Of a DNA stretch of 64,000 nucleotides, positions 1 through 64,000 are shown one piece after another; positions within the stretch are counted from its first letter, which is position 1; each line of letters starts with the position of its first letter. Source of the DNA: Chrysoperla carnea (taxonomy: Eukaryota; Arthropoda; Insecta; Neuroptera; Chrysopidae); NCBI RefSeq assembly GCF_905475395.1, contig NC_058341.1:65355501-65419500 (forward strand), in the 5' to 3' direction. The notes beneath the pieces are model-generated. The model was not told the origin of the DNA. It was given only the letters and a program-made list of their open reading frames with translations, and searched no databases. The translations under genes and the position numbers were made by a program.

Positions 1-640
1 ATCATTTGAAGAGCAAGAACTTGATATCCGAAGAGGCCTATTCGAACATACAGGTAATGATATCGCCCATTATGCGGCAATAGTTTAAAGAAGATTCATG
101 TTAGGTAGGAAGCCGCAAAAATGATTGCGCGTCTAGCCGTACAATTGTTAACTAAAAGTGTGGCGGTTTCTACAAACTATTGCCCATTATAAAAATATAT
201 TGCCGATTATAATCGATGGCTTTGATATTCTTAACAGCAGATCGATATTTTCCAAAAACCCGTTAGCCGCAAAATTGGGTGAAGAAAATTTAGAATATAT
301 CACAGAACGTGTAAATTCTTTTATAAAATATATTTCTGGATTGAAATTTGAAAATAGGCGCCCTATGATTTATCCTGAGAGAAAAGTTGGATTTTTGAGA
401 TTTATCATCTGGCTTGATTTATGCAATAGAATTATTTAAAGTTTAAAATAAAAATAACATTTCGTTATGTTTTACCGTACAAACTTAGCCAAGATCATTT
501 GGAAGTATTTTTAAGTGCGTTGCGCCGTAGAGGATGTGGGTTTAATAACAACACTACTGCGCATTAATTCAAAAACGCTTATAGAAGGCTTATTTGTTTG
601 TGCGTAACGATTTACATTAGAACGTTCCACTATGGTTATC
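1..640 (+). pseudogene. P-element/THAP9-like transposase, C-terminal relic
   Basis: This is the C-terminal part of a P-element-type (THAP9-like) DNA transposase, broken by stops and frameshifts. The open stretch at 158-439 contains FDILNSRSIF, then YISGLKF and, near its end, RKVGFLRFII; these correspond to the family landmarks 'DxLNSRN', 'YIxxLK' and 'RKTGFLGF'. A second piece at about 478-600, in another frame, reads YKLSQDHLEVFLSALRRRG and then GFNNN, which is the very characteristic 'SQDHLELFFSxxR..GGxNNNPT' block of the family. A stop follows this block. The first 150 bases look like a more decayed upstream part. The relic runs off the left edge of the window, so the element's end and terminal repeats are not visible. 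It cannot encode an active enzyme. Identification rests on motif order; the exact clade is not resolved. Confidence 0.8.
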
Positions 641-1016
641 GTCAGCAATTCTGAAATCGAATTTGAAATCAGTCAAAATTTCGATATTTATAAACTTTTT
701 TGTCGATTATTTTTACAATTTGACGCTTGAAGGCTTCATCAAGCGCATGCACGGATCCAGCCCTCAAATGCGAATCGGAGTATGGACTCGCTCATGATCG
801 ATATAGTGCATTCCTACAGAGGAGATGTTTACAAAAAAATATGACGCTCTGACCAAAATTGTTTACAGTGTATTTGTTATTAATAAACCTGAATATGTTA
901 ATTTGTTCACTCACCACGTTAAACTCTAAACTACTGAACCAATTTTGATGAAATTTTTACAACTTCAAATTAAGGTAAACACCAGTATACATTTTATATT
1001 AAATAATTTTATTTAG

Positions 1017-1250
1017 GTGCCTACTTAAATAACAAATAGCTACAAGCTTTCGGTTTTTTTTTGCGAAAGCATTGATGATATCATCGATTTCTAGATGTTT
1101 AGGATAGCAAGCCCGAATAATAAAAGTCCCACCTGTCCCATTAAAGCACGCAACCAAGATTTTATCCCGTGAAGTGTAGAAAACGATCTCTCTGTGGTAG
1201 CTACGCTGACCGGAAGAGTTACGCTTCAAATCTTGGTCGCATGAGATGAG
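1017..1250 (-). pseudogene. hAT transposase dimerisation-domain (hATC) relic
   Basis: Read on the minus strand with one or two frame changes, this stretch gives LPVSVATTERSFSTLHGIKS followed by WLRA, then EIDDIINAFAKKNRKL. This is the C-terminal hATC dimerisation module of hAT transposases of the TTF/ZMYM1-like type, where 'LPVTxATxERSFSxLKxIKTWLRSxMxxxRL' is followed by a short acidic helix and 'FAxxxxRK'. The middle is frameshifted. No terminal inverted repeats were found around it. A comparable relic with its ends preserved lies at 23,248-24,056. Confidence 0.7.
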
Positions 1251-1706
1251 CTACCGACTCTGATATGGTGGAATTATTTTCACATTGTTTTCCATTTGAC
1301 CATTCAGAGTCGGTATTCATTTATAATAGTTGATTCACTATCATCAATAAATCAGCGGTGCATCGGAACCTTTTTTCACTGACTGGATATCGATATTCAA
1401 GTATTGGCACCAACATTTGGTCATTGATAACGGAATTTAATATAGGGGTATATTTAAATTGATTTCCGAAAGTACTCTTCTACCGATTTCGCTAGGATTT
1501 TCCCCCCAAAAATTATCAGAAGGGGGTTTAGTATGAAATTAGGAACAATAGACTAACTATTTAGAGCGATTCATTTTTGCTTTCATTAATATCTAATTCT
1601 ATTTAAGTGATGGGCAATCGTCATTATGAGGTTATATCTTAAATTAATTGAAGTAACATCTGCAAACTAGAAGTAAAGCTTTTAATTTATTTTATAATTG
1701 TTACAG

Positions 1707-2132
1707 AATACTTTAAGTACTTCTACAGAAAAGATGAATATTCAAGAGGAATCATTTATTGAACATGATTCACTTATTGACATTAAAGAAGAGCCAATTA
1801 TTGATATAAAAGAAGAACCAGTTGATTCCATACAAGAACAATATCAACCGATTGATCCTTTAAGTCTACCCAATTATGAAGGTGATTCATCCCAAACTGA
1901 ACAACATCAGTTAAATGTTTATAAGAATACAATGAATATGGTTAAAGTAGAAGACGTCCCATCCGAGTATAATGAAGATGCACATTTTAGAAATGATTGT
2001 CTCCAATTCGGAAATTTCGTGGGAATAGAATTGCAAAAATTAAGTGACTATAATAGTTTAGAAGTTGCCACACAACGTATTAGATCTGTAATTTTAGATG
2101 CTCAAAATGGACTTTACAAAAGTGATCTTTAA
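1707..2132 (+). CDS. Last exon of a BESS-motif nuclear protein
   Basis: A polypyrimidine-rich stretch and AG (ending at 1706) form a good splice acceptor, so this is best read as the terminal coding exon of a spliced gene. The frame is open from the acceptor to TAA at 2130-2132 (142 codons); an internal ATG at 1734 would give 132 residues. The first half is acidic, with two IKEEP and one VKVED motif, which fit the psi-K-x-E sumoylation consensus. The end, from about residue 85 of the ATG form, reads CLQFGNFVGIELQKLSD with an IRSVILDAQ helix after it. This resembles the BESS protein-interaction motif of MADF-BESS regulators such as Adf1 relatives. No MADF domain is visible upstream in the window. 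A decayed C2H2 zinc finger follows directly in another frame, so the locus may be a truncated zinc-finger gene. Function beyond a nuclear regulator is inference. Confidence 0.5.
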   Translation, partial: NTLSTSTEKMNIQEESFIEHDSLIDIKEEPIIDIKEEPVDSIQEQYQPIDPLSLPNYEGDSSQTEQHQLNVYKNTMNMVKVEDVPSEYNEDAHFRNDCLQFGNFVGIELQKLSDYNSLEVATQRIRSVILDAQNGLYKSDL

Positions 2133-2247
2133 TTCACAAAGTGCTTCAACTCGGCGTAAAGAAATTCACACCGGCGAAAAACCATATTCATGTGAAATTT
2201 GTAATACAAAATTTAGTTTTTGTATACAAAATTTAGTTTATAGTGAA
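2133..2247 (+). pseudogene. C2H2 zinc-finger relic downstream of the BESS exon
   Basis: One frame off the BESS exon, the sequence reads RRKEIHTGEKPYSCEICNTK and then FSF before losing the second half of the finger. HTGEKPY is the canonical C2H2 linker, followed by the C-x2-C knuckle. The His pair is missing. This is either a former 3' part of the BESS-exon gene cut off by a frameshift, or an independent fragment. Confidence 0.6.
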
Positions 2248-2959
2248 AGCGTACTACTTTTTTAAAAGAAAAAAATTCGTTACAGTGCAAACTCAGCAGG
2301 AAAGGGTCGATAAAGGAGTTACAAACATTGGGTAAAAAATCCAACAGCTGAATGTTTGCCGGTGAAGAGGGATGGCGGTTTAAAGGGTTGGCAAAAGGTT
2401 TTTTGCGATTTACGGCGTAAATATTCGTCCTATCAAAAAAAGGTAAAATATAAAAGTTCTAGGCAGTAAAAAAATCTAGAACTTTTATTTTTATCATTTT
2501 TTAACATAACCTCAACATTTTCGAGTAAAACAGAAAAAACTTTTTTTTTTATTTTTAATTCTTTATTCCTACAAAAAAAAAAAAAATGCAATCGTTATGT
2601 AATTTGGTAAAATTGAATTTATTTGAATTCATAAGAGCCTGTAATTTTTTTGTTTTTTCAAAGTTCAATAGTTTCTGAGAAAATCACGATTTTTTTGTAA
2701 AAAAGACCTCTATTTAAAGTCGCTCAAAAAGGTTTTTTTTAACGATAGGCAATTTCTGCGACGGTCATTTTCTTCGTGAAGACATCAAAATTCTTATAAA
2801 AAAATAAAAATATATTACTGCATGCAAAAAACTGAAAATTATATAATAATCAAATTTCATATCTATTCCCATTTTGTGATTTTTTATGCAATACAAATTA
2901 CATATTTGACATAATATTGTGTAGAAATTGTCATCAACCTAGCGGAAACGCCACTCTAC
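2248..2959. other. Gene-free AT-rich stretch
   Basis: Only homopolymer A/T runs and short imperfect inverted repeats are seen, for example a ctagaacttttat pair around 2,450-2,490. No coding frame, TIR pair or RNA gene is supported here. Confidence 0.5.
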
Positions 2960-4520
2960 TAACTGCCTACATGTCTGTGGCTTGGTAGAACTAGACAAGT
3001 TATGCTCTTTTGTAAGTAGGAGTAGGAAGGGGACATTCTCTCACTTTCTTGCACGGTACCCAGTCACCGCCATATTGCTTATTTATTTACATGGCGCTGA
3101 GTATGTTTTGTATACATTTACAGGTCCTACCGAACAAGGAGTGTATTGTATTTTGTATCGAAGTATTTTGACCCGCTAAATTTGAATTTTTAGCTTGCTC
3201 ATAGCTCAAAGTGGGTGGAAATTTGTTATAAACAAATAAATTGTTTATACGGCCATAGCTCCTAAGTTATTGAAAATTTAGTATACAAATATTATTTTAT
3301 TCAAACATGTAAAAGCAAATATTTCCTTTTTTAATTCGTCTTGATAGGACCAATAGAACCGGAAATATGATCAAAGTTGTAAACAAAAATGATAATGCAT
3401 AAGATCGGCGCGAAGCGCTTGGTTTGATACGGCTGTAGATTGGCCAATTAAAAATATTTTTGTACTTTAAGGTACTCATTTTAAAAGTATGAGTCTATAT
3501 TTTAATTTTATACACATAATAATACGTTTTATGAAATAGCAACGAAACTAGCACGATTGTAAGTATTAAGTTTTCATTTTTCCGGCCCATTATTAATTTA
3601 TAAGTCGATAGCGAGTCTTTAGCGAAAGAAAATCTCACATAATTATATATGAAACAAGTGAAAACAATTGATTGAGTTAATTGTTGAAATACCATGCATA
3701 GTCAGTGTTGATTTTTATATCACATTACACATACAAACATGTGACATATACATAACTGATAATCAAGTATAGTACATATTATAAAATTTCCGCCTAATTG
3801 GCTCCCTCACGGGTAAACAGTGATGTTTACGAAAAAATGTTTCAAACAAAAGTTGTTTAATTTTTGATAAGGAACATTTTTTACATTTAAACTTTTGTTC
3901 TATCTCTAACGGTTTACAAGATGGGTCCTACGGACCCAAGACCCAATTGACCTATGATGCTCATTTACGAACTTGACCTCACTTTTTACGTCCTGAGTAC
4001 GCTGTAAAAAGTTCAGCTCGATATCTTTTTTCGTTTTTGAGTTATCGTGTCCACAGACGGACGGACGGACGGACAACCGGAAATGGACTAATTAGGTGAT
4101 TTTATGAACACCTACGACAAAATTTTTTTCCTAGCATCATTATTTTTAAGCGTTACAAACTTGGGACTAAACTTAATATACTGTGTATATTTCATATATA
4201 CATGGTATACAAATTTGTTCTAGTTAAGAATCTTTTTGTAGGCACTCAGTGCCTTCACTATTCCATTTGAGCTGTCAAATTGGTCAATGTTTTTTGTTTA
4301 CATATTAAAAATTGAAAAAATCTGAGGCGGAAAAAGTTCATTAATCATTAATTATGTATTCATTGTCAGGAACTATTTTTCACTCAAGGATTGTTCACAC
4401 AAACGTATTCATGTTTTATCAGGAAGCGCGAAAAAGCTAAAATGGCGTCAACTGGGTACATGCACCTACTGAACCAAAACTAATCCTAGATCGAGCATAC
4501 CTTGTCTTGTTCTACCAAGG
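2960..4520 (+). repeat. Dispersed repeat 'A', copy 1, split by an R550 insertion
   Basis: This is a non-coding dispersed repeat whose second copy lies at 28,777-29,700. Shared landmarks include a block around 'ggtcctaccgaac', 'ttgtttatacggc', a block that reads MSTLKYKN on the minus strand, and a terminal block with 'atggcgtc.actgggtac' and 'cataccttgtct'. This copy is interrupted at 3,652-4,210 by another repeat; the copy at 29 kb shows the uninterrupted state. The minus-strand open frames at 3,297-3,695 belong to this repeat and do not look like genes. Confidence 0.6.
3652..4210 (-). mobile_element. R550 non-autonomous element, nested in repeat A
   Basis: This is a minus-oriented copy of the most abundant repeat of the window, called R550 here. 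In forward orientation R550 starts with a short palindrome (ataccatgtatat-n-atatacatggtat), continues through tgtctgtctgtc, ggacgtaaaaagtgag, the near-palindrome GGGTCCtacGGACCC and aaccgttagagatagaac, and ends at tttgttttcacttgttt. It has no coding capacity. Comparison with the empty site at about 29,318-29,348 fixes both ends to within a few bases. No long target duplication is evident, which argues against hAT-type or LINE insertion. Confidence 0.7.
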
Positions 4521-4917
4521 TCTGTGGTACTATATTTACTGCATATTACACAATTGACTATGTACAATATCTTTGCGAAATCGGGCCACGGGCGGATAAC
4601 GTTGACTATACGTTGACTATACTCTCTTCGTTTTCTGTTTTTCCGTGTCTCATTTTTTAACGCAAGGGCTAAAAACTTCAGAACCCAACCAAAAACTGTC
4701 GTGAGACAGTATTAAGTCGACCGATTTTTAGTAGTTCCAATTTAGACCAACAGGTTACTTTCCAATGGTGGTGTTCAAATCATAGAATATAAGTTAGAAG
4801 AAAAGATCGCGTATATAGTGTTGGGAACATCGTTTATGACTGTCGCCAATCACAGGAGGCGTTGAAAAAAGTATATACTGTGATCAAATTAAAAAAAAAT
4901 GGCGTCAATTTTTAGAT
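4521..4917. other. Old repeat fragments between repeat A and the palindrome
   Basis: Fragments here recur elsewhere: 'tagtagttccaatttagacca' variants also occur near 27,565, and 'aacgcaagggctaaa..cttcag..cccaacc' also near 39,350. No gene is seen. Confidence 0.4.
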
Positions 4918-6223
4918 AATTCTGAGTTCGGAGAAAAAAATTGAATTTAGTAGATCATTATGATACAAATTGAGGAAACTAAAATCTAACATTTTTTGAT
5001 GGTCGGAAGGGGTCCAAAAAAAATGGTAAAGTGGCCTAATCCGGTCTTTCGCGTCAGACACCGTCGGATTGAGTTAAAAATAAAAAAGTGTTTAATAAGC
5101 TTAGGCGCCGTAAAAAGGCGAAAAGAATGAGCTACGAATGAACCCGATTGGTCCATCGATGTCCCCACAAATTGCAAAAAACCATCGATTTTGCTCGAAA
5201 TTTCAAAACTTCATAGCTCTTGTTGTTTTAAAGATTTAAAGCTGAGATTTAAATGGATTGGAGCTTTTGTACCCATGAAGTATCACACACAATTTCAGCA
5301 AGATCGAATGTATACTTTTTGCAAACCGCAGCTGAATGCAAAAAACAGGACTTTTGTAAAATGGCCCTAAAAAAGTTGTGGTGCGGTAACGCGCTATTTT
5401 TTTTACGCGAGCATATGCTTCAATAGTTAAAGTAATACCTACTAAAGTGCCAACCTCTCATCTTTAGTAAAAGTTACTAAAATATTAATTTTAAATTACT
5501 ATTATTTTAAATTATAACATTAAAAATAGGCTGGAAGTAATGGGTGCAATTATTAAGACTATAATGTCACATAACTTCTGTCTCTTAATAATTGCTCCCA
5601 TTACTTCCATCCTATTTTTAATGTTATAATTTAAAATAATAGTAATTTAAAATTAATATTTTAGTAACTTTTACTAAAGATGAGAGGTTGGCACTTTAGT
5701 AGGTATTATTTTAACTATTGAAGCATATGCTCGCGTAAAAAAAATAGCGCGTTACCGCACCACAACTTTTTTAGGGCCATTTTACAAAAGTCCTGTTTTT
5801 TGCATTCAGCTGCGGTTTGCAAAAAGTATACATTCGATCTTGCTGAAATTGTGTGTGATACTTCATGGGTACAAAAGCTCCAATCCATTTAAATCTCAGC
5901 TTTAAATCTTTAAAACAACAAGAGCTATGAAGTTTTGAAATTTCGAGCAAAATCGATGGTTTTTTGCAATTTGTGGGGACATCGATGGACCAATCGGGTT
6001 CATTCGTAGCTCATTCTTTTCGCCTTTTTACGGCGCCTAAGCTTATTAAACACTTTTTTATTTTTAACTCAATCCGACGGTGTCTGACGCGAAAGACCGG
6101 ATTAGGCCACTTTACCATTTTTTTTGGACCCCTTCCGACCATCAAAAAATGTTAGATTTTAGTTTCCTCAATTTGTATCATAATGATCTACTAAATTCAA
6201 TTTTTTTCTCCGAACTCAGAATT
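4918..6223. repeat. 1.3-kb near-perfect palindrome (two 640-bp arms)
   Basis: The left arm is 4,918-5,557 and the right arm is 5,584-6,223, with a 26-bp spacer. Paired positions always sum to 11,141, from the outer aattctgagttcgg/ccgaactcagaatt ends to the inner caattattaag/cttaataattg ends, so there is no net length change between arms. In the stretches compared by eye the arms differ at only a few bases, and both encode the same 63-residue frame on opposite strands, an effect of the symmetry. No terminal target duplication could be defined. It may be a foldback transposable element or a recent inverted duplication. Transcription through it would give a very long hairpin RNA. It ends 147 bp before the zinc-finger start codon. 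Confidence 0.95.
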
Positions 6224-6369
6224 AAATTATTCAAAAAGTTAATTTGATCACACTAATACACTTTTTTAACATTGCCAGTAATGGGAGCATTCTCCTCTAT
6301 CTTATACTCTTTGGTTGAAATTTTAAATCAAATAAAGTAAACAAACACGATTGTCAATCTAGAAAGAAA

Positions 6370-7527
6370 ATGGCAAATGATTTTTTTGATGATTTGAATC
6401 ATGAATTTTATATCAAGGAAGAAAAAGAAGAACCAAACACAAAACTTATCAATAAAAAGGAATTATGTAATGAAGATGAAGACACAATGATATTAAATGA
6501 AGCAATTATTAAAACGGAACATGAATCAATTAAGACGGAGGAAATACTAGATGAAAATGAAAAATTATTTACTGATAATTATCAAACTATTAAAACTGAA
6601 CAACAATTAAATACTGAATTTATTGGTATTAAGGATGAAATATTTGATCAAAAGGTTTTAGAAAATCAAATAATTAATGATTCAGATAAGCTTTATTCAT
6701 GTGATCAATGTGATAAAACATTTTCTTGGAACAAGAGTTTAATTCGACATAAAAAATCTCATAATGAAAAAAAGACTTTTTCATGCGAATTTTGTGATAA
6801 AATGTTTAAAACGAAACAAAGTTTAAAACAACATAAACAAACTCATAGTGAAGAAAAGCCTTTTTCGTGTGATATTTGTAACAAAACATTCAAACTTAAA
6901 CAGAAATTAATTAGACATAAACGTACACATACTGGAGAGAAACCTTTTACGTGTGAAGCTTGTCACACATCATTTACTCAGCAACATAATTTAATCAAAC
7001 ATAAACGAATACATACAGGAGAAAAACCATTTTCATGTGAAGTTTGTGATAAAAAATTTACTCAAAAAAGTAATTTAATTGAACATAAACGAACTCATTC
7101 TGAAGAAAAACCTATTTCATGTGATGTCTGTGATAAAAAATTTAACAGACAAAGGAGTTTAATTGAACATAAACGAACACATACTGGAGAAAAGCCTTTT
7201 TCTTGTGAAATTTGTAACAAAACATTTAATCTTAAACATCATTTAATTCAACATAAACCTATTCATACAAGAGAAAAGTATTTTTCATGCGAAGTCTGTG
7301 ATAAAAAATTTAAGAAACAAAGTTGTTTAATTGAACATAAACGAACTCATAGTGGAGAAAAGCCTTTTTCATGCGAAGTTTGTAATAAAACATTTAATCT
7401 TAAACAGAATTTAATTGAACATAAACGAACTCATACTGGAGAAAAACCATTTTCATGCGAAGCTTGTGATAAAACATTTCGTTTCAAAAGTAATTTACAT
7501 CAACATAAACGAATTCATTCAACATAA
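6370..7527 (+). CDS. C2H2 zinc-finger protein with ten fingers
   Basis: This is an intact single-exon frame of 385 residues. Residues 1-108 are acidic and contain several IKEE/IKTE/IKDE motifs that match the sumoylation consensus; no ZAD, BTB or KRAB domain is present. Ten C2H2 fingers follow at about residues 109-383, joined mostly by TGEKPF or SEEKPF linkers, so the protein is expected to bind DNA in the nucleus. Predicted contact residues (helix positions -1,2,3,6) from finger 1 to 10 are WKSR, TQSQ, LQKR, QHNK, QSNE, RRSE, LHHQ, KSCE, LQNE and FSNQ. The linker after finger 1 (NEKKT) and that after finger 7 (TREKY) deviate from consensus. The ATG at 6,370 is preceded by an A-rich context (gaaaATGG). 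The 1.3-kb palindrome occupies the immediate upstream region, so the promoter must lie in the 147-bp gap, in the palindrome, or beyond it. The target is unknown. Confidence 0.85.
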   Translation: MANDFFDDLNHEFYIKEEKEEPNTKLINKKELCNEDEDTMILNEAIIKTEHESIKTEEILDENEKLFTDNYQTIKTEQQLNTEFIGIKDEIFDQKVLENQIINDSDKLYSCDQCDKTFSWNKSLIRHKKSHNEKKTFSCEFCDKMFKTKQSLKQHKQTHSEEKPFSCDICNKTFKLKQKLIRHKRTHTGEKPFTCEACHTSFTQQHNLIKHKRIHTGEKPFSCEVCDKKFTQKSNLIEHKRTHSEEKPISCDVCDKKFNRQRSLIEHKRTHTGEKPFSCEICNKTFNLKHHLIQHKPIHTREKYFSCEVCDKKFKKQSCLIEHKRTHSGEKPFSCEVCNKTFNLKQNLIEHKRTHTGEKPFSCEACDKTFRFKSNLHQHKRIHST

Positions 7528-9159
7528 ATTAATTAAACTCATATAGTCTAGTCGACAAGTTCGAATTGGTGAAATACAGAAATAATGGTCGTAAAAATAT
7601 GTGTGATAGCTCGTTAGATTCGGAATGATGTCTAGAGAAATGTGCCAGAAGCGTTTTTCTCCGGAAGGCTGAATGTGTCAATAGCTTTTTTTTTAAAAGT
7701 GTCTACCCACAAATATAAAACAAACTAGTTCACTTTCAACAAGTGCACTTTTGACTTGTGGGACATTATGGAAACAAACCTTTTTGAAAATGTCAGTCGA
7801 TAATGACTATTATTTTTTTTAATAATTGTATGTCTGGATTTAATGATAATAATTAAATAAAATGATAATGTTTATATTTTGTCTTACGTAGTTAGTTAAA
7901 AAATTTTATTAATATTATTTAAAAATATAATGCTTTAATTAGCCTTTTTCCTCAGAAGATCAGATATAATTTAACTGTGTAAAATAATCCTTACCATTAT
8001 TTTGAGTGTTATAGAAAGGGGATAAGCGAGAGCAATCTTTATCAATCTTTACTTTTAAACACAGCGAAGCGGGTGGGTATCACTCTAAGTTCATTTATAC
8101 TTCGATTTTGCCATAATAAATTAAGTATATCTTGACATATTTCATATATACATGGTGTAAAACTATATATTGTCCATAATTAGAGTGCTGATACTTACCT
8201 AGAAATACTGAGTGATCAGTTTAGATAAACGCAGTCAATAGTCCTTTCCAGCCGCCATGATAAACCTGTTTTAAGAAGTCGGAATTTATTTATGTGCCCA
8301 ATAATAATATGCTGAACACAAATGCATTGCTTTTCAATTTTCTTTGTTAAGATCTCTACTTCTGAAGTTAAACAATCTTTTCCATTCAAAAATAGATGAA
8401 TATTTAAATGTACTTGTGCTTTGCTTCGACTATATCAAGTTTCAAGTTTCGATTACACATTCAATTTTCAGGATCAGATATTGATCCCTCATATGCACCA
8501 GATAAAAAACTAACCCAGGCAATTGAATTACTCATTTGTGTATCGTTCATTTATGTGACCAACGTATATTTCACCATCTTCACTGCAGCTGATGGATATT
8601 TTTTAGTTAAGAATGATCTCAAAAGCTAGTTCATTAATTTTGGTACGGTATGAGTTTACACGGACCTAAAATTTTTCCCACAACTTTCATCTGCTTTCGC
8701 ATTAAGCTTCTCCATTATCTGAGTAGTTGAAGCCCAAATAAAGTGTTTCCATCGATCTGAATGTCGCTCAAAAGTTATCTAGAGTCAAAGGTCACAAAAT
8801 AAGATTGTTCGCGAATATTTCATCAACGGCCAATACTATCGAAAAAATAGTGGTTATCAAATTTGTATATTAGGACATTACCTACAAAAAAACCACACAA
8901 TTACTTTTTTTTCTTAAGACTAACGGTTTTGAAGAAAATAAATGAAATATAGATATAAATGAAGTAACTATTACAAAAAAATTGGATGATCAACTTCAAA
9001 AATTTTTGAATTATGAACTAGCTCCATTTTTATTTTCGCTCTCAATGAGAATGGAATACGTAAAAATAAAAAATACAGATACCGTTAAAGAGTGCATACT
9101 GTACGGGTACAACTTTTTGAATCGAATTTTCTTAAAATACCGTTAGTCTTACGAAAAAA
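7528..9159. other. Gene-poor stretch with decayed repeats
   Basis: 7,800-7,945 is related (inverted) to the interior of the double-hairpin element at 59,351-59,718, including the terminal 'ttagcctttttcctcagaaga'. Near 8,060 a reversed 'gcgaagcggg' is a decayed end of the same class as the Helitron-like element at 19,971. At 8,408-8,629 a 73-codon frame preceded by a plausible acceptor (caattttcag) has two hydrophobic stretches but matches no family I can name. No confident gene. Confidence 0.4.
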
Positions 9160-9445
9160 AGCAATTTGATGTTAAAACTTTTTGAGCATGTTGTGAGTAC
9201 CTAATTAAAGTAAATTGGAAAGTAGCAAGCATGAATTTTAGTTCCCGTGATAAATTCATCAGTTTTTTTGCTGAATAAAACATAGAAAAAGGTGCGACAA
9301 CCATCTTTTCGTTGTAACTCTGTTAATTTTCGTGCAAATGAATTGAAATGTTTTTCATTTTCAAGGTTTTTTATTGTACTTTTAAAAGTGTATGATATAC
9401 TTTTTTCAAAATTCGTCAAATTTTTCACTTATTTAACTTTAAATA
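9160..9445. repeat. Dispersed repeat; inverted partner at 25,700-25,965
   Basis: Blocks such as 'gttgtgagtacc', 'tttgctgaataaaac', 'gtgcaaatgaattg' and 'ttcaaaattcgtcaaatttttca' recur in reverse complement at 25.7-25.97 kb. No coding potential is supported despite overlapping frames on both strands. Confidence 0.55.
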
Positions 9446-10370
9446 CTCGAATCAAAAATATAATTTTTCACTTAATCGAATCACTTTGCGGCGCTCGTAC
9501 GCCGAAAATGACTCGAAAAGGGGATATTGTCAAAAAACTGCTTTTCGACGCAATTTTTTCAATAAAGCGGCAAAGATATAAAGTAGCAGAGCGGAAATTT
9601 GAAAAGAGCACGTAAAAATCTATAAAATTACTCATTTTCAAAACTCTCGGAAAACTTTCCAGGTAAAACTGCCAGATGACTAATTTGATAATCTCCATAC
9701 GGATCGATGCAAACTTTTGGGATTTTGTTTAGAACCACAAATAGAAGGTTCATGCAAAAATCCAGTTTTTCGAGAATCTTTCCAAAGTTCGATGTTTATT
9801 GTTTATTCCCTGGATTATAATATGAAATCCATAAATCAAATTCGATCTGGCTTTTAAAGAACAAAATACAATCACAAAAAATATTTTAATTAAAAAAAAA
9901 AATGTAACATTCAAATTGATGATTGCGAACAATTTTCATATAACGAAATTTTCGTATTACAAAATATTAAGAAAGCTATAGAACTAATTAAAGACTAATT
10001 CATTATAAAACAGTAGGTTATATGTATAAAATTATGGCTTTATCTTGAAAAAGGCTCTGTAGTATTATTTTAGTAGAATCTAGGAAGCAAATCTTGTTTC
10101 CCAATCTTTTTGTTACATCATACTTTCGACTTTTAGAATATAAGCCGTTAAAAATCAGTTTTTCTTTAATAACTCCGTATTTATTAATTTTAAGGAACAA
10201 AATAGGTTGTAAAAATTCAATACACAACCCATACACAAAATGGATACTTGATAAATGGGACTTAATGAAATTTAGCGAATTATTTACTAATCATAGCGCA
10301 TTCAATTGTATAAAACTTTTATCTGTTGATTTCCATTCTCTTCTTTTTGAGCTAATGAAGTTTTATGGAC
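9446..10370. other. No recognisable feature
   Basis: AT-rich DNA with several overlapping short frames on both strands (9,468-9,698; 9,750-9,932; 10,018-10,408). None has domain motifs, splice signals or a believable composition. Confidence 0.4.
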
Positions 10371-11216
10371 TAAGAGCCAGCGCTTGCCAGACATACGTTA
10401 AAGTATAAAAGCTGAAATTTTTTTTTGCGTATTCTCACTGGTGTAGGGACCAATCTTTGGGGGCTACAAATCTTGACTAACGGTTCCTTCGGTAGGTAGC
10501 AGGTAACAGGGGCGCAGTACCCGAGCTCCCTCACGTTAAAGTATAAAAGCTGAAATTCACACAGAGTGTTAAAATGACCATTTTAAGTCAATATTGAAAA
10601 AGACAGATCAATCCGAAGGGGCTAACACTCCCCCAGGCGTGGTAGAAGGTCAAATGCAAAAATACACAATTATCTACATTTTCTTCCATGATTTTGAACT
10701 TATTTCACTGCAAGAGTTATTTTATTATTTAAATATGTTCAGTATCACGTACTGAATGTAAAAGCACAAGTGCCTCCATTTTAAGGAAAACCGTTTTAGG
10801 CTATATATAACCGTGCGCTTTAGACCAAAAATGGTGATAACTTTTATTGTAAATAATTAAATTATCTACTTTTTTGTAAACTAATTTTTTTTGTATCACT
10901 AACCGTTTATGACTTATACGACGATTTACTTATTGAATATTTGACCGATATGTCTTCTAATGTTAGTTGGATGGATTAATATGTCTTTTTCAATATTGAC
11001 TTAAAATGATCATTTGAATACTCTGTGTGAATTTCAGCTTTTATACTTTAACGTGAGAGAGCTCGGGTACTGCGCCCCTGATTACCTGCTACCTACCGAA
11101 GGAACCGTTAGTCAAGGTTTGTAGCCCCCAAAGATTGGTCCCTACACCAGTGAGAATACGCAAAAAAAATTTCAGCTTTTATACTTTAACGTATGTCTGG
11201 CAGGCGCTGGCTCTTA
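10371..11216. mobile_element. 846-bp foldback (TIR) element
   Basis: Inverted arms of about 240 bp (10,371-10,611 and 10,978-11,216) start with taagagccagcgc and end with the complementary gcgctggctctta. Within each arm the motif acgttaaagtataaaagctg occurs twice, giving four copies as two inverted pairs. The arm also contains ggtagcaggtaacaggggcg and 'accaatctttgggggc'. The ~365-bp centre has no coding frame. Flanking target duplications were not found, so the superfamily is unassigned. Confidence 0.8.
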
Positions 11217-11303
11217 CTCTATTAGTAGTTCAACAAGAAGAAAATTAATTTTCAAGATTTCACGACACAAAAAAGTTTAAATTCAACAGTGTAATTAATT
11301 TAA

Positions 11304-11544
11304 AACTTTTTAAATTCGCCCTTTTTCAAAAAAGAGCATAACCGTAAACTTTTAATTGTCATACGTATGCCTTTTTATTGTATATATGCAGGATGTTACA
11401 AAAAAATTTACCATCTTTGATAAGATATTTTTCAAAATGCAGCAAGATATTAATGTCAAAATTTCTTAATATTTTTTTATTTATGTAGTAAAAGTAAAAG
11501 TTTACGCTAATGCTCTTTTTAAAAGAAGGGCGAATTTAAAAAGT
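11304..11544. mobile_element. 241-bp MITE with ~48-bp terminal inverted repeats
   Basis: The termini aactttttaaattcgccctt and its complement pair, and the match continues inward over agagcat and gtaaactttt. The size and lack of coding sequence fit a MITE. The target duplication is unclear. Confidence 0.7.
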
Positions 11545-11752
11545 TGCGATAGTAATTTTTTTTGTCATTTCGAAATTACAAGCAAATAAAACTGTAAAAT
11601 AGAAAACATCTCTTGCATTTTTACCAAATATATTTTTAATAATACTCTTACGTTAAATATTTGAGGAAATCAATTTAAATTAAGTTTTTCTTTAGGAGTA
11701 TTAAAATAATTACTTAAAATAAATATTTCAAAAAATAAATCTTTTTTTCAAA

Positions 11753-11860
11753 ATGTCAAATACTCCTAAGGAAAGTAGACAAGATCGAAAATGTAGATTT
11801 GCTTCTTTAGAACTTCAAATTATTCAACATAAAAATCAAAACCGCACAAACTTCTGCAAG
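11753..11860 (+). CDS. Possible first coding exon, divergent from TFAM
   Basis: ATG at 11,753 opens 36 codons beginning MSNTPKESRQDRKCRFASLE and ends exactly at AAG followed by gtaaaa, a usable splice donor. Composition (Lys/Arg/Gln-rich, no low-complexity AT codons) is more protein-like than the surrounding frames. It lies 200 bp beyond the 3' end of TFAM, on the opposite strand. I do not recognise the family, and no following exon is obvious before TFAM, so this may be a chance frame or a gene fragment. Confidence 0.25.
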
Positions 11861-12061
11861 GTAAAAATATGAACCACTGATCTATTTTACAAAAATTATT
11901 ATGTGTGTATAATACTTGCACTAAGAGTGCAAAAATACGCAAAAAAGAAACCCCTACTGATAGACGTTTCCCTTGTTTGTTGACATCATTCTAGGAATTA
12001 AAATTGATGAGTTCGTTTAAAATTAATTCATCTGAGGAACTGTTATTTAAAAAAATAAATG

Positions 12062-12424
12062 TTAAAATAATTTTTTAAATCTTTTAAGCATTTCATTAAC
12101 AATCGACGAATTATCGGTTGACTGATCGCTTTTTGATTTATTATTTGTTAATTTATCAACTTTTGTATTCTTTTCGGGCATTTTTTCATTCGAATCGATG
12201 AGTTTCTCAGATTGTTCAATAGAATTAGACAATTTTGAAATAGATTTATCCGTTGATCCAGGAACTTTTGGTACAACAACTGCTAATTTTTCAAGTTTTT
12301 TATGATTTTCACTGACAATTTCTCCCGTATCCCAGTTTTTTTCAGCATGTTTGGTTAAATTTTCCGATAAAATAAGTGATTGTGGAAGTGATTCTTGATT
12401 TATAAAACTGGGACACCCGATTCC
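12062..12424 (-). other. 120-codon in-frame extension after the TFAM stop
   Basis: Directly after the TFAM TAG (12,425-12,427) the same frame stays open for 120 codons, from GGA-ATC-GGG to TAA at 12,062-12,064. The translated tail is rich in Ser, Lys, Asn, Glu and Leu, reads like a disordered charged tail (for example KNWDTGEIVSENHKKLEKLA and NEMLKRFKKLF at the end), and avoids stops in DNA where TAA/TAG/TGA are frequent. Three explanations remain: programmed stop-codon readthrough, a recent nonsense mutation or assembly error in a longer TFAM, or chance. The base after TAG is G, which is not the leakiest context known in insects. Confidence 0.5.
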
Positions 12425-12763
12425 CTATTGTGTAGCTTCGTGTGTAGTTTTTGTTTTTGTACGTTGACGATTCGTTTTCGATGGTATTTTCAAAACTTTT
12501 GAATCGTTACGTACGATATCAATGTTACCCAATCGAATCATTTTCTCTTCCCATTGTGTAAGCTCTTCTTTGTATTTTTCATTCATTTCTTTTGCACGAT
12601 CGGCGTATGGTTTTCGTTCACTATCGGACATGGATTTCCATTGTTGTGCAACACGCAATTGAAACGTTCTAAATGGCTCCGAACCACGTTCAGGATATTG
12701 TTCAAGCATCCATAGCACAAAAGCTGAAGGATTTTTTTTTGGTTTTTTGAATTCCTTACATTT
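12425..12763 (-). CDS. TFAM: TFAM exon 4: HMG box B and C-terminal tail
   Basis: The acceptor (tttttatcacag) precedes KCKEFKKPKKNPSAF. The open frame extends further upstream to 12,829, but those codons are the intron's pyrimidine tract. Box B spans about 72 residues, followed by a 33-residue basic tail (RQRTKTKTTHEATQ) to TAG. The exon contributes 112 codons. Confidence 0.9.
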   Translation of the reverse strand, partial: KCKEFKKPKKNPSAFVLWMLEQYPERGSEPFRTFQLRVAQQWKSMSDSERKPYADRAKEMNEKYKEELTQWEEKMIRLGNIDIVRNDSKVLKIPSKTNRQRTKTKTTHEATQ

Positions 12764-15700
12764 CTGTGATAAAAACAGATAAATAGAATATTTTTTTACG
12801 TTGAAGGTTGCGTTGAATTTTGTAGACATTTACTACCACCCGAAAATAACAAACCGTTAATTATATAAAATTCTAAGGAGGGTAGTAATTCAGCGGGGCT
12901 GTTCCTATTATGAAAAAATTTTTCACTTTCGGAGTACACCTGAAGCATTTCCGTTCCTTTTTATGTAACTGAAGCTTATTCATAACATGTGGATACTAAT
13001 GTGGATTTAAAAAATGTTTTTTTTTTGTTATTTCATCACTGACCTGTCTTAAAATAGAACCCCCTTTGGAGCAGCAAAAGCTTAATTTTTTCTTTAAAAT
13101 AATAAATATTAATTGGTTTGGTCATTTTCGGTCGGAAATTCAACGTAACCTCTAAGACTCATTCTGTAGAGCGAAAATGATATTCATGACAACAAAAATG
13201 TTTAATATGGAGCTTTTCAAAATAAACAAAAATTCATAATTAGTTAGATAGCTCGTTTTGTAGTTAACCAATCCAAAAATAACTTATATAAAACTTTCTG
13301 ACTTTGATGGAGGACATCATGTTCTGACATCAGATTGGATCTAGTTCTTCGGATTTCTTTAGTAGCCAATTTATATCCTCAATGATAAAAGATAGAATAA
13401 CACTTTAAATTAGACAAAATTTATAGGATCAAAAAATGCTTAGAATAGTCCAAAATATAAAAACCAATAGTTTTTTAAATTTTTAATAAAGACAACATGA
13501 TGTCCGGGGTAGGGAACTTCTGCCCCACCACAGCTTATATGTTAGTAACGATGTATTCTGATGATTTAGAAAAATGTTTGTTTTTCTTAAAATTTTTCTA
13601 AACAACGAAAGTTCGGGTCGTAGAACTGGCCCGAACAATTAACGCAAGAAATAAAGATCTTGAAACTAAAGAATTAAAAAAAGGTCTTTATTGATAGATT
13701 TGTAGGCACCCAATTTTCTTAATCCGCCTTTGGATCACAGTGATCAAAAAAGTTATTACATATCAACACAAAACGTAAAAAAAATTCACAGATATCGAAA
13801 GTGTTAAAAGATGATAGTGAGCCATTTTAAAGTAAAGGAAATTGAATTTCCACTCCCATTGATAGCGATTCTTGCTGTTATTTATGCTTTGTGTTGGCAA
13901 TGATAATCTCAGTTATCTATTACCCAAAAAATGATGTTTAATAAAAAAAGAAAACCTTCACCTATCTGAAAACCAGATGAGATATTTTTTATGAATTTTT
14001 ATTAATAGATAAACACGCCCATGATAGCTTGTCAATCGAAAAGTTTTCAAGGCTATTTTTAATTCAATTAATTTTTTTTATAACTTTTGTCTATCTCTAA
14101 CGGTTTACCATTGACCAATGTTCCTCTCATTTATGAAAATTACAGCTTGATATATCTCTTTGCGTTTTTGAGTTATCGTGTTGACAGACAAACTAGCAGA
14201 CAACCAGAAATGAATTAATTAGGTGATATTATGAATATTTATACCAAAATTTTGTTCGTATAATATTTCTAAGCGTTACAAACTTGGGACTAAAATTAGT
14301 ATACCTTGATATACAGGATGCTTTTTTAAGTTAACCTATGCTTGAAAATCGAAAAATAAATTTTTTTTCATAAAAATGCTTCAAGCCAAAAATATTGGGT
14401 GTATATGCGCACATCTTACGCAGACATTAAACTTGACTCAGGTTTTTCAGACACAATAAAAAGCTCATTTTATACTTTATAACTGGTAACAGATAGGAGA
14501 ACACTTTAAATTAGAAAGTTGTTATTGATTAAAAAAGTAACATTTTTTTTTTTCAAAAGATTTTCCGAAAACCGTACAGTTTAGGCAAAAACTAACTGAA
14601 AAATTTTCCCCAAAATTGTTTTTATTAGGTCTATAAAGACCTTTTTTGTTTAAATTGAATGAACGAATGCACAAAAAGCTAGATTTTGCTATCAATTACT
14701 ATCTAAACTATTCGCTTTACAAAAAAATGTTTCAAACAAAAAATATTTGCGTATTTATAAAGAACAACTTTCTAATTTAAAGTGTTCATTTAATGTTTGT
14801 CAGTTATGAATCAGAGTGAAGTTTTACTTGAAACTTAGATCGAATTCGATAAGATGTTTGCCTTTGATACTAACATATTTCTTTTTAAGCCTTTTCCTCG
14901 ATTAAATTTATTTATCGTATTTCAAGTATATGTCAATTTAAAAAAGCATCCTGCCTGTATACAAGGTATAAAAATAATTTTAAAAGGAACAATTTTAGTT
15001 AACGAGTAGATAAAAGTTATTGGTGGCGCTAGCTTTGGCTATTTTAAATATAGCCAAAAATGTATACAGATTTTCTGTTTACTACCTCAATCAATCTGTA
15101 CCTGTACTATTAGTTTTTATACCATGTATATATGAAATATGCATAGTATATTAAGTTTAGTCCCAAGTTGTAACGCTTAAAAATATTCACGCTACGAAAA
15201 AAATTTTGGTATAAGTGTTCATAGAATCACCTAATTAGTCCATTTCCGTATGTCTGTCTGTCTGTCGTCTGTCCATCTATCATCACGATTACTCAAAAAC
15301 GAAAAGACATATCAAGCTGATATTTTAATAGTGTGCTTAAGACGTAAAAAGTGAAGCCGAGTTCGTAATTGAGCAACATAGGTCAATTGGGTCTTGGGTT
15401 CGTAGGACCCATCTTGTAAACCATTAGAGATAGAACAAATGTTTAAATGTAAAAAATATTCCTTATAAAAAAATAAACAACTTTTGTTTGAAACATTTTC
15501 TTGTAAACATCACTGTGTTTACGCCCAAGAGGGCGCTAATTAGGTGAAGATTTTGTAGTATGTATTAATATGGGAATATCAGTTATGTGTGTGTGTGGCT
15601 ATTTAAAAGTGAAAATACAATTAACTCAGTCAAGTGTTTGCTTTCACTTGTAAATGATAAGTCTTTTGAAAATTGTATCAACTTTTTTCATTTCGTTATT

Positions 15701-16514
15701 TTGAAAAGTAATAAACTGATTTTTTTTTTTTTAATTTTGGCACTAGTTAAAGAGTTTATGGTAAAAATTTGTCAAATTGAACTTACATTACGTTTAGCTT
15801 AAGTAATAAACTGATTTTTTTTTTTAATTTTGGCACTAGTTAAAGAGTTTAGGGTAATAATTTGTCAAATTATATTGTCAGGAATATCATACACGGCTCA
15901 AAACTAAATATTTTCTTATATTATGATTTTTCTTAATTGAACTTACATTACGTTTAGCTTTACGTTTTCTTTTACTATCTATTTCTCTCCTTACATTCGT
16001 TAACTTTTGCCTATCCTCTGCTGTAAGTTTACTATCATACTTCAACTTTTCTTCTATATATTTTTCCTGATCTTTCTTGTATTCTTCTTCAAATTTTAAT
16101 TTTTCCTATAAACGAATTTTATAGTAGAAATTTTTCGTATAGTACGTAATAAAGCGCTTACTTTTATGTCGACTTTCTCCCATTTTTGTGCGATTAACTT
16201 TGTGATATCTATAGCAGTAGCTTTTGGATTTTCTTGTACGACATTAGATCGTACTTGTTTCATAAATCGAAAGTATGGTGTTAATGGTCGCTTAGGTCGT
16301 GGTGGTAGACCAACTTTTTCCTCTATTGATTTACTTAAATTTTTAACATTTGTTGTACTGAAATTTCTGCACCTAAACATAATTTTTTTTATAAATAAAA
16401 AAAGTGGGCACTTAATTGTTTTAAAATTTCGTTAACAAACCTTGGATTTTCGCATATTGTTTTTTGAATACGCCTTACTGAATTTCCTAATCGAAATAAC
16501 TGATTAGTAAACAT
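12425..16514 (-). CDS. TFAM: Mitochondrial transcription factor A, four exons
   Basis: TFAM binds, bends and packages mitochondrial DNA and activates its promoters in the matrix. The exons I deduce are complement of 16,441-16,514, 16,162-16,372, 15,947-16,105 and 12,425-12,763, all with GT-AG borders (donors GTTTGT, GTAAGC, GTAAGT; acceptors TTTAG, TATAG, CACAG). Together they give 260 codons before TAG, the usual insect TFAM length. Order: an Arg-rich, acid-poor presequence (about 1-40), HMG box A (about 52-125, with PKRPLTPYFRFMKQVR), a basic linker, HMG box B (about 152-223, with PKKNPSAFVLWM and SERKPYADRAKEM), and a short basic tail. Box A is split between exons 2 and 3. Intron 3 is 3.2 kb and filled with repeats. 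Identification is firm: two HMG boxes plus a targeting sequence. The open frame continuing past the stop is listed separately. Confidence 0.9.
12830..14079. repeat. TFAM intron 3, 3' part: decayed repeats
   Basis: The sequence is AT-rich. A block at 13,310-13,350 (gacatcatgttctgacatca) recurs inverted near 47,900-47,930, so these are fragments of one dispersed family. No gene is seen. Confidence 0.4.
14080..14313 (-). mobile_element. R550 fragment in TFAM intron 3
   Basis: The head half of R550 in reverse: tttgtctatctctaacggtt, a truncated GGGTCC region, 'gagttatcgtgttgacaga', aattaggtga, and cgttacaaacttgggac. The 14,314-14,953 element is inserted in or next to its head palindrome. Confidence 0.65.
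14314..14953. mobile_element. 640-bp element with caggatgc TIRs
   Basis: The ends caggatgcttttttaagtta and its diverged complement (aatttaaaaaagcatcctg) pair over about 50 bp, and inner blocks around 'aagttgtt' and 'acactttaaatt' also pair. One end of a further copy occurs near 24,625. There is no coding frame. Confidence 0.65.
15116..15670 (+). mobile_element. R550 copy in TFAM intron 3
   Basis: Near-full-length forward copy, from the head palindrome at 15,121 to the cttgtaaatgataag region. The GGGTCC..GGACCC motif is mutated here (gggttcgtaggaccc). Confidence 0.7.
15706..15960. repeat. Tandem duplication carrying a copy of the TFAM exon 3 splice donor
   Basis: The block from aagtaataaactgat to tttgtcaaatt occurs at about 15,706-15,778 and again at 15,801-15,872. 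The first copy is followed by gaacttacattacgtttagc (15,779-15,798), the same sequence that forms the 3' end and donor of TFAM exon 3 at 15,939-15,958. The intron thus holds a second, displaced copy of the exon end with an intact GT donor on the minus strand. Confidence 0.8.
15947..16105 (-). CDS. TFAM: TFAM exon 3: end of HMG box A and basic linker
   Basis: These 53 codons run phase 0 to phase 0 and start EKLKFEEEYKKDQEKYIEE, which is helix 3 of box A. They end in the strongly basic SKRKRKAKRN linker. The donor is GTAAGT. A duplicated copy of this exon end and donor lies downstream at 15,779-15,800. Confidence 0.85.
16162..16372 (-). CDS. TFAM: TFAM exon 2: most of HMG box A
   Basis: The acceptor TTTAG completes the split Arg codon from exon 1. 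The exon carries the end of the presequence (CRNFSTTN) and helices 1-2 of box A, including the KRPLTPYFRF wedge region and LIAQKWEKV, and closes in phase 0 at a GTAAGC donor. Confidence 0.85.
16441..16514 (-). CDS. TFAM: TFAM exon 1: start and targeting sequence
   Basis: ATG at 16,514 (minus) gives MFTNQLFRLGNSVRRIQKT followed by a few more residues, then a GT donor (AAG|GTTTGT) leaving two bases of an Arg codon. Four basic and no acidic residues in the first 20 fit a mitochondrial presequence. An ATG inside exon 2 would lose this signal, so this start is preferred. Confidence 0.8.
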
Positions 16515-16639
16515 CTTTAATATGAAAAATAATTAAGGTTATGAATTTTGATTTATAATTTTGTCAATAATTTTCGTGAATAACATATGTTTTCAAGCAA
16601 TAATCCCATAGAAGACTTAAAAAAAACTGTTTATTTTTA

Positions 16640-16995
16640 ATGTAGTTGTAGGAGGTCTAATTTTGTGACAATTGAAGACATTCGGTTGCCAAATAATTAT
16701 GTTTTGTGGTTATTTATGTAACAGTAACATGTATACAATGACTATCTTACTAGATCGTGATTTTACCCCACCTCTCCCCAAGTAATAATTTTAATAAAGA
16801 TTATGTAATCTTTACGGAAGCCGTGGAAGATTAAACCTAATCCCTTTTGTTGAATTTATGTAATTAAAATATACCAATTCACTACTTGACCTTATTTATT
16901 AATTTTAAATTCCCGCTTAATATTAAGTTTATCGTACACATTCGTAAATAATATGCATCGGTGTTTATTTGGCGAACGAAATTACCTAGAGATGG
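16640..16995. repeat. Dispersed repeat 'B', uninterrupted copy
   Basis: Paralogue of 22,925-24,100, with shared blocks attcg.ttgccaaataat, ttactagatcgtgatttt, ggaagccgtgga and agtttatcgtacaca. In this copy the sequence runs straight through tatcgtacacattcg, where the other copy carries a hAT element. Confidence 0.75.
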
Positions 16996-17013
16996 CTCTG
17001 GTGTGAATGCAAT

Positions 17014-17406
17014 ATGGCCGATATAGAGGATTTTCGTTCAAGTTGTCAAAATAAATTTTTGCATTTTTTTTTGTTTATTTGTTTTTTTAACATGGAGAAA
17101 GCCCTGGATATTAATATTGGTGATATATTTTATCTACTTGGTGGATCAGTAAGGCCGTTGATGGAAGGGGAGGCGCTTTCTCGTTCCAAAAACTTGTTTT
17201 TCTGTGGTATCCAATCGAAGCAAAATAATTGTTTATTAATCAAATCTTCATGTTTGCAAACGTCGAACATCACCGAGAAACCTCATGAGATCTAAATCAA
17301 AGTGTTTGTAGCCAATGACAACAAAAAAATCGAATGCTATTGTTCTTGCAAAGCGGGCGCGGGAAGCAAGTGCAAGCATGTTTTTGCGACATTGTGCGAC
17401 AACTGA
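17014..17406 (+). pseudogene. SWIM zinc-finger protein fragment with in-frame stops
   Basis: One frame reads from about 17,014 (ATG at 17,092) to TAA at 17,293-17,295 and continues in the same frame to TGA at 17,404. The second part contains CYCSCKAGAGSKCKHVFATL, a SWIM zinc-binding motif (C-x-C...C-x-H). SWIM domains occur in MULE-type transposases and in several host DNA-interacting proteins; the style here resembles insect transposon-associated SWIM proteins. The in-frame TAA, the missing remainder and the surrounding repeats argue for a decayed fragment. Confidence 0.6.
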
Positions 17407-18530
17407 CGCCTGTAGATCTTGTTTTCCCACACTGGGGAACACCACAACGTTTTTCATTTTTGATAATTTCCATCTCAACAACAAAAACATTCAGCACTTG
17501 TGTAGCTGTCAAAACTCAAAATCCTCTATAATAGTTTCACTAATCCTCGCTGCGCGGCGCCACCGTATCTTGCGATCGCGAATAGTACAGGCGGAGAATT
17601 TTCTTATAAAAGAAACTCAACCGGTTTTTCATAATAGGGCTTTTCATTTCAAAATCACGATTCACTTTTGTTTCGTACTAAATGATTTATAACCAATGTG
17701 CTAAAATGAATAACAAATATCTTCTATCTTAGTCCTACTTATTGCTGTCAGTACGAAAAAATGAACGCAGCACTTGCGCTTATGGCATGATGATAAGGCC
17801 TATTAGGAGTTTTTAAGAAAAAATACTTTAGAAACAAGTGAAAGCAAACAAATTGATTGAGTTAAAATACCTGGTGTTGAAAATCAGTGCTTGCATTATT
17901 TTTTATAAATTAGAAGAGTTTAATGAAACCAATAGAATTATGGCGGCCTTTCATCCGCCATTTATTCGGTTTTTGAAAATTTTGAAAGTATTTTCTAGAA
18001 TTTCGTTTCGTTGTTCAGAGTTCTTAATACTTTTTTAAAGTTTCTAAGACTTTTTCAGAGTTTCCTAAGACTTATTAAGACTTATTCATTTTTCAAATAT
18101 TTTTTCCACCAGGGACCACTAGAAAAAAATGAGACTAGCTTTAAATGCGATGAATATTTACCAGAAACTACGAATTAATGCCGCAAAAAAACGCGTTTTT
18201 CGCTATTTATTTTCTCGGTTTATATGAATTCGAAGAATACAATCGAGGCTCAAATTGTAGCTTTTAATAGTATCTTAATAACGAAGCAATCTACGATTTA
18301 AAAAATAATTTTCTTCATTAGAAGTTGCACTACAACCTTTGCATAATTATTAATATTTAAATGCATGATGTAACCGTGAAAACGCAAAGAAAATCGGGTA
18401 TTTACCAACACCGATTTTTTTCAAAGTATTTTTCTTTAAAACTACTATTTTTCTTCTACTTATCGCGTTGAAAAACCGGATGGGTTAATTTTTGTTAATA
18501 TTTTTGCATCGTACATACTGTACTATAGGG
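17407..18530. other. No gene; small R550 fragment
   Basis: 17,833-17,890 is a minus-oriented R550 tail fragment (acaagtgaaagcaaacaaat). The rest is AT-rich DNA without a supported feature. Overlapping frames at 17,248-17,692 have no family signature. Confidence 0.4.
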
Positions 18531-18531
18531 C

Positions 18532-18965
18532 TCTGTAATATATACTCTATATACATTACAGAGTATACATACAGTTTATACATACAGTTTTGTATACATT
18601 CAGAGAAATAATATATTAAATACTATAATATATCATATGTGTTTGTACCATCTAGGCATATACATATCTGTAGAATGACAGAATACATCCGTTTAGTAAT
18701 GCATCTAAGCGAGAGGTATTATATACATGTATTGAATATTAGTTGGAAGACGCTTGGAGAGTGGGAGTTTTTTAGTTACAGATAACTAGTAAGTATGCAA
18801 CAAAACTCCCACTCTCTGCATGCATACAACAGAAGATCTGTCGTATCGTATCTGTAGTCTTACAATACATGTATATAATGCATCTCGCTTAGATGCATTA
18901 CTAAACGGATGTATTCTGTCATACTACAGATATGTATATGCCTAGATGGTACAAACACACATATA
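18532..18965. mobile_element. Foldback element with nested hairpins
   Basis: Arms of about 100 bp (18,634-18,736 and 18,863-18,965) pair over gtttgtaccatctaggcata, cagaatacatccgtttagta and tgcatctaagcgaga. Inside them a second hairpin pairs gagagtgggagtttt (18,758) with aaaactcccactctc (18,803). A third small hairpin at 18,532-18,563 pairs ctctgtaatata with its complement. No coding sequence. Confidence 0.75.
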
Positions 18966-19594
18966 TCGGTAATAGTCTCTGATATATGCATATAGACATA
19001 GTAATACGATATATGCGAGCTTTGAAAATATCATAGAAAATATACTAACTGGCATTGTCACACGAGTGAGAATCACCTTTCAAGATGATTGAGAAGGAAA
19101 ATAAATGACGAAGCATGATTATTAGTGGACATGTCCATAGAATATGTCTTAATATACAATATATTATCATGGACATGTCTTAATATACAATATATTATCC
19201 TGGCGCGTATTTACAGCATAATAATTGCCATTTAATAAATATTATTCAATAATTAAACTTTACTAACTTGTGATACATGTCTATTTTTACCCTGACTATA
19301 CAATGGCGAGGGCTATGTGGTTGACCTGTATGTATGTATGTATGTTCATCTGTTCCCATCTAGCTTCTAAACTACTTATCATAATTTGACAAATGAGGTA
19401 TCGTTAAAAGTGTCTTGATCATCCTGTGGTTATAGGCTATGACGTCACATTAAATTGAATATGGCGCTCTCTAGAGGGCATGAAGAGTCACGAACTAAAC
19501 ACAAATAATAATTTAATGAAAGGGCGTAATTAGTATTTTTCGAATATATATTGTAATACTTTACCACAAAACTATAACCTCAAAATAGTTTAAA

Positions 19595-19915
19595 TTAAAT
19601 AAAGTTCGAAAACTAAAACCCTGACTTTCTAACAATATCCTGCTTTTAAAAGTATGAAAACAAGAAAATATTTTCATCTGAAATTGTTATGATCAGTAAA
19701 ATCGTTGTTACAGTCTAAAAATAAACAGTTTTCCTCGGGATGGAAAAAAGGTCCCACAACTGTAACATCCCGAGGAAAACTGTTTATTTTTAGACTGTAA
19801 TGACGATTTAACTGACCATAACAATTTCAGATGAAAATATTTTCTTGTTTTCATACTTTTAGGAATACAATTTTGTTAGAGTCAGGATTATAGTTTTCGA
19901 ATTTTATTTCATAAA
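19595..19915. mobile_element. 321-bp palindromic MITE
   Basis: Arms of about 140 bp meet around a ~30-bp loop (ggaaaaaaggtcccacaa). Paired blocks include aagtatgaaaacaagaaaat, tcatctgaaattgttatg, taaaaataaacagttttcct and the outer ttcgaaaact. It forms part of a larger insert (about 19,265-19,925) absent from repeat C copy 2. Confidence 0.75.
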
Positions 19916-19970
19916 ATATGCCTTGCAAATAAAACAATATCTAACCATTTTTTAGAACTTTTATACAGAA

Positions 19971-20786
19971 CTAGCTGTTAAACCCGCTTCGCTGGGTTGT
20001 TTTTGCACATTTAAATATCAAAATTGTTAAATGAAAGACTTTTTTTTTAATTCTCTCTGTGTGTACGGAACAGTAAGATTTTTTTGGCCGATCCCAATAT
20101 TATGTCTACACTCTCTGTGTGTACGGAAAAGTAAGGGAAAGATCGATAGAAACCCATGGAACATTCCAGAATATTCGAGAAAGTTCTAGAAAATTCGATA
20201 GAAATCCATAGAACATTGTTCGAGAAAATTCTAGAAAATTCGATAGAAATCCATAGAACATTCCAGAATGTTCGAGAAAATTCTAGAAAATTCGACAGAA
20301 ACCCATGGAACATTCCAGATTGTTCGAGAAAGTTTGATAAAATTCAATAAAAATCCATACAACATTCGAGAATATTCGAGAGAGTTCTAGAAAATTCGAT
20401 AGAAATCCATAGAACATTCCAGAATGTTGGAGAAAATTCTAGAAAATTCGATAGAAATCCATGGGACATTCCAGAATTTTCGAGAAAAATCGAAAGACAT
20501 TTGCGCCAGTAGCGCCATCTAGTGAAAATTATACTATTGACAGTGGCGCCATCTATTGAAAATTATTAGAACTATTTTTTTAATCTATTTTCTATGAATT
20601 CCTAGATCATTTTTAATTCCACCCCCACCAAACTCCCTTATTCACAATGCACCCCCACCAAACTCCCTTATTCACAATGGAAGCCTAAGGGCTACCCAAT
20701 GACATAATCCCCTACCGAAGGTCAATGGTTAGTTTTAGGGAAAATCGGGGACATACAAACAAACACTCTCTTTTTATATATATAGA
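19971..20786 (+). mobile_element. Helitron-like element carrying a heat-shock-element array
   Basis: The element begins ctagctgttaaacccgcttc and ends in tttttatatatatagat. The empty paralogous site at 22,078-22,085 (acagaattaa) shows it sits between A and T without a visible target duplication, the insertion style of Helitrons; the termini are not textbook TC/CTRR, so class is inferred. Contents, in order: a duplicated ctctctgtgtgtacgga block, a 52-bp minisatellite (listed separately), two 'gcgccatctagtg'-like motifs, and a duplicated cacccccaccaaactccctt block. No coding frame. Decayed relatives with 'gcgaagcggg' ends occur near 8,060 and 48,070. Confidence 0.65.
20145..20490. promoter_or_regulatory. 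Minisatellite of perfect heat-shock-element repeats
   Basis: About seven copies of a 52-bp unit. In good copies the unit holds eight contiguous, perfectly phased HSF pentamers, GAAcaTTCcaGAAtgTTCga followed by GAAaaTTCtaGAAaaTTC, that is GAA and TTC alternating with exactly two bases between. Other copies carry four to seven, giving roughly forty pentamers in 345 bp. Three alternating nGAAn units already make a canonical HSE that binds an HSF trimer. The array is therefore predicted to bind heat-shock factor strongly. Activity, and any effect on genes, is inference. Confidence 0.7.
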
Positions 20787-20917
20787 TTAACTAAACAAAC
20801 AGTAACTATTGAAGCAGCTGACTTTCGTCAATACGATCATGAGCATTGAATAACATGCTCTGGTATTGTGTTTCTCTGTCAGCAGCTGTTTGAATATTGT
20901 ATTTGTTGTCTTTGTTA

Positions 20918-21771
20918 TGGTGGGTCCACACGATACAGACTATTTTTTATTTATTTATTTTATTTAAGGTCGCTTTTAACGTCTAGGTCATTAGCGACCG
21001 CAGAAACTTATACATTATTTACATGTTTTATTATTAATACAAAATTTGTTCATATAATTAAGTCATTGTCCTTAATAAACTTGAAGAGACTCGGGAAATA
21101 TTTGGGATCATTGAGGATATCCTTTGCTTCCGAGGGTAATCCATTTTTGTTTCTTTGATGCTGGTATCCCTGACATTGTGAAAGAACGTGATTCACCGAT
21201 ATTATTGCGTTGCAGTGTTAGCATTGGTTTGGGTTACTTTTGGTTATGAGATGAATATGGCTCATGTTCGTGTGTCCAATCCGTAATCTAATGATTCTAC
21301 AATAATTTTGGCGGTCAAGGGTTGGTAGTTTGTCAAAAATATTATCGCGAATTGCATGGAGCTTAGTCGGTAAAAGTTGTAGCCATTTTTGGTTCCAGTG
21401 TTGCATTATTACATTTTTTATGTGTTTCTTAGCTTCACAATGTGTTACTGTTGTATTTGTTATATCTTCACTTCGTGTGGCTTCCTTAGCTGATTGGTCG
21501 GCTAATTCGTTGCCTTGTATTCCTTTGTGTGCTGGGATCCATGCTAGTACAACACTGGAACATTGATTTGTTGTTTCGTCTATGAGTTGCTGAGCTATAT
21601 GTACTAATGAATGGGTACTATTCTGATTGCTGATAGCTTTCAGTGCGGAGTTGGAATCGGAGTAGATGACGTTCTTGGATACAGACTATTGTTTGTACAG
21701 ATTTATGCCCGACTTATGTTTGAAAAATTTTATAGAAGTCTGTGTGAAGTTGGTATCGTGTGGACCTACCA
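20918..21771. mobile_element. Harbinger-like MITE (TTA target), split by a LINE
   Basis: The ends tggtgggtccacacgatac and its complement (gtatcgtgtggacctacca) form an ~19-bp TIR with one mismatch. TTA flanks both sides (20,915-20,917; 21,772-21,774). The paralogous empty site at 22,207-22,209 has a single TTA, confirming a 3-bp target duplication, typical of PIF/Harbinger elements. Without the LINE the MITE is only 108 bp. Confidence 0.75.
20945..21677 (-). mobile_element. 5'-truncated LINE with RNase H domain
   Basis: A 733-bp insertion flanked by the 13-bp duplication gatacagactatt (20,932-20,944; 21,678-21,690), inserted into the Harbinger-like MITE. On the minus strand it encodes an RNase H C-terminus: YSDSNSALKAI near the start, then WIPAHKGIQGNELADQSAKE, followed by a basic region and, after a one-base frameshift near 21,200, HCNAIISVNHVLSQC, the usual C-terminal zinc knuckle. 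The 3' end is an A/T-rich tail next to the target duplication. RNase H plus knuckle fits the I/LOA/R1 group of non-LTR retrotransposons. It is dead on arrival by 5' truncation. Confidence 0.85.
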
Positions 21772-22339
21772 TTAATCTTCTCTGTGAAGCAAAAATGTAC
21801 TGCATACTTGTGTATAATTCTACTATGGGCCTATCTAGTAATAGATGATCTAAATAGTGAGAACCACGTCTCAAAGTAGATTGACAAGGTTAATAAATGC
21901 GAAAGCATGGTTATTAATGCGCATGGCTTAATATACAACATAACATCCTGGCACGTATTTACAACATAATAATTGCCATTTAATAAATATTATTTTATAA
22001 TTAAACTTTACTAATCTGTAAAACAAATATTTCTTGCAAATGAAAACAACTACTAAAAATTTTTTAGAACTTTTATACAGAATTAATTATACAAACAGTA
22101 ACTATTGAAGCAGCTGACTTCCTTCAATACGATTATGCGCATTGAATACCATGCTTTCGTATTGTGTTTCTCCGTCAGCTGTTTGAATATTGTATTTTTG
22201 TCTTTGTTAATCTACTCTGTGCAGCCAAAATATACATGCTTGTATACGTTGGGCTTATCTATTAAAATATATGATCTAAGGAGTAAGGTAGTACGCCATG
22301 TTTATTTAAATTTCAAGAACCAAACACATGAACACAACC

Positions 22340-22760
22340 TATAGAGTGTAGAGTAAAAGGAGAATCATCTCTGTATATAAAAAGTGTCCATCGTAAAGCA
22401 TTAAATAATGTATCAAAAGTGTACATTTTAAAACATGTGGTCAAAGTAATAAGAGTAGGATAGATAACTAAACAAGTTAATAGAGTAGGATAGCCAAATT
22501 CACATCGAATCATCAGTGGTCATCAGCGCCTCTCAAAGTAATAAGAGTAGGATAGATAACTAAACAAGTTAATAGAGTAGGATAGCCAAGAATCATCAGT
22601 GGTCATCAGCGCGTTTTTAGTTGGTTTTGGAACATAATCTAACAGCAAACAAAGAGCATAGGTCCTATCCTATAGTCTTTGACAGCAAACAGCTTTTTGT
22701 TGACACTTTTTTGGTCAAACAGTCATAAGAGATGATTCTCCTTCTTCTCTACACTCCATA
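22340..22760. mobile_element. 421-bp hAT-like MITE with 8-bp target duplication
   Basis: Terminal inverted repeats of 33 bp (tatagagtgtagagtaaaag / complement, three mismatches) are bracketed by the 8-bp duplication acacaacc at 22,332-22,339 and 22,761-22,768. An 8-bp duplication is the hallmark of hAT insertion. Inside, a 90-bp unit containing taataagagtaggatagata and gaatcatcagtggtcatcag is tandemly duplicated (22,440-22,530; 22,533-22,615). Confidence 0.8.
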
Positions 22761-22924
22761 ACACAACCATAAACATTATTATAATTCTTTTATAGTGGAT
22801 AGTCGAGAGTCGACTAACTGTGAAGCGTGGTGGAGACAACGTGTTTTCAACAACAGAAGTTGACAGTTTTTTCTGCTTCATTTAACCGTCGTTACTTTTT
22901 GCATGGAACTTCATTTTGGATTTT

Positions 22925-24105
22925 GTCAAAATATAATTTTGATTGCGGTAAATTTTATTTTATTTTATTAGCTCAATTATTTATAACAATTTAAAACATT
23001 CGATTGCCAAATAATTATGTTTTTATTATTTATATAACATGTAGGTATTTTATATGACTTTATATTACTAGATCGTGATTTTTTACCACACTTCTCTCCA
23101 AGAAGCAATTTTAATATAATCTTATGGAAGCCGTGGAAACCTAAACCTTTTTTTAATTTATCTATTTAAAAAATATACCAAATCGTGGGTTCTTTATTTA
23201 TTTTTTGTTGTTAAAATTAAATACCGACATAACAAGTTTATCGTACACAGGGCCGTATTTATAATTCGGAGGCCGTGTGGCCAAAATTTAATGGAGGTCC
23301 CCAAAATTTTTTTCGTAAATAGTGGAGTATACTCAAGTAAAATAATGTATATGAAAAAGTTTATTCTTATATTAAATTTTCACACTGACAATCGTTTATT
23401 AATTATAATTAAATAAAAACTGCGCGATTTGTTATTGCAAAAGTGTTGACAATATCATCAAAATTCATATCACGGCGAATGCTTACCAAACTGAAAAGCA
23501 TGAGATTCGACAAGCGTTCTTGAGCCACCGACGTTTGCAATCTGTTCTTTATAATCTTGAGTGCTTTGAAAATGATCTTTCCCCATTGCAATTAGTTACC
23601 ATTATCGATAAATAAATACAAAGTGCCACTTCTGCATTGCAAAAAGATTGCACATTATTTTGCAAAATTATTCGGTAGAGAAAAATTTCATTGGATTCAT
23701 CCTTTTTCTTTTCGTACTGTTGTAAAGTGGCGAGATCAAATCGTGAGCGTAATGATGATGTACACGATTTTTGGCCTTTAGTTCCAACCAAGAATGTTCC
23801 ATTGTGGTCATTTCAGCCTAGAAACCGAATCGTTCATCAGCGACTTCGTACGCTGAAATTCGTTCATAAGCAGTCATACACGATAGCCGGTCAACTGTGG
23901 TTATTCGACAACTATAACTACACTAGACTACTTTTGCTAACAACTACACTAGAAACCTTTCTTAGTGTCTATCGAATTTGGGATCAATAATTATTATATT
24001 TGATTCGATTTGGTGGAGTTTATGGCTTCGCTGGCCTCGTCCTAAATTCGGCTCTGTTCGTACACATGCGTGAATAATATAGATCGGTGTTTAGGTTAAT
24101 CCTAG
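22925..24105. repeat. Dispersed repeat 'B', copy interrupted by a hAT element
   Basis: Second copy of the 16,640-16,995 repeat. It runs from about 22,925 to 23,247 and resumes at 24,057 (ttcgtacacatgcgtgaata), exactly where the first copy is continuous. Confidence 0.7.
23248..24056 (-). mobile_element. Internally deleted hAT transposon with hATC remnant
   Basis: The ends cagggccgtatttataattc and its diverged complement (cctaaattcggctctg) are TIRs. Target duplications of 8 bp, atcgtaca and ttcgtaca, differ at one base, and the paralogous empty site at about 16,931 confirms them. On the minus strand two frames joined by a frameshift near 23,580 give SFCNAEVALCIYLSIMVTNC, then NGERSFSK and, in the second frame, RLQTSVAQERLSNLMLFSLV and FDDIVNTFA. 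This is the C-terminal hATC region of ZMYM1/TTF-type hAT transposases. The N-terminal two thirds are gone, so the copy is non-autonomous. Confidence 0.85.
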
Positions 24106-24780
24106 TCTATATATGCGAGTAAGATAACCCGCGATATTGGAAGGAAATCATTATTTTATTTTATTTTAGTGTGATTTTTTTTGGACACTATCATGTGTCT
24201 AGCGTGAATCTCAAAAAAAAAATCACTTTAAAAAAACCCCAGAAACAGATAAAACAAAATTAAGAAAAACCCCGGAAAATTCGGTGTTTTCCTTTTAGCT
24301 CTCTCCAATCTGAACCGATTTTGTTAAGCTAAGAACACTCTCCATTAAATTACCTTTCAAACAAAAATAAAAGTCGATTCACCCGTATAGTGTCCGAATA
24401 GCCTTTACCGTTTATTTTATTAACTAAATTATTTTAATTTTATTTATGAATTTTGATTAAAGATGGGTACGATTTAATCAGATACTGATGTTACTCGATT
24501 TGGTTTGTTCAGGACCTGTATAATTCCATGAACTATAGTTTTGTCGGATACGTATCCGATCGTGCAGCGAAATTCATTTTAGTGTACTCATATCGTTCTT
24601 TTTTTTTTCATAAAATAAGTATTCAGGGTGCCTTTTTTAAGTTGATATATTCTTGAATCTTGATAAATAAATTTAATCAACGAAAATTTGTATAACGAAA
24701 AATGTTAATTTCAAAGGCACACATCTTATACCGGTATCAAATTCGATCTAAATTTTAATAATTTCTCCATTATTGAAGAT
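24106..24780. other. No gene; end fragment of a TIR element
   Basis: Near 24,625-24,700 a single end related to the 14,314-14,953 element is present (gggtgccttttttaagttg). Otherwise AT-rich without supported features. Confidence 0.4.
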
Positions 24781-25093
24781 GAAATACTAGATGAAAATGT
24801 TACATTAGTTCATTTACTGGTATTTCATTTGTAATTCGTAGATTTTACAATGGAATTACAAATGAAATACTAGAAGATGGACGAATTAAAAATGAAATAC
24901 TAGAAGATGAAGAAGGCAGCAATGATATTAATAATATTGTAAGTGTAAAACATTTTCATGAAAAATTGAAATTATTTTTGTTATTTTTTATGAAATTATA
25001 GGTCGAGTAGATCCTGAAACTCGAAAATTACGCATTTTTAACAATAAAAACACTATGAAAAAAATTGTTAAAAAGCCACGATATTTAAAATGA
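24781..25093 (+). pseudogene. Two-exon gene-like fragment, acidic N-terminal type
   Basis: A stretch with repeated codons for ITNEILEDGRIKNEILEDEE ends at ATT|gtaagt (24,939), a strong donor. A pyrimidine-rich acceptor (ttatag at 25,002) leads into VDPETRKLRIFNNKN and a basic end MKKIVKKPRYLK before TGA. The two frames do not join in phase, so it is either decayed or incorrectly joined. The acidic repeats resemble the N-terminus of the zinc-finger gene at 6,370 (EEILDENEK), suggesting a duplicated fragment of that family. Confidence 0.35.
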
Positions 25094-25389
25094 TTTTTAT
25101 TGGCTACTGACCTGTGACGTCAATTAGTAAGTATTATATATTTTCAAACACTGTTTTGATCTAGTTTGCACTTTTATTTATTGAATAACTCGTTTATTTT
25201 CTTAATAGTTATTTTTTTAATAGTTATAACCATAGTTATATGAAACTAAATTGCCTACAATTTTGGTTCTTATTAATTAAAATCTAAGCAAAAAGTGTCA
25301 TTTAAGGATATTTCGAAAAGTCACTACTTTCCAATATAAATATTACCAAAGATAATAAATGAGAAAGAATTTTAGGATATTTCAAAATA

Positions 25390-25631
25390 AATTTCGATTT
25401 TTGCCCCAATTTCCTAAATCAATTTTTTGTATTATATAAATACTACCAAGTAGTCATCATCAGTAAGATTTAGCTAATCTTAATTACTCTTATTGTGTAT
25501 GTTATTAGTTGCTAATTTGGTGGCGGTAGGATTTAGCGGACTGCTAAATCATACTGATGATGACTACTTGGTAGTCTAAATACTTATTTATATAATACAA
25601 AAAATTGATCTAGGAAATTGGGATCGAAATT
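25390..25631. mobile_element. ~240-bp palindromic MITE
   Basis: Arms pair from atttcgat..ccaatttcct inward through attttttgtattatataaat and accaagtagtcatcatcagt to a ~70-bp loop. A half-copy with the same ccaatttcctagatcaatt start lies at 51,944-52,020. Confidence 0.7.
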
Positions 25632-25699
25632 TATTGAATTCTTTCCGAGTTATTTGCGCTTGAAATTCAGAGTATTTAACAACGTTAAATAACTGAAAA

Positions 25700-25965
25700 A
25701 TTTGACGTATTTTGAAAAAAGTATATCATACACTTTTAAAATTAGTATAAAAAACCTTGAAAATGAAAAAAATTTTGTGCAAAGTCGTTTGCACGAAAAT
25801 TAACGGAGTTATATTGAAAAGAAAGTTTACCGTACCTTTTTTTCCATATTTTATTTATCACAAAAACTGATGAATTTACCACGGGCACTAAAATTAATGT
25901 TTACCGCTTTTCAATTCACATTATTTCGGTACTGACAACATTCTCAAAAAGTTCTAACAGTTTCG
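25700..25965. repeat. Inverted partner of the 9,160-9,445 repeat
   Basis: Reverse-complement match over several blocks, including aaagtatatcatacactttt, 'tttgcacgaaaattaacgg' and 'aaactgatgaatttaccacg'. Non-coding. Confidence 0.5.
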
Positions 25966-26019
25966 GATATATAGTTTTCAAAATATTGCAATTTAAATGC
26001 AAAAAAAAAAAACAAAAAA

Positions 26020-26325
26020 TTAGCTCAGCTGTCGCCCCATTAGCTCAGCTGATTAAAGCCTAACCAATTCCGTCCGTGATATGGTTAGGGTAGCGGGTTC
26101 GATTCCCGCCGTCGCAGCAAAATTAATTTAATTAACAGTTGTGATGGGCTAGTGTAGTGCATGGTATATGCATGAAGGAGGTGCACTCAGCCTCTGGAAT
26201 TGAGGAGCTGATAAATGAAATTATCAGCGGAAAGGGGGTAAAACATGTATGGTATCGCAATGGGCTCTATAGCCTAAGTGTGTCCTTCGTGGACAGCCAA
26301 TATAACCTAACCTAACCTAACCTAA
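26020..26325 (+). mobile_element. tRNA-derived SINE with CCTAA tail
   Basis: The head has a pol III box A (tagctcagctg at 26,041) and a perfect box B (ggttcgattcc, 26,096-26,106), 44 bp apart, as in tRNA-derived SINEs. A ~180-bp unrelated body follows (tgatgggctagtgtagtgca, 'ctctggaattgaggagctga'), ending in about four CCTAA repeats (26,304-26,325). The tail repeat equals the insect telomere repeat TTAGG read on the other strand. The tRNA part cannot fold a standard anticodon arm and is followed by SINE body, so this is not a functional tRNA gene. The box A segment is partly duplicated at 26,020. Confidence 0.8.
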
Positions 26326-26853
26326 ATAAATCGAAAAATAAAAAAGGTTAAAAAAAGAGGGGGAAAATTTAGCTGTTTTTCCGCAAAATATTTTACCTTT
26401 CAACCTGTTTTTTTGTAACTTTATTATTTTTCGAGTTATCTAACGATTAAGACATTTTTTTGTTTTTTTGGAAAATTTAACGCTAAATACTCCGAATTTC
26501 ACTCGCCAATAGCTCGGAAAGTATTGATTTTTCGAAACATATTTGAATGAAACTTTTTTGCTTGTTCTATATTTCATTTTTCTATCGATTCTCGTTGCCA
26601 TTTTCAATATATATTTTTCCATCTTTTAGAAGTTTTGGTTACCTCTCCCTGGAAAAAAGCCCCATTAGGCACCATATAACTTTTGATCTAGAAGGTGAAC
26701 AAAGCTTAATCCTAAATTATCATATAAATCGGTGCTATAGGAAAGAATTTAGAGGATTAAACCTCGTTTCCTGGAGTATAATGAACAATTATCCGGTATA
26801 CATTTTATTATTTATTTTTCACCACAATAAAATGTTTATCGGATAAACTATTA

Positions 26854-26955
26854 GCAGCTGCAAGTGTCATTTTCGAGGCAATTATTTTGGATTTTCAGCA
26901 ACTGGATCCGATCAAGTTTAAATTATCTGACATTGATGAACCAACGAGTGACTAG
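26854..26955 (+). pseudogene. BTB-domain fragment of a BTBD-type gene (1)
   Basis: 34 codons, AAASVIFEAIILDFQQLDPI followed by KFKLSDIDEPT and a stop. In BTBD1/2/3/6 proteins 'LAxxSxVFExMF...IxIxDIxPxxF' is this part of the BTB fold. The fragment ends abruptly, and repeat sequence resembling that before the other BTBD fragments (a motif around tatcggata) precedes it. Confidence 0.6.
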
Positions 26956-27559
26956 GTGAACAAGAGCCCGACGCCTAGAGGAAAAAGCTGGCCCTCGCTG
27001 CCTCTTTCCACGTAGCTTGAACTTATATTGACCGATTGAACCTTAAATTTATAGATAGGGATTAGAAAATAATACAGTGATTTGAACGTATCATTAGCAG
27101 GGTAGGTCTATACGTCGTCTTTACGAGGGTTAGAATTCTTATGTGTTAAATGAAGGAAAATGGGAATAAATAAACAGTGATGCACATGACAAAATAAAAT
27201 ATTTATTATAAAGATGAGATATACGAAAAAAAAAGATTTTCAATAAAATTGCCAGTCAAATTCACAATCTCTTGCGCGCTTTAATTTTTGCAAATTAACT
27301 TTACTAAAATCCAATTTTGAAGCCGCTTTCTACAGGATGTTACTAAAAGATCTTTAAAACGCTCTACTACATATTGATAACTGGGAGTTGCAACTCACCA
27401 ACTGGCGATAATAATTCGAATTAATTAAAATCAAAAGTACCAGATGGCAATACTTGTACTTGCCATTTTTTAAGGGCAATAAAAATATTTAAATTCAAAT
27501 CACATAAATCCCGCCACCTGGCGATAAAAATTTGTACTATGAAACAGGAAGTGGACCGT

Positions 27560-28035
27560 TTTTTCAGTAGTTCCAATTTAGACCACCTGATTACTTACCA
27601 TCACGGTCATATAAACAGGTCTGTTAACTACATATACCATCACATAGAGTGAAGCGTGATCGATATAGTTGAATCGTAAAGTAGTTCCCGCGTGGAACAC
27701 TGGTGGCGCATGAGTAGTCGTTTGCATTTGGTATACTTTATTTCGTATTGATAACGCAAACTTCGACAAGCACGCCATCTGCAGTCTAGATCAAGAAGCT
27801 CCAGTAGCGATACGCGTATCGGTCACAGGTTTGGGCAACGAGTTGTTAGACCTGTATATACGACCGTGCTTACCATTTATCAATAGCTTACCTCAAAATA
27901 AGGCGATTTAGCTAAACATGCCCTAGAGTTGGATGTTAAATTTGAAAAAATTAGCATCCGAAATACCTTAATCAAAATTAATTCAATGAATAAAAATGCT
28001 TCATATATAAAAAAAAAAACGATTAAAGCACGTTT
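27560..28035. other. Repeat fragments, no gene
   Basis: 27,565-27,600 shares 'agtagttccaatttagaccac' with 4,725. Frames at 27,578 and 27,880 show no family features. The region leads into an inverted pair, attatccgatatacatttta (28,056) and its complement (28,103), that precedes BTBD fragment 2. Confidence 0.4.
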
Positions 28036-28212
28036 TAGGTTTCTATTTAGCAAATTATCCGATATACATTTTATCATGTTGTTTATTTATTTATCACCAC
28101 AATAAAATGTATATCGGATAATTTTTAATTGTTGCACTAACATCGAATAGCAGCTCATTAATTAGTTTTAGACAAAAATAATCTTTCAAACATGTCACTT
28201 GCAGCTGTAATA

Positions 28213-28756
28213 AACTTTTAACAGCTGCAAGTAACATGTTTGAAGAAATGTTTTTTTTGGATTTTCGACAACTGAATGGACAAAAGAAAATGTCCACGGA
28301 AAAATCAAGGATTGGTTTTAGGAAAATTCTTTATATGGCATCAATGGAAAACGTATTAACTTAAATATACGTTTTCCATTGATGTCAATTGAAAAATTTT
28401 CTATCGCTCCCGTTCAAATTGGATCATTGACTTATCGTGAAATTCAAAAGAAAATGTTAAGTATTACATTTAATTTAAAAGCAGCTGTTGAATTTGCAGA
28501 TGTACCTCCATGGTGCGAAATGTCGATTCTGAAAGGCCGTAAGTAGTGAATAGATTTAAAAGTAATTGTTCTATCATATGGTCCAGTTGTGGCATTTTTA
28601 ATGATAGTATTGATTTAATGGTTAACCGTTTTATATTTAATTCAATTTAGTTCAATTGAACCAACAATATTTTTTACATTTCTAAAATTTATTTACACAG
28701 ATGAAACTAGAATTGATAATGAAACAATTATTTCTACCATAGTAGAATTAGGAAAG
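28213..28756 (+). pseudogene. Scrambled BTBD-type gene fragments (2)
   Basis: Three pieces of a BTB-BACK-PHR gene in the wrong order: a BTB piece (AASNMFEEMFFLDFRQL, 28,217); a BACK-to-PHR piece from 28,381 (MSIEKFSIAPVQIGSLTYRE, then AAVEFADVPPWCE); and the end of the BTB domain at 28,655-28,756 (IEPTIFFTFLKFIYTDETRI, then a helix ending at AAG|gtatgc). The last piece starts just after an AG acceptor and stops at a donor, so exon borders are preserved and the source was genomic, not mRNA. The family's 'RFPxMTxEEF' and 'FLKFIYTDE' motifs are clear. PHR-type BTB proteins are Cullin-3 adaptor-like proteins; these fragments cannot encode one. Confidence 0.65.
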
Positions 28757-28776
28757 GTATGCTTTTGCGCAAATAA

Positions 28777-29700
28777 GAGTAGGATGGGGACATTCACTCA
28801 CTCTCGGTAATCTCTCTCCCACGGGACCCAGTCATTGCTATATTGATTTTTTGTTTATAGTGTAGGCGCTGAGTGGGTTTCTTATGCATTTAAAGGTCCT
28901 ACCGAACCAGAAGTGTATTTCGACGTATTTTATCCCACTGAATCCGAATTTTAAATTTGTTTATCACCCAGAGTGAGGAAAATTTGTTATAAACCTATTA
29001 ATTGTTTATACGGTTTAGCTATTAAAAATTTATAGCAAACAATTTTGTATCACTTTATTCTACATGAAAAAACAAATATTTCTTTTTTTATTCGTGTTGA
29101 TACGAGCAATAGATCCGGAGATATGGTTAAAATTGTAAACAAAAATGATATCGAATAAGATGGGCGCGCGGCGCTTGGTTTGAAACGTCCGTAAACTGGC
29201 CAATAAATAATATTTTTGTACTTTAAGGTACTCATTTTAAAGGTATGAGTCTATATTTTATTGTTATGCACATAGGAATGAGTTTTATGCAATAGAAAGA
29301 TAATCCTACATAATTATACATGAGAAAATTGAAAATTTGTTCTAGTTTAAGAATATTTTTAACTCACTAAGCTCTCATCGCCTTCATTCATTGTAAGGAA
29401 CGATTTTTTCGTTACTAAAATCAAGGATTGTTCACACAAACGTATTTACGTTTTTTACAACATTTCAATCAGGAAGCGGGAACAAGCTCTCATCGCCTCC
29501 ATTCATTGTAAGGAACGATTTTTTCGTTACTAAAATCAAGGATTGTTCACAAAAACGTATTCACGTTTTTACAACATTTCAGTCAGGAAGCGGGAACAAG
29601 CTAAGATGGCGTCGACTGGGTACGTGTGCGAAATGAATCAAAACCCGTTCCCCATCGAACATACCTTGTCTAATTCTACTACGATGTCTACTTTACACGT
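28777..29700 (+). repeat. Dispersed repeat 'A', copy 2 (empty site for R550)
   Basis: Uninterrupted paralogue of 2,960-4,520. Within it a 112-bp block (tctcatcgcc to gaagcgggaacaag) is tandemly duplicated at about 29,372-29,595. Confidence 0.6.
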
Positions 29701-29795
29701 AGAAAAAAATTTAAAGTAACAATTTTACAACATTATTGTGTGGATTATTTAGATACTGATGTGTCTCAATTAATCGCATTCATCTTTAACTAAAA

Positions 29796-30118
29796 TTAAG
29801 GTAGTATGAGCGCCAAGGCAAGTTAAGATTTGTGGTTGAAATTATTTGTTCCCTATTTTCAACTTTGATGATGAATTTTGTTATAACTTTATCAATGTAG
29901 ACGAAAAATAAGAATAAAATTTTCTATATCTCCCTTGGTTTTCGAATTATCGAAAGCTAAATAATTAAACAAAATATTCAATTTTTGATATTTCGAAAAT
30001 TACTCAAAATATCGAAAATAATATATATAATTCATCATCAAAATTGAAAATATATGTTTTTTTAAATTGTCCTCATTACCGTACTCATTAGTTTTTTGTT
30101 TTCAATAATTTAACTTAA
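29796..30118. mobile_element. TTAA-flanked palindromic MITE (1)
   Basis: TTAA plus ggtagtatgag starts the element at 29,796; the other end is less clear (accgtactcat, with TTAA at 30,115). Arms around 29,850-29,950 and 29,960-30,060 pair over 'ttcaactttgatgatgaatt' and 'ttttcgatatttcgaaaa'. It is related to 36,321-36,959 and to a fragment at 37,857-37,985. Confidence 0.55.
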
Positions 30119-30289
30119 GGTTTTAACTTAAATACATTTTTTTTTCATTTCCAATGCCTAGTTTTGGAGAAAAACAAATGTTAAATATTAGTCGGATAAA
30201 GGAATGCATAAAATAGCCATTCTTAGGGAATCCTCAATAACAGCTCCGATTTTAATGATTTTTTTTTCTAAATGATTCTATTTGTATAT

Positions 30290-31075
30290 TATTTTAAATC
30301 AGGAATATTTCAGAGGTCGGAAATAATCTGAAGGAGGAATAGGTAATTTCGTGACTGATATATCGAAGCACAGCCTTAATCGCTAATGATAGAAGTTTGA
30401 AATTTCGAGAGGATATTGATTTTATACTGTGGGTGTCATTTTTTCGAAATTCATCCCATCATAAAATAGGGTATGAAAATATATACAAATCTTCATTGTT
30501 GAGATCACTATTTATCCGATTTAATAAATTCTTTCTCCTATAGAATGCTACATTTATTTTTTAATAAGCTAAGGCTCCGCACCGAAAGTTAAAATTCATT
30601 TTTATTGTTGTTAAGTTAAAATACAATTTTTTGTGGAAAAAAATATTTTGCACATATATTGTTTAAACAATATAAATAACTACTAGATATTCAGGTTATA
30701 GCCTTCAATTCTTTTAACGTCCCTTTTGTTCACTATTTAATGGATTTTAACTTTTAGTGCAAATCTTTAATTATTTTAAAAAGAAAATACGACCATGCCA
30801 CTTGCTGATAACGTAGCATTCTATAGATGAAATAATTTTAAAAATCGGTTAAGTAGTGAACTCAAAAATGATGGTTGGTATATATTTTCATACAATCTTT
30901 AGGGGATGGATTTCGAAAAACTCCTTCTCAAATGCTACAGATAAAGTCAATATCCTCTCGAAATTCCAAACTTCTATCATTTGCGATTTAGGCTGCGCGT
31001 CGATATATGATCAGTCGCGACATTGTCTATTCCCCCTCCAGATTATTTTACCCCTCTGAAATGTTTCTGATTTTA
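30290..31075. repeat. Diverged ~785-bp inverted repeat
   Basis: Arms pair in blocks: gatagaagtttgaaatttcg with its complement near 30,965, 'cagaggtcggaaata' with the 31,040 region, and 'tagaatgctac' (30,541) with gtagcattcta (30,813). Divergence is high, indicating an old foldback element. It separates BTBD fragments 2 and 3. Confidence 0.55.
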
Positions 31076-31217
31076 ATACCAAACCACGTTTTAGGTTTCT
31101 ATTTAAAATTACAAAAAAATTATCCGATATACATTTCATTTTCCAACATCGAATAGCAGCTCATTAACTAGTTTTAGACGAAAATAATATTTCAAACATG
31201 TCACTTGCAGCTGTAAT

Positions 31218-31705
31218 AAACTTTTAACAGCTGCAAGTAACATGTTTGAAGTAATGTTTTTGGATTTTCAGCAACTGATTCTGATCAAATGAAAAAACAA
31301 TTGAATTCAATTATCAATACTAGTTTCATCTGTGTAAATAAATTTTTAACATTTATAAAATTTATTTACACAGATGAAACTAGTATTGATAATAAATCAG
31401 CGATGTCAAGAAAATGTGCAAGAAAACAATTAGCTTTACATCAGAAAATCAAGGATTAGTTTAAGGTAAATTCTTTAATTGACATCAATGGAAAACGTTT
31501 TAACTTAAATATACGTTTTCCATTGATGTCAATTGAAGAATTTCCTATCGCTGCAGTTCAAATTTGATCATTGACTTATTGTGAAGTTCGGAAGTAAGTG
31601 TTAAATATTACATTTAATTCAAAGCAGCTGTTGAATTTGCAGATGTACCTCCATGGTGTGAAAAGTTGATTCGTAAAGATGAAGTAGTGCATAGATTTAA
31701 AGTTA
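31218..31705 (+). pseudogene. Scrambled BTBD-type gene fragments (3)
   Basis: A BTB piece (AASNMFEVMFLDFQQL), then FIYTDETSIDN at about 31,362, then the BACK/PHR piece from 31,515 (VRFPLMSIEEFPIA, AVEFADVPPWCEKLIRKDE). Each piece is preceded by an inverted copy of its own beginning: 31,189-31,213 against 31,227-31,250; a perfect 36-bp arm at 31,311-31,346 against 31,357-31,392; and 22 bp at 31,477-31,498 against 31,513-31,534. The gene pieces therefore form stem-loops. Confidence 0.65.
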
Positions 31706-31861
31706 ATCTTATTATGTTGTTTATTTATCTATCACCACAATAAAATGTACATCGAATAATTTTTCATTGTGACACTAACGTTGAATACCAGCTCATTAAC
31801 TAGTTTCAGATAAAAATAATAAAAATATTTCAAAAATGTCACTTGCAGCTGTAATAAACTT

Positions 31862-32327
31862 TAAACAGCTGCAGTGACATTTTCGAAGCAATGTTTTTTA
31901 GATTTTGCCCAAAAATTTAATTAGCCTTGCATTAAAAAGGGATTGGTTTTAGGAAAATTCTTTATATGTCATCAATGGAAAACGTAATAACTTAAATGTA
32001 CGTTTTCCATTGATGACAATTGAAGAATTTTCGATCGCTCCTGTTCAAATTGGATCATTGACTTATCGTGAAGTTCAAAAGTTAATATTAAATACTGCAG
32101 TTAATTCAAAAGGGGCTGTTGAATTTACAGACGTAACTCGATTCTGTGTTTTGTCGATTTGTAAAGACCAAGTAGTGCATAAATTTAAAAGTAATTGTTC
32201 TAGCAGATAGTCTCATTGTGGTATTTTTGATGATGGTATTGATTTGATGGTTAACCGTCTTATTTTTATTGTTAGATTTGGTTTGTATGACTATAAATAT
32301 ACACATAATGGGTTTGATGTAAACTAA
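31862..32327 (+). pseudogene. BTBD-type gene fragment (4), longest PHR part
   Basis: After a short BTB piece (SDIFEAMFFRFC), the frame from 32,013 runs RFPLMTIEEFSIAPVQIGSL (begun just upstream), QVVHKFKSNCSSR, one in-frame TAG near 32,205, then DDGIDLMVNRLIFIVRFGLY and a TAA at 32,325. 'VNRxIFxxxFGLYG' is the signature start of the PHR domain. The single stop and lack of flanking exons make it a pseudogene fragment. The upstream hairpin (gtcatcaatggaaaacgt with its complement) is also present here. Confidence 0.65.
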
Positions 32328-32769
32328 GAATTATAATCGACAAAATAAAACCGAAAAAACAGTCTAACCCGAGAATTGACTTATCTTTGGTTGATTTTTA
32401 TGGGAGCCAGTGGAGGAAAATGTTTGCCTGAGCATCAAACGCTTATATATCGAAAACGGTGAAGTTAGGTAAAAATGCCAGCTAAATATAACGGTGTAAA
32501 CAATGAATTAAAAATATAAAAAAATATATAAATATTCCTATTGTTTGTCTTCACTTGTTTTGGATACTAAAAATTATATTGTACATTTTCATGAAACAAA
32601 TTAACAGAGATTCTTCTTTCGTATTAAAGTTTTTATACAAAATAAGTAAAATTCTATCACTTTTATACAATAATAATAATAATAATAAAAGGTGTCCCAA
32701 GATTAACGTCTGATTCGCGTTAATTTTGGAACACTCCTTTATAAAATATATATACCTTTGAAAATCCAT

Positions 32770-33180
32770 TACTGGAATTGTCAACAGAGTGAGAACCACG
32801 TCTCAAAGTAGATTGACAAGGATAATAAATGCCGAGGCATGGTCATAATAGGCATTTCTTAATATACAACATAATATCCTGGCGCGTATTTTTAAAATAA
32901 GATAATACCACTTTTACATAAAGTTAAAACAGTATATTTTGTACAAATTACCATTTTACCATTAAAAAAAAATTTTATCATAGAATTAACGCAAAATTAT
33001 CTAACAATATTACTCGTTTGAACGTTAAAACAAAATAAAATTTTATTTATTTATTTTAAGTACATGTGAATGTGATATATAAACACATCATTGAAGCAGC
33101 TGATTCTGGTCATACGATCATGCGCATTGAATACCATGTCTCCAAAATGGTGTTTTCTCTGTTAGGTTTTTAAAAAAATG
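32770..33180 (+). repeat. Dispersed repeat 'C', third copy
   Basis: Shares gagaaccacgtctcaaagta, cctggcgcgtattt and cattgaagcagctgattc with the pair at 19-22 kb. No nested insertion was recognised. Confidence 0.6.
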
Positions 33181-33652
33181 CATTTGAAAACACACGCAAC
33201 TATCAAATTAAAAGTCTGAATGTATACAAATTTAAAAAAAAAAATAAAAAAAAAAGTAAAATTTTTATTAAAAAATTTATATAACAACACAAACTACAAA
33301 GTTTATATAAAAAAGTAGGAAAATTGTAATTATAAAAGCATATATCTCCTACCACTTTAATTATTGAAATAATCAACTGATTGTAACGAGAATGATTTAC
33401 TTTTTTTTTTACTCGGGGCGCTGACATCTTAGCGTTAAAATTCAATACATATATACATATGATTATGACAAGGACACAGGGAAACTCACTGACAGTCTTC
33501 TCTCTCATTCATCATATCGCATCCACTTACAGGCTAGCAGATCCCTCACGTTCTTTATGATTATTTAATATTCTATGAACTAAACAGGTAAGGCACAAGA
33601 AATTAATTATTATGATGTTACAACTTATTTTTTGTTTTCTTTCTTTGATATT
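33181..33652. other. No gene
   Basis: A/T homopolymers dominate 33,220-33,270. The minus-strand frame at 33,203-33,508 is low-complexity and phenylalanine-rich at its end; not credible as a gene. Confidence 0.4.
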
Positions 33653-34010
33653 ATATTTTTATACCATGTATATGAAATATACATAGTCTATTAAGTTTAG
33701 TCCCAAGTTTGTAACGCTTAAAAATATTCATGCTACGAAAAATATTTTGATATAGATGTTCATAGAATCACCTAATTAGTCCATTTCCGGTTGTCTGTCT
33801 GTCGTCTGTCCTGTCATCACGATTACTCAAAAACGAAGAAATATCAAGCTAAAATTGTTATAGCGTGCTGAGGACGTAAAAGGTGAGGTCAGGTTCGTAA
33901 ATGAGCAACATATGTCAGTTGGGTCTTGGGTCCGTAGGACCCATCTTGTAAACCGTTAGAGATAGAACAAAAGTTTAAATGTAAAAAATGTTTATTTTCG
34001 ACTAACGATA
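33653..34010 (+). mobile_element. R550, 3'-truncated copy
   Basis: Starts with the head palindrome (accatgtatatgaaatatac) and carries the conserved gggtccgtaggacccatctt, then breaks off at about 34,000 where an end of the MITE found at 45,656 (taacgataataccctaatat) replaces its tail. Confidence 0.7.
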
Positions 34011-34023
34011 ATACCCTAATATG

Positions 34024-35217
34024 CTTTTTGTATACTGTAATATAGAAATGTACAAGAAATTGGATTAAATCACGATTTTTAGTTGAAATATTTGTTACGG
34101 ATTTAATACCAGTCGCTACATTTTTCAGGTGTTTACAGAGGGTGGCTACTAACCCGCCTTTTCTTGGCGACTTCATCATTATTTCACATACTTGCCGCAA
34201 TCCCATTCGATTTAATCGCCAGTGTAAGAAAATCAACATTTATAAATACCAGAAAAGATGTGGGTGAGGTTGAGTTGAAGGGTTTAATCGACATTTCGGC
34301 AATGTCAACACTTACTCGGAGGCTTGAGGCCTGCGAGTATTATTATTGTGTTACGCTATATAGAAGACTCGTTCATTCACGCTTTGAAGCATTTCCAGCT
34401 TTTTGCGAATCTTCTTCAAGGTTGTTTAGATTATCTTGTCTAGATCTTGTCAATTTTCTAGTAGCAGTAATTGATATGAGTTTGAGTTTGAGAAACAAAG
34501 TGTGTCCTGAAAAACTAGGTACAATCATTGCGTTATAAACTATTTTTAAATAATACAGTGTTTATCAAAGAAAAAAATATTAGAATCGAACCAGAAAATA
34601 ACGAAAATAATCGCTCATTTTCTTCAAACTTTGTTCGTATCTAAAAATAAATAATTGGTAAAATAAATTAAAGATGAGTTATTAATTACTTTAATTATTA
34701 GTAAAGTCAAAAGTATATATATAAGGACATCAAATAAAATTAAACAAATACCAAAAGAAAAATATCAGTGTTTAATTTGTAAAGACGTCGTATTTATCCC
34801 AAAGGATTCACAAAGTCTCTCCGTTTCAAACATTAAGACTTTTGGTGGCAGCCTAAGACCCTTGGTACACAACAATATAGGCCAGTCGATCGAACATTAA
34901 AATCGCAAGAAAACGGTTAGTTGTTATTTTTTAATATGTTGTTAGGACCAAGTTTTAGTTTTCTCAATAAAAGTCCAAAATTGCGTTTTTTTTTAGAAAA
35001 TATATATTTTTTAAGTTTTTAAAATAGTTCTGTAGGTTTAATACTTACCGAGATAAAGCTCTCCAAAAATAGGTAATTTTTTCGAAAAAAGTGAAATTTT
35101 AGTACTTGGTCTGTTTTCGACTCTAATATCGGGTAAAATACTCATATTATGGGTGGAATCATAAGAAAAGATGTTATAAGCAAAGAATTTAATATAAAGC
35201 AAAGAGCGATGTCTTTA
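34024..35217. other. No recognisable gene
   Basis: 34,100-34,540 is less AT-rich than its surroundings and holds a 124-codon plus-strand frame without recognisable motifs. The remainder is AT-rich. Nothing is supported with confidence. Confidence 0.35.
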
Positions 35218-35225
35218 GGCCATAT

Positions 35226-35404
35226 AATGATAATAATAATTAAGCCTATTAACTATTGAGCCCACTGCAGGGCAAAGGCCCCTTCCAAATCCCTCCACTT
35301 GTTACGATCAGTGGCGAGTCTTTTCCACATTCCTCCTGAGTAGCTCACAAGGCTATCTCTCCATTGTTTAATCTGGCGTCCCTTCTTTCTTTTGCAATTG
35401 TGTT
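35226..35404 (-). mobile_element. 3' end of a LINE with target duplication
   Basis: The minus strand encodes KKGRQIKQWRDSL, then MWKRLATDRNKWRDLEGAFA and a stop, followed by an ATT-repeat tail. 'RGRxxxRWxDDI...W...AxDRxxWxxLExAF' is the standard C-terminus of many arthropod non-LTR retrotransposons. ggccatat flanks both sides (35,218-35,225; 35,406-35,413) as a target duplication. Severely 5'-truncated. Confidence 0.8.
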
Positions 35405-36316
35405 TGGCCATATCGTTCACTCACAAATCTTAAAAATCCAAAAAAAGGAGAAACCTGCATTTTTCGCCAGATTAATCATATATATCCACAATAGCCCGGA
35501 AGCGAATCGCAAAATAACTTGTTTTATCAGTAATAGAGGTGTTGTGGGACACTCGGTAGGAACTATGTTTCTTTCGTTTTAAATTATGTATTATTTTTCA
35601 AGTTTTGGTTTATCAAGTTCTGAAAATAGACATTTTCTTATTAATAACAGAATAATCAAAAATTACTAAAGATCAGAATCAATTACCTAATTATTATTAC
35701 ATGGATTTCGCTTTTTTGTTACACTTTATTTTGTTACCATAGAGATAATATATATTTGTTACTCAAAAAGTTGTTACGATTTTTTTGGTCTAGCCTCTCT
35801 TTGGTCTATACACAATAGTCCGGAAGCAAATCGCAAAATTATTTGTTTTAACGGTTAACAGCCTAAATCTTGTTAAAGCGACAAACAAACCCGTAAAACA
35901 ATAGACTGACAACCCTATGAGACCGATTGTAAAAATGTAGCCGGAGCAATTTTTAATGAAAAATAGATTTGCGGCTCAACTTGGTCGATAAACCGGATAA
36001 TTTTCACATGAAATTATAGCCTACAATCTACCCTTCAACGAAAAAGTAGGTTACTTGGTCAAATCAGTTGGAAACATAGACATATAAGACTGTGACTTAA
36101 TGGCGCACTTGTCCACTTACAGTAAGCCCTTGTCCAAGACTGTAAATGCACAAACGCAACTGAAAAGAAACAAACCGTACGTAGGAGCATCGTTCTCTTT
36201 TTATCGAGACTGGGCAGATCACGCCCACTCCTTCAGTCTATTCTTATATGTCTATAGTTGGAAAAGTTTAGCGATTCTGTTATTTGCGATATGGTCATCT
36301 ATTACTTTAAAAATAT
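35405..36316. repeat. Repeat fragments, no gene
   Basis: The block acaatagcccggaagcgaat at 35,484 recurs as acaatagtccggaagcaaat at 35,812, with similar sequence around each. No coding evidence. Confidence 0.45.
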
Positions 36317-36320
36317 TTAA

Positions 36321-36959
36321 GGATGTATGAGCATGGTAGTGGGGGCACAAATTTAAAAATAGATATTTTCAATTTTGATGATAAATTTATATTATTACTT
36401 GACGATATAAGACGAAAAGTAAGAATAAAATTTTTCGATATCTGGCTTAATTTTCAAAATATCGAAAATTGAAAATTTTGTTTAATTATTTAGCTTTCGA
36501 TATTTCGAAAACCAAGACACATATCGAAAAATTTTATTCTTATTTTTCGTCTACATTCATGAAGTTATAACAAAATTCATCAGCAAAGTTGAAAATAAGA
36601 TAAAAATAATTTCAACCCTTAATCTACCCTGCTCTTACATCCCTTATATGGACGGTGACACTTAGTTTTTTCTTTTCTAATTCATTGCTAATATGTTTAC
36701 TTTCTATCAAAAAGTTTTTTTTTAAATTTGTTTTCATTCATTCCAAATGAAAATTATCAAAAACTTCCAAAATATGTCGTTTTTTGAGATTCCTCCATAA
36801 GAGCCAATGTATTTTATATCGATTTTTAATGACTTTTTTCTTAAAAATTTGCACGGTTACCTAAGCTGAAATTTTAACCACATATTCTTTGAGTAAAAGA
36901 CTACCTACAAACAAATTTTGAGCCTTTAAATCAAACATTGTTGTCATGCTCATACATCC
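36321..36959. mobile_element. TTAA-flanked palindromic MITE (2)
   Basis: TIRs ggatgtatgagcatg and catgctcatacatcc are flanked by TTAA on both sides (36,317-36,320; 36,960-36,963). The interior pairs over aaaattttattc, 'cgatatttcgaaaa' and 'ttcatcagcaaagttgaaaa'. TTAA duplication suggests the piggyBac or Kolobok superfamily. Confidence 0.75.
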
Positions 36960-37036
36960 TTAAGAAAGTAACAGATATGAAAAATGATTATTTTAGTGCC
37001 TTAGTAAAATGCCGATATATGATTACGCAATTTATC

Positions 37037-37540
37037 ATGCATAGTATGTATTATATGGGAATATCAGTTATGTATGTGTGATATGACAGAGTAATCAACA
37101 CTGTCTATACATGGTATTTCAATAATTAACTTAGTCAGTTGTTTGTTTTCACTGTTTTTGTTATATATTCATTTTGTAATTTTTTTTTGTATTATATTGG
37201 CAAAATATATCAAAATCGGTTTGAGGTCAAATAGCTTTAAATACATTCATTAATTGTATTACATTTGATTGAATTAGAGAAAATACTTTCAAAAATTTTC
37301 GAAATTCTTCTAGAATGCTTCACGAGACCAATAATTGAAGTTATCTGCAAATTTTCAACTTCTTTTCTTCTTCTTTTATAATTTGGGAGAAAATGGACTC
37401 CAAAGTTCATAACCCTCAAGTTTAAAAACAATGTTTACGAAAAATGTTTCAAACAAAAGATGTTTATTTTTTTATAAGAAATAATTTTTTATTGTTAAAC
37501 TTTTTTTCTATTTCTAACGGTTTACAAGATGGATCTTATT
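37037..37540. repeat. Two R550 fragments
   Basis: 37,037-37,158 is a plus-oriented tail (gtatgtattatatgggaata to tttgttttcactg). 37,430-37,540 is a minus-oriented middle piece (atgtttcaaacaaaagatgt to aacggtttacaagatgg). Confidence 0.6.
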
Positions 37541-38820
37541 TCATTTAATTGAATTTGGAAAAATGTACAATTTTAAAATTGGCAAATTTCGCACAATTTG
37601 GAAGCTAAAAAGTCGGAAAAAAAACAAAAATGTGAACAAATAAATCAGCTAAAACTTTTATTAAAATATTGAACCTTTTTTTATTTGATGTATAGTTTTT
37701 TTTGTAAAAATCTGATTAAAACTTCCAACTACCCCAAAAAAAGAGCGCTAGGCCCGCCCCAGAGTCAACTTTTTGGTACGAAGTTTTTATAACGTAAAAA
37801 ACAACTGTTAAGTTTAAAGATATACGAGCACCATGGAAGGCCATTTTAAATAAAAAGCTTTCTGGAGTAATTTTCAAAATATCGAGAATTGAAAATTTTG
37901 TTTAATTATTTAGCTTTCGATATTTCGAAAACCAAAGCAGATATCGAAAAATTTTATTATTATTTTTCGTCTAATACTACAAGGTACAAATTATTTTAAC
38001 CTTAAATATAAAATTGCCTTGATGAAATTTTAATAAAAAAATAATAATAATTTCTCTAATTACTTCCCCGTTAGTATACAAAAATACACTAATAGTTTTA
38101 TTTCTAAAACATAATTAAAGCAATCGATAATGATATTCTCATTCGGTCAACTCAAATAACAATTATGTATACCTAATTTTTTTTTAAATTACAATTTTTA
38201 GTTAATTTAGTTAGCTTACATAATACCCAAATACCTATATTGATTTGACAACTAATCAAAATCGTTAATTATATAATTAGAAACAATAATATTCATTATT
38301 TAAACAAATCTAATTATAAAAAGAATAAATTATGTAATTAAAAAAAATTACAACCATAATATATTAATCGTTTTTAAATAACGAAATGTTTATGATTTAT
38401 ATTCGTCATAATGTTTTGATATTTATTACGGTATCTATTGCGCATGTGTTGATAAACCAATAAGGTGAAAATATAATAACAAATAAAATACAATTCGATG
38501 TTATTATTATTATTGTTACCTCCATATATTAAACTAGTGAAAGATCTAACACCGAGATTCCAAGTAATTTCCTGTTATTGTATTCTTAAGAATAATTATG
38601 AAAATCAGTATGTAATTTTAAACCACATTAGTAGATTCTCAAAAAATGTTAAAAAATGCAATAAATTGTTAATACCTTCATCATATTATATCGATAAATT
38701 GTAGAGTTCCCAACTTTATTAAGATTAGGGAAATAAAATGAACAGTATTTTACAAAAGAAACAGTATTTTTTTAGACGTTTTAAAACATATTTTTTTGAG
38801 CTTCTTGCATGATTTAACAA
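37541..38820. other. AT-rich, repeat fragments only
   Basis: 37,735-37,800 resembles 45,490-45,600 ('aaaaaagagcgctag', ttttggtacgaagtttttat). 37,857-37,985 is a fragment of the TTAA palindromic family. No gene. Confidence 0.4.
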
Positions 38821-38829
38821 TTTATTCTC

Positions 38830-39050
38830 ATTTTTACAATATTAATAAACCTCTCCACAGTTTAATTCTGTCATGCTGCCACTTTATATTTATTACAGAA
38901 AACACCCTTTCGGTAAAGACTGAAGTGACAGGAACAGAAAGTATGTTTGAGACAATTTTACAGTTATGTTTTTAAATTCTTGTGAAGTGTTGACAATTAA
39001 ATGATTCCATTTTTGGCTAATATTCATACCAAAAAAATCTTTGTCCATAT
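38830..39050 (-). pseudogene. hAT transposase C-terminal relic
   Basis: Minus-strand frame CKIVSNILSVPVTSVFTERV followed by FSVINIKWQHDRIKLWRGLL and a stop. This is the hATC signature 'FSIPVSNAxxERVFSLxNxKWxDxRxxL' of a hAT subgroup different from the one at 23 kb. Upstream on the same strand 'WNHLIVNTSQEFK' continues in a shifted frame. No TIRs were located. Confidence 0.7.
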
Positions 39051-39689
39051 CGATATTAAGTATATGCAAAAAATAGGCATTAAAAGACTTTCAAACTTTC
39101 AATCATTTTTTCAAAATGATCAAAGGTGACCAAAGACTTTAATGACAAATGACTGATTAAAGAAAGCCAATTAGTTTGATTGAAATCAAACCACATCTCC
39201 AGATAAAAAATAGCTTTATTTATTAAAAGTATGAGTTATTAACAGTTCTATTAAAATAATGTTAGGAGCGAGGATATAAGAATAAATAGATTGGAAAAAA
39301 TTGACCCGGAAAATAGACCGAAAAAATGTCTCTATAGTGTTCGATTTTTGAACGCAAGGGATAAACTTCAGACCCAACCAACTCCTCTATATAGTCGACA
39401 AACTCAACCCACCAACTTGTAATTACAACAAAATCGGGGTTTATACAGTTTTCGGTCTATTTTTACCGATTACCTGGTAGATTTTAAGATTTCTTTTTCT
39501 TATGTGCCTTTTTTTTTCGTGAAACTCTCCATCAGCAGGCGCTACAAATCTTTTTAAGGTTTCCGGTCTACATGCAGAAACTACACGAGCTCTCTGTTAA
39601 TCTAGTCATAAAATTGAAAAAGGCTCTCCGTAAAAGTTTTAGAAGCATTTCATATTACTTTTGCGCAAAAGGTCTTTTTCCCCTATTTC

Positions 39690-41485
39690 GACTCTTCTGA
39701 GTCCCAATTTGCTGGTTGCCCAATCGAAATCTCGACCGGAAGTAAGGTATTCAAGATGGCGGCCAAGATGGTGTCAAAACCCGAAATCGGCGCTGTAAAG
39801 CCCCGCTTTGACTTAGGAATGCGCCCAAAATATGCAATTACACGTTTTAGAGCATGAAGAACTCGAAAATATACTTTAAAAAAATTATGGGTTAGGATTT
39901 TTCAAGATGGCGAATAAGATTTCAAATTTTCACTCTAATACAACATTTGAACTTAACTTTTAGTTTATGTACAAAATATATATAAGACAACACATGGTGA
40001 AACAAAAAAGAAAGCTTACAGGAGCTTACAGAAAAATTGCTGGTGTGTCTCCCGAGAATTGAGACAGGTGCGTTTGCAGGGAGTATACAGTTTTACACAC
40101 GGCACATTTGCGTTCCTACTGTTGCTGTTTTTCGCGTTACAAAGGCTCTTACAGTGATAAATAACAACTTCAAGGCACGACTTAGGTATAGAATCTAACG
40201 TCATGAGTTGAAGCACAAGTTGATTGCTATCAACACCCAGCCAAAGTCTTAAAGGTGGGTCAGAAATAGCGTGGAAAGATGGGAATGCTTCCATAACAAA
40301 CTTGAAATTATAAATAAAGATATTAGATACCATTTAATACCGTTTTTACCGTCTTTCATGTAAATATCCAGGACAATTCAGGACGTACCTAATACAATTT
40401 GACGACAAAGGTCTCTAAGTACTTGAGAATGTTCTCATCCAAGTCCGCTCAGAAGTTTAAGTTATCGAAGAAAAGCTTACAAGCACCTATCTTTGTAATA
40501 GATGTAAGTTTAGACGTTGAATCGCAAAAACTAACTAGATTATTGGTTTGAGAGTTTCTTGAAAATGTCATACACTGGAAAGTATTTTGTATCCTGTGCA
40601 GTGAAGCTCATAACCCGCCGATGCGAGCACTTCATTTTTTGGTCATCATAACAATATTTTTAGCTGTACTGTCGACGACAAAAACCGAGTTCGATCGGTG
40701 GACTGCGACATCTCGTAAAATCCTTCTGAGAGCATCACTTCAAGATCACCAATGTCAGGTTCTAGTATTTCATCGGTCAAAAACCTGCATAAGTCTTTTT
40801 CTCCAAAAGAAATAAAAAGGTACTCCAGTTATTCGGCATCGTTATAATCAGTGATTTCCTTGGGAATGGAACTGAAACTCTTTGCTCTTTTTTACGTTCT
40901 TGTTCCACCTTTTATGGATTGAGGCAAGTACCTGTCTAATACAACGTGAACTTCACTATGTTTCAATCCCATCCTCAATATTCTTTTTATAAAGCAGTCA
41001 GCGTAATCACAAAATATTTCAGCTTTCCGCAGGGAAACCACTGATTCTAACGTGCCGATGCCGAAGAGTAGCTTTTTATTTCTTTCGGAGTACAAGGCAG
41101 ACTTATGTAGGTTTTTGCCTGATAAAATACTAGAATATGACATTGGTAATCTTCAAGTCATGTTCTCAAGAGGGTTTAAGGAGCTGTCCCACGATGAGTC
41201 CACCAATGTTGATTTGCTGAGAGCGTCATAAGAGCTGATAACCGTATGACTCTTTATACTGTCGACAGTACAGCTGAAAATATTGTTGTGAATACCAGAG
41301 ACAGTGAAGTAGTGCTTTTTCTTGCCCATCACTTAGCCAAAATTAAGTGTTCGCACATGAAACTTTCACCTGAAAAAGTCAATCATCTTAAAAGTTTTGA
41401 AAAAGTCAATCTGACCGCCATCTTGAATATCTCACTTCCGGTCGAGATTTCGGATGGGCAACCGGCATTTTCGGTTGGTATAAAA
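39690..41485 (-). mobile_element. Decayed transposon with CXC-type protein relic
   Basis: Outer arms pair: 'ggttgcccaatcgaaatctc' and gaccggaagtaaggtattca (39,712-39,750) against the 41,415-41,470 region. Inside, minus-strand frames show a cysteine-rich block (LCNAKNSNSRN, ANVPCVKLYTPCKRTCLNS; 40,016-40,333) preceded by LRLWLGVDSNQLVLQLMT, resembling CXC/tesmin-like proteins in insect transposons, and VHVVLDRYLPQSIKGGTRT (40,892-41,143). A plus-strand piece, ENIVVNTRDSEVVLFLAHHL (41,276), resembles another part of the same protein in inverted orientation. A shared agctgtactgtcgac motif is present inverted at 40,660 and 41,266. The superfamily is not assigned. Confidence 0.5.
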
Positions 41486-41549
41486 GTTCGATTTTCTGAA
41501 ATTTTTACTAGTCTATGTATATCAAGTTTAAATTTTTTTCATTAAAGGA

Positions 41550-42049
41550 TAAAAATAACTTTTTATTTTAAAATATTTTTATACATTTTTTTTTTTGTGC
41601 CTTAAAAATTACTTTATACTTAGGAGCGTATATTATAAGTTATGTGTATATAGAGGTTTTGTGGCGCTCATACCAGATTTTATTATACACGTTTATTAAA
41701 AATAGTCAAATCAATTTTTATAAAAATTGTGTATATTTAAAACGATGCGATGGACAAACGGACGGAAATACATACAGAACATACATACCTGAAGTGAGGT
41801 AAGAGGGGTTATGTGTGTGTACATTGTATGGATGTGCGCACGCAACTAAGCGGTCTAGCCATTTTGTGACAAATTAAAGTCTTTTGTTATGATGTGATAT
41901 GCCAGAGTTAGGATAATAATTTATAAAAATAATATAATAAATAATTAAATAATATGAATTATGATTTCTATCAATAAAAATATTTTTGAATATACGCTAA
42001 ATAATAAACAAATGTGATATTTACGCGCCATTTAAATAATAAATAGATG
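41550..42049. other. No gene; AT-rich
   Basis: Contains a short 'gacaaacggacggaaatacatac' segment reminiscent of repeat material and no coding evidence. Confidence 0.4.
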
Positions 42050-42730
42050 TTTTTAGAATGTTTCAATTGCAATGGTTGTTGAAACATTCGGTCTCCGCCG
42101 GAATGAGCAGTACACAGTGTACATGTTGTACAGTGCTTGGTGTTTGTGATTAAAAAGTGTTTTAACAGAATATATATATTTGTGTGTTTTTATTTCTTTT
42201 CATTTTTTTTACGTTCGTTCTCAATTTTTTAAGTTAATATTCTTATTTTATTAATTAATCATATTATGTTATTATTTCATACGCGGAATGTTTATTATTA
42301 AATAAGTGGATTATTCATTTTTTATTGTAAGTAAATTAATAAGTGTTTATTGTCATAGCGACTACCAATTAATGAAATCAATGATAGAAAATTGAAAAAA
42401 ATATTTCTTTGCATGACAAGATGGCTGCCGACGGGAGTGTGAATCAGAGAGATTCAATTTAGTAGATGCTTTATGTTTTATAATTATTTTACAAGTGCCT
42501 TTAAATGTTTGGATTTTTTTACATACAAATTTTAGATTATTTATGTTATGATGAAATGATTGTTCTTTTCAAACTTCATTTAGTATTTTTTTTATAATAC
42601 GTATGGCCGTCGGTTCGCGGGACGCGAGGGTACCGTTCAGTAGTAGTCAGTTGACTTGGAATCCTCAGACATTATACAAGCTACTTTATATCGTAATATA
42701 GCGGGAAATAAATTATTTAATCAATTCAAT
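42050..42730 (+). promoter_or_regulatory. Candidate promoter/5' exon region, possibly of KAT6
   Basis: Local rise in GC in an AT-rich region: 42,601-42,640 holds seven CpGs in 40 bp (ggttcgcgggacgcgagggt) and is followed by Inr-like ttcagta and gtcagtt. At 42,415-42,430 aagatggctgccg matches the YY1/Pho-type AAGATGGC promoter motif. aatttcag|gttaat at 42,738 and ttttaacag at 42,168 are the only splice-like borders noticed. The next coding exon downstream on this strand is KAT6 at 46,621, so these could be its 5' untranslated exons. This is inference from composition and motifs only. Confidence 0.35.
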
Positions 42731-44787
42731 AAATTTCAGGTTAATATTAACTACATCAATTATTTTTTTTCCATACAAAAAAGTTGTTTCATTTTGGTTG
42801 TGTAATTTCTAGTAATAACCTCTTTGTTTTTAAAAGGGAAATGGATTTCGATCAATTTATGTAAAAATTTAGGAAAAATATTCTAAAATGAACATGATTC
42901 AATATTCCAATTAATGAGTTTCTAGCTCAAATAATGATTTAAAAAAACTTCCTTTTCAATGTCTTCTAAAAAAGGAAATTAAACTTTCAGTATACAAGAG
43001 CTTTTAGATTTGAGAAAGTTATTTCGAATAAAAAGTAAGGCATATGGTTTTCAAACACTTGTAAAAAGGGCAATATTAATTATTAGTTTTTCTAATTTAT
43101 AGGATTTTGAGAGTTTAGGCTGAATTTTTATTCCTAAAGTTTTGTATTTTATTTTAAAATGTTTTATTCTAAGGCAAATAATATCCGGAAAAATAAATGG
43201 ATTCAGAAATAGAGTATTACTACATACTTTTAAACTATTCAGATATTGAATTAAATTCAATTTCTGGTTTTCCCTATGTTCATAAACTTAAAGCGGCTCC
43301 GTCTCTGCCTGTGTATTTGTGTAAATAATTTTGGAAACGACTAATCAATCCATTTCCAATAGAAATACCATGGAAATGTCCAATATTTTCTTAAGACTAT
43401 TTTAGAATTTAGACAATTGATGCAAATTTTATGTTTTCACTAGGATACACTTTTATCGCTCGAAAATTTAATCTATGTGTTTTAAATTAAGATTTACGTT
43501 ATATAGACTTCCAACTAATTACAACTTGAAATATTGGTCAAATGTAGCTCATTCGATTCCTCTTTTTAAAATATACTTTTCGCTACACTAACTTTTTTAA
43601 AAAGGTGGAAAACGAATTATTTTGAATTTATTTGATTTGAGGCGTGTAATTCAATGAATAAGTCGGTTGATAGTTGGGAAACAGGAACATTTAGCCAGCT
43701 CAACCTTGTCATAGAAAGGCATAGGGACATATGTAGACCAAAATTTTTTGAAAAGCTTATTTTGGATTAAAATTGTCATTTAGTAGGTATTTTCGGGTGC
43801 TGAAAACGAATCCGATGTTAGATTTCACAGATTCTGACACATATTCCGAAAATCGTGTCATTTTTAACCGGAAATATAGATTTTTGGTACAAAAACGGAA
43901 AACTAATTATTTATCGTCTAAACTGTGCTCTAGGAAGTATTTTTAACACGCTTTACCTGTATGTATGTATGTAAGCGTGTTTTTTTAGTTTTTTAAACTA
44001 TATTTTATTGTGTGGCATTTTGATATATTTATAAATTGTTTCGTGAAGAAAACAACCTTGGATTCAATGGATTTTGGGTTCGACTCCCAGTTGAGTTGAG
44101 GTTTTTTTTTTTTTAAATTGATAAAATTTTGTTATTTTTCTTCCACAAATTTACCACAAATGTTCCTCCACAAGAAGTAATTTTTAAATTGAAGCACAAC
44201 AAAATTAAATCAAAACTCATGATATTAAAGAAAAAAGTGTTGTATCTTTGAAATTTTCCACAGTTATTAGGTTGTAAAAATTTCGAATCAAAAAAATCGG
44301 CCACTCAGGGGGTGATTAACTCCCTTTTGTGGGGGGCTTTAAAAATAAAAAACAAATAACTATGGTTCAAATAAAATAAAGTTCAAATTTAAATACTCGT
44401 TGATTTAAATTGTGTAACATTTTTGATTTTTTTCGACTTTCGAGCTTAAAAATTGATCGAAATATGTCAATTTTAAAATGTTCAATCAAATAAAAAACGA
44501 AATTTTATTTGAAATAGTTTTTCGTCAACATCACTGTTCCGTTAGAACGTCTCGAAAATATGTATTCGTCTTTAAAAAATTTCGGAGTTTTCGAAAATAT
44601 CTTCTACAACTTTTTTTTTTCGTTTTTCGGGAATATTTCACAAGGCCACTAGTTGAAGTTACATACAAATTTTCAACTCTCTCTCTTTTATAGTTTTGGA
44701 GGAAATATACACCAAAAGTTTGTTCTAATTTGCCCCCTCGCGGGTGGTGTTTACGACAAAAAATTTGCAATTAAAAGTTGTTTATTA
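42731..44787. other. Gene-free; repeat fragments
   Basis: 44,130-44,340 is an inverted relative of 45,490-45,620 ('ttgtatctttgaaattttcca', aaaaatcggccact). 44,735-44,785 is a minus-oriented R550 fragment (cccctcgcgggtggtgttta). If the promoter candidate is right, this is a 5' intron of KAT6. Confidence 0.4.
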
Positions 44788-45315
44788 TACCATGAAATAT
44801 ACCATAGTATATTAAGTTTAATACCAAGTTTTCATAGCTCAAAATCACCTAATTAGTCCATCTCCGCTTGTCTATCCGTGTGTCTGCCCGTAAGCACGAT
44901 AACTCAAAACAAAAAGAGATATCAATATTAAATTTTTATAACGTATTTAGGACGTAAAGTGAGGTTGATTTCGCAAATGGACAACATAGGTCAATTGCGT
45001 CTCGGGTCCGTAGGACCCACCTTGTAAACCGTTAGAGATAGAACAAAAGTTTAAATGTAAAAAATATTCCTTATAAAAAAATACCCAACTTTTGTTTAAA
45101 ATAGTTTTTTGTAAACATCACTGTTTACCCACGAGGGCGTTAGGTGCAAATTTTATAGTCTGTATAGGAGTATCAATTATATGTGTGAGGCTATCTAAGA
45201 TTGGATATCTTTCTTTACTTACGTGATGTCAAAAACAAACGATTGCGTCATCAACACACTCTATATATGGTATTTCAACAATTAACTCAGTCAATTGTTT
45301 GTTTTCACTTGTTTT
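44788..45315 (+). mobile_element. R550 copy
   Basis: Forward copy with a shortened head palindrome, gggtccgtaggacccacctt in the core, and an intact tail ending tttgttttcacttgttttt. Lies about 340 bp before the MITE preceding the KAT6 exon. Confidence 0.75.
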
Positions 45316-45655
45316 TTTATAACTTAAACATTAAAATTTTTGTGCTATTATCTCTTTTTACAAGATGGATACTTTTTAATTTGATTGAAGCTAGGAAGTC
45401 GAAAAAAAAAAACAAATGTACACAATTAAATCAGATAGAACTTTTTTATTTATTTGATGGATAGTTTTTTTGTAATTTGTAGAAAACTGATTAAAACTAC
45501 CCTCTTCCCCTAAAAAAGAGAGCTAAGCACTCCCCCGAGTGGCCGATTTTTTGGTACGAAGTTTTTACAACCTAATTAATAACTGTAGAAAATTTCAAAG
45601 ATGCAACACTTTTTTCCTTTTAGATATTTAGTTTCATTTTATTAATACTTAAATA

Positions 45656-46151
45656 TTAGGGTATTATCGTTAATCAAAAATAAATTATGAAATTTGAAAA
45701 AAGTTAAAATTTATGTAAAAATAAACTTAAATATTCTGATTTCGAGTCATAAAGGCACATTTTTCTTTTATAATATTAAAATTATAAATCGTAATTTTTA
45801 AACTGTATATCACGTGACCTAAAACGCGAGCAAGCCCTGCTGTGATGTCATAGCGGTATGAGTCATAGACCATCAATTAGTTCAGTGTAGACAGCTAATA
45901 AAACATAGATAATAAGTATTTATATATATTATATTCAGATGTCTATGAATATATCTGTCAAACTTATTTCTGTTATTTCGTATAATGATATCGATATTAC
46001 GTCATTAAATTGGATTCCTGCGTTTTTAACATTTTAAAATTTAATTTAAGTTTTTGGCAAGAAAGCGTGTGTATTTTTCCGAAATAAGTTTTTGGTGGCT
46101 TTTTATTAGCAAAATCAATATTTTAAAGTACTTTTTAGTAGAATACCCTAA
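45656..46151 (+). mobile_element. 496-bp MITE upstream of the KAT6 exon
   Basis: TIR ttagggtatt / aataccctaa, flanked by TA on both sides, consistent with a Tc1/mariner-type target. The interior includes 'gtatatcacgtgacctaaaa', tgctgtgatgtcatagcggt and 'atgagtcatagaccatcaat', which contain an E-box (cacgtg) and a CRE/AP-1-like tgatgtca. A second direct copy follows the exon. Confidence 0.75.
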
Positions 46152-46620
46152 TACCCTTGTAAAAGGCAAAACATGAAATTTGTTCATTACATAGAGAATA
46201 TTCTTCGAAAGTTTTATAAAAATTAATCTCAAACTATTTTTGATTTAAAAACGAAGAGAGTTTTTTTTTTGGGACAATTTGCATGACGTTAAATCAAAAC
46301 ATAAAATAATTTTGGGTTATTTAGGATTTACGAAAAGTTAGTTAGTAATTAAAAATAAAATTATTAAGAATAATCTCATTATATTTTGTAGCTTTAAATA
46401 ATTTTGTATATATTTTTAATGGAGGTAGTGTGATGTATTTTACACGAACACGTATTTTTTTTACAGTTAAAATGGTAATGCAATTCACTTAAAAAACAAA
46501 GAAATTCCTTAAATTATCCTTTGATGCCTTCCTTGTCCTTAATTAATAATAATAATTAAATAACAATAATATATTAAATAATTTAAAAATAAATAATACT
46601 TAAATTAATAACATTTAAAA

Positions 46621-47199
46621 ATGAGTGAAGACGTTAGCGAAGATATTTGGACGCAATGGTTTTTGGACGCAATACGTAAAATACGATCACAAAAGCAACG
46701 ACCAAGCGTTGAACGTATTTGTCATGCAATACGACAACATCATGCGTTCCATGAAGACGTTGTAGCGGAACATTTAGAGGTGGCTGTTAAAAATGGATCG
46801 GTATTGAAAGTGTTTAATAAAGGTCAAAGTTCATATAAAGATCCTGGTGGTTTTGTACAAAATAGACAATTAAAAGTATCAAAAACATCAGATTTATCAC
46901 GTATCATTGCGAAATCTGTTGGCGAATTAGGGGAACGTGACGGGTCCACATTAAAAAGTATTGAGAAATTTATTTTACAATCACATTCAGTCAGTTTAGA
47001 TCCTCCTGACTTGGATTTAAAACAATTGTTAAGGGTATCGGCTAAACGAGCTGTGGCCAGAGGACTAGTCGTCCAAGATGGTAAACTGTTTAAAGTTCGT
47101 TTGATGCCCATATCAAGTCCAGTGACTTTAAAGAAAAAGGAATCAACTACTACATCACCCAATAAACTCAAAACACCTGAAATTGATTCTGCACTCAAG
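46621..47199 (+). CDS. KAT6: KAT6/enoki-type MYST acetyltransferase, first coding exon
   Basis: KAT6 proteins (MOZ/MORF; enok in flies) are nuclear MYST-family acetyltransferases that modify histone H3 with BRPF, ING5 and MEAF6. This exon encodes residues 1-193 and ends in phase 0 at CTCAAG|gtaaga; the open frame past 47,199 is intron. The start ATG at 46,621 follows stops and an A/T-only leader, with a possible 5' UTR acceptor at 46,466 (ttttttttacag). Domains: an N-terminal SAMD1-like winged helix (about 9-76; WFLDAIRKIRSQKQRPSVER, KGQSSYKDP), which in KAT6 binds unmethylated CpG DNA, and an H15-like winged helix (about 91-160; SLDPPDLDLKQLLRVSAKRA, ARGLVVQDGKLFKV). Both are diagnostic of KAT6. 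The double PHD finger and MYST domain must lie in later exons; none was recognised to the window end, implying a first intron of more than 16.8 kb. The 144-codon antisense frame is a shadow. Confidence 0.9.
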
Positions 47200-47237
47200 G
47201 TAAGAAATTCTTTTATTTTATTCATTACTATCAGTAA

Positions 47238-47741
47238 TAAGGTATCATCGTTAGTCAAAAATAAATCATGAAATTTAAAAAAAGTTAAAATTTATGTAAA
47301 AATAAACTTAAATATTCTGATTTCGAGTCATTAAAAAGCACACTTTTCTTTTATAATATTAAAATTATAAATCGTAATTTTTAAACTGTATATCACATGA
47401 CCTAAAACGCGGGTAAGCCCTGCTGTGATGTCATAGCGGTATGAGTCATAGACCATCAATTAGTTCAGTGTAGACAGCTAATAAAACATAGATAATAAGT
47501 ATTTATATATATTATATTCAGATGTCTATGAATATATCTGTCAAACTTATTTGTGTTATTTCGTATAATGATACCCATATTACGTCATCAAATTGGATGC
47601 CCGCGATTTTGACAGTTTAAAATTTAATTTAAGTTTTTGGCAAGAATGCGTGTGTATTTTTCCGAAATAAATTTTTTGTGGTTTTTTATTAGCAAAATCA
47701 ACATTTTGAAGTACTTTTTCAAAAATAGTAGAATATCCTAT
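47238..47741 (+). mobile_element. Second copy of the KAT6-flanking MITE, in intron 1
   Basis: Same element and orientation as 45,656-46,151, about 95% identical by eye over tgctgtgatgtcatagcggt and the 'ataataagtatttatatata' blocks, with worn termini (aaggtatcat / gaatatccta) and a mutated E-box (cacatg). It begins only 39 bp after the KAT6 splice donor. Confidence 0.75.
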
Positions 47742-48895
47742 TCACCTAGCCCATACGTGGGATATTTCTAGGAAGTAAAATCGGAATGAGTAGGCGCAAT
47801 GTTTTCTGAAGGTTTTGTTGCAGACCAGAGTTATTAATTTAAATCCTTATATTTGTATTTTTTAACCCAGCTGCTAGCTTCAGCCTCATAACTAAGTCCA
47901 ATCTGATGTCAGAACATGTTGTCCCTCATTAGACTCTACAACTTTTGTTCTAGTTATTTTTTGATTGGTAAACTATAAAACAAGCTATTAACCATAATAG
48001 ATTAAAATGATTCACCCTGTATGTTACTATTTGTTGTGAAACCAAATTATTTTACTTATAAATCGAAATCGTCAAGCAAAGCGGGGCGGGTAATTCCTAT
48101 CTTTGTAAATTCTAGGTTATGTGTTATTCTTTTGTATTAGGTATATTATTATAAAGTTTCATTAAAATCCATATAGTATTATTCGAAATCGTCCATCGAA
48201 TCGGGCGAATAATAACTGCTTCATAATAGACACATTACTAAAAAACGTGAAATTGTCAGAGAATTCAAATCCTACTGGAAAATTCAGGGAAATGTCAGAG
48301 AATTCTGTAAAAACAGAGAAAAGTCAGGAAATTTTATCAGTTTCGTAACAAAGTTCTAAAATTTTTTATGATTTTCTTTTCAAATTTAAGTTATTAAATG
48401 TTAATTTCAAAAGTTTAAATAATTGGCGTAAAATTTGTTGGCTTCGTGGAACCCTTCATAAATATATACTTAACAAGATAACGTCAAAAGAGTTAAAAAA
48501 AATTATCATAAACAAAGATGGACTCCGATTTTTGTTGTTCAAGCTTAATAAATATTTGAAAAGAACGTTTGTGAGATTTAATTTTTGGTGGGTTATATTC
48601 TTGAGTGTCGCACTCACAGTCACAGTCGTTGTTCTGCACTGTTGAAGTGTTGAGTGTTGATTAAAACAATGAATGAATGATTCATGAAATTACATTATTT
48701 TCAAGGTGAATTAAAGTAGTTAGGCCGTCATATGACTAGTCGAGTTAGCAACTTATTTTTTATTCATTGAATTTAAATTTACGTTATGAATAAAAATAAT
48801 ATTTGTATCACGTAAATGTTTTTTAATGCTTTAAAAATATCGTAAAAGATATAATTTATTCGTCAATTTTGATCCGGTCAAAATAAATAAAGAAA
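47742..48895. other. KAT6 intron: decayed repeats
   Basis: 47,895-47,935 carries the inverted partner of a block in TFAM intron 3. 48,060-48,210 has two decayed 'gcaaagcggggcgggta'-like ends of the Helitron-like class. No exon recognised. Confidence 0.4.
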
Positions 48896-48897
48896 TA

Positions 48898-49715
48898 TGA
48901 TTGAAAGTACAATAATTCGCACCCGGTTGAAATTTGGTAAGATTGTTCTTCCATCAAACACATCATAAATGAAATCTAAAAAGTTCTCATCGATCCGAGA
49001 CGTGGAAAAAAATGTAAAGGGAGTCGAAGGTTACAAAAACGGGTTTTTCGTGATTTTCAGCAAAACTGTAAGTTTTATCATAAAGTAGCTCAGACAAAAA
49101 TTGTAGATCAGATAATTAAATTATATATAATAATGTCTCACTCAATTTTTCTTCCTAAGAGCCACCGTTTCTGAGATATAACGATTCAAAAAGCTGGAAG
49201 AGTTGTAAATTGACGCCAGCGCTTGCAGTGGATAATTTTGGCATAAAGGTGGCTGTTATGACTAATTTTCAATTCTCTACATGTAAATGGAATAGTAAAT
49301 GTCCAGTTAAAATTATTGAAATATAGCAATTAATTAAACTTGTTGCATTAGAAATTGTGAAAATAAGATACGAAATTGAACAAATAATATTTTTTATTTG
49401 TAAATTCACATAATTACTGATTTAAATTTGTTAGAAAAACCATATGACGATTACATCTCTTCCAACTTTTTGAATCGTTAAATCTCAGGTGGCTCTTTGG
49501 AAAAAAAAAGTATTGGGACATTATTATATAAAATTTTGTTATTTAAAATTTTTGTCGGAGCTAGTTTTTTGATTTTTAACCATTTTCCTGAAAATCACGA
49601 AAAATGCGTTTTTGTAACGATGAGGACTTTTTAGATTTCATTTAAGTAGAAGGTGTTTTGAACAATCCTACCAAATTTTAGCCGGGTGCGAATTTTTGTA
49701 CCTTCGATTGTTTAA
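48898..49715. mobile_element. ~820-bp palindromic element
   Basis: Outer ends around attcgcacccggttgaaatt and complement (aaattttagccgggtgcgaa) pair, with inner blocks cacgaaaaa/ttttcgtg, ggtggctcttt/aagagccaccg and ttgaatcgtt/aacgattcaa. Arms of about 300 bp are moderately diverged. Confidence 0.7.
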
Positions 49716-49894
49716 ATTGATCGAATCATTTGACTAGTTTTTGACGTTTAAACGTTAAAAACCAAAGATTTATTATGTTTTCTTTTCGGAAAGCGCTGTA
49801 AAGTAATAAATTTTTTTCATGATAAAAACTTTTTTGAAGTTCAATCACCGATTAATTTTTGTATCTTAAAATAATTTAAAATGCCCCACAAGAG

Positions 49895-50035
49895 GCTCCA
49901 AACTGTGTTTATCGTGATCAAGGAACTTTAAACTATCATCAACTGCAAGAAAAAAAAATTCATTGTGCTTGCTCAAACAGCCGAACTTTAGGAATTCAAC
50001 AATTGTATGTTTTATTAGGAATATATTTCGGGCAG
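49895..50035 (+). other. Exon-like 47-codon frame in the KAT6 intron
   Basis: Between a weak acceptor (ccccacaag) and a donor (CAG|gttaat), the frame APNCVYRDQGTLNYHQLQEK continues through IHCACSNSRTLG to FGQ with balanced codon use and a C-x-C pair. It is not recognisably part of KAT6. A random 47-codon open frame is not rare, so support is weak. Confidence 0.2.
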
Positions 50036-50299
50036 GTTAATTTTTTATCTTTAGATACATAATTAATTGTACAATGTTTCAATTAAGAATTCATGGAACG
50101 CCTTACTTTTATCACTATTTTTATTTTAAGGTCTAATCAAAAAATAGTAATAACACTTAGAATGTTTTAACAGTGAACGGAATCTAGCAGACAAATTTGT
50201 TCTCCTCTCATGTATTTACGAAACTCACTGCACATCATAATCAATTTGTAAAAAAAACATAAATATTATTGAAAATAATAAATTTTTACAAGTTTATAC

Positions 50300-50840
50300 T
50301 TAAATAATAATAAATATGGAATGGTCCCTTTTATAGGGACTCTTAAATATGGAATATCGGGATTCGTGGAGATGGGGATCGAAAAATCAACTTAATGATT
50401 TACAATTTTGATTTAATTTGATTAATTATATACCAAAAAAAGTTTTCTGAGCTTATCCAGATTTTTAAGAGATGCAAAATCGTATTTTTTGGGACTCTTT
50501 AAGTTGGGGTCACAATCCTTATTGAAATTTATTAGTTATATACCAAAAAAGATTTAATAAAAATTGTGAAGGAGAAAAATCTATAAATGCCTTTTAACAA
50601 ATTTTTCAAATTGCCTGCTAGCTTAAACTCTTACTTAAAGAGTCCTGTAAAATAGCTTTGCACCACTTTAAAATCTTGATAAGCTCAGAAAACTTTTTTT
50701 AGTAAATAATTAATCAAATAAAATCAAAATGGTTAGGGAGAAAGCTCATTAAGTTGATTTTTCCACCCCTATCTCCACGAATCTTGATATTTTATCCTTA
50801 GAGTCCCTATAAAAAGAGTTTGCACCACTTGGAACCTTTT
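50300..50840. mobile_element. ~540-bp palindromic element
   Basis: Arms pair over 'ttatagggactct', 'ggattcgtggagatgggg', tcaacttaatga and 'aaaagttttctgagcttatc' (50,432) with the 50,670-50,820 region. The centre is non-coding. Confidence 0.7.
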
Positions 50841-51276
50841 TATAACTGAATTATTTAAGTATAACCTCATAAAATTTTTTTATTAATTTTAATAATATTT
50901 TGACTTTTTCAAATTTATATTGATGTACAGAGTTACGTATATCCATGAGAGGATACTAAAGTCTGCTGGAATTGTCTGCTACTTTTCGTTCACTTGTTTT
51001 AACTCATGCGATTTTAATGTCATAGAGTATCCACATATACTATATACATACAGGTCAAGCGAATAAAAGTCTATTAAAAAGGAATTAGGTTTTTTAAACA
51101 GGTTGATTGATAAGTTCGTCTCGGAAGCGCTCACTTCTATATAAGAACCAAAACAGGTAAACAGGATATACTGGGCATTTACATTTAATCGAAGCCCATC
51201 TTGATAGAGCTTGCGCTGTATTTCATTGATGCGCGCTCATGGTAACATATAGTATTCATTTTATAATAAATATTAA

Positions 51277-51784
51277 GGTAGTATGGGTCGTCCACAGATC
51301 ATCTTTTTTTCAAAATTTTAAATTGCGTACAAAATTTAATAAACACATTACCATAATTTATCATAATAATTAAACTGATTTAAAACAATTAATAATACAT
51401 AAAATTATATTACAAAAAAAATAAAAATAGTATTTTTACCATTCATTTGATTAGTTATTATAGTTATAATTCCTATATTATCGACATATTATACTCTAGA
51501 AATCTTCTGTACCATCATAAAAATAATAGATTTGGCAACGTTACAACGGTTTAAAGCGCCGAGTTATGGTTCTTTAAAATTTTCGGAGTCGATTGTCTAT
51601 TTGGTCTGGTAAAAAGAATAACGCACGGGATCCCATTGAGTTACGATTTTTAATTTTCAATATTTCATTAAAAAAGTCGCTAAGGCATCCTCAAAATTGA
51701 ATAAAACATTATTTAGATACTTATCTTTAATTTAATAAAAGGCTGACTGTTCTAAGTTTATTTTTATATTTTAACCATACTACC
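51277..51784. mobile_element. TTAA-flanked MITE (3), uninterrupted
   Basis: Ends ggtagtatgg/ccatactacc with TTAA at 51,273-51,276 and 51,785-51,788. Nearly identical to 58,900-59,939 except for an insertion there. Internal 'cgcacgggatcccattgagt' is shared. Confidence 0.8.
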
Positions 51785-52094
51785 TTAAATATAGATATAG
51801 ACAGATTAAAATGTTACATGCATCATATGCATATCAATAAGTGTTATTAGTTTATGTTGTGTTGTCTATTTCAACATTGATTAAATCAATATTAAACAAT
51901 TCAAAATAAACAATTGACTAAGTCAATTGTTTATTTTGAATTTTGATTTTGCCCCAATTTCCTAGATCAATTCCTGTATTATATAAATAGTAAATACGTA
52001 TTTCGACTACTATATTGTCATCAAAAAGAAGTAGAAAGTCAATTATCAGCTATTTGAACATTTTTTTTTTGATGCATTTTTTTTTTTTAATATT

Positions 52095-53155
52095 TAACAA
52101 AATTTTGGTATAGGTGTTCACAAAATCACCTTATTAGTCCATTTTCGGTTGTCTGTCTGTCTGACACCACGATAACTCAGAAACGAAGAAAGATATCAAG
52201 CTGTAATTTTTATAACGCGCTTAGAACGTGAAAAGTGAGGTTGATTTTGTAAATGAGCAGCATAAGTCAATTGAGTCTTGGGTCCGTGGGACCGATCTTG
52301 TAAACCGTTAGAGATAGGATAAAAGTTTAAATGTAAAAAATGTTCCTAATAAAAAAATAAACAACTTTTGCTTGAAATATTTTTTCGTAAACATCACTGT
52401 TAACCCGTGAGAGGGCAAATTAGCGCAAATTATATACTATAGGTTTTATATGGAAATATCAGTTTTGTGTGGCTATTTTTTTTTTACTATCACATGACGT
52501 AAAAACAAGTGAAAACAAACAATTACTGAGTTAATTGTTTAAATACCATGTATAGACAGTGGTGATTACACTGTCACATTACACATATCCTATACATGTC
52601 ACACATATATAACTGATATACCCATATAAAACATACTATACAATTTGCGTATAAATTTCAGTCTCACGGGTAAACAGTGATATTTACGAAAAAATGTTTC
52701 AAACAAAATTTGTTCATTTTTTACATTTAAACTTTTGTTATATCTCTAACGGTTTACAAGATGGATCCTACGGACCCAAGGCCCAATTCACCTATGTTGC
52801 TCGACGTTTTACGTCCTCAGCACGCTGTAAAAATTTCAGCTTGATATCTCTTTTCGTTTTTGAGTTATCGTGATGACAGACAACAGGAAATGAACTAATT
52901 AGATGATTTTATGAACACCTATACCAAAATTTTGTTGATAGCATCATTATTTTTAAGCGTTACAAACTTGGGGTAAACTTAGTATACCTTGGTATATTTC
53001 AAATACATGGTATAAAAACTTGGAACTAAACTTAGTATACCTTGGTATATTTCATATACATGGTATAAAAACAAACGATAGCGTAATCAGCATTGTCTGT
53101 ACATGGTATTTCCACAATTAACTCAGTCAATTATTTGTTTTCACTTGTTTTACCA
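52095..53155. mobile_element. Tail-to-tail pair of R550 copies plus tail fragment
   Basis: A forward copy lacking its head (52,095-52,470) is followed by a full reverse copy (52,497-53,012), so the two tails face each other and form a large inverted repeat. At 53,012-53,072 the head palindrome is duplicated (tatatttcatatacatggta), followed by a forward tail fragment to 53,155. Confidence 0.75.
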
Positions 53156-53159
53156 TAAG

Positions 53160-53841
53160 AATAATTTAAAACAATTAACTAAAATATAGTTTGTTACTTA
53201 TTCCTGAATTTATATCTATAATCTTTTATGTACCTTAAATTTTTTAACTAAAGTGCCAAAAGCAACTTTAAAAGTGACAGTTATTCATTTGTTTAGTTTC
53301 TATTCATTCATTGGTTGAGAGTTGTTATCTACGTTGGCACGTGATGTGAAGTAATGCTGTTATGACTCCTCCTATTTAAACAACATAATGTGTGCTTTTT
53401 CAAACACATGCTTTAGTAAAATATTATTTGAAAATTTTATTTTTACCTTATGGTTTATTTTTAAAACATTTATTTGTAAAAATTTTAGCATAGTCCAATG
53501 CATTAACGAAAATCGAGGAGGGGTGATCGAAAAGTTTGTGACACTACATTTTTTTATTCATCCATTCGACAGGCGGTTGTTTGGAGACCTTAAATCTGAT
53601 TTTGCGTATTCGCGAAATTAACTCTTTCGCCACCATCTTGGAAAATAACTTTTTTTTGCGTTTTGATTCTATTTATTAAAATTTGATGATTTTGATCTTG
53701 TTCGCCTTATCTGCGTTTTATCTTCAAGTCGATTGAAGTCAAAGTACACACGATTGAAATAAAGTTTCAAAATATAGATTTTTTTAAATCAAGTATCACT
53801 TTTTGGGTCAGCCCGTAACTGAATTGGATTAACAAACATTT
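53160..53841. other. No gene
   Basis: AT-rich intron or intergenic DNA. The 77-codon frame at 53,388 is Phe/Ile-rich without motifs. Confidence 0.4.
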
Positions 53842-53847
53842 TATACC

Positions 53848-53896
<49 letters not shown>

Positions 53897-53912
53897 ATCA
53901 AGGTATATTAAG

Positions 53913-54102
53913 CATTTTGTTAAAATATATCGCCTTCAGGACCCACAATAAAAATATTTAGCTAGATTATAAAATTATTATTAATTAGCTAATCAATAAT
54001 AATTTTATAATCTAGCTTAATATTTTTATTGTGGGTCTTGAAGGGGGTATATTTTACGAAATGCATAATACAGCCCACAAGAATGCTCTTCTTGATTTTA
54101 AT
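53913..54102. mobile_element. 190-bp insertion containing a 153-bp hairpin
   Basis: Arms ccacaataaaaatattta-gctagattataaaatt (split here for length) and complement pair around a 15-nt loop. The insertion is flanked by the 13-bp repeat aaggtatattaag (53,900-53,912; 54,103-54,115), which looks like a target duplication. Confidence 0.65.
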
Positions 54103-54577
54103 AAGGTATATTAAGTTTAGTCCCAAGTTTGTAACTCTTAAAAATATTAATGCTACGAACAAAATTTTGGTACAGGTGTTCATAAAATCACCTAATTAAT
54201 TCATTTTCGGTTGTCTGTCCGTCTATCTGCCTGTCTATCAACACGATAACTTAAAAACGAAAAGATATATCAAGCTGAAATTTTTATAGCGTGTTGTAAA
54301 AATTGAGATCGAGTTCGTAAGTGAGCAACAAAGGTCAATTGGGTCTTGGATCTATAAGACCCGTCTTGTAAACCCTTAGAGATAGAACAAAAGTTTAAAT
54401 TTAAAAATGTTCCTTATAAAAAAATAAACAACTTTTGTTTGAAACATTTTTTTTTTGTAAACCTCACTGTCAACTCACGAGGGCGCAAATTTGGTGCAAA
54501 TTTTATAGTATATGTTATATGAGAATGTCAGTTATGAATATGAGGCTATCTAAGAGTGGACATCTTTCTTTGCTTAA

Positions 54578-55077
54578 GGTAGTACCAGCATGAAATCACT
54601 TTTCGACAGATTTGGCCGAATTTTTTTTCTCGGGTTTATAATAGCTTTATTTATGAATTCCTAAAATTTCATAATTTTTGACCGTTTAGATCGCGAGATA
54701 TTTAAAGACAAAGTTCGCGATTTTGAGGGTCATGTCCCATTTAAAGCATGTAAAATGTCCGGTCTCTCCAACTATTTTTTATGATATTATTATATATTGA
54801 AGAAAAAGTAGAAAAAAATGTTTATACAATACAATTCTAAAAAAAAAATTTAGAAATTAATTTTCACTTTCGAGATATTAATTTTGACGTAAATTGATCG
54901 AAATTGGGACGTTGGCATAATTATTTCCCATTTTAAACGGTCAAAATTTCTGAAACTTTGGGAATTAATAGTAAGCATTATTAAATTCTTAAATTTAATT
55001 TTTCGTTAAATTCTGTCGAAAAAAAAATTGTACCATTGCTTTAACATAGAAACTGCAAATACCATGCTGGAACATCG
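54578..55077. mobile_element. TTAA-flanked element (4) inside R550
   Basis: TTAA at 54,574-54,577 and 55,078-55,081; termini ggtagtaccagcatg and catgctggaacatcg pair with mismatches. Uninterrupted R550 copies read straight through the site (tttacttacgtgatg), supporting a real insertion at a single TTAA. Confidence 0.7.
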
Positions 55078-55448
55078 TTAAGTAACGTCAAAAAACAAAC
55101 GATTGCGCCATCAATACTATCTATACATGGGATTTCAACAATTAACTCAGTCAATTGTTTGTTTTTTCACTTGTTTATCTTATTGTTTGTTAGGCTCGTG
55201 TCGATATTCCAATTGTATTTGGTTTGTGTGTTTTGTACTGTTCTGTCTCAAATTACTTTGAGTATAATAAAATTGAGTTTATGAAAAATGAAAAAAGTAA
55301 AAAATGCTTTTGTGAAGACAACATTTGATTTTGATATCTGGCCAATTATTGTTTTATCTTAATAAATATATATAATTATAATAATATAATTCATATACGT
55401 ATACATATTGGTATTCATATGAATTTACGTTTTGGAAAAGTTGTTTAA

Positions 55449-56909
55449 GGGGTTAGGTGTAGTCAGAATTTTCAAAAAATATTTTTTCTAAGATATTACA
55501 TTTTCTTACAGTATAATATCTTAGAAATATTTTCTGAAAATTTGAAGTAAATCAGACAAATACTTTTTGAGTTATTCGATAATTAGCAAAGGGTTCTCGG
55601 GCGCTCTGAAACGTTCGAGAGCAGGTATCTAGCAACAGCTGCAAGAAACCGGCATATAAGCATGCTAACGACAACACTCAAGAAGGTAGAATGCTGTGTA
55701 GACAACATCAAATATTTTGGAAGCCGCTACATCGGTTGAAGAACTATTATATGGCCCAGGAATAGATATTACGTTACGTAAATTGATTGTAAAACTTCAA
55801 ATGCGTTTTTCTCAAAACTATGTTTTTTAATAATAATAATAATAAATAATAATAATTGAACTGATGACCACTGTAGCTCGAAAACCGCTCGGTAGATTTC
55901 AATGAAATTTATACAGCTTTTTGAAAACATGAAAAAATAGTGCCTGATCGAGTTTATTAATTATGCAAGGTATATTAAGTTTAGTCCCAAGTTTGTAACG
56001 CTTAAAAATATTGATGCTACGAACAAAATTTTGATATAGGTGTTCATAAAATCACGTAATTAGTCCATTTCCGATTGTCTGTCCGTCTGTCTGCCAACAC
56101 AATAACTCAAAAATGAAAAGAGATATCAAGATGAAATTTTTATAGCGTGGCTCAGGACATAAAAAGTGAAGTCGAGTTCGTAAATGAGCAACATAGGTCA
56201 ATTGGGTCTTGTATTTTTTAAACCATTAGAGATAGAACAAAAGTATAATATAAAAAATGTTCCTTATAAAAAAATTAACAACTTTTGTAAACATTTTTTC
56301 GTAAACATCATTGTTTACCCGATTATATAGTTTGTATTATATGGGTATATAAGTAAAGTGTGTATGTATGTATGTTTGGCTATATTTTTCTTTACTGATA
56401 TGTAAAAAAACTTTACGAAAAAAGCAAACTACTGCGTAAAGAACTCTGTCCTTACATGGTATTTCAACAATTAACTCAGTTAATTGTTTGTGTTCATTTG
56501 ATTTTTTTTTAATTTCAATAGTTTATAAACAATTAACCTATTGGTTATTCCCGAAAATTTGGAAAAAAATTTCTTGAGATCGCCATTTTGTTAATTTAAA
56601 AAAGAAAAAAAAAGCTTCCATAAGGCACTAGATTATCTATTAATAAAACTAATTTTTTTTGTCCGATTGATTTTAAATGAATCTCCAAAGATGATGTTCA
56701 CCGCAAGGAGCTTCGGTTGGAACTGGATTAACAGAAACAGCCATTAATTTTAAATTAATTAATTTTTTTTTTTCAAATTTCTTTTAAGTCAAGTCGAAAC
56801 CTTATTAGGAATGCTATGTTTTTACTTTTATAAAATAAAATAATTAACTGGCAACAAAAAAATTATTTAAAATTGTCATTTTTTCATGTCTCTGACTACA
56901 CCTAACCCC
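55449..56909. mobile_element. TTAA-flanked element with gggttaggtgtagtcaga TIRs
   Basis: The ends ggggttaggtgtagtcaga and tctgactacacctaacccc are a perfect 19-bp TIR between TTAA sequences (55,445-55,448; 56,910-56,913). 55,600-55,790 is less AT-rich and may be captured sequence; no domain was recognised. An R550 copy is nested at 55,969-56,500. Confidence 0.8.
55969..56500 (+). mobile_element. R550 copy nested in a TTAA element
   Basis: Forward copy from tatattaagtttagtcccaa to tttgtgttcatttg. It lacks the GGGTCC motif through a small deletion (gtcttgtattttttaaacc). Confidence 0.7.
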
Positions 56910-57059
56910 TTAATATGACAATTGAAAAAATGATTTGCCAATTATATTTAAATACAAATCATTTACGTACATTCTAATTTTATATTTAGTTCGGTCTGTA
57001 CACTGTACACTTTACCCTACTGCTTCTACTAGTACTTAGTACAAAGGCTCTAAATATAA

Positions 57060-57690
57060 TACATTAACTTTATACATTACAGTCTGCATCAAATCCGGTA
57101 GTTCCGATTTTTTGCAGATTTGTTTATGATGTTATTCCAATGAATAATGATGAAACCTTTTCAGAAACTTTTTAAAGTAGACTAAATTTGCTACAATATG
57201 AGAGGAGAATGGATTCTGTAGACCCAATACTCCGAGATAAAGCCTTTTAAAATTTATCTACATAACTTTATTCATCAGAGCTAACGTCAAATTCCGGTAG
57301 TTCTGATTTTTAGCGGACTAGTTTATGATGTTGTCCCAATGAATAATTCGAATTTGTGACCTCGAGTAACGAACAAAATTTTGTCAAAAATTAAAAAAAC
57401 CCGTAAAAATTTCAGATTTTTTCAGATTTTGGTGATTAAAATCCTAAAAGAGTATGACTGTGAAAAGGAAAAAATTATAAGAAGGCTTTTTGACGTATTA
57501 GTATCTAAAAAAACATCGAGTAGCTTTATTTAGTTCTAAAAATTGGACCAATAGGGTTTCTAGGACAACATCCGGAATATTAATTTGAAAGTTTTTCTGA
57601 ACTAGAAGCAATTGACAAAATGCAGTCCTCGATTTTTGTACACTCAACTCTATGTAGCGCCTCCTCTATCGAACAAACACAAGATTTTTA
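57060..57690. repeat. Short duplicated blocks
   Basis: The block 'ccggtagttc.gattttt' with 'gtttatgatgtt.t.ccaatg' occurs at about 57,094 and 57,294. 57,460-57,620 is an inverted, diverged relative of 60,880-61,010 (attggacc / ggtccaa, ttttgacgta). Non-coding. Confidence 0.45.
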
Positions 57691-58185
57691 TAACATGTAT
57701 ATATGAAATATACATAGTATATTAAGTTTAGTCCCAAGTTTGAAACGCTTAAAAATATTGATGCTACGAAAAAAATTTTGATATAGGTGTTCATAAAATC
57801 ATCTAATTAGTCCATTTCCGGTTGTCTGTACGTCTGTCTGTCTGTCAACACGATAATTCAAAAACGAAAAGAGATATCAAGCTGAAATTTGTATAGCGTG
57901 CTCAGGACGTAAAAAGTGAGGTCGAGTTCGTAAATGAGCAACTTGGAGCAATTGAGTCTTGGGTCCGTAGGACCAATCGTGTGAACCGCTAGAGATAGAA
58001 CAAAAGTTTAAATATAAAAAATGTTCCTTATAAAAATAAACAACTTTTGTTTGAAACATTTTTTCGTATACATCATTGTTCACCCGTGAGGGCGCAAATT
58101 GTATAGTATGTAGGTATTATATGGTAGTCTATACATGGTATTTCAATAATTAACTCAGTCAATTGTTTGTTTTCACTTGTTTATT
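57688..58185 (+). mobile_element. R550 copy
   Basis: Forward copy with the head palindrome (acatgtatatatgaaatata) and tail; internal deletion near 58,115. Confidence 0.75.
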
Positions 58186-58895
58186 TTAATAAAAAGAAAA
58201 TAACAATATTTATTTAAGTATTATTTGGTCACATAAAAAACATTTTCGTAAATCATTCCATGGAATCATTTTCATACGCCTACTATGAAAAGTAAAGCGT
58301 CGATTTATTTTTAAAAGAAAATTTAACCTAAATAATATAAGTAAATTGAGGAAACGTACATTATTTAAAACATGATGAAAAAAATATTTCCTGGTTTCTT
58401 TTTAATTTTTGTAAACAATAACAGTAGTGTTAGTATTCCAAGCAAATTGGCAGTTGTTATTACTTGAATTTTCTTTAAATTCTGAAACGAGAAATTTTCC
58501 ATCGAAAAATTGTAGGTTTTTAATTTATAAAAAGGATTTTTGGAACGCATTCTCTCACAGCACCTGATAAATTATTTTTACATCTGTAAAATATAGTTGA
58601 AATCGACTGAGTAGTTTACATATTTAAATAAAATTCCAACGATAATTTTTTCCCTGGTTATAAGTTAGTAATTTCTTTCATATAAATGTTAAAGAGGGCA
58701 AAACTTTGATCTAGGCGGAACATCAGAATGTTTTTTCCTCGAAATAGAGTTATCCAACTAAATCTATCCTACCCTGATTTATCCCTATCTAAACTGCCCT
58801 GACATATCCCTCCTTGATACGCCTATGCCTATTTGTGATCTTAATCCCATGGCCATGAAAAATACCAAAATAGTCATGGAAGTTATGAATTTTTT
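58186..58895. other. No gene
   Basis: AT-rich; no supported feature. Confidence 0.4.
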
Positions 58896-58899
58896 TTAA

Positions 58900-59939
58900 G
58901 GTAGTATGGATTGTCAACAGATCATCTTTTTTTTCAAAATTTTAAATAGCGTACAAAATTTAATACACACATTACCATAATTTATCATAATAATTAAACT
59001 GATTTTATAACAATTAATAATACATAAAATTCTATTACAAAAAAATAAAAATGAAAATAGTATTTTTACCATTCATTTGATTAGTTATTATAGTTATAAT
59101 TCCTATATTATCGACATATTATACTCTAGAAATCTTCTGTATCATAATAAAAATAATAGATTTGGCAACGGTACAACGGTTTAAAGCGCCGAGTTATGGT
59201 TCTTTAAAATTTTCGTAGTCGATTGTCTATTTTATAAAAACAATTTTTTGTGACATATTAATTAAACTTGTGAACCGATGTCAACGATATCTGTCAATGA
59301 TTTTTAAAGTTATCATACTCATAATGAAAAGTACGAAAATTACAATGTGAATTAGCCTTTTTTTCTCTGAAGATTAAAAAAAGATCCTCTAGATGGCAAT
59401 ATATATGTGCACCCCCCCCCCCCCTCCTAGTGTTGCCATCTAGCGGATCTTTTTTTAATCTTCTGAGTAAAAAGGCTAATTAAAGCATTATATTTTTAAA
59501 TAATTCTAAAAAAAAATTTAACTAAGTACATAAGACAAATTATAAACATTATCAGATTATCATTAAATCCGTACATACAATAATTAATAATTCCAGACCT
59601 TTTTCCTCTGAAGATTAAAAAAAGATCCGCTAGATGGCAACACTATTGGGGGGGGGGTACAAATATATCCTGCCATCTAGAGGATCTTTTTTTAATCTTC
59701 AGAGGAGAAAGGCTAATTGTGATTAATTGTTAATTTTGGAAATATGAGAATTTTGGTCTTGTATAAAGAATAACGCACGGGATCCCATTGAGTCAATGTA
59801 AAAACTACGATTTTTAATTTTCAATATTTCATTAAAAAAGTCGATAAGGCATCCTCAAACTTGAATAAAACATGCTTATCTATAATATAATAAAAGGCTA
59901 ACTGTTCTAAGTTTATTTTTATATTTTACCCATACTACC
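58900..59939. mobile_element. TTAA-flanked MITE (5) with nested insertion
   Basis: Paralogue of 51,277-51,784 with ends ggtagtatgg/ccatactacc and TTAA at 58,896-58,899 and 59,940-59,943. Comparison with that copy shows an insertion of roughly 520 bp from about 59,232 to 59,750, which holds the double-hairpin element. Confidence 0.8.
59351..59718. repeat. Double-hairpin element with poly-C and poly-G loops
   Basis: Two hairpins face each other. The first (59,351-59,480) has ~48-bp arms starting attagccttttt and a loop with a run of 14 C. The second (59,598-59,713) has ~41-bp arms of the same sequence (gaagattaaaaaaagatcc, ctagatggca) and a loop with a run of 11 G. The second is the inverse of the first, so the whole is also an inverted repeat. 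The between-hairpin sequence is related to 7,800-7,945. Confidence 0.75.
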
Positions 59940-59944
59940 TTAAG

Positions 59945-61299
59945 TATATTTATCAAAATATACTAGAATACTATTTTATATAGTATGATTGGTAACCCTG
60001 TTACCTATATCCATGCACCATTGCACCCCTATGCAACATTTAAATCTATTTCTCCCTCACGGAAAACAGCTGTACAGTATTCGTTATAATTTAAAAAAAT
60101 TAAAAGTGACGTTTATTTTTATTCTTAAACTGTTTTTTAAACAAATAAAAACTCTCTTAATTTAATAATGTTTATATTAATAAATATTCTTTCATTTATT
60201 AAATTTTATCAGAAAAACAAATTATTAGACGTTTATTTTTGGAGAAGCTAGTAAGTAGATGTATCATTGATTCTTTTAAGAAAAATTATTTGAGCACGAT
60301 GGTAACAAAAATCATCCCCTTCATTTTTATAAGCAATTTTTTTTTAGTTTTTAGCCATAATTAACTTCCCAGGCGGGTAGTTAGTGTAATGGGTGCGATT
60401 TTGAAAATTGATACATATCTCCACGTTTCAAGGCCTTTAGAGTCGAATAGCACATGTATGTATGTTTGTATGCTCGGATTCAATTTTCGTCTCGCATATC
60501 TCGAGAACAAATGATGATATTGACATGAGACCAATTTCATTTAACACATAATTATGTAGCTTAGACCTGATTAGGTTTTGAGCAAAATCGGTCAAGCCGT
60601 TTTTGTACCGAATGAAAAATTGTATAATTGTCACCATTATCACTTATCATTTATATAGTTTTAACGTCAAATTATAAATATTAAAACATATGATATTTTT
60701 GTATCCTTTCCACTGGCAAGTTAGTCGTGTGGACCTTTCGGGTCGCATCTAGACCGCTTTTTTTAGTTTTAAAGCAGGTGCTAGATATAGTTATGTGTGC
60801 AAAAGTAGAGAACCGATTTTGACAATTGGTTCTTGTTCAGAAAAGCTTATAGATTAATATTCCGAATGTTACCAGAAATTCTATTGGTCCAACTTTTGTA
60901 TATCCCTCCTCCACCATAGTGACAGTCAAATGTCAATTTTGAACCAAATAAAACTACCTGAGATTTTTTGGTTAATATTACGTCAAAAAGGCTCCTTGTG
61001 ATTTTTTCCTAAAGTTCACCGTTTTTAAGTTATAACTGTTTAACGTTTGGAAAAACTTCAGAAAGATTATTTTCAAAGCTGAAGATTAATGCAAATAAAT
61101 TAAATTTTTGAATTTTGCGAAATCTTACAATGATCTTTGAACATCTTAATAGCAGGTAATTTATGCAATATCAGGGTCGAGTGTCTAATTTTTTTCAGAG
61201 CAGTCTAATTAAGATGCAACACGGCTCATGTTCGTAATTTAATTTAGAACAAGCTATACTTTTAGAATTTTCCGTATGATTCACCTTTCATTGTAAACA
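59945..61299. other. No gene; microsatellite-bearing repeat material
   Basis: 60,370-60,740 contains 'aggcgggtagttagtg', an atgtatgtatgtttgtatg run and a 'gttagtcgtgtggacctttc' block, likely repeat-derived. 60,880-61,010 is related in inverse to 57,460-57,620. No coding evidence. Confidence 0.4.
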
Positions 61300-62372
61300 A
61301 CCCGAAAACGGAACCATATTGAAAATAGTAAAAAAATAGAAAATAAGTGTATATGGGTGGGATATGGGTGCAAATCCGAGATCAAAAATGTGAAAATTCA
61401 ATATAGCGGCCGGCAAATGTCGTTTTTCCCTGAAAATAATCATTCTTACCACCATACTGTGGCAAAATAAAAAAGATAATGATGGGGAAATAGTGCTTTT
61501 AAGAGGGTTTTTGAAGTTGCTAAATACAAATCTGAATTCAAAAAAAATGAAAATTTTAAATGGCGATCGGAAAATTTTATTTTTAACCAAAAATACATGT
61601 CGCTAATAAATTTATAAAACGATGATAAAATTTACTTATTCAATATTAATTTTTTTACTTTTTGTTGAGTCAGTTCACTGTTTCTTGAGTCACTAATTTC
61701 TGGATTTCACGAATCTTCCAGGCGCTATTTTAAGTTTTCACATCTTGATTTGGCGGCCTCTAAAATCCCTTTAAAAGCACTATTTCCCTATTTTTATTTT
61801 TTTGTTTTGCCACATTTCGGTGGTAAAAAAGACTACAGTCAAACCTGGATAAGCGAGAGTTCAAGGCAGCACAATCTCATTCTCGCTTATAGAGGTTTCT
61901 CACTAACCCGAGTTTCTCGCTAGCGCAGGTACATAGGTAGCGTTTCTGTCTTATAGAGGTACGCAGCAATTATTAGTCACAGCAAGTACGAATGAAGTAA
62001 ATATATTTTTATTGTAGCCATAATTCCTCCTAAAGAATATAAATAAATAAAGCTTGACTGTCGCTTATAGAGGTATAGATAAGTAGCAGTCTCAATTACG
62101 GAGGTCCATTGACGAAAAACGGCTTTCTCTTATAGATGTTTCTGTTTCTCGCTAATAGAGGTTTTGGGAGCTTAAAATGACGGGTCCTGGCTATTACTCT
62201 CACTCATAGAGTTTTCTCACTTATCCAGCTCGCATTTACCCAGATTTGACTGTATTTTCAGGGAAAAACGACTTTTGCCATATTGAATTTACATTTTTGA
62301 ACTTGGATTTGGATTAAGCGACGTCGAAAACCTACCCACATAGACTTATTTTCTATTTTTTACAATTTGCAT
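61300..62372. mobile_element. Foldback element interrupted by a pogo/mariner-like MITE
   Basis: Arms at 61,330-61,540 and 61,768-61,835 plus 62,253-62,372 pair over aaataagt, 'attcaatat.gc', 'cgtttttccctgaaaata' and 'aagcacta/tagtgctt' blocks. The right arm is split by the TA-flanked element. Confidence 0.6.
61836..62252. mobile_element. 417-bp pogo/mariner-like MITE with TA duplication
   Basis: Ends cagtcaaacctggataagcg and complement (cagatttgactg) are flanked by TA on both sides (61,834-61,835; 62,253-62,254), as for pogo/Tigger-type MITEs. Variants of ctcgcttatagaggt occur at least five times inside, so the body is a degenerate tandem array derived from its end sequence. Confidence 0.75.
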
Positions 62373-62508
62373 AATTGAATTATATGTATAACCCAATCAT
62401 TTATTCCTTTATAAATACCATAGGGAAAAAATGAAACATTTAAAATTAAAATTTAAAATGTTAATTTGTACTAACAAGGCGTTGCAATTATATGAGTGTT
62501 TTTATTAA

Positions 62509-63013
62509 AAAACAAGTGACAACAAACAGTTGATTGAGTTAATTGTTGAAATACCAAATAGACAGTGTTGATTACACAATCGTTTGTTTTTTCAAGTAAT
62601 GTAAGTAAAGAAAGATAGCCATACATACATGTCACACAAACATAACTGATATTCTTATATAATACATACTATACAATGTTCGAACCTAATGTTTTCGAAA
62701 AAATGTTTCAAACAAAAGTTGTTTCTTTTTTTATAAGGAACATTTCTTACATTTAAACTTTTGTTCTATCTCTAACGGTTTACAAGATGGGTCCTACGGA
62801 CCCAAGACTCAATTGACCTATGTTTCCCATTTACGAACTCGACTTCACTTTTTACGTCCTAAGCACGCTGTAAAAATTTCAACTTGATATTTTGTTCTTT
62901 TTTTTTTTTGAGTTACCGTGTTGTCAGATAGACAAACGGAAATGGACTAAAAGGTTACAAATTTGGGACTAAACTTAGTATACCTTGATATATTTCATAT
63001 ACACGGTATAAAC
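62509..63013 (-). mobile_element. R550 copy
   Basis: Reverse copy, aaaaacaagtgacaacaaac to ttcatatacacggtata, with GGGTCCtacGGACCC intact. Confidence 0.75.
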
Positions 63014-63521
63014 ATTTGGTTGTAGTGAAGTTTATTATTGTTGATTTCTTTCACACGATGCAGATGCTTGATAGATAGAATTCAAACTAGCTGACGGACT
63101 AGTCACTAGACGGTCGATACACGATGTACAATGTACGGTAGAGTATAACGTATGTGCTGTGGTGGCGATGGCCGTCAAGCGTAACATATTTAAGGGTGAA
63201 TAATATTATCTTTTAATATACAATATACATTACATATATATACGTATTTTACTTACAATTACATAGGTAATTAGTTTAACCTAAATATTTGTATATATAC
63301 TGTCCCGCAAAAAAGTTCCGCACCTAAAAAATTTTCAATTTTCTCGAAATTTCAAACAGGGTGTATCTCGTCGAAAAATGATTAGATTTTAATGAAATAT
63401 TCATCCGAAACGCTCAGAAAATTCGACCATTGCGATTTCTATTCTTTATCGATTACCAAATAAGTTTAATGATATAATCGGGTGTGAATGAAAATGCACT
63501 GGATAATGCACTCATCGAAAT
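63014..63521. other. Unresolved; possible Tc1-type end
   Basis: TA followed by ctgtcccgcaaaaaagttcc at about 63,300 resembles the terminal sequence of Tc1/mariner elements; no partner end was found. Otherwise no feature. Confidence 0.3.
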
Positions 63522-64000
63522 CATTTTTATACCATGTATATATGAAATATACATAGTATTATAAGTTTAATCCCAAGTTTGTAACGCTTAAAAATATTGA
63601 TGCTACAAAAAAAAAATTGGTATAGGTGTTCATAAAATCACCTAATTAATCCATTTCCGGTTGTCCGTCCGTCCGGCCGTCCGTCTGTGGTCACGATTAC
63701 TCAAAAACGAAAAGAGATATCAAGCTGAAATTTTTACAGCGTGCTTAGGACGTAAAAAGTGAGGTCAAGTTCGTAAATGAGCAACATGGGTCAATTTGGT
63801 CATGGGTCCGTAGTACCAATCTTGTAAACCGTTAGAGATAGAATAAAAGTTTAAATGTAAAAAATGTTCCTTACAAAAAAATAAACAACTTTTGTTTGAA
63901 ACATTTTTTTTGTAAACATCACTGTTTACCCACGAGGGCGTTAATTAGGTACAAATTTTATAGTATGTATTAATATAGGAATATCAAAGTGAATATCTTT
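63522..64000 (+). mobile_element. R550 copy running off the window
   Basis: Starts with accatgtatatatgaaatat, contains cgtccgtccggccgtccgtc in the variable simple-repeat zone and gggtccgtag in the core; the tail is beyond the window end. Confidence 0.75.

Follow-up and report, generated by a model that had tools for sequence, protein, structure and literature searches.

The locus analyzed here raises the question of why a transposon in an insect genome should carry about forty heat shock factor (HSF) sites in perfect phase, and what, if anything, these sites do. The window, by which we mean the whole 64-kb stretch of Chrysoperla carnea DNA that was analyzed (C5:65355501-65419500), belongs to a genome of 559,487,470 bases in 337 contigs. 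HSF trimers recognize GAA/TTC pentamers in phase, and a canonical HSE comprises three or more alternating nGAAn pentamers with a 5-bp period. The window contains eight such runs within one minisatellite, whose features are as follows.

20143..20488, no strand assigned: 52-bp minisatellite of about 6.8 units, an HSE array of phased GAA/TTC pentamers
20159..20196, no strand assigned: run of 8 phased pentamers (scan of the window)
20219..20241, no strand assigned: run of 5 phased pentamers, in a unit shortened by a 7-bp deletion (scan and alignment)
20256..20293, no strand assigned: run of 8 phased pentamers (scan of the window)
20365..20377, no strand assigned: run of 3 phased pentamers (scan of the window)
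20385..20397, no strand assigned: run of 3 phased pentamers (scan of the window)
20412..20424, no strand assigned: run of 3 phased pentamers (scan of the window)
20432..20449, no strand assigned: run of 4 phased pentamers (scan of the window)
20469..20486, no strand assigned: run of 4 phased pentamers (scan of the window)

Tandem Repeats Finder assigned the array (20143-20488) a period of 52 bp with 6.8 copies and 83% matches, and detected inside it a 10-bp subperiod with 28 copies of the consensus GAAAATTCGA (20159-20451). In one 52-bp unit, the series is GAA..TTC..GAA..TTC..GAA..TTC..GAA..TTC, and the 12 bp after it displace the phase. Within 20145-20490, GAA and TTC alternate at exact 2-bp spacing in runs of 8, 5, 8, 3, 3, 3, 4, and 4, and the cores in these runs of at least 3 number 38, all in exact 5-bp phase. 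The original prediction of some forty exactly phased sites in a transposon, with eight consecutive pentamers in the best units, is thus borne out by the 38 cores and the two runs of 8. Its further description of the minisatellite as consisting almost entirely of alternating GAA and TTC is right about the alternation and overstated as to extent, since 38 pentamers amount to about 190 of 346 bases and units 4 and 7 of another copy, L003, are degenerate (core changes are found in its units 4, 5, and 7). The 7-bp deletion, which breaks the phase of unit 2 in the window copy, is absent from all seven other aligned copies.

Chance does not produce such an array. Shuffling it with dinucleotides preserved (n = 5000) yielded at most 9 cores and runs of up to 4, and shuffled 52-mers repeated seven times (n = 20,000) gave no run longer than 4. 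The remainder of the 64-kb window contains two 3-runs only, at 61706 and 63341. Together with the reversed-pattern controls and the scarcity of the pattern in prokaryotes (41 stretches in 257 Gb), both described below, the shuffles rule out a chance sequence.

The minisatellite lies within a transposable element, delimited as follows.

19971..20786, minus strand: non-autonomous Helitron of 816 bp, 5'-TC ... CTAG-3' (ends and flanks)
20785..20786, minus strand: Helitron 5' terminal TC, the start of TCTATATATATAAAAAGAGA (sequence)
19971..19974, minus strand: Helitron 3' terminal CTAG, of the CTRR type (sequence)
19981..19998, minus strand: 3' subterminal hairpin AACCCAGCGAAGCGGGTT (minimum-energy DNA fold, also found in the stem search)
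22053..22125, plus strand: related target sequence without the Helitron, i.e., an empty site (match to the joined flanks)

This element is a classic, textbook non-autonomous Helitron, present in the window as one damaged copy. It has TC and CTRR ends and is inserted between A and T without target duplication: on the plus strand it is flanked by a host A (19970) and a host T (20787), and the empty site at 22053-22125, located in the same window, runs uninterrupted through the insertion point. The stem AACCC.GC/GCGGGTT stands a few bases before CTAG, as in other Helitrons, with a folding energy that is ordinary (z -0.77; 40 of 200 shuffles equal). We call the window copy non-autonomous because no open reading frame (ORF) of at least 110 aa is listed in it. 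The termini recur elsewhere in the genome. The 3' end is present in 28 of 33 loci examined and is preceded by A (plus strand) in all 28; the 5' end was recognized in 24 of these 28 copies, with T next in 23. In a separate sample of copies collected by their flank (see below), seven of which are shared with the 33-locus set, A precedes the element in 26 of 27 cases and T follows it in 23 of 24. The ends, the A|T insertion, the empty site, and the many copies place the minisatellite firmly within a Helitron, as had been proposed. Within the window copy, a 30-bp stretch is exactly tandem-duplicated at 20620-20679; it is single in the aligned copies L003 and L008.

Several other features were seen around the element. 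Adjoining it on the minus strand is an RNase H fragment (21221-21685; PF00075, E 3e-8), likely part of a retrotransposon remnant; the segment that contains it has an inverted repeat at its two ends (20917-20941/21748-21772). Just left of the Helitron lie two fold-back-like inverted repeats, 18635-18734/18863-18962 (100 nt, 96%) and 19628-19742/19766-19880 (115 nt, 90%). The plus strand of the window also carries a C2H2 zinc-finger gene with repeated fingers (6370-7527) and a KAT6-type acetyltransferase exon with a SAMD1-like winged helix and a linker-histone domain (46621-47271). Among the 120 matches listed for this exon, all those labeled with an organism are from insects.

A search of the genome with the element, in which the best 40 of 312 candidates were scored, gave matches on contigs C1 to C6; these contigs measure 39 to 140 Mb each and together make up 527 of 559 Mb. 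A 28-bp pattern spanning the left array boundary has 118 + 120 = 238 exact matches (reversed control, 0), which we read as at least 238 family copies. A second estimate of about 310 is obtained when the 1828 seven-pentamer matches reported below are divided by the roughly six found per copy among 17 listed loci, so that array-bearing copies perhaps number 240 to 310. For a sample independent of the array, the 173-bp 3'-side flank served as the query, and 27 copies were fetched from the best 40 of 312. Since this flank is 100% identical to that of the window in all 40 copies listed, the sample represents young copies. A run of at least six pentamers was kept in all 27, as had been anticipated for other copies of the family; their phased cores number 13 to 63 per copy (median, 35), and the number of units, estimated roughly from occurrences of CATTC, ranges from about 2 to 11. 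Among copies selected by their array, the lowest value was 11 phased cores, in L053 and L059. The commonest run pattern, 8, 8, 8, 7, 8, 5, occurs in 8 of 25 distinct loci, and relative to this full-size pattern the window copy is damaged. Private divergence among copies is about 0.7%, which indicates a young burst. At C6:9727251-9728223, family arrays lie close together in opposite orientations. Spread of the family by viruses was considered and rejected, as a 23-bp pattern from the 3' end had 0 matches in viral contigs.

The contribution of this family to the long phased sites of the genome is large. The seven-pentamer pattern has 914 + 914 = 1828 matches genome-wide (reversed control, 0 + 0), and the four-pentamer pattern occurs at 3657 places when GAA comes first (control, 65) and at 2879 when TTC does (control, 68). 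By hand count of plus-strand four-pentamer places, 48 of 50 and 42 of 50 fell inside family-like arrays; the count covers about the first 6.6 Mb of C1 as listed, a family-rich stretch. Because of this richness, and because the ten listed places outside the family (nine sites) exceed the control expectation, the share is best stated as most and not all: the family holds most of the genome's long phased sites. Enrichment of HSEs inside the family is evident both from the pattern counts against their controls and from the cores per copy.

The nine non-family four-pentamer sites on C1 (L060, L061/L145, two in L139, and L140 to L144) gave only short BLAST matches to the element, the best being of 30 bases (E 1e-4, L140) and 29 bases (E 4e-4, L142). 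The idea that they are HSP promoters was dropped, since no HSP was recognized in the ORF lists of the nine sites. L139 (C1:204000-209000) contains a local duplication of a repeat, with three sets of phased pentamers (runs of 4, 3, and 4); BLAST gave no clear Helitron match there, and no HSP gene was recognized in its ORF list. In L142 (C1:1570000-1573000), a stretch of 28 bases (2809-2836) matches the Helitron 3' end at 86% (E 0.017), possibly a trace of an older relative, and a C2H2 zinc-finger ORF lies between this stretch and the four-pentamer site.

How such an array might arise can be judged from genomes in which HSF plays no part. Prokaryotes are not known to have HSF. The seven-pentamer scan that found 41 stretches in prokaryote genomes also found 9 in viral contigs, and decamer arrays of 19 and 20 phased GAA/TTC pentamers are present in Neolewinella (L084) and Methanosarcina (L091), respectively. 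Many of the 50 control stretches are pure decamer repeats, with spacers identical throughout the longest run in 21 of 50. Since the prokaryote stretches show such pure repeats, perfect HSE-like arrays can arise by decamer duplication without HSF. A random decamer of the window's composition has a 0.34% chance of spelling GAAnnTTCnn, and the 10-bp subperiod of the array likewise points to a decamer. The simplest and most likely origin is therefore the amplification of one GAAnnTTCnn decamer, followed by Helitron bursts. A plain recent decamer expansion explains poorly that the unit's spacers are more diverged than those of 48 of the 50 controls: the best Helitron unit has a spacer heterogeneity of 0.58, which is higher in 2 of 50 controls, and all of its 24 core bases are intact. 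Diverged spacers next to intact cores give a weak hint that the cores may have been constrained while the unit formed, a hint weakened in that the way runs are defined makes the cores invariant in all of those compared, certain controls have the same run in common, and the control stretches come from other types of genome.

Among the present copies, purifying selection would be expected to make cores change less than spacers, and they do not. Over 37 arrays, private substitutions numbered 41/5692 in cores and 48/6800 in spacers (Fisher p = 1.0), a comparison with the power to exclude strong constraint and not slight constraint; 53 loci had been tried, 48 had a recognized 3' end, 16 were dropped, and arrays were tiled with the units of L003. 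The flank-sampled subset (core 21/3014, spacer 34/3608, p = 0.28) and the remaining copies (core 20/2678, spacer 14/3192, p = 0.17) agree, as do all mismatches of the tiled set (core 74/5692, spacer 86/6800). When 32 copies were aligned to L003 by a simpler procedure, private differences were 23/3518 in cores, 41/6192 in spacers, and 74/11339 in flanks. When shared differences are included in that alignment, the counts become 23/3518, 72/6192, and 264/11339 and are lower in cores; we prefer the private counts because 33 of the 72 spacer differences come from two misaligned copies with missing units (L046 and L065) and because shared differences hinge on L003 as the reference. Between the seven units of L003 itself, the core/spacer contrast is too small for use.

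The present copies thus show no sign of constraint on the cores, and, with private substitutions alike in cores, spacers, and flanks, nothing shows that these copies are kept for function. The expectation in the original prediction that mutations mostly spare the spacing is not borne out by these counts. Of the two causes that it offered for the regularity of the units, amplification of one HSE-rich unit fits, and selection on the present copies finds no support in the private rates, the flanks included. Exact motif phasing in a minisatellite is, by itself, not evidence of selection.

The element, its termini, its mode of insertion, its arrays, and their abundance among long phased sites are directly observed, and a rolling-circle family has carried ready-made arrays of HSF pentamers to hundreds of places. 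For what follows from this, we lean with modest confidence toward a young non-autonomous Helitron family whose array grew from a decamer, whose copies in open chromatin load HSF, and whose neighbors may in some cases have become heat-inducible. One GAAnnTTCnn decamer would have been tandemly duplicated and then the 52-bp unit in turn, with unit number drifting after that expansion, and rolling-circle transposition would have spread the array over contigs C1 to C6. On heat shock, arrays in open chromatin would each load several HSF trimers, and copies near promoters may render genes heat-inducible, as in Caenorhabditis. Loading is to be expected in open chromatin because the pentamers are the HSF recognition sequence whatever their origin, and extended nematode HSEs are reported to bind HSF-1 DNA-binding domains cooperatively, up to five (excerpts of PMC9148306). 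From HSF biochemistry, binding of accessible copies has good odds. By analogy with other systems, some copies may confer heat inducibility on their neighbors, at lower odds, and the odds that the array might benefit the transposon itself are lower still.

Candidate neighbors were sought in 20 six-kb loci, in two of which (L046 and L057) a likely coding sequence near the copy was recognized; four ORFs, from four of the 20 loci, were compared with Pfam. In L057 (C5:74525200-74531200), a copy lies about 2.2 kb away on the upstream side of a TIP49/RuvB-like C-terminal exon, perhaps within an intron. In L046, a 679-codon open frame about 0.8 kb from the copy matched no Pfam family above the cut-off.

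The best-surviving alternative, possible in our view though rather unlikely, is that the array is an unremarkable Helitron minisatellite that has GAAnnTTCnn as its decamer by coincidence, that its copies sit in silent chromatin, and that HSF is irrelevant to them. The equal private substitution of cores, spacers, and flanks, the apparent drift in unit number, and the occurrence of the same pattern in prokaryote contigs are all consistent with it, and central tandem repeats are known in Helitrons elsewhere (excerpts of PMC9957191, PMC7492417, and PMC11431837). Copies are also enriched at the ends of contig C1, where 55 of 78 listed boundaries lie within 20 Mb of one end or the other against 22.3 expected (a count for C1 alone); this crowding may reflect silent chromatin and, if so, would favor this alternative. 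However, sites need not be under selection to be bound, a minimal HSE has three pentamers against the eight perfect ones here, and the L057 copy, upstream of the TIP49/RuvB-like exon, has a gene nearby.

A somewhat more doubtful proposal is that selection in the transposing lineage favored the array as a heat switch, HSF-driven transcription of the element or of an autonomous partner leading to transposition, as has been proposed for Caenorhabditis Helitrons and ONSEN. The best unit, with its 24 core bases kept and its spacers differing, would fit such a history, as would the long runs kept in all 27 flank-sampled copies. Helitron1_CE RNA is reported to be heat-induced under HSF-1 (excerpts of PMC6765114), and a wheat Helitron to be mobilized by heat together with reduced methylation (excerpts of PMC13286980). 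However, the copies, being non-autonomous, can do without their own promoter, the hint of core conservation suffers from the construction of the runs and the foreign controls described above, and cores have changed in three units of L003. We consider it unlikely that the insect has, in a stronger form of this idea, independently evolved a Helitron-HSF partnership in which HSF drives expression or mobilization of the family and the insertions, holding most of the long phased sites, have added genes to the heat shock response.

Action through another factor, e.g., a TEAD/Scalloped-type protein, or as a repeated palindrome that aids Helitron replication, appears very improbable. The motif ACATTCCA, which we take to be of the TEAD/Scalloped type, occurs exactly five times in the window array, yet an 8-base motif present once per unit accounts for much less of the unit than the 24 phased core bases; likewise, GAACATTC..GAATGTTC forms a short hairpin in the fold, but its z-score is -1.54 and 18 of 200 shuffles fold equally. 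Just as improbable is an HSF sink, with thousands of sites titrating the factor so that the heat shock response is weakened or comes later, or with stress foci like those of satellite III. The many seven- and four-pentamer places (914 + 914 and 3657 + 2879) and the human satellite III precedent (cf. PMC11431837 and PMC9032817) speak for it, but the copies are dispersed and short and do not form a single block.

Having weighed these alternatives, we return to the favored reading, a decamer-born array spread by a young Helitron family, and compare it with known systems. Human satellite III is bound by HSF1 in nuclear stress bodies and is a pericentric block of short repeats. It resembles the insect family as repetitive DNA that offers a large HSF target and differs as a pericentric block, as opposed to a dispersed transposon array with perfect inverted pentamers. 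Transposon insertions into Drosophila HSP promoters have been described (Walser et al. 2006, cited in excerpts of PMC13104882), a case distinct from that of transposons carrying HSEs.

Among Helitrons, those of the Drosophila montium group (excerpts of PMC9957191) and of oyster (excerpts of PMC7492417), which feed satellite DNA, are alike in having central tandem repeats; they differ in that these excerpts note no tie to HSE phasing. Insect Hel1/Lep1-type Helitrons (excerpts of PMC6544945) share, by description, the 5' TC, the 3' CTRR, the hairpin near the 3' end, and insect hosts, and the terms "heat shock" and "tandem repeat" are absent from the main text of that report on them. In plants, the strong element of ONSEN arose by duplication of a TTCnnGAA proto-site, so that ONSEN/COPIA78 and other heat-responsive Brassicaceae COPIA elements offer a parallel for a transposon HSF site made by proto-site duplication; the gain of such sites is often species-specific, and they can be lost by mutation (excerpts of PMC5059998). 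ONSEN differs as an LTR retrotransposon that has four motifs next to one another and is demonstrably induced by heat, whereas the insect family is a Helitron with up to eight pentamers per unit and dozens per copy, and is known from its sequence.

The closest parallel, that with nematodes, is real. HSE-bearing Helitrons of Caenorhabditis (Helitron1_CE, HelitronY1_CE, HelitronY1A_CE, HelitronY4_CE, and Helitron2_CE) are described in excerpts of PMC6927752, and Caenorhabditis Helitrons are reported to be HSF-bound and to confer heat inducibility on neighboring genes (excerpts of PMC6927752 and PMC6765114). As in the insect family, Helitrons with dense tandem HSEs provide much of the HSE content of the genome while occupying little of its length. 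The likeness is one of kind, drawn from descriptions; the insect family differs in its host and in carrying a 52-bp minisatellite in a non-autonomous element of about 500 to 1000 bp, and it is known here from its sequence. According to the same excerpts of PMC6927752, a scan of the UCSC genomes with annotated Helitrons found HSE enrichment in three Caenorhabditis species only, with a motif printed as NGAANNTCCNNGGAN, the reach of this negative result depending on the motif really used. Because the association was found in Caenorhabditis alone among the genomes scanned there, the insect case is the more notable. No precedent for an insect Helitron with HSEs was found among the literature matches listed, with subscription papers mostly outside them. 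The parts are known, and their combination in an insect, at such density and copy number, appears to be new. HSE-loaded Helitrons have been described as possibly restricted to Caenorhabditis (excerpts of PMC6927752), and the insect family would show that they have originated repeatedly. A rewired heat shock response could then come from the tandem duplication of one decamer in a transposon, and hundreds of near-identical insertions with widely varied pentamer numbers provide a natural experiment.
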